IMG/VR virus record: IMGVR_UViG_3300032271_000462
Location: 1-22,452 of that record
Strand: one strand, 5' to 3'
Length of the DNA: 22,452 nt
Source of the DNA: a virus
How positions within the stretch are numbered: position 1 is the stretch's first letter; each line of letters begins with the position of its first letter. The translations under genes were made by a program, and so were the position numbers. Of this stretch, positions 1-22,452 are shown piece after piece. The notes beneath the pieces were generated by a model. It searched no databases and was not told the DNA's origin. It saw only the letters and a list, made by a program, of their open reading frames with translations.

Positions 1-2
1 GT

Positions 3-1010
3 CAAGATACTCCGGGGATGCCTGCAGCGCCAGCAGCTCCGATAGGGTCTTACGACACGCTGGAGACTTATGCTAAGGCTGCGGCAGCCGCCGGTCGTCC
101 CGAGCAAGCACTAGACATCATGTCCAAGATTGGTACGCTAAAAAAGGATGATGCTGAGGTAGCGTACAAAAACTCAGAAACTCGTGTTAAAGATTTAACT
201 TTGTTTGCGAACCAAATGGGAGCAGCAAACATCCAAACACCACAAGACTGGCTTTCGTTTTGGCAAGCTCGTCTTGGTCAGGGTGGTATTAATACCGCTG
301 ATCCAGTTGTAAGAAACCTTATCAATGCTGGTATGCAGCCAGGGGCTGACATACCTAAACTTGTGGCGCAAGTTCAAGACAGCACGCGATCCGCATTGGA
401 TAAAGCTGCCGCAAAAAAGGACGATGCGCTAGCTAGAAAAGCTGACGCAGACGCACAGCTTGATTCAGCCCGAGCTGAGGCTGATAGAGCAAGAGCGGGC
501 TTAGATAAAGAACGCGCTGATGTTCTTAGGAAAACCGGAGGCAACGTCAAGGAAGTTAAAAGTCTTGACGTTACTAAAGGTACCGACGAGATCCTTTACA
601 AGTACCCTTCAATGGATAAAGGTGTTGCAAAGAAGCTTGGCAAGGATGTTGCTATTATTGCAAACAAGTATATGGCTGGCGGTATGACCGAACAAGAATC
701 TTGGGACGCCGCGGTTAAGGATCTGGAAAAGTCTGGTAAGCTTGCCGGCGTGGGTCGTCCTCGACGCGAAGGCCCAGGCAGTCAAAACAAGCCGCTTGAC
801 TTTGATTCCAACAATCCGACAACCAACAAGCCGTTTACAAAAGAAGAGATTAACCAGAAATGGAAAGCTGGTCAATGGGGTACTATCAGGGGTCAGTTGT
901 TTTTCTTTGACGGAGATAAGTATTGGACACAGGAGGAGTACAACCAGCGTTCCGCAAGGTATCGCGGATCTGACGTTGATGATCCCGATACAAATACTGA
1001 CGGAGAATAA
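3..1010 (+). CDS. Coiled-coil late protein, 5'-truncated by window edge
   Basis: The reading frame is open from the first full codon at position 3, so the true start probably lies outside the window; an internal ATG at 18 has no convincing ribosome binding site. The visible 335 residues begin with an Ala/Pro-rich stretch. A highly charged Ala/Lys/Asp/Arg-rich helix (about residues 130-180 counted from the ATG at 18) looks like a coiled coil. The C-terminus is acidic and polar (ends DTNTDGE). No catalytic motif or membrane segment was seen. It ends 2 bp before the giant virion-type gene, and its last codons carry that gene's Shine-Dalgarno sequence. Position and composition suggest a structural or internal virion (ejection-type) protein, but this is inference and I recognise no family. 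Confidence 0.8.
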   Translation, partial: QDTPGMPAAPAAPIGSYDTLETYAKAAAAAGRPEQALDIMSKIGTLKKDDAEVAYKNSETRVKDLTLFANQMGAANIQTPQDWLSFWQARLGQGGINTADPVVRNLINAGMQPGADIPKLVAQVQDSTRSALDKAAAKKDDALARKADADAQLDSARAEADRARAGLDKERADVLRKTGGNVKEVKSLDVTKGTDEILYKYPSMDKGVAKKLGKDVAIIANKYMAGGMTEQESWDAAVKDLEKSGKLAGVGRPRREGPGSQNKPLDFDSNNPTTNKPFTKEEINQKWKAGQWGTIRGQLFFFDGDKYWTQEEYNQRSARYRGSDVDDPDTNTDGE

Positions 1011-1012
1011 AG

Positions 1013-4000
1013 ATGCCAGCTACTTTAGATGAATTGATGGCGCCCGATTCTGGCACTAGCAAATCGGCGGCACAGACATCTCCCGCTAAACCCGCTAAGT
1101 CTTCTGGCGGGAGAACGCTTGATGAGTTGATGGCTTCTCCTTCTAAAGCTTCTTCTTCCTCTTCTTCTTCTCCTTCTTTCTTTGCTGGTCTTGAACCTAG
1201 CAATTGGTTTAAAGATCCACTTGGCCCAATTGGTAGGGGCGTTAGCCAAGGCGTAGGACAAGTTGCGTCGTTGATGTCGCACTCTCCAATTGGCCCTCCA
1301 GAAACCGCTGGCATGGGACGACCAGAAGTGTTTGCGGCTTTTGGGCAGCCAAAGGTAGCCGCCGACTTAAAGCAATATAACGAACAAGCAGAAGTCGCTA
1401 AAGAAAAATGGCGAGCGCACATTCACGATGTTGTTAAGTCTTATAACCCTGATCCAAAAACAACTGGTCTTATGTACCAGACAATCCAGGGTATTGCGAG
1501 GGTTGGCTCAGAGGCTTTGCTAGGTGGGCCGATGGCTGCACCTGTAGTCGGCGCAACAGAGACTGAAGCAAAGTACAGAGAACTTAAAGAAGCAGGGGTA
1601 GACGACAAAACTGCTACTGATGTGGCGGCTGTAACCGGCGCAATGATGGCAGCCGGTATTGTTATGCCTATGGCTTTTGGTGCCGGTATAGTAACAAAAG
1701 CTGTAACTGGCGGCACATCAAACGTCTTGCTTGGTATGGCAGGACGAAAAGCAGAGCATGAGATTCTGAAAAATGGTGGCTACACACAACTAGCCAACCA
1801 GTCCCAAGTATTCGAGCCATCAGCAATTGCGCTGGATGCGTTGATTGGTGGCGGCTTTGGTGCACTAGTTGGTGCGCGACCAAAGGAAGCCGCCGAGATT
1901 CTTCGTGACCCAGAGAACCTAAAGAAGCTCGAACAGCTTGAGGAAAAGCATGGGCCTGGAGTAAAGCCTGATGCTGATTTTGTTAAGCCGGTTGATCCTA
2001 AACTTGCTGAGTACCTTAAGAAGCGATGGGCTCCTCTTGTAGAGGAAGCAAAAAAGCCGCTTGAGGATATTGCAAAAGCGCAAGAGAAGCAAAAGATCAA
2101 AGCGCAAAAGGATGAGCAGCGCGCTAGAGAAAAAGAACTAGAGCCACCTAACCTTAAGACTGTTATCAAAGGACTTTCGCGCAAACCTCCTCCGCGTGTT
2201 AACGTACCAGAAACGCCTCCGCTTCTTGAGTACAAGCCGGTTATGTACGGTTCGCTCGATGGTCAAGCAATGATTAATGACCCTCGGGTTCAACACCAAG
2301 TTGTTAACAAAAGTCCTCCGAGACTTGAGGAACGATTGGCTGTTGCTTTTGGTAAAGACGAAAGCGCGGTTGACACGCATCTCAAGAATTTGTTTTTGCG
2401 TTCGATCCCAGGCAAGACTGGTGAAGCTAATCCTAACGTAACACCTGAACCTAAAACAGGTGAGATGACTAGTGTCGAAGTACATAGCGAGGAAGGAAAG
2501 CCAGAAGGTGATGTAGAATCTAAACCTGGGATTGTGTCTACCGTAGGCAAGCGGCTGTTTACCGCTGAAGGTAAGCAAGTAACCGCTGCGTATGGATTGT
2601 GGAAAGATCTGCATACCCGCATGAAACCGCTGTATCAAGCTGTTGCAAACATCCTTGGTAGAAGCGACGGGCTAGTTGGAACGGCGCATTACTATCTTGA
2701 CGAGATGATTTCTGCCACAGACCATCCAGCACTAAAGAGCTTGTTGGAGAGTATCCGCAAGCACGTTGACGACTTCGACATTTTTAAGAAGAAACCAAAG
2801 GCACCTGGTGCTGAAGGTGAATATGCAGCTGGCCCTCATTTCATAAGGATGCTTTGGAGCAAGTCCTTTATGAATGACTGGAAAGGTACAGCAACTCTTA
2901 TTCACGAGATTGTCCACGGAGCGACAACTCGTTTTATGTACTTGTTCCCGAATCATAAGTCTGTTGTTAGGTTGCGAGAACTTCGTAACGAAGCTTACGC
3001 ACGCGCTCAGCGTATGGCTAAAGACCTTGGTGTTGACATCCATACGCAGTACGGTTTTTCTGAAGTACATCAAAAGAGCAGCGGCATTCAGCATCTTGAT
3101 GATGAGGCTGGGCCAGACAACAAGTCTGTTGACGAGTTCCTTACAGAGGCTATGTCTAACCCAATCTTCCAGCGTACGCTTATGCTGAGCGAGAAGTACG
3201 CAACACCTGGGTTTAAGATTCAGTTGCCACTTGTAAACGAAGTTGCGAAAGCTATTCGCGAAATGTTTGGTATTAAGGGAGTTGAGGAGGCAAAGCTCCT
3301 TGACGAAGTATTCCATCATGGCCAAGAGGTTATGAAGGAGCAGGCGGCATTAACTGCTACCGGTGCGTTTAAAGGCGAATGGTGGAACCGGATCAGGGAA
3401 ATTACTAAGGCTTCTAAAAAGCCGGAGATGACTGCGGATCGTGCGCGTCTTAAGGAAATACAAGATTCTTTAGGCCAAAAGCTTTGGGGTAAAAACAAAG
3501 AAAGAGATCCTGAACTACGAAAAAAGATTCAGGAACAATATGACGAAATTCAATGGAGGCGTTTACAAGCTGACAATGCGGCTGAGAGACTTGATAACTC
3601 AAACAAAATGGTTCCGGCATTTCCAGGCTTTGGACCGAGGCTTCCTATTGGAACTCGCCTAATGGCTTCACATGGCTTTAGGTACCCGGAGCCAACCAAA
3701 GCTGTTGTTGTAGGGCACTCAGCACCTATCTCAACTAACGAAGGTTTAATGTTTCAGCACATAGTAGACTTCGGTAATGGAGACGAGCGTCGTATTGCTC
3801 GCAGCAACATCAGCGAAGTAATGTCCCCTCGACCAGTAACAGCGATTCCGCTAAACCAGTTGTCTGCAAGTGTTCGAGATGCTCTTGATGGTGTTGATCC
3901 TGGCCCTGCACCTAAAGCCGCACCAGCACTTGGGCCTGATGAGTCTCCGTTTGAACGGGCGTTCTCGTATGTTAAAGATGCCGCCAACACAGTACCGGCT

Positions 4001-6403
4001 ATTCGTACAGCTACAGGAAAGATCGCTGCATACACAGAGGAGATCATCCGCAACATTGCACCAGAAGGTTTAGGTAAAAACGCACAGCTGGCGGCTGCTC
4101 ACATCGCAAAGTCGCTTACCACAATGAAATCTCGCGATGCTCAAACGATTGGGCGATCAGCGGAGCGACGTGCGTTCTGGGATAGAAACCTCAACCAGGG
4201 CATGGACTTCATTGACAAGTTTGAAACTGGTCAAGCGTTTACTGACCCTACGCTGCGTGCAGCCGCCGAAGCATACCGCAACTGGATGGGAGACTTAGCA
4301 GCTCGAGATAAAGAACTTAAAATTAACTACGAGCCGCAAGAAAACTACATCAGCCACTTGTTCGAAGACCCAGAACAAGTATCGTTTGAACTTACTAAGC
4401 GATATGGTACAAAGTGGGGCGATCCTTACTTTATGAAGGATCGTGTTGGTAGGACGTTTAAGGAGCTGGTTGACCATGGCTATGTCCCGCGGTACAAAAA
4501 CCCTGAAGACATCTTCCTCGCGCGTGACCACGCTTCCAACGTGGCTCATATGCAGATCGAGATGCTGCAGGATCTGGAACGTAGTGGCCTGGCAGTTAAG
4601 ATTGAAACAGGCAAGCGTGGCGAAAACCTAACTGATCGTCCTGAAGGTTTTGCGGCAACCCCACGCCGTGCGCCTAACGGTAAGCGGTACTGGGTTGAAG
4701 AACAAACGTATCAGGTTATTCACAACGCTTTCGACTCCAAATCTTTGTGGAGTGCCGGCGGCATTGCAGGTGATGCTTACCGTGGGATGATGGGGATTAA
4801 GAACCACATTGTACCTTTGCGTTTGTTTGGTTTGTTCCACGCTATGCACGTTGGATCAGTTATCAATAACGCAGCCGCGCTTACCCGCGCGAGTAAGTCT
4901 TTGCTTGCAGGTAGCATCAGTCCTAAGGCTTGGTTGAAGGACGTTGCAACTGGTTTGATTCCTGGCTCAGGTTTGTGGAGCAGCTCAGCAAACCGAATCC
5001 TGCAAGCGTACTACGGAAAGCTAGACGCAACGAAGCTTTCACAAAGCGATCAATTGTTACTGACGTACATGAACGAAGGTGGCCTTGTTCCTGGTATGTC
5101 GTCGCAAGATCGAATGAACGGCATGGATCTGTTTGCACAGGCTATGCGAAGGGGCGAGTATCTGAAGGCAACAACAAGAACCTTCAGCGCAGCACTTGCA
5201 GCATTCCAGTATCCGATGTTTCACATCTGGATTCCGAATATGAAAATTGCTGCGTATACAAAAGACATTGCAACAGCACTGCACCTTAACCCGGAACTTG
5301 TAACTAACACAGACAAACGTCGGTTAACCTTCCGCAAGATTGCTAAGTCGGTCGACAATCGCTTTGGTGAGATGTCCTACGACACGCTGTTTATTAACCG
5401 ATGGGTTAAAGATCTGGCGGTTCTTAACACACTATCCCTTGGTTGGCAGGTTGGCTTTATTCGAGAGTATGGTGGTGGTGGTGTTGAGATTGTAAAGGCT
5501 CCGTTTACCAAGGGTGGCTTGCAAGAGAAGGCGCGAACAGGTCAACTCGATCGTGCGTTGTTTGCTGCGTTCTATGTAGCAATGGCGACGGCTGTAACGG
5601 GGTTGATGAGTAAGGCTTTGTCTAATATGTGGCCTACGGGAGAAGATTACTTCTATCCTCGCACAGGCGAGATGAATTCTGACGGCACACCCAAGCGAGT
5701 CAATACACCATTCTTCACGCGAGAAATTGCTTCGATTATGAAGCACGTTAAAGCTGAAGGATTGATGGCAGGTATGACAGACTTGGTTGAGGCCAAAGGT
5801 TCAGGTGTTTGGAGCACCATGAAGGAAGTTGCAACGGGCGTTAATAGCCTGGGGCAAGAGATTCGTGATCCTGACGGGACTCTATACCAGAAGCTAAAGC
5901 AAACAGTTGGTGCCTTGCTAAAAGAAAACCAGCCAATTGCTATGCAGAAGTCGTCGGCGGCTGATTCAGTTAAAGCAAAAGCATTGTCTTTTGCTGGGTT
6001 TAACGAAGCACCAAAGTACGCTACGCAGCCAGAGTTTGTGACTGACATTAAAAAGACGTTCCAGAAGTATCACGGCCGTCCGTTGACTCCGTATGAGAAT
6101 GCTGCGTATTCTGACGAAGTGCATGAGTTGCGTAAGTATCAAGACTCGCCTGACGACTACGATCGTATGCTTGATGCTATTCAATTCAAGTACGACCTGA
6201 CTGATAACGAGATCGCGAAGCTGGATAAGAAGGTAGGCAAGGGAGAAGATCCTACGCTTACGTTGTTTGGTCAGCTTGACTGGCGACAGCAGAAAAAGAT
6301 TCTCGATAAACACTGGAACGAGATGTCTGAAGATCAGCAAGAAGATTACCTCAAGCGGTCTAACAAAGAACACCTCCGCGACAACTACGAGCCTCCACAA
6401 TGA
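1013..6403 (+). CDS. Giant polyvalent virion-type protein with HEIVH metallopeptidase motif
   Basis: 1796 residues, with GGAG about 8 bases before the ATG. The N-terminus has two copies of TLDELMA (residues 4-10 and 35-41) separated by a low-complexity Ser/Lys/Pro linker and followed by a Ser run. Residues about 160-300 are Ala/Gly-rich and hydrophobic (possibly amphipathic or membrane-active). Residues about 360-395 are a charged coiled coil. An HEIVH zinc-protease motif lies at 631-635, followed by EFLTEA (708-713), whose Glu could be the third metal ligand. A small beta-rich segment (about 870-940) and a long alpha-helical region (about 1000-1796) with hydrophobic patches follow. Size, late position and mixed domains match the large polyvalent proteins that tailed phages package and inject with DNA. 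That family assignment is from recognition, not a search. The proposed role is processing virion or host proteins at entry. Confidence 0.85.
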   Translation: MPATLDELMAPDSGTSKSAAQTSPAKPAKSSGGRTLDELMASPSKASSSSSSSPSFFAGLEPSNWFKDPLGPIGRGVSQGVGQVASLMSHSPIGPPETAGMGRPEVFAAFGQPKVAADLKQYNEQAEVAKEKWRAHIHDVVKSYNPDPKTTGLMYQTIQGIARVGSEALLGGPMAAPVVGATETEAKYRELKEAGVDDKTATDVAAVTGAMMAAGIVMPMAFGAGIVTKAVTGGTSNVLLGMAGRKAEHEILKNGGYTQLANQSQVFEPSAIALDALIGGGFGALVGARPKEAAEILRDPENLKKLEQLEEKHGPGVKPDADFVKPVDPKLAEYLKKRWAPLVEEAKKPLEDIAKAQEKQKIKAQKDEQRAREKELEPPNLKTVIKGLSRKPPPRVNVPETPPLLEYKPVMYGSLDGQAMINDPRVQHQVVNKSPPRLEERLAVAFGKDESAVDTHLKNLFLRSIPGKTGEANPNVTPEPKTGEMTSVEVHSEEGKPEGDVESKPGIVSTVGKRLFTAEGKQVTAAYGLWKDLHTRMKPLYQAVANILGRSDGLVGTAHYYLDEMISATDHPALKSLLESIRKHVDDFDIFKKKPKAPGAEGEYAAGPHFIRMLWSKSFMNDWKGTATLIHEIVHGATTRFMYLFPNHKSVVRLRELRNEAYARAQRMAKDLGVDIHTQYGFSEVHQKSSGIQHLDDEAGPDNKSVDEFLTEAMSNPIFQRTLMLSEKYATPGFKIQLPLVNEVAKAIREMFGIKGVEEAKLLDEVFHHGQEVMKEQAALTATGAFKGEWWNRIREITKASKKPEMTADRARLKEIQDSLGQKLWGKNKERDPELRKKIQEQYDEIQWRRLQADNAAERLDNSNKMVPAFPGFGPRLPIGTRLMASHGFRYPEPTKAVVVGHSAPISTNEGLMFQHIVDFGNGDERRIARSNISEVMSPRPVTAIPLNQLSASVRDALDGVDPGPAPKAAPALGPDESPFERAFSYVKDAANTVPAIRTATGKIAAYTEEIIRNIAPEGLGKNAQLAAAHIAKSLTTMKSRDAQTIGRSAERRAFWDRNLNQGMDFIDKFETGQAFTDPTLRAAAEAYRNWMGDLAARDKELKINYEPQENYISHLFEDPEQVSFELTKRYGTKWGDPYFMKDRVGRTFKELVDHGYVPRYKNPEDIFLARDHASNVAHMQIEMLQDLERSGLAVKIETGKRGENLTDRPEGFAATPRRAPNGKRYWVEEQTYQVIHNAFDSKSLWSAGGIAGDAYRGMMGIKNHIVPLRLFGLFHAMHVGSVINNAAALTRASKSLLAGSISPKAWLKDVATGLIPGSGLWSSSANRILQAYYGKLDATKLSQSDQLLLTYMNEGGLVPGMSSQDRMNGMDLFAQAMRRGEYLKATTRTFSAALAAFQYPMFHIWIPNMKIAAYTKDIATALHLNPELVTNTDKRRLTFRKIAKSVDNRFGEMSYDTLFINRWVKDLAVLNTLSLGWQVGFIREYGGGGVEIVKAPFTKGGLQEKARTGQLDRALFAAFYVAMATAVTGLMSKALSNMWPTGEDYFYPRTGEMNSDGTPKRVNTPFFTREIASIMKHVKAEGLMAGMTDLVEAKGSGVWSTMKEVATGVNSLGQEIRDPDGTLYQKLKQTVGALLKENQPIAMQKSSAADSVKAKALSFAGFNEAPKYATQPEFVTDIKKTFQKYHGRPLTPYENAAYSDEVHELRKYQDSPDDYDRMLDAIQFKYDLTDNEIAKLDKKVGKGEDPTLTLFGQLDWRQQKKILDKHWNEMSEDQQEDYLKRSNKEHLRDNYEPPQ

Positions 6404-7713
6404 AACTACTTGTGATGGATATGAAAGGTGACGACGGCATGGGCATCAACCTGTGCGTTCGATCACAAGACTCTGGGCATCAGGTTAGGTACTGGTCTGG
6501 TACACCCCACTACGGCGGTAAGGGTATCATTCAAAAAGTCCGTGAGTGGGAAGACTCTATGGACTGGGCAGACTTAATTGTTCTTACGGGCAATTGCGAC
6601 TACCCAAATGGACTTGACAAGTACTTTGGAAGAGGGTATCCTATCTTTGGTACCAATCCTAAAGCCGCTGAGCTAGAACTAGACCGCGGCAAAGGTCAAG
6701 AAATACTTAAGAAGTACGGAATTAAAACTGCACCATATACAGTTGTGTCATCCGTTAAAGAAGCTATTAACCACATAGTTAAAACGGAGACAGGTTACGC
6801 TATGAAACCTTGGGGAGGAGCAGCAGATAAAGCTATGACCTGCGTTTGCAAATCTCCAGACGACGCAATTTTTACCCTGATGAAGTGGGAAAAGGATGGC
6901 CTGTTCAAAGGCGAGTTGATGCTGCAGGAACTTGTTGAAGGTGTTGAAGTTGGTATTGCTGGTTGGTTTGGCCCTGGCGGTTGGTCAGCAGCAATTGAAG
7001 AGTCATTCGAGCACAAAAAGTTTCTTAACGATGACCTCGGGGAAAACACTGGTGAAATGGGTACAGTCATTCGCCATGTTACAGAATCAAAGCTGTTTGA
7101 TATGCTCCTCGAGCCCCTTACAGATTACCTACACATGGTGAACTATGTTGGAGATTGTAGCGTTAACTGCATCGTCGATAAACGAGGAACTCCGTGGCCG
7201 CTTGAGTTCACTGTTAGACTCGGATGGCCGGACTTCAACATCCGCCAGGCACTCATCAAGAACGACCCTATTGAATGGATGCTCGATCTTCTTCAGGGAA
7301 GAGACACGCTCGAAGTTTCGACCGATGTTGCAGCTGGACTTGTTCTCACACACGGAGACTTCCCCAGATCCGCAGACCCCCACAAAGACTGGGCAGGATA
7401 CCCCATCCGAGGGATAACGCCACAGAACTACAAACACCTGCACTTCCAACAAACACAGCGCGGGATGTCTCCGATGCTTGTTGATGGGAAAGTTAAAGAA
7501 GTAGAGACAGAGCAGACTGGTGGCACTTACGTTATGGTTGTCACCGGTACAGGTCGCACGGTTAAGTTGGCAGCACAGCGTATGTACGATGTTGCCTGGG
7601 ATATTAAGTGGGCTTCCAATATCATGTTTAGAACTGACATCGGCAAGCGGCTTGAAGAAGATTTACCGTTGCTACAAAAACACGGCTACGCAGTAGGTAT
7701 GCGCTATGGATAA
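6400..7713 (+). CDS. PurD-like ATP-grasp ligase
   Basis: 437 residues, close to the full length of phosphoribosylamine-glycine ligase (PurD). Family resemblance runs along the whole chain: a PurD-like N-domain segment (ADLIVLTGN, then PIFGTNPKAAELE at 81-93), KYGIKTAPY (105-113), a lysine-containing strand AMKPWGG (134-140), LQELVEGVEVG (175-185), GENTGEMG (214-221; PurD has NTGGMG) and LEFTVRLGWPDF (268-279; PurD has EFNxRFGDPE). ATP-grasp enzymes join a carboxylate to an amine through an acyl phosphate. The usual metal-ligand Asn after the Glu is Thr271, and the PurD N-terminal GREHA motif is absent, so the substrate may not be phosphoribosylamine. It overlaps the preceding gene by ATGA and is followed by a zinc-ribbon gene (8 bp overlap), so it is co-expressed with virion genes. 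Substrate unknown. Confidence 0.85.
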   Translation: MKLLVMDMKGDDGMGINLCVRSQDSGHQVRYWSGTPHYGGKGIIQKVREWEDSMDWADLIVLTGNCDYPNGLDKYFGRGYPIFGTNPKAAELELDRGKGQEILKKYGIKTAPYTVVSSVKEAINHIVKTETGYAMKPWGGAADKAMTCVCKSPDDAIFTLMKWEKDGLFKGELMLQELVEGVEVGIAGWFGPGGWSAAIEESFEHKKFLNDDLGENTGEMGTVIRHVTESKLFDMLLEPLTDYLHMVNYVGDCSVNCIVDKRGTPWPLEFTVRLGWPDFNIRQALIKNDPIEWMLDLLQGRDTLEVSTDVAAGLVLTHGDFPRSADPHKDWAGYPIRGITPQNYKHLHFQQTQRGMSPMLVDGKVKEVETEQTGGTYVMVVTGTGRTVKLAAQRMYDVAWDIKWASNIMFRTDIGKRLEEDLPLLQKHGYAVGMRYG

Positions 7714-8023
7714 TTTCTTTGCACCAGGGGATTATAATGCCGCCTGTTCGATGTGCGGGAGGAAGCGAAAAGCTTCTATGCTCACAAAGAACTGGCAAGG
7801 TCTGTGGCGATGCCCAGAGCATAACGAACCTCGGCAACCACAAGACTTTGTTCGTGGTGTACGAGAAGTTATTACTGTGCCTTGGTCACAGCGTCAAGTA
7901 GATACGTTAGTTTACTTGTGTACGTTCAACGGGCAGTCTGCAGTACCTGCTTATGCAATGCCTGGCTGTTCGGTTCCGGGCAGGTCTAATATCAGTCCCG
8001 AAGAAAACATTTACTATTACTGA
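7706..8023 (+). CDS. Small zinc-ribbon phage protein
   Basis: 105 residues. Cys14, Cys17, Cys36 and His39 (CSMC ... CPEH) form a likely zinc-binding knuckle, followed by a basic/aromatic stretch with PQDFVRG. This pattern (CxxC, WQG, RCPEH, PQDFVR) is familiar from conserved hypothetical proteins lying between head and tail genes of proteobacterial phages, but no function is established that I know of. The start overlaps the end of the ATP-grasp gene by 8 bp. The stop is 8 bp before the tail fibre gene, and its TGA forms part of that gene's ribosome binding region (TGAGG). It could be a virion accessory or assembly factor; this is inference from position. Confidence 0.75.
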   Translation: MDNFFAPGDYNAACSMCGRKRKASMLTKNWQGLWRCPEHNEPRQPQDFVRGVREVITVPWSQRQVDTLVYLCTFNGQSAVPAYAMPGCSVPGRSNISPEENIYYY

Positions 8024-8031
8024 GGTTTATT

Positions 8032-9075
8032 ATGGCATTGCAAAACTTTGTAGATAAAGTAGGCCCGACACTAAGTGCTGCGTGGCTTAACGGTGTTGAC
8101 ATTCTGAATACGACTGTGTTTGGTAACGCGACTACCAAGTCAGCGGCACGCACAGCACTAACTTCAGACGCACCTATGTCGGTCGCGCAAGGAGGCACAG
8201 GGTTAACTACGGCAACAGGTTACTTGCTTGGCTCGGGTTCTTCTGTTACAGCTTCTCCGACAATACCTGGCTCAGTGATCACAGGGTCTATTACAAACCT
8301 GAGTTATCTTAGCGTTGTTGGTGGTGGCGCAAGTATTGGCGGTGGCATTGCTTTAACAGGGAACATAACCGGCAATGGTTATTTTGGCTTGACAAATAAC
8401 ATTAACGTCATCAGCACGCTGTATAGCCCAACACCATATAACTTTGCTGTCACTGACGCAAACGCAACTGTTGTAAATACAGTAGCTGGTAACGGGTTTA
8501 ATCTTACATCAGGTGTGACGTTCCCCGTCGGGACTGTTATTGAAGTTGTAAATAACAGCTCCGGTATTGTTACTATCAGTACGTCAGGCCTGTCTACGTT
8601 GTATGCTTACAGCACAGGAATTTCAGGATACATTAACGTACCTGCGTATACAACTATGAGGTTGCTGCAGTACGCTACCAACACTTGGCTTGGGTTTACT
8701 CCTACGATTGCTTACACAAGTTTGAGTGTGTTTAATGCTACGCTAACGGGCGGCACAACAACTCCGACCGGCGGCATAAGCTACTCGATTATTGGTCAGC
8801 GTGTTTGCCTTAAAATTACGACTGCGTTTACTATCACAAGTAACTCTACTGCGTTTACGTTTACCGGCTTGCCGGCGGCACTACAGCCAAACAGAACTGT
8901 TATTGTTCCTTGCCCTATCACCTCCTCGGGTAATGTGTTGTCTGGGTGGGCTACACTAACAGCGAGCAGCGGAACAGTTACATTTGGACTTACTACGCCA
9001 AACGGAGCGTTTGTAAACGATGCCCTTGCAAAGGGTCTGCCAACAGGATGGCAGCTAATTTACGATTTGAACTGA
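8032..9075 (+). CDS. Tail fibre / receptor-binding protein
   Basis: 347 residues, rich in Gly, Thr, Ser, Asn and small hydrophobics with almost no charge, as is typical of trimeric beta-fibre proteins. The N-terminus (LQNFVDKVGPTLSAAWLNGVD) resembles virion-attachment segments of other phage fibres. The SVAQGGTGLTTATGYLLGSG stretch is the Gly/Thr repeat seen in many tail fibres. The last ~110 residues (from TGGTTTPTGGISYSIIGQ) resemble C-terminal receptor-binding modules with an FTGLPAALQPNR-like core. No chaperone gene follows; lysis genes start 38 bp downstream. Host receptor unknown. The fibre identity is a confident composition and motif call. Whether it is the only fibre cannot be seen here. 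Confidence 0.85.
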   Translation: MALQNFVDKVGPTLSAAWLNGVDILNTTVFGNATTKSAARTALTSDAPMSVAQGGTGLTTATGYLLGSGSSVTASPTIPGSVITGSITNLSYLSVVGGGASIGGGIALTGNITGNGYFGLTNNINVISTLYSPTPYNFAVTDANATVVNTVAGNGFNLTSGVTFPVGTVIEVVNNSSGIVTISTSGLSTLYAYSTGISGYINVPAYTTMRLLQYATNTWLGFTPTIAYTSLSVFNATLTGGTTTPTGGISYSIIGQRVCLKITTAFTITSNSTAFTFTGLPAALQPNRTVIVPCPITSSGNVLSGWATLTASSGTVTFGLTTPNGAFVNDALAKGLPTGWQLIYDLN

Positions 9076-9113
9076 GTCAAAAGGCAATTGTCCCAAAAAC
9101 CTAGGAGTCGATT

Positions 9114-9230
9114 ATGCTTACCATTACTCTTGTTTACTTAGTTGGTGTTGTTACTGGTTGGTTCGTTAACAAAAAGTTTGGAACCAAGGTAACAACTGCA
9201 GTAGCAGATCTGTCTAAGCCGGAGGCTTAG
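9114..9230 (+). CDS. 38-residue single-pass membrane peptide
   Basis: A short ORF with a good ribosome binding site (AGGAG, 6 bases before the ATG) that ends 1 bp before the next ATG (TAG-T-ATG). The product has one hydrophobic helix (about residues 3-18, LVYLVGVVTGWF) followed by a basic stretch (NKKFGTK) and a soluble tail, so it is predicted to sit in the inner membrane with the charged tail in the cytoplasm. Its place at the head of the lysis genes suggests a holin, antiholin or pinholin-like role. A minor virion membrane protein is also possible. No family recognised. Confidence 0.65.
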   Translation: MLTITLVYLVGVVTGWFVNKKFGTKVTTAVADLSKPEA

Positions 9231-9231
9231 T

Positions 9232-9492
9232 ATGGACGTAGCATTGGGCACTCATCCGATGCGTATACACAGCCTGGAGAGGGATGTGTCTGAGTTGCGT
9301 GAAGGACAAGCTAGACAAGATGAAATCCTTAAACAACTTAAGGAATCAATAGACAAGATCGAAAAGACTGTTGACGATCTCAATAACACAATGCAGAAAG
9401 GCAAGGGGGCTTTATGGGTTGTGGCGAGTATCGGCGCAGCTATCGGTGTAGTTTCTGAAGTGATTGCATCCTTTATTTCAGGTAGACATTAA
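9232..9492 (+). CDS. XhlA-like holin-associated membrane protein
   Basis: 86 residues: an N-terminal heptad-like coiled coil (about 13-55, with RDVSELREGQARQDEILKQL-type periodicity) and a C-terminal transmembrane helix (about 58-83, GALWVVASIGAAIGVVSEVI) ending in a short basic tail (SGRH). This arrangement matches the XhlA/hemolysin-like family of phage lysis proteins, which associate with the membrane and help the holin/endolysin system. It starts 1 bp after the 38-residue membrane peptide and its stop overlaps the endolysin start (TAATG). The family call rests on architecture rather than a diagnostic motif. Confidence 0.75.
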   Translation: MDVALGTHPMRIHSLERDVSELREGQARQDEILKQLKESIDKIEKTVDDLNNTMQKGKGALWVVASIGAAIGVVSEVIASFISGRH

Positions 9493-9902
9493 TGAACGCT
9501 TACGACATCGCACTCGAACGAACGAAAGTTAACGAAGGCTTTTCTGCTGTAGCGTATAGAGACACAAGAGGGTTCCTCACTATTGGCTACGGCTTTAACG
9601 TAGACTCTGGTGTTTCGCAGGAACTCGCACAGAAGATACTCGAGTGGCAGTTAGCTAACGCACAAAAGGAAATAGAAGAATATCCTTGGTTTGTTGGGTG
9701 CGATGTCGTCAGGCAAAGTGTACTGGTAGAACTGTGTTTTAACATGGGACTTACAAAGCTCCTTGGGTTTAAGAAGATGTTGGCGGCTTGCGCTAACAAT
9801 GCCTGGGAGACAGCCGCGAACGAATTGCAAAGCTCAGCTTGGTATAAACAGGTTGGTAGGCGTGGGCCTGCCTTGGTCATGTTACTACGGAGCGGGTTAT
9901 GA
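9492..9902 (+). CDS. Endolysin, GH24 (T4-type) lysozyme
   Basis: 136 residues. The catalytic arrangement of T4-type lysozymes is intact: Glu15, then 8 residues, Asp24, then 5 residues, Thr30 (NEGF ... YRD ... FLTIGYG). It hydrolyses the MurNAc-GlcNAc bond of peptidoglycan. It lacks an N-terminal signal or SAR helix, so it should accumulate in the cytoplasm and depend on a holin for release. The C-terminal helical part (SVLVELCFNMGL, AWYKQVGRRGPALVMLLRSG) also fits the family. The protein is shorter than T4 lysozyme (164) and near the length of other small phage GH24 enzymes. It overlaps the holin-like gene by 4 bp (ATGA). Confidence 0.93.
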   Translation: MNAYDIALERTKVNEGFSAVAYRDTRGFLTIGYGFNVDSGVSQELAQKILEWQLANAQKEIEEYPWFVGCDVVRQSVLVELCFNMGLTKLLGFKKMLAACANNAWETAANELQSSAWYKQVGRRGPALVMLLRSGL

Positions 9903-10126
9903 TTCAATGGTCAAAAAAGTTTTGGAATGAAGCTCGCGATAAGCTTACAACGTATGTTGGCTTGTTGATTGCGAGTGCCGCCGAGATCAAAGACAACTGG
10001 CCGGACATCGTAAACAATCTACCTAAGTGGCCAGCTGTAATTTGGCTCGAGCGTCATGCGTTTGCTTTGCTTGGTCTGCTGGTTGTGTACACGCGGGTAC
10101 GGAGGGCTATGAGAAATGTTCAATAG
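9899..10126 (+). CDS. Holin-like small membrane protein
   Basis: 75 residues with an amphipathic basic N-terminus (WSKKFWNEARDK), a moderately hydrophobic segment (about 17-30, LTTYVGLLIASAAEI), and a clearer transmembrane helix (about 53-67, AFALLGLLVVYTRV) ending in a basic tail (RRAMRN). It starts inside the endolysin stop (ATGA) and overlaps the spanin gene by 11 bp. Size, topology and position between endolysin and spanin fit a two-helix holin. The XhlA-like protein or the 38-residue peptide could instead be the pore former, so which one sets lysis timing is unresolved. Confidence 0.7.
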   Translation: MIQWSKKFWNEARDKLTTYVGLLIASAAEIKDNWPDIVNNLPKWPAVIWLERHAFALLGLLVVYTRVRRAMRNVQ

Positions 10127-10565
10127 CCTTGAAGAAAAGATAACCGTTGCGGTACTGTTTGTCGCTCTAATCTTAGGATTTGTTTACCACGAGAGAGGCG
10201 TCGGAGCTGCCCGAGAGCGCGAGGCACAGGCACGCGAAGTGGCGGCACAAGCGGCAGCGCAAGAAAAGAAAGAAGAAGAGGCCAGAAAGAAAGCGGAGTC
10301 TATAAGTGAAACATACCTGTCAATTATTAAGAATCCTATTGCCCCTGTTCCTCCTGTCAGGGTGTATGTACCGGCCGCTGTGCAAGGAGCCGGAAAGAAA
10401 GAAGGCGGAGATACCGTGGGTACTGACAGCTCCGCCCAACTACGAAAAGAGAATCAGGGATTCGTTACCTGGGATCCAACCCCAGCCGTCACAGCAGGAC
10501 GTGATGCAGATGCCAAAGTAAGGGCGCTGCAAGAATTTATTAGAACTTCGTGTTGGCAGCCGTAG
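10116..10565 (+). CDS. i-spanin (Rz-like inner-membrane spanin subunit)
   Basis: 149 residues. An N-terminal signal-anchor helix (about 8-24, ITVAVLFVALILGFVY) is followed by a long charged Ala/Glu/Lys/Arg coiled-coil periplasmic region (about 25-70) and a Pro-rich C-terminal part. This is the Rz architecture: an inner-membrane protein whose periplasmic domain binds the outer-membrane lipoprotein partner and fuses the two membranes in the last step of lysis. A lipoprotein ORF with a lipobox lies inside it in the +1 frame, which is the strongest support. It overlaps the holin-like gene by 11 bp and is the last gene of the plus-strand block, followed by an inverted repeat. Confidence 0.85.
   Translation: MFNSLEEKITVAVLFVALILGFVYHERGVGAAREREAQAREVAAQAAAQEKKEEEARKKAESISETYLSIIKNPIAPVPPVRVYVPAAVQGAGKKEGGDTVGTDSSAQLRKENQGFVTWDPTPAVTAGRDADAKVRALQEFIRTSCWQP
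10306..10521 (+). CDS. o-spanin (Rz1-like lipoprotein), nested in i-spanin gene
   Basis: 71 residues, wholly embedded in the Rz-like gene in the +1 frame. The start is GTG, preceded by a GGAG about 8 bases upstream. The product has a basic N-terminus, a hydrophobic signal core (LLRILLPLFLLSG) and a lipobox LSGC, giving lipidated Cys20. The mature ~52 residues are Pro-rich and polar, as in lambda Rz1. The expected role is anchoring to the outer-membrane inner leaflet and pairing with the i-spanin to fuse membranes after peptidoglycan degradation. Nested Rz/Rz1 pairs are well established, so the lipobox in the right frame and place makes this a real gene rather than a shadow. Confidence 0.85.
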   Translation: MKHTCQLLRILLPLFLLSGCMYRPLCKEPERKKAEIPWVLTAPPNYEKRIRDSLPGIQPQPSQQDVMQMPK

Positions 10566-10571
10566 GTTAGT

Positions 10572-10603
10572 GTGGCCGCATACCGGGTGAGATATACGGC
10601 CAC
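10572..10603. terminator. Inverted repeat between convergent blocks, possible bidirectional terminator
   Basis: Perfect 7-bp arms GTGGCCG (10572-10578) and CGGCCAC (10597-10603) enclose an 18-base loop that can extend the stem slightly. It fills the 41-bp gap between the last plus-strand gene and the last minus-strand gene, ending 4 bp before the minus-strand stop codon. The flanking T-runs are weak in both directions, so efficient rho-independent termination is not certain, but the position is exactly where two convergent transcripts must end. Confidence 0.5.
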
Positions 10604-10606
10604 AAT

Positions 10607-11791
10607 TTACTTCCTTGACCTGATAACTAACTTAACCATATCAAGTTCAATGTAACCGGCTTTGATAGCGCCGGCCAAGATGTTGTCGAAGTCTTTTGCA
10701 CTGGGGAAGTGCGTGTGGATATACTTGTACGCGATTGCGTATGGGACTTCGCCGTGTTGCTGAATGAACTTGATAAAGCGTTCTGCTTGAATTGACTCCT
10801 CCGTGCGACCGATCTTCGAGAAGACCATAGGCATATCTTTCTCGAGATCAGTTACCATCGTGTTTGCAAGTGCCAGGTCATCCGCAGTGATTGTAAGTTC
10901 GTCTCTTTGTGAAGCCGCCAAGACGATCGCAAGCTTGTGGATGTGCGTTTGCTTACGTGCGATGTAGCCGCCGAACCTGTCGTCACCGAGTCCTTCGGGT
11001 TTGTTTTTGTAGTGATACTCATACCACTGCGTACCCCACTCGATAGCTTCAGGTGTTAGGGAGTAGTTGCCAACAAGATTTACTGCGATGTGCTCGAGAT
11101 CCTGGATCAAGGCTAGCTTTTGCTTTTCGAGATCCTTTGGCACATGGAGGTTTGGGTAGGCTATGTACTTCTCTTTCTCCTCGGTGTAGACAAATAGGCA
11201 GCGGGAAGTGAAGCCGCCGCCGATGATGTACTCAGGAAAGTTACCTGCGATCCAAGCGGGTGTAGTGCAAGCGATCAAGTTGATCCACGGATTCTCGATC
11301 TCGTCACTACCAGAACCCTTCGTCATCTTCTTAAAGCCACCTTGTTTGGAATCCCACAGCGTGACTAAGAGATCAATCATCTCTCGGTCTTGTGGGTTAA
11401 CGAGGTTGCCAAACTCCGATGACTCGAGCGTCAGCGCACATTGGCTGTGGTACTCATCTCCCCATTGGAAAGATTCGTTGGCCTGAGCAAATGCCGTGAC
11501 GAGTGCCGGCCACGTTACTACTTGTGGGCCGAAGTTAATACCCGGCACCTTACGGAGTAAGTCAATGCCGATAGCCACGGTAGTAGACTTAGAAACAATC
11601 CCGGGAGGAGCAACAATGACAATATAAAAGTTAGCACACCACTTAAAGTATGCCATATCAAGCCAAACGCGACGACGTAAGGCACCAGCAATAGTGCTAA
11701 CACCAGTCCAAAAGTGCATACGCTTAGGTGCTTCCGAGAACGACGCATACTCAATGTACGCATTAATCCAGTCCTTATGATTTCGAGCCAT
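10607..11791 (-). CDS. DUF3987-type helicase/primase-like ATPase
   Basis: 394 residues. A P-loop-like segment APPGIVSKST (61-70) with Lys68/Ser69 follows a hydrophobic strand (FYIVIV). A Walker B-like strand ending in SSEFGNL, and the WINLIACTTPAWI and FTSRCLFVY strands, are also present. This pattern fits the DUF3987 group of RecA/DnaB-fold proteins found in phage and plasmid replication modules, usually considered replicative helicase or primase-helicase partners. The canonical Gly before the P-loop Lys is Ser67. No primase domain is visible. It lies directly downstream of the DNA polymerase (TAATG overlap), with GGGGAG upstream of its ATG, and is the last gene of the leftward block. The replication role is inferred from family and context. 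Confidence 0.75.
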   Translation of the reverse strand: MARNHKDWINAYIEYASFSEAPKRMHFWTGVSTIAGALRRRVWLDMAYFKWCANFYIVIVAPPGIVSKSTTVAIGIDLLRKVPGINFGPQVVTWPALVTAFAQANESFQWGDEYHSQCALTLESSEFGNLVNPQDREMIDLLVTLWDSKQGGFKKMTKGSGSDEIENPWINLIACTTPAWIAGNFPEYIIGGGFTSRCLFVYTEEKEKYIAYPNLHVPKDLEKQKLALIQDLEHIAVNLVGNYSLTPEAIEWGTQWYEYHYKNKPEGLGDDRFGGYIARKQTHIHKLAIVLAASQRDELTITADDLALANTMVTDLEKDMPMVFSKIGRTEESIQAERFIKFIQQHGEVPYAIAYKYIHTHFPSAKDFDNILAGAIKAGYIELDMVKLVIRSRK

Positions 11792-14133
11792 TACTCACAA
11801 TCTCCCCACGACAGCGTGGATGTCTTAATACCAGTTGGGATAATCAAAGGATCAGCGTAGGGAATGATTACTTGGGATGCTTGCTTGAGTTGTTCTAGAC
11901 ACTTTGCGGTTTCTTTGGTTTTGAATTGGCCTGCGAGAGAGTCGTGGACTTGTAAAAGGACTTCGATGGAAGGGCAGTTGTCGTATATATTTTTCCAGAC
12001 ACGGTTGATAGTGATGGCGACTGTAGATTGAGGAATCCACGCGAGAGCCGCGGGGAGGAGAGCGTCGACTCGATCGAAGTAGAAACGTCTGTAACCGAAG
12101 GCATTTTCGACATAGCGTCTTCCGTGTAGTTGGTTTTCTGTTCGGCGATGCCACTTAGCAATACCGGGGTGTGCCGCAAACCAGCGATCGCGCATACGCT
12201 CGGCATCCTTAACAGTGAGACCGCAGTTGATAGCCATTGTGCGGGGGCTTCCGCCGTAGTTTGTACCATGCACCCAAGACTTAGCCATCTGCCTAGAGCA
12301 GCCAAGTGTCTTGGCGTTCTCTGTATGGATGTCTATGCCTTCGCGGAGCATAGCTTTTAGTTCATTGTCCTCCGCCTCCCAGACAACAACCTGGAGATCC
12401 GCACGGTCAAGATCCATGTCGAAGAACGTGTAGCCAGGGTCTGGAATAAATATCTTTCGTATGTTAGGAAGGGAAAGATCGTCAGGATCTTTGGCGACAA
12501 TTCCCTTGGGGATATTCTGCAGGTTAGTCCCAGAACCAAACGCATTTTCAGAGGAAGATAAACGGTAAGTCTCCGTCCCACAGACATTGTACGAGCACCG
12601 CATACGCTCATCTGCATCGAGCGGAGCCTGTACAAATGTTCCCAAGAATACCCCGATGGAGCGGTATTCAGTAATGGCTTTGACGAGCGGCTTGATAAGA
12701 GGCTCCTTTGAGCAAAGTCGAGATAGCGCGTCGTCGTCGAGCGTTGGCTTACCAGTGCCTCGCTTGAGTTGTTTTGGTAGTTGTAAGTCTTCATAGAATA
12801 ACTCCATCATTTGCTTTGGCGATCGGGGATTGAGTTCGTGACCTAACACGTTGATGAAGTACTGCTCTCTCTTGGCGAGTTCTTCGAGCAGCTCTGACGT
12901 CATCTTTGCGCGGCCGGCTTTGTCTATACGAACACCACGAATCATAGTCTTAAGTACAGGCCAGAACATAGACTGCTGGAACTGCTCCACTTCCTGCAGG
13001 TTTAGTTTGGCGATCGTCTCACGCTCTGCTTGGGCGACTTCCGCGGTACGCACACAGTCTTCGAGGTTGTACACCCATAACTGATCCTCGCCCATCTTAG
13101 GATCCCAGTTCTTTGAATCGTCCTTCCAATAGCGATAGTACTTGCAGTACATAGATGCTTGGTAGTCGAGACGCTTTGGCAACCCAGCAAACGCAACGTG
13201 ATGCGAGATCATTGTGTCCTGGGTTACTCGAGGAATGAAGTGCCAATGACGGAACGTGTACTGACTGTCGTAAAGAAGATTCTGTCCGACAACAGAAACA
13301 TTCTTGTGTGTGAGGATCTTGTAAAGCAAGTAAACAAGAACCGCTTCTTCTGGCTCCTGCCAATAGCCTTCGTCATTCTCAACGCACATCAGCGGGATGC
13401 AGATACCCTCTGTATCAGACCACGACAGACCTGCACAAGCAATGTGACCTGCGCGAGTCTCGATGTCAAATGAGATTTCAAGCTTGTTGTCTTCGAGGAT
13501 GTTAAGCAGTGCATATAGCGTCTTGTTTGCTCGATCGAACGAAGGCCTTACAATAAACCGCCAGTCAGGAATAGGGTACGGCTCACCGTTGCGGTACCTC
13601 GCGGCACGCTTAATATCGGCAACAGCAATCGAACGATTCTCCCATTGACGGAGGATTGCAGCAGGGTGTAGGGTAGGAATAACCTTAACCTGCGGAGCCC
13701 AGTCACAAACTAGCATCGAGCCGCGCCACTTCATAATGCCCCACATACCAGTCAAAGCCCAGAGGGAGGTATTCCCTAGAGCGATGATGATGTTAGGCTT
13801 AACCATTTCGATTTCTTTACGCAGCAACTCAATGCCGTCTACGATAGGCTTCAGTACCCACTTGTCTCTTACCTGCACATGGGCTGGTGTGCGGTCTTTC
13901 TTTGTCTCAGCAATAAAGTTTCCGATGTCGTTTCCGAAAGGACGCTCGCGCGCTACGTTAGTGATAAAGCATTCCGATCGGTTGATGCCAGCTTCATGCA
14001 GCATCTTAGACAACTCATGCCCCGAGGCACCTACGAAAGGTTCCCCGCGCATCTCCTCATCAGCTCCAGGAGCTTCACCCACAATCATAACCCGAGCTGG
14101 AATAGGTCCACTGGGTCTGACAATAACTCCCAT
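11791..14133 (-). CDS. Uracil-DNA glycosylase / DNA polymerase A fusion
   Basis: 780 residues with three domains. Residues 1-180 form a UDG-superfamily domain (GEAPG 19-23, GEPFVG 30-35, HPAAI 156-160) without the four-Cys cluster of family 4 enzymes. Residues 215-375 form a 3'-5' DEDDy exonuclease with Asp223/Glu225 (FDIET), a QNLLYD motif and YNLED (Tyr355, Asp359). Residues 385-780 form the family A polymerase with TNLQNIP (536-542), motif A (Asp574), motif B (Arg614, Lys618, Tyr626) and motif C His730-Asp731. It should be the replicative polymerase with proofreading. An N-terminal UDG domain on a PolA polymerase is known from phages such as SPO1. The residue aligned with Klenow Phe762 is His622. 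A strong AGGAGG lies 4 bases before the ATG, 8 bp after the methyltransferase stop. Confidence 0.95.
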   Translation of the reverse strand: MGVIVRPSGPIPARVMIVGEAPGADEEMRGEPFVGASGHELSKMLHEAGINRSECFITNVARERPFGNDIGNFIAETKKDRTPAHVQVRDKWVLKPIVDGIELLRKEIEMVKPNIIIALGNTSLWALTGMWGIMKWRGSMLVCDWAPQVKVIPTLHPAAILRQWENRSIAVADIKRAARYRNGEPYPIPDWRFIVRPSFDRANKTLYALLNILEDNKLEISFDIETRAGHIACAGLSWSDTEGICIPLMCVENDEGYWQEPEEAVLVYLLYKILTHKNVSVVGQNLLYDSQYTFRHWHFIPRVTQDTMISHHVAFAGLPKRLDYQASMYCKYYRYWKDDSKNWDPKMGEDQLWVYNLEDCVRTAEVAQAERETIAKLNLQEVEQFQQSMFWPVLKTMIRGVRIDKAGRAKMTSELLEELAKREQYFINVLGHELNPRSPKQMMELFYEDLQLPKQLKRGTGKPTLDDDALSRLCSKEPLIKPLVKAITEYRSIGVFLGTFVQAPLDADERMRCSYNVCGTETYRLSSSENAFGSGTNLQNIPKGIVAKDPDDLSLPNIRKIFIPDPGYTFFDMDLDRADLQVVVWEAEDNELKAMLREGIDIHTENAKTLGCSRQMAKSWVHGTNYGGSPRTMAINCGLTVKDAERMRDRWFAAHPGIAKWHRRTENQLHGRRYVENAFGYRRFYFDRVDALLPAALAWIPQSTVAITINRVWKNIYDNCPSIEVLLQVHDSLAGQFKTKETAKCLEQLKQASQVIIPYADPLIIPTGIKTSTLSWGDCE

Positions 14134-14141
14134 ATAACCTC

Positions 14142-15452
14142 CTACTTAAGTGAGGACAATCTCTCAACACAGATGCCGTATGCAGCTGCATTTTGCTCGA
14201 TGCCGATTGCTTTGCATTTCATCTCATGCGCTGCAGGAAAAATTGGGCCGCTACCTGCAAAAGGATCCATCACTACGTTGCCAGGGACTACCGAGCGGCG
14301 CAGCAAATCAACATACAAGTCAACAGGCTTCTGAGCAGGATGATTTAAGTTCTCGTCGGAAGTGTACGTCATCACATCTGGGTAGATGCGTGTGACTAAC
14401 TTATCCCCCTTCACAGCGTACAGACAGATTTGGTACTTGCGCTGAGGCCCCATCTCAACCCAAGGGGTACGCATAGCTGTAGGGTTAACCCAGATGAACG
14501 GAGTGCGGAAACACTTCCAGCCCGCGTTAGACATGATAGACTTCAAGATTACAAAGTTATCCATGTCGCAGAACACATAAGCGTGTGCTTGGTTCTTGGC
14601 AATACGGAAGGATTCTGAAGAGAACCCCATCATCAACTCTTTCCATGTGTCAAAGGAATCGTCGTAGAAGTGTGCGCCGGGAGTCATGCCGCCCGAGTCA
14701 CCAAACTTCTGGGCATCAATGCCATACGGCGGGTCTGTCAGGAACACATCGACTGTATCGCTTTCCATCTTCTTCATCTCTTCCAGACAGTCGCCGTGGA
14801 ACAGCTGGTGGACGGCGGCACTAAACGTCTTGCCAACAGACACGCCCAAGGCTTCCGACTTCTTGATCTCTTCTTTTCTCTTTAGGATCTTGAATGCTTC
14901 GGTAGCTGATTTGGCTTTCTGGATGTCCGGGTCTGTGAGGTTCTTTGATACGAGGATCTCTTCTCGAGTGAGGTTGTATGCGCCGCCGCTGTCGCCGCGA
15001 ACCTCGGAAGCTATGTCTGCGATGGTCGGCGGCTTGTCTCCACTCTTCTCTGCCTGAAGACGACGCAGCTCATATAGCTGTGACGTTGCCGCGGCTTTCT
15101 CTTGCCAAGACAAGTCTTCTCGCTTGATGTTTTCTTCGAGCTCCATCTCAAAGGCATCAATGTCACTCAAGTCGCCTTGCTGTATGCAAGGAATCATATG
15201 TTCCTCGTACACAACACCTGCGCACTTGAATGTCTGACCAAAGTTCCAGACGTATTGCATAGCCTTCATGCGTCGCTCGCCCGCAATAAGCAGCGGCTTG
15301 CCATCTTCATCAAGTCGAATAACTACAGGATGAATCAAGCCGATTGTGCTGATCGAGTTGGCCAGTGCTACGATAGACTCTGGCTTAAACTCCTTTCGCT
15401 GTCGCTTCTCCGCAATTCGCAAGTGAGATATATGCACCGGGATAATTGACAT
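14142..15452 (-). CDS. ParB-domain / DNA adenine methyltransferase fusion
   Basis: 436 residues. The N-terminal ParB/Srx-like domain (about 1-120) carries the GERR nucleotide-binding box (LIAGERR, 55-61) and ENIKREDLSWQEKA (107-120), followed by a helical linker. The C-terminal domain (about 213-436) is an N6-adenine/N4-cytosine methyltransferase of the circularly permuted beta class: catalytic DPPY at 240-243, HPAQKP near 371-376 and the AdoMet-binding FAGSG at 398-402 after the catalytic motif. It likely modifies phage DNA, perhaps against host restriction; the ParB domain may give sequence recognition or NTP binding. AAGGAA precedes the ATG. It starts just downstream of a strong intrinsic terminator, so expression depends on read-through or a promoter I could not identify. 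Recognition sequence unknown. Confidence 0.92.
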   Translation of the reverse strand: MSIIPVHISHLRIAEKRQRKEFKPESIVALANSISTIGLIHPVVIRLDEDGKPLLIAGERRMKAMQYVWNFGQTFKCAGVVYEEHMIPCIQQGDLSDIDAFEMELEENIKREDLSWQEKAAATSQLYELRRLQAEKSGDKPPTIADIASEVRGDSGGAYNLTREEILVSKNLTDPDIQKAKSATEAFKILKRKEEIKKSEALGVSVGKTFSAAVHQLFHGDCLEEMKKMESDTVDVFLTDPPYGIDAQKFGDSGGMTPGAHFYDDSFDTWKELMMGFSSESFRIAKNQAHAYVFCDMDNFVILKSIMSNAGWKCFRTPFIWVNPTAMRTPWVEMGPQRKYQICLYAVKGDKLVTRIYPDVMTYTSDENLNHPAQKPVDLYVDLLRRSVVPGNVVMDPFAGSGPIFPAAHEMKCKAIGIEQNAAAYGICVERLSSLK

Positions 15453-15466
15453 AATATGTTCCTTAG

Positions 15467-15498
15467 ATAAAAAGAGAGGGGCTGCAAGAGCCCCTCCC
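15467..15498 (-). terminator. Intrinsic terminator inside the replication operon
   Basis: On the minus strand an 8-bp perfect GC-rich stem (GAGGGGCT / AGCCCCTC, arms at 15489-15496 and 15476-15483) with a 5-base loop is followed by TCTTTTTA, a clear U-tract. It lies 15 bp after the stop of the 154-residue gene and 14 bp before the methyltransferase ATG. It should stop or strongly reduce transcription coming from the recombination genes. Confidence 0.88.
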
Positions 15499-15512
15499 CC
15501 AATAGCCTAGAA

Positions 15513-15977
15513 TTAGGCCTTTGCTACACTATCAATGCGATCGTAGATCTCACCTTCGTAGGTGTCGTGCTTGATCTTAACACGAATCATTCGGCCTTGC
15601 ATACCGCGGAACGAGAAGGCCTCGCCGGGATTGTTCATCCCGAGAGCTTCACGATAGCGGCGCAGCTTGCCATTCTTACCTGGCGAGTTGTCAATACCAC
15701 CGGCTTGCGTCATGTCAAGCATGATACCGTCGGTGAGAGTGATCTTGCCGTTGCTGCCAATCTGCTCAGCAATCTGAGGGTACTGGCTCATATCAATCTC
15801 GACAGGAACATCAACGACAACACCGCCCTTCGACGGGTCGGTCTTGCCTTGCCAAGTACGAGCCTTCGGTTCACCAATGGTGCCTACGAAGTCCATACCC
15901 GCTGGGAGTGCCAGACGCTTGGTGGTTGGTTCGGTGATGCTTGCATCGAGAAAGGAGCTTGGATCGAAGTTAGACAT
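15513..15977 (-). CDS. Conserved phage protein, possible ssDNA-binding protein
   Basis: 154 residues. It opens MSNFDPSSFLDASITE, has a PAGMDFVGTIGEPKARTWQGKTD segment, several beta-strand-like stretches (VVVDVPVEIDM, KITLTDGIMLDM), LRRYREALGMNNPGEAF and a basic MQGRMIRVKIKHDTYEG near the end. It is recognisable as a conserved phage family beside Sak4-type ATPases and nucleases. The beta-rich make-up and this position suggest an OB-fold ssDNA-binding or recombination-mediator role, but no diagnostic motif was seen, so function is inference. AAGGAAA precedes the ATG. The strong terminator directly behind it would let this gene be made in excess over the methyltransferase and polymerase, as expected for a stoichiometric DNA-binding protein. 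Confidence 0.75.
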   Translation of the reverse strand: MSNFDPSSFLDASITEPTTKRLALPAGMDFVGTIGEPKARTWQGKTDPSKGGVVVDVPVEIDMSQYPQIAEQIGSNGKITLTDGIMLDMTQAGGIDNSPGKNGKLRRYREALGMNNPGEAFSFRGMQGRMIRVKIKHDTYEGEIYDRIDSVAKA

Positions 15978-16000
15978 GATGATTTCCTTGAATACACAGG

Positions 16001-16255
16001 TTAGTTGGTGGTCTTCGGAGTCTGTGTTTCCTCCGAATCTGATTTGAGCACACGCACTGCTTCGTTTAAGATAAGCAATTGCGCTAGCTCGGAAGTTACG
16101 ATGTGTGCGTTTACAGTCACAATCACACTAAACCCTTCGCGCTGCTCGCGGAGCATAATAATACGACTGCTGCGGCCTTCGTCGCTCTCATATGCTTCCT
16201 GAGTGATAGCAAGAAGAATAGACTTTTCTAAATCTAAGTCAGACATTGTTTTCAT
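16001..16255 (-). CDS. Small hypothetical protein
   Basis: 84 residues, not recognised. It is predicted to be mixed alpha/beta, with a central EGFSVIVTVNAHIVTSELAQLLILNEAVRVL stretch (strand then helix) and a polar Thr/Glu-rich tail. The ATG at 16255 is 1 bp after the upstream stop and has AGGG in a suitable position. A second ATG three codons in has no ribosome binding site and is less likely. Placed between the Sak4-like ATPase and the putative ssDNA-binding protein, it is co-transcribed with the recombination genes. Confidence 0.7.
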   Translation of the reverse strand: MKTMSDLDLEKSILLAITQEAYESDEGRSSRIIMLREQREGFSVIVTVNAHIVTSELAQLLILNEAVRVLKSDSEETQTPKTTN

Positions 16256-16256
16256 A

Positions 16257-17105
16257 CTACCCTACTTTTTGCGTGACTTTGCCACCGCGCGAGAGCCACT
16301 TGTCGAGGATGACTTTGAAGTCTTGGGGGAGACCTTCCGCAAGGGGGAGGTTGCGGGCTTTGAGGTCGGCTTGCGCGTTCGCGGTGCTCCAGAGGAACTT
16401 GGTGCCTTCTCGGTAGGAGAGGATGACGTCGGAGAACATAGGGGGGATCTTGGGGGCCAAGGCTCGCCCAAGCGTTGAGACAGTAATCTTGACTCCACCA
16501 AAGACCTGATCAACTTCTCTTTCAACATGAGCTGTGAGGATGAAGTGGCATCGGCATCCGTCTGTGAGCTGTCGGATAAGCTTTTCGATTTGGTCTTGAG
16601 CGATGCCCCAGTCGGCTTGCGACTTAACCGGTTTACCTCCGACCACGAGAGAAAGTGCGATTGGGTTGATTCCGGTAAGCGAATCAATAACGAGGCATCT
16701 ATCTGGGCCCCAGGAATCAACTGCTCCAAACTTTTGGCCAGTACGGTCATCTGGGAAGTCAGCGAGGGCTCTAAGGAGGCCCACAAACTGGTTGTGTTTT
16801 GCACGGTTAGGATCCTGCATCTTGTGTAACGATTCTTGGGTCATCACGTTGATTGAGTTTGCTGACTCGGCTAGTGTTGTGAATGACCCAGCTGGGCGGG
16901 GAAGAACGTGCCAGTGCACATTTGGTGGTACTGGTTTGCCTTTGTCCGTCCAAAAACCTAGGAGTGTTTCCACCCCTGACTCAGTAAACAAGCAAAACAC
17001 TTCTACACCTGCGTCTGCCATAGTACCGATGCAGTGTGTTTTGCCTGTGCCAGTCGTCCCTTCGATCAGGACGTTTACTCCTGGCAATAACGAATTGTCT
17101 GTCAT
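16257..17105 (-). CDS. Sak4-like RecA-fold ATPase (recombinase)
   Basis: 282 residues. A canonical Walker A, GTTGTGKT (16-23), lies at the very N-terminus after a hydrophobic strand, and a Walker B strand CLVIDSL (137-143, Asp141). Downstream, QLTDGCRCHFILTAHVEREVD fits the next RecA-fold strand (sensor-like His), and the C-terminus is a short helical tail. A single RecA-core domain with a P-loop so near the N-terminus is typical of phage Sak4-type single-strand annealing or recombination ATPases. Its neighbours, a PD-(D/E)XK nuclease upstream and a possible SSB downstream, support recombination-dependent replication or repair. The ATG overlaps the upstream stop (ATGA). A generic phage ATPase of the same fold is the alternative. 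Confidence 0.87.
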   Translation of the reverse strand: MTDNSLLPGVNVLIEGTTGTGKTHCIGTMADAGVEVFCLFTESGVETLLGFWTDKGKPVPPNVHWHVLPRPAGSFTTLAESANSINVMTQESLHKMQDPNRAKHNQFVGLLRALADFPDDRTGQKFGAVDSWGPDRCLVIDSLTGINPIALSLVVGGKPVKSQADWGIAQDQIEKLIRQLTDGCRCHFILTAHVEREVDQVFGGVKITVSTLGRALAPKIPPMFSDVILSYREGTKFLWSTANAQADLKARNLPLAEGLPQDFKVILDKWLSRGGKVTQKVG

Positions 17106-17440
17106 ATGTTGTATGCCTTGATGTGGAGTTCGAATTCCCTCTGTAGTAACTCAAGAGGGAGCTTGTCGAGTAAAGACTCATCAATCACCCCGTAACCCTC
17201 CTCGACTAAAAGGGATCCGGGGACTGGGTGCCAGTAGTCTGTGGCACCACAATCCTTACAAAACTGTCCTTGCGGCCAGCAAAGTGTATCGTCAACAAAC
17301 TTAAGCCATGCCCAGGTCTGGCGGCATTTAGGACAAACAAGCATATGGCTACGGGCGATATGAGTCTGACCACCAAAAGAATGCTCGCGATGGACGTAGT
17401 GGCTTTTGCCGTTGAAACACACTTCTTGCGTTCGAATCAC
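17102..17440 (-). CDS. Zinc-ribbon protein in recombination operon
   Basis: 112 residues from the GTG at 17440. This start makes a GTGA overlap with the nuclease stop and has GGAG 8 bases upstream. A longer reading from a TTG at 17503 would overlap the nuclease by 67 bp with no ribosome binding site, so I prefer the GTG. Two CxxC knuckles (CPKC at 36-39 and CKDC at 61-64) form a probable zinc ribbon; the N-terminal part has several His (HYVHREH). The last third is acidic and helical. It overlaps the Sak4-like gene by 4 bp. Position between nuclease and recombinase suggests a DNA-binding or protein-adaptor role, by inference. Confidence 0.75.
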   Translation of the reverse strand: MIRTQEVCFNGKSHYVHREHSFGGQTHIARSHMLVCPKCRQTWAWLKFVDDTLCWPQGQFCKDCGATDYWHPVPGSLLVEEGYGVIDESLLDKLPLELLQREFELHIKAYNI

Positions 17441-18339
17441 AGCTTTGTCTCCGTGCGGGTCAAAGGATCCCAACGCTTGCGCTCGAAGTAAGTCTCTAAC
17501 CAAGGTTGCTCGTCTTGGCTGGAACAGGCACTGCGGAATCCACAGCCACCAAAGTCACCACAGGCGTGGTCAAGGTTGTGACGGAACTTGTCGTTTTTCC
17601 AGTCTTGGATGATCGCTTCGACCCAGCCACAGAGCTGATCGAACCACCTTTCGACTTGCCACTCCGGGCGGTACGAGATGGCTTCTTGGGTGTCGTACTT
17701 AGTTTTAAGGATAGACACTCCTCTAACAATGACGCCATCGACTTTGATTCCGAACTGTTTACAACCCCAAGAATAGCCACTAAACTGGCTGCGGAGATCC
17801 CACTGACGAGACCAGGACGCTCCAAGTGACGTAGTTGTTTTTTCGTCGCAGATAAAGACTCCGCCAGCATAGTTGAGTATCGCATCCATTCTTCCGCAGT
17901 AAAGGATCGGATCGCCCGTCTCTGGATGGGAGATAGGCAGAGGATGAACGAAGTTAAACTCAATGCCTCGCTTGCCATTGGGCATAACGATAGGGAAGGC
18001 ATCATCGTGCGATAGCGGGTAGCGTTCAAAGTAATACTCCAATGCACCTGCAGTGCGTTCGGCTGACTTAGGGGAGTCGGCGGGACACTCGAAATCTCCG
18101 TAGTAACGGAGCAGGGTAACAAGACCCTGGGACACAGCACTCTCAGCGTCTTGGTTGTCGACGTAGAACGCTGTACGAGCCGCCTCGATGCCGGCAGCAA
18201 ATGCGCCACCTGCACGCAGGTGAACCGACGGGTCTTTCGATCGCCAGCAAGCAAGCGTGGTCTTGTAGAATAACTGGGGACATTGCTTATACGAAGCAAT
18301 TGAACTTGAATCAAGAACACTTGGGAAAGGGTATCTCAT
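17437..18339 (-). CDS. Cas4/RecB-like PD-(D/E)XK nuclease with probable Fe-S cluster
   Basis: 300 residues from the ATG at 18339, 4 bp after the upstream stop; a longer frame up to 18498 would swallow that gene and is not used. The nuclease core shows Asp152 (GRMDAIL), then Asp165-Glu166-Lys167 (FICDEKTTT), the PD-(D/E)XK motif, with Gln185 as a possible RecB-motif Gln. One Cys near the N-terminus (SYKQCPQLFY, Cys20) and three near the C-terminus (Cys260, Cys266, Cys272) give the 1+3 pattern of the 4Fe-4S cluster in Cas4 and AddB-type nucleases. It is probably a DNA exonuclease producing single-stranded ends for the Sak4-like protein. No CRISPR array or other cas gene is present, so Cas4-like does not mean a CRISPR function here. 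Confidence 0.88.
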   Translation of the reverse strand: MRYPFPSVLDSSSIASYKQCPQLFYKTTLACWRSKDPSVHLRAGGAFAAGIEAARTAFYVDNQDAESAVSQGLVTLLRYYGDFECPADSPKSAERTAGALEYYFERYPLSHDDAFPIVMPNGKRGIEFNFVHPLPISHPETGDPILYCGRMDAILNYAGGVFICDEKTTTSLGASWSRQWDLRSQFSGYSWGCKQFGIKVDGVIVRGVSILKTKYDTQEAISYRPEWQVERWFDQLCGWVEAIIQDWKNDKFRHNLDHACGDFGGCGFRSACSSQDEQPWLETYFERKRWDPLTRTETKL

Positions 18340-18343
18340 ATTA

Positions 18344-18526
18344 TTACTCAGTATCTTCTGGTTGACTATTCCAAATTTCCCAGTCCACCATAAGCTTGTC
18401 TTTGAAGAAACAAGCGCCGCAGAGTTCTGTCTCTGGTTGGGGATGGCCTTCGACAATGACGCAAGGCATTGTACCGCAGATGCGGCACTCTTGCTCAAAG
18501 TCGGGATGATATACCTTAAAGCGCAT
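18344..18526 (-). CDS. Small zinc-finger protein
   Basis: 60 residues from the ATG at 18526, which has a strong GGGGAG just upstream. A frame extending to 18553 has no such site. Cys14/Cys17 (CRIC), Cys22 and Cys36/Cys39 (CGAC) suggest a compact zinc-binding fold; the C-terminus is acidic (QPEDTE). It overlaps the upstream gene by 11 bp and is 4 bp before the nuclease. No family recognised. Confidence 0.7.
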   Translation of the reverse strand: MRFKVYHPDFEQECRICGTMPCVIVEGHPQPETELCGACFFKDKLMVDWEIWNSQPEDTE

Positions 18527-18734
18527 CGAGCTCCCCAAGCAAGTCATCGGCACTCTTTGCAGGGCCTTTGGCTTTTGCGCGGGAAGCGGGCTTGTCGGCG
18601 GCTGCAGTTCGCCGTGCGCCGCGAAGCATCATAATTGCTTGCTTCATTTCGCCGGGAGTAAGCGTGCCGTCGTTTGCTTTGGTTCGCCATATAGCAAACT
18701 GAGACATGGCCTCGGGGGATAACAGATTAGACAT
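18516..18734 (-). CDS. Small conserved phage protein with basic linker
   Basis: 72 residues: an N-terminal helical part (MSQFAIWRTKANDGTLTPGE, MKQAIMMLRGARRTAA), a Lys/Ala/Arg-rich flexible linker (about 46-58), and an acidic amphipathic C-terminal helix (ADDLLGELDAL) that could bind a partner. I recognise the helix plus KQAIMMLRGAR pattern from conserved phage hypotheticals, but know no function. It overlaps both neighbours by 8-11 bp within the early/middle operon. Confidence 0.72.
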   Translation of the reverse strand: MSNLLSPEAMSQFAIWRTKANDGTLTPGEMKQAIMMLRGARRTAAADKPASRAKAKGPAKSADDLLGELDAL

Positions 18735-18912
18735 TAGGGGTCTCCAGGTTGTTTAGGTAATCACGGAGCAACTGGACGATCAAGTTTTGGTATGCTCCTT
18801 TTGGTACACGACCTTCGATTTCAGAGTACAAGTGAAGAGAAACCTTCGTCCACACATCTTCAGGGATGGTGGTGTGAAGGCTCACAGGTCTAATGATATT
18901 TGCTCTTCGCAC
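18727..18912 (-). CDS. Small protein, possible ribbon-helix-helix type
   Basis: 61 residues with a GTG start at 18912, preceded by GAGGAG at ideal spacing. An alternative GTG at 18885 would make a GTGA overlap but has no Shine-Dalgarno match. The VSLHTTIPEDVWTKV strand-then-helix opening and a second helix (GAYQNLIVQLLRDYL) resemble ribbon-helix-helix DNA-binding proteins, though this is a weak, fold-level guess. The coding region overlaps the upstream gene by 31 bp, a fairly long overlap for this block. Confidence 0.68.
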   Translation of the reverse strand: MRRANIIRPVSLHTTIPEDVWTKVSLHLYSEIEGRVPKGAYQNLIVQLLRDYLNNLETPNV

Positions 18913-19109
18913 TTAAACATCTCCTCATCAATAAGTTTGCGCCACTGCTCAATTGTCTTGCCGTCGCGATTCTTGAAGTACCAACGGAATCGGTCAGCGT
19001 CAAAGTTAATTTTAACTTCTGGCTTTTTGGGAACCCTCGGCGGCTTTGACACCGCCGGGGTCTTCCACGACTGCTCGAGCAACTGATCGAGGTCGCGGAA
19101 CTTACTCAT
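18882..19109 (-). CDS. Small hypothetical protein
   Basis: 75 residues, not recognised. A helical N-terminus (FRDLDQLLEQSW) leads into a Pro/Lys-rich linker (PPRVPKKPEVK) and then an aromatic/charged segment (FDADRFRWYFKNRDGKTIEQW) with an acidic C-terminal helix. The start overlaps the upstream stop by 4 bp (ATGA). Its 3' end carries the ribosome binding site of the next gene. It is likely translationally coupled to its neighbours. Confidence 0.68.
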   Translation of the reverse strand: MSKFRDLDQLLEQSWKTPAVSKPPRVPKKPEVKINFDADRFRWYFKNRDGKTIEQWRKLIDEEMFKCEEQISLDL

Positions 19110-19426
19110 GGCGAAGGCAACGCCCGGAGCTGCTGAAGCTGCTCTTCAACTTCCTGCAGCTCGCCAGAGTACTTATCAACGAGCTCGGCCTTGCGAGCCT
19201 CGAGTGCGCTGATCTCCAAGGCCACACGATCGTCGTGCGGAACCTTGGGAAGCTTGACCTCAATAACCTCAGAAACACGAGCGAAGCGCGTGCTGTCCAT
19301 CTCCATCTCAAGCACCTCCTTGACAGCGAGGTACTTGTACAAAACGCTGCGATACACAGCAATCTTGTAAGTGAAGTGGGAATCGGCGTGCTCGGGACGG
19401 AAGCCCGAGATGTCTACAGTTTCCAT
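19106..19426 (-). CDS. Coiled-coil hypothetical protein, first gene after consensus promoter
   Basis: 106 residues from the ATG at 19426, which has AAGGAG 6 bases upstream; a longer frame to 19498 would start upstream of the promoter -10 element and is rejected. The N-terminal half is mixed (METVDISGFRPEHADSHFTY, KIAVYRSVLYKYLAVKEVLE). The C-terminal half (about 66-105) is a Glu/Leu/Lys-rich helix (LEISALEARKAELVDKY, ELQEVEEQLQQL) with coiled-coil heptads. No family recognised. As the first gene of the transcription unit that leads into the recombination genes, it could be a regulatory or assembly factor, but that is only positional. Confidence 0.75.
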   Translation of the reverse strand: METVDISGFRPEHADSHFTYKIAVYRSVLYKYLAVKEVLEMEMDSTRFARVSEVIEVKLPKVPHDDRVALEISALEARKAELVDKYSGELQEVEEQLQQLRALPSP

Positions 19427-19443
19427 CGAAGTCTCCTTAACTG

Positions 19444-19459
19444 CATAGCGGTTGCTATG
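19444..19459 (-). promoter_or_regulatory. 5'-leader hairpin between promoter and first gene
   Basis: Perfect 6-bp inverted repeat CATAGC/GCTATG with a 4-base loop, placed at or just after the predicted transcription start and 4 bp before the TTAAGGAG ribosome binding site. A GGA trinucleotide lies just before the stem (19460-19462) and another in the Shine-Dalgarno (19434-19436), the type of spacing a CsrA dimer can bridge. It could stabilise the 5' end or modulate translation; the CsrA link is a hypothesis. Confidence 0.5.
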
Positions 19460-19466
19460 TCCGCAT

Positions 19467-19495
19467 ATCATACGCGGTATGTGGACATATGTCAA
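19467..19495 (-). promoter_or_regulatory. Consensus sigma70-like promoter
   Basis: On the minus strand a perfect -35 TTGACA (19490-19495) and a -10 TATGAT (19467-19472, 5 of 6) are separated by 17 bp, so this is the strongest promoter-like sequence I found in the window. A 10-bp palindrome GACATATGTC (19484-19493) overlaps the -35, and CATAC/GTATG arms sit across the spacer, both candidate operators. Transcription would start near 19460 and run into the 106-residue gene and the recombination cluster. Confidence 0.85.
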
Positions 19496-19553
19496 CAAAG
19501 ATTATTAACAGCGTAACAACAAGTAACCATACAACAAGATAAAGAAGACTACT

Positions 19554-19724
19554 CTAATAATTATCATTGTCTGATTTCCCGATTATCTCGTTGCGAACGA
19601 TTATTACATCATCAGGTGCTTCAATGCCAAGCTTAACTTGGTTCCCGTTGATTTCCCTGACATACACCGTGATGTCGTCGCCTATAGCAATCCATTGCCC
19701 AGGCTTTCGCGTTAACACAAGCAT
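19554..19724 (-). CDS. csrA: CsrA-family RNA-binding translational regulator
   Basis: 56 residues. The sequence follows CsrA/RsmA from end to end: MLVLTRKPGQ at the start, IGDDITV at 14-20, NGNQVKLGIEAP at 27-38 and Arg44 in the position of the key RNA-contacting Arg of E. coli CsrA (which has HREE; here VRNE). CsrA works as a dimer that binds GGA-containing hairpins near ribosome binding sites to repress or stabilise mRNAs. The length is nearly that of host proteins (about 61), with a short polar tail (SDNDNY). AAGGAG lies 9 bases before the ATG, which overlaps the upstream stop (TAATG). A phage copy could redirect host metabolism or time phage translation; that role is inference, the family identity is firm. 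Confidence 0.95.
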   Translation of the reverse strand: MLVLTRKPGQWIAIGDDITVYVREINGNQVKLGIEAPDDVIIVRNEIIGKSDNDNY

Positions 19725-20071
19725 TACTTCGTACTCCTTCGCGACGCCGAGAAGTAACCTTGGCGGTATGCCATCCAGATTTCTAACTCGAGTTCCTGCG
19801 AGATCACGCGATCTGGCTTCAAGAACTTCCAGGCTTTCTTGTACTTTGTGACGGCTTTATCTGCGAACCGCTGGGCTTCTTCATCGAGCTCGTCCTGCTC
19901 TTCTTCAGTCGTTTCCTTCATGTTCTCGCTGTCGCAGTACGGGCAGGTTTCAGCTGCGTCTGATTCCATATCTACCCACATCGAGCCGTATGGCACCTTG
20001 GTGTGGTCTACATAGACCCGCGGCTCCGTGAAGGTTTCTTCGCAATCCAAGCACAAAAGTATACTTTCCAT
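19724..20071 (-). CDS. Zinc-ribbon protein upstream of csrA
   Basis: 115 residues. Cys7/Cys10 (CLDC) and Cys43/Cys46 (CPYC) form a likely zinc ribbon at the N-terminus, followed by a very acidic helix (about 50-68, with runs of Glu/Asp) and a basic helical C-terminus (KAVTKYKKAWKFLKPDR, ASRRSTK). The split into an acidic and a basic half suggests protein or nucleic-acid contacts. No known family was recognised beyond the ribbon. It overlaps the csrA start by 1 bp (TAATG), so the two are probably translationally coupled. Confidence 0.75.
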   Translation of the reverse strand: MESILLCLDCEETFTEPRVYVDHTKVPYGSMWVDMESDAAETCPYCDSENMKETTEEEQDELDEEAQRFADKAVTKYKKAWKFLKPDRVISQELELEIWMAYRQGYFSASRRSTK

Positions 20072-20073
20072 AT

Positions 20074-20415
20074 TTACTTCCTCATTTGACGTTTGACTAC
20101 TTCTTCCAACTCAACAACTTTATCTTTCTCTTGCTTCAGGTATCGGATAAGTTTATCGCGATCCATCCGCAGCCTTTCAATGTCTCTATAGGCAACAGCG
20201 AGTGCTTCGCGCAGTCGCATTAAGTCTCCCATTGCCCTGATTTCTTGTTTGATTTCTTCTACCCAAGCAGGTTGCGCCAAGATGGGGTCTTCCGATTTTA
20301 TCAGATCCTGCATCTGGCCTTGTTTTGCACCTTGTGTGCTGCGGGTAAACAGCTTTCCCACTTCACCTCCGTATTTAGCTAGCAAAAAAGGGAAGTCAAT
20401 GTGATTAGGGCACAT
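20074..20415 (-). CDS. Coiled-coil hypothetical protein
   Basis: 113 residues from the ATG at 20415; a TTG codon immediately before it is also open but less likely. The N-terminal part (MCPNHIDFPFLLAKYGGEVGKLF) may be globular. From about residue 50 a continuous charged helix runs to the end (EEIKQEIRAMGDLMRLREAL, DIERLRMDRDKLIRYLKQ, KVVELEEVVKRQ), with heptad spacing of Leu/Val/Ile, so a dimeric coiled coil is expected. The upstream Shine-Dalgarno is an A/G-rich AAGGGA. No family recognised. It follows a 109-bp gap that may hold an RNA structure. Confidence 0.72.
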   Translation of the reverse strand: MCPNHIDFPFLLAKYGGEVGKLFTRSTQGAKQGQMQDLIKSEDPILAQPAWVEEIKQEIRAMGDLMRLREALAVAYRDIERLRMDRDKLIRYLKQEKDKVVELEEVVKRQMRK

Positions 20416-20524
20416 CAACTTCCCTTCCGCCTATCTCTGGAGACTAAACCTAGATAGACTCGTCGACTATGCGAAGCCGCGCATTTTGGGGCTATCCGTC
20501 TTACGCTCGCATAACCGCCTAACC
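20416..20524 (-). other. Intergenic gap with long inverted repeat
   Basis: This 109-bp gap on the minus strand has TATGCGA (20507-20513) and TCGCATA (20465-20471) arms, extendable by GC/GC with a one-base bulge, enclosing about 35 bases. No U-tract follows, so it is not a standard intrinsic terminator. No convincing promoter or ORF longer than a few codons was seen. It may be an mRNA processing or stability element between two genes of the leftward block. Confidence 0.4.
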
Positions 20525-21073
20525 TTAGCCGAGGCCAGCCAAAAGCTCGTCGGTGTTGACCTTCGAACCCTTCGCAACCTTCTCGGCTTCCAGACGCTCA
20601 ACAATGGGCTTGAGCTTCGAGCTGTTACGCAGAGCCATCTTCTCGGCCTGGCTCTTACCCGACAGGAACTCCTTGACCTGATCCGCATTGCGGCCAGAGA
20701 ACTCCATGAGAGCGCGCAACAGGATCGAGGTACCGGCAGCACCCGAACCACCCTCGCGCTTGACCGACCACTCGCCGCGATGCAAGCGAGCAATCAAATC
20801 GTCGATTGCCAAGACCATATCATCCGGGTCTTCCACGCCGGCAGTCTCGTCGCCAAGCTTCTGCTCAGCACCGTGACCCGCGAAGCGCAGGAGGAGGTCG
20901 TGCGGGATCGGGAAGGTGCGCGTCTCACCATTGCGGAAGTCCAACCGCACCGAGACATGATTGCCTTCGATGTGGGTCTCCTTCAGCATCTTCCGCTTGC
21001 CGACGAACTCAACGTGACGCCCATCAGTCATGTGGACGACATCAGACTTCGCGGCATTTCCATTATCAGACAT
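20525..21073 (-). CDS. Conserved phage protein of unknown function
   Basis: 182 residues from the ATG at 21073 (GGAG 6 bases upstream); an upstream TTG overlaps the Shine-Dalgarno and is rejected. The protein opens with VVHMTDGRHVEFVGKRKMLK, continues with VRLDFRNGETRTFPIPHDLL and RFAGHGAEQKLGDE, has an acidic VEDPDDMVLAIDDLIARL helix, and ends with GTSILLRALMEFSGRNADQV and KPIVERLEAEKVAKG. I recognise this as a widespread family in proteobacterial phages and prophages, but its function is unknown to me. It is the first gene behind a good promoter, so it is probably made early and abundantly. A strand/helix-rich fold without catalytic motifs suggests a DNA- or protein-binding role. Confidence 0.82.
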   Translation of the reverse strand: MSDNGNAAKSDVVHMTDGRHVEFVGKRKMLKETHIEGNHVSVRLDFRNGETRTFPIPHDLLLRFAGHGAEQKLGDETAGVEDPDDMVLAIDDLIARLHRGEWSVKREGGSGAAGTSILLRALMEFSGRNADQVKEFLSGKSQAEKMALRNSSKLKPIVERLEAEKVAKGSKVNTDELLAGLG

Positions 21074-21139
21074 AGCTATCTCCAATCAATTAACTGGGGT
21101 CTTTTATTTACTGAGGCGACTTCCCGATTCCTCACGCGA

Positions 21140-21168
21140 ACTATGGCACAGAAAAACAAAAAAGTCAA
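21140..21168 (-). promoter_or_regulatory. Sigma70-like promoter for the 182-residue gene and csrA cluster
   Basis: On the minus strand TTGACT (21163-21168, 5 of 6) and CATAGT (21140-21145, 4 of 6) are 17 bp apart with a T-rich spacer (ACAAAAAAGT-like on the plus strand). The -35 directly abuts the TAA of the upstream gene. The expected start is near 21133, giving a leader of about 60 bases before the ATG at 21073. It would drive the 182-residue gene, the coiled-coil gene, the zinc-ribbon gene and csrA. Confidence 0.7.
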
Positions 21169-21600
21169 TTAAGTTTTTTGTAAGTATCGTGGCATAACTA
21201 GCGAATAGGGTCGAACTGGCTTGCCATCAGCAAAGCAATCCAGTCTCTCGGTGTATTCTCCCCAACTCCTTCCGAGCCAAGAAACAAAATCACTTTCCAA
21301 GTACGTAGCAACTTTATGTTGTTCGTGGTAAGGTGCGCCGTGCGAGTCTCCTGGCTCGCCGTCACCTTTCCAATTAAAGTCGAACGCATCAATCTGGGCG
21401 TCTGTGACTCCATCAAATTTGCACAGCGTTTTTTCGATCAGCTCGTGAAGCGCGATCGCGACGATTTCTCCGAGATCGCCGGTGTCTGATACCTTTATGT
21501 GCCAAGTGATGTTGCCGGCGGCATCTGTTTCTTCCCAGTAATCACCTACCGTATCATACCGTTGCTTATCGTGCGGTATGCTTTCAATGATAATCTTCAT
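21169..21600 (-). CDS. Conserved phage protein with HELIE motif
   Basis: 143 residues. A helix carrying HELIE (His52-Glu53 ... Glu56) precedes DAQIDAFD and a later GAPYHEQHKVATYLE segment with His92 and His95. The HExxE/HxxxH combination resembles a metal-binding or metalloprotease-like site. The overall pattern (IIIE.IPH..QRY.TVGD at the N-terminus, ALHELIE, EPGD...APYH) belongs to a conserved phage protein family that I recognise but for which I know no demonstrated activity. A bona fide zincin would have HExxH; the second His is Glu here, so proteolytic activity is doubtful. The start overlaps the stop of the HTH gene by 1 bp. Confidence 0.78.
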   Translation of the reverse strand: MKIIIESIPHDKQRYDTVGDYWEETDAAGNITWHIKVSDTGDLGEIVAIALHELIEKTLCKFDGVTDAQIDAFDFNWKGDGEPGDSHGAPYHEQHKVATYLESDFVSWLGRSWGEYTERLDCFADGKPVRPYSLVMPRYLQKT

Positions 21601-21956
21601 TAATGACTCTCCTGCAGTTTATCGAGTGCCTTATCAACTTCTATTTCTTTCTCAATTTCCTTCTTAAAGTTGTCTGCGAGTGTCAAGCCAGCAAGCGCAC
21701 GCACTCGTTCAGCTGATGCAAGGATCTCGGGAGTCAGTTCGACAACGGAGTCATCTCCGTCGGGAGACGGCTCAACCCAAGACCAGGTTTCACCTCGAGC
21801 CAGTCGCCTGATAGTTTCGACTGCAACTCCGTAAGCATCAGCAATCGACCGGGGTTTATAGCCCCGGCCGAGGTTGTACTTGATACGCGCAACTTCGCGC
21901 TCAGTCAATGTTGCGCCGCCCAGTCGTGAGCGGCCTCGCTTTTCATCGTCAAGCAT
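21600..21956 (-). CDS. Helix-turn-helix DNA-binding protein
   Basis: 118 residues from the ATG at 21956 (GAAGGAGAG upstream, TGATG overlap with the upstream stop). Residues about 17-57 (TLTEREVARIKYNLGRGYKP, then RSIADAYGVAVETIRRLARG) form a helix-turn-helix of the resolvase/sigma-like kind: two helices, a glycine turn and a recognition helix (VAVETIRRL). The C-terminal half is acidic and helical (ILASAERVRALAGLTLADNF, KEIEKEIEVDKALDKL), likely for dimerisation. As an early-block gene it is a candidate transcriptional regulator of phage promoters. A terminase small subunit with an N-terminal HTH is a less likely alternative, since no large subunit gene is nearby in this window. Confidence 0.75.
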   Translation of the reverse strand: MLDDEKRGRSRLGGATLTEREVARIKYNLGRGYKPRSIADAYGVAVETIRRLARGETWSWVEPSPDGDDSVVELTPEILASAERVRALAGLTLADNFKKEIEKEIEVDKALDKLQESH

Positions 21957-22168
21957 CAATCTCTCCTTCGGTCTTCAATGTGATCGAACAGGGCGTGGGC
22001 GGGATAGCCCTCCACACCCAAGAAGCTAATTGCTGCGAGCATCTGCGGCTTCGTCCAGCCCTTGTTACGATGAATCAGCAGACGCCGGACAATCTCAGGG
22101 TACTTGTCGCCCCAGTACTGATTGATCTGGCGCAGCGCCGTTTGACGCTTCTCGTATTCATCAGACAT
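21956..22168 (-). CDS. Small hypothetical protein
   Basis: 70 residues, not recognised. It is helical and charged (KRQTALRQINQYWGDKYPEI, VRRLLIHRNKGW) with a C-terminal LFDHIEDRRRD basic/acidic tail. It overlaps the upstream gene by 8 bp and the HTH gene by 1 bp, so it is part of a tightly coupled early set. Confidence 0.68.
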   Translation of the reverse strand: MSDEYEKRQTALRQINQYWGDKYPEIVRRLLIHRNKGWTKPQMLAAISFLGVEGYPAHALFDHIEDRRRD

Positions 22169-22400
22169 TTTCGTCTCCCTTGACTACACTCAATTCATTC
22201 AGGATGTTGTCCATTTCAGTTTGAATGGCTGAGATGACCTCGGCGGCAGGTGCGCGAGGCTTCAATCCAAGCTCGATCGCGTACATCTTGCGGATCGAAC
22301 GACCGCTGCTGTGCCGCATACCGATTGCCTCCAGCTTGATCGCGCCTTTCGCGGCCGCGAGCTGAAAGTACCTGATCTGATTCTTACCAGTAAGCATCAT
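22161..22400 (-). CDS. Small conserved phage protein
   Basis: 79 residues; two adjacent ATG codons (22400 and 22397) can both serve as start, with AAGGAAA upstream. The IKLEAIGMRHSSGRSIRKMY segment resembles a short conserved stretch in many phage early proteins (a Gly-Met-Arg then Ser-x-Gly-Arg-Ser pattern), followed by an acidic helix (EVISAIQTEMDNILNELSVV). Function unknown. It is the first visible gene of the leftward block, directly behind a promoter-like sequence at the window edge. Confidence 0.7.
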   Translation of the reverse strand: MMLTGKNQIRYFQLAAAKGAIKLEAIGMRHSSGRSIRKMYAIELGLKPRAPAAEVISAIQTEMDNILNELSVVKGDENV

Positions 22401-22439
22401 TATTTAGTTTCCTTTGGCATTGCCACACCTAACGCGAGT

Positions 22440-22448
22440 AGTATACCA
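22440..22448 (-). promoter_or_regulatory. Extended -10 promoter element at window edge
   Basis: On the minus strand TGGTATACT gives an extended -10 (TGn upstream of TATACT, 5 of 6). The matching -35 would lie beyond the window end, so only half can be judged. It is about 40 bp upstream of the first ATG of the leftward block and could be the early promoter. Confidence 0.45.
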
Positions 22449-22452
22449 TACA

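Follow-up and report, generated by a model that had tools for sequence, protein, structure and literature searches.

A diverged CsrA-family protein in a phage gene cassette next to a candidate antisense RNA

The 56-residue protein encoded by csrA in this environmental phage is a true but diverged member of the CsrA family. Its gene is the last one of a small cassette which, as synteny shows, is inserted into the early region of the phage. Directly beside the cassette lies a conserved hairpin RNA, a candidate for a new family of phage antisense small RNAs and the more novel of the two elements. We consider it quite probable that this undescribed small RNA pairs with extended SD sequences of its own phage and controls their translation in trans, and that the CsrA cassette split the RNA from its ancestral operon. 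The phage CsrA itself is likely to be an accessory protein that acts separately from the neighbouring RNA.

The phage and its relatives

The window, i.e. the whole stretch of DNA analysed here, is a 22.5-kb linear IMG/VR fragment (22,452 nucleotides). Its minus strand carries a replication and early block with primase/helicase, DNA polymerase, ParB-methyltransferase, Sak4-like and exonuclease genes, and csrA lies in this module, in agreement with the early/middle setting given in the original prediction. Relatives identified by their DNA polymerase are environmental phages; records with a name include MW202489 ('Bacteriophage sp.', 51%) and Microcystis phage Mel-JY34 (45%). Taken from these relatives, the size of the phage is probably ~40-50 kb. 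The ORF at 14142-15452 on the minus strand combines a ParB-like N-terminal part with a DNA methyltransferase C-terminal part and is conserved in relatives. The features around csrA are collected in Table 1.

Table 1. Positions of the features at the csrA locus of the window
Feature	Position	Strand	Basis
75-aa gene on the other flank, conserved in order	18882-19109		
GGAGACT, the SD heptamer for gene 19106-19426; complement to the loop of the hairpin RNA and its ancestral target downstream	19430..19436	-	
Sigma70-like promoter of the next operon, TTGACA-17-TATGAT, 11/12 matches	19467..19495	-	
csrA, 56 aa, PF02599	19554..19724	-	Pfam, PHROG, phmmer, AlphaFold
115-aa ORF with CxxC...CxxC, putative zinc ribbon; stop overlaps csrA start by 1 bp	19724..20071	-	
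Coiled-coil-like ORF of ~95 aa, first gene of the cassette; probable GTG start 20361, SD GGAGG	20074..20361	-	
Intrinsic terminator ending the hairpin RNA	20385..20428	-	predicted fold
Conserved hairpin RNA, stem GUCUAUCU/AGAUAGGC, loop AGGUUUAGUCUCCAG	20429..20459	-	
Anti-SD heptamer AGUCUCC in the hairpin loop	20445-20439	-	
186-aa gene upstream of the hairpin RNA, conserved synteny anchor	20525..21085	-	

The phage protein belongs to the CsrA family

Against the CsrA family (Pfam: PF02599) the csrA product scores 72.9 bits, well over the curated cut-off of 27 bits, with an E value of 2e-20 and a match to positions 2-49 of the 53 in the model, and in a six-frame search of the window the same family scored 76.7 bits. 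It also matches the CsrA-like PHROG families 5527 and 9500 and, by phmmer, solved RsmE, RsmA and CsrA chains. The AlphaFold model (pLDDT 83) keeps the CsrA fold, as the eight PDB matches with E <= 0.001 are all CsrA, RsmA or RsmE chains with a TM-score (query) of 0.67-0.70. The family identity of the original prediction is therefore confirmed by profile, sequence and structure comparisons. In the model the C-terminal tail ends at residue 56, with residues 52-56 disordered at a pLDDT below 50, and no alpha helix is called after the last strand in this short tail of low confidence.

The residues M1, L2, R6, A36, R44 and E46, which are invariant in the family, are all retained, as is L4; R6, R44 and E46 are identical throughout the 40 CsrA sequences that we aligned. 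At position 43 the phage protein has a valine, compared with the histidine of the VHRE/D motif, so that the retention of R44 and the replacement of H43 had both been read correctly. It had also been suggested that RNA preference may differ because of this replacement and the altered tail, which stands only in part. In the plasmid protein RsmQ the H43A mutation reduces RNA binding (PMC9928087), and the H43V substitution could affect the phage CsrA as well. However, histidine occupies position 43 in only 14 of 31 bacterial CsrAs (and in 3 of 9 phage CsrAs) of the alignment, and H43 therefore does not define the family. Since the position varies among bacterial CsrAs, V43 by itself does not point to an unusual RNA preference.

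Phage-borne CsrA is already a documented kind of protein, to which the window adds a diverged accessory member. A survey found csrA in 30 of 2517 phages (PMC7366521), a search of GenBank and IMG/VR for phage csrA led to the proposal that CRISPR-Cas is suppressed (PMC8450108), and Bci of phage AUS531phi has been knocked out, with data for quorum sensing and for infection (PMC7546807). Post-transcriptional takeover of the host by a phage CsrA, as raised in the original prediction, is a published hypothesis (PMC8450108, PMC7366521) for which Bci is the one experimental precedent; the window sequence itself contains no sign of it. Our searches gave 83 phage and 239 plasmid records with a similar CsrA and 18 additional csrA loci in IMG/VR. 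The best identity to any CsrA found is at most 65% over 46 aa, and the identity to phage-encoded CsrA/RsmA proteins is 52-64%.

Like the RsmM-type proteins of Pseudomonas phages F116 and phi297, Bci of AUS531phi and the CsrAs of Vibrio phages, the protein consists of a single PF02599 domain with the invariant R6, R44 and E46. It differs from them in belonging to another, environmental phage family, in its 56 aa and V43, and in being encoded by the last gene of a zinc-ribbon cassette. The plasmid protein RsmQ, which binds GGA/AnGGA, is likewise a CsrA of a mobile element with GGA-bearing host mRNAs as expected targets (PMC9928087); RsmQ has the VHRE/D motif with H43, whereas the window CsrA has V-R. 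In a tree built on 62 columns the phage CsrAs are scattered among the bacterial ones, with 8 label changes, and the window protein was not placed. We rejected the prediction of a host from the CsrA phylogeny, because no supported group formed around the window protein.

A cassette inserted between a hairpin RNA and the next operon

The cassette of ~0.8 kb encodes the coiled coil, the putative zinc ribbon and finally CsrA, and it follows the hairpin RNA with its terminator and precedes the promoter of the next operon. The flanking gene order is kept in L122, L020, L034 and others, and the three genes of the cassette have no counterpart there. In L122 and L020 the gap at the cassette position is short, and promoter sequences similar to that of the window are found at the same place. 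The GC content is 43% at the inserted locus compared with 49% for the contig. Among 85 related records, many of which are fragments so that absence is not proven for each, csrA was found in two, both times elsewhere than in the window, namely upstream of the 186-aa gene (L201, minus strand 2891-3088; L202, minus strand 3445-3654). The differing positions in members of the family suggest independent captures. csrA is therefore an accessory gene that was apparently gained more than once in this phage family, and it would illustrate the repeated independent capture of a known type of regulator within one family.

The predicted 1-bp overlap between csrA and the preceding ORF is correct, as the stop codon TAA of the latter and the ATG of csrA have base 19724 in common. 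The zinc ribbon proposed for this preceding ORF is plausible but unproven, with four cysteines in two CxxC pairs (CLDC and CPYC) on the one side and exclusively sub-threshold matches to zinc-ribbon Pfam families on the other. Similarly, the proposed operon agrees with the apparent co-transcription of the two genes, but no homologue of the 115-aa ORF was found by peptide-pattern scan or tblastn, and on this ground the zinc ribbon was rejected as a conserved partner of CsrA. The coiled-coil ORF probably starts at the GTG, because the alternative TTG start at 20418 (ORF 20074-20418, minus strand) falls within the terminator stem.

In other phages (L013/L014 and L003/L005-L007/L011), small cysteine-rich genes unrelated to that of the window likewise precede csrA. 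In the relative L020, which is without csrA, the intergenic slot that corresponds to the cassette position (~575-930) holds a small zinc-ribbon-like ORF. It has two CxxC pairs, is unrelated to that of the window, and its SD is GGAGACTC.

Possible role of the phage CsrA

We regard it as likely that the accessory CsrA changes the translation of GGA-bearing mRNAs, chiefly those of the host. The protein would be made early and dimerise as other CsrA proteins do, and its R6 and R44 would contact GGA/AnGGA motifs. By analogy with the family, translation of mRNAs that bear such motifs would be altered, most of them host mRNAs, and the phage protein would supplement the CsrA of the host or compete with it, in line with proposals for other CsrAs of phages and plasmids. 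The cassette CsrA and the hairpin RNA would then be separate regulators at the level of translation and neighbours by chance.

The original prediction had also considered that the phage uses its CsrA to time its own translation. Phage mRNAs would then be the main targets, and early and middle translation would be timed by blocking ribosome-binding sites (RBSs) with AnGGA. This motif is present in 9 of 24 RBS regions of the window (random stretches of 20 nt: about 6%). The RBS of csrA itself has AAGGA. However, two csrA-less relatives have AnGGA at 9/36 and 10/36 of their RBSs, a difference from the window that is not significant; furthermore, an ordinary SD sequence overlaps with AnGGA, and the csrA RBS is not within a hairpin loop of the predicted fold. 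The lack of a clear enrichment over csrA-less relatives argues against a main role in self-timing, which we consider unlikely. Autoregulation of csrA was rejected on the same grounds, since AAGGA is outside any predicted hairpin loop and the AnGGA rate is similar to that of csrA-less relatives.

Less likely again is an antagonist that dimerises with host CsrA or occupies the Csr sRNAs of the host and relieves repression. V43 and the shortened tail could be adaptations to such a role, and the weakening of RsmQ by H43A (PMC9928087) would fit, but the RNA-contact residues R44 and R6 are retained and bacterial CsrAs are variable at position 43 too. That csrA is a captured bacterial gene with no selected role in the phage seems very improbable to us: its patchy occurrence (2/85 relatives) and the GC content of 43% against 49% for the contig are compatible with a passenger, whereas the frame is intact, the invariant residues are retained despite the strong divergence (at most 65% over 46 aa), and csrA overlaps the preceding gene as in a coupled operon.

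A conserved hairpin RNA downstream of the 186-aa gene

The hairpin RNA recurs 3' of the 186-aa gene in more than 20 relatives, and counterparts of 20385-20459 are found in L122, L020, L024, L037, L127, L130, L170, L171, L184, L189 and MW202489.1. Downstream of the 186-aa gene the loop motif is enclosed by a hairpin in 17/46 cases, compared with 6/208 elsewhere. In 23 hand-parsed elements, whose stems were selected for pairing, the outer stem GUC..GGC is conserved and the inner pairs are of several Watson-Crick types, so that the stem covaries. The loop heptamer is AGUCUCC or GAGCCUC across the relatives, and the loop variants are UUAGUCUCC, UGAGUCUCC and UUGAGCCUC.

No Rfam family reached the gathering score for the hairpin RNA; the sole match at that score was a tRNA in L184, and a permissive Rfam scan gave only a sub-threshold hit. 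In the open-access literature we found no description of such an RNA. As no promoter was found directly upstream, the RNA could derive from the 3' end of the transcript of the 186-aa gene. A sponge of the CsrB type was rejected, because the loops hold UCUCC or CCUC and not GGA and because the RNA is conserved in relatives without csrA.

The loop matches SD sequences of the same phage

The complementarity of the loop to SDs covers an extension beyond what ribosome binding would account for, and the two vary together. Phages with an AGUCUCC loop have 22 GGAGACU and no GAGGCUC SDs, compared with 6 GGAGACU and 26 GAGGCUC SDs in phages with a GAGCCUC loop (Fisher 5e-10, with relatedness ignored and several B-class loci being close relatives of one another). 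Within the AGUCUCC class, UGAGUCUCC loops occur together with GGAGACUC in 7/8 cases and UUAGUCUCC loops in 1/14. The longest complement between a loop and the SD that comes first downstream in the same phage has a mean of 7.4 nt, compared with 5.5 nt after permutation, and none of 2000 permutations, which ignore phylogeny, reached the observed fit. The match is 10 nt long in MW202489, 11 nt in L184 and 10 nt in L189, and a predicted target gene in L122 has the SD AAGGAGACUC. The complementarity was first noticed on the window, L122, L020, L037 and L127, so these five are partly circular; the choice of the other hairpin elements relied on loop motif and stem and took no account of the SD.

In the permutation comparison the window scores only 5 nt, as the cassette now provides the gene that comes first downstream. 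The RBSs of the cassette itself are without a loop match. The operon behind the cassette keeps the match (SD 19436-19430), with 7 nt at this ancestral target.

Similar to lambda PreS, VpdS and DicF (reviewed in PMC12197685), the hairpin RNA is a small phage RNA that may pair near the ribosome-binding site of an mRNA. It differs from them in that it is predicted to target several SDs of the phage that encodes it, that loop and SD change together across the phage family, and that it has no Rfam family at gathering score. If real, the RNA would matter more than the CsrA: it would define a family-wide phage antisense regulon, with joint changes in the loop and its target SDs that make the targets predictable from sequence alone, and would be a clear case of phage self-control by RNA-RNA pairing at ribosome-binding sites.

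One of the relatives, MW202489.1, has an ORF of ~60 aa at 39992-40171 whose annotation as OXA-58 class D beta-lactamase is almost certainly wrong, judging from the length alone.
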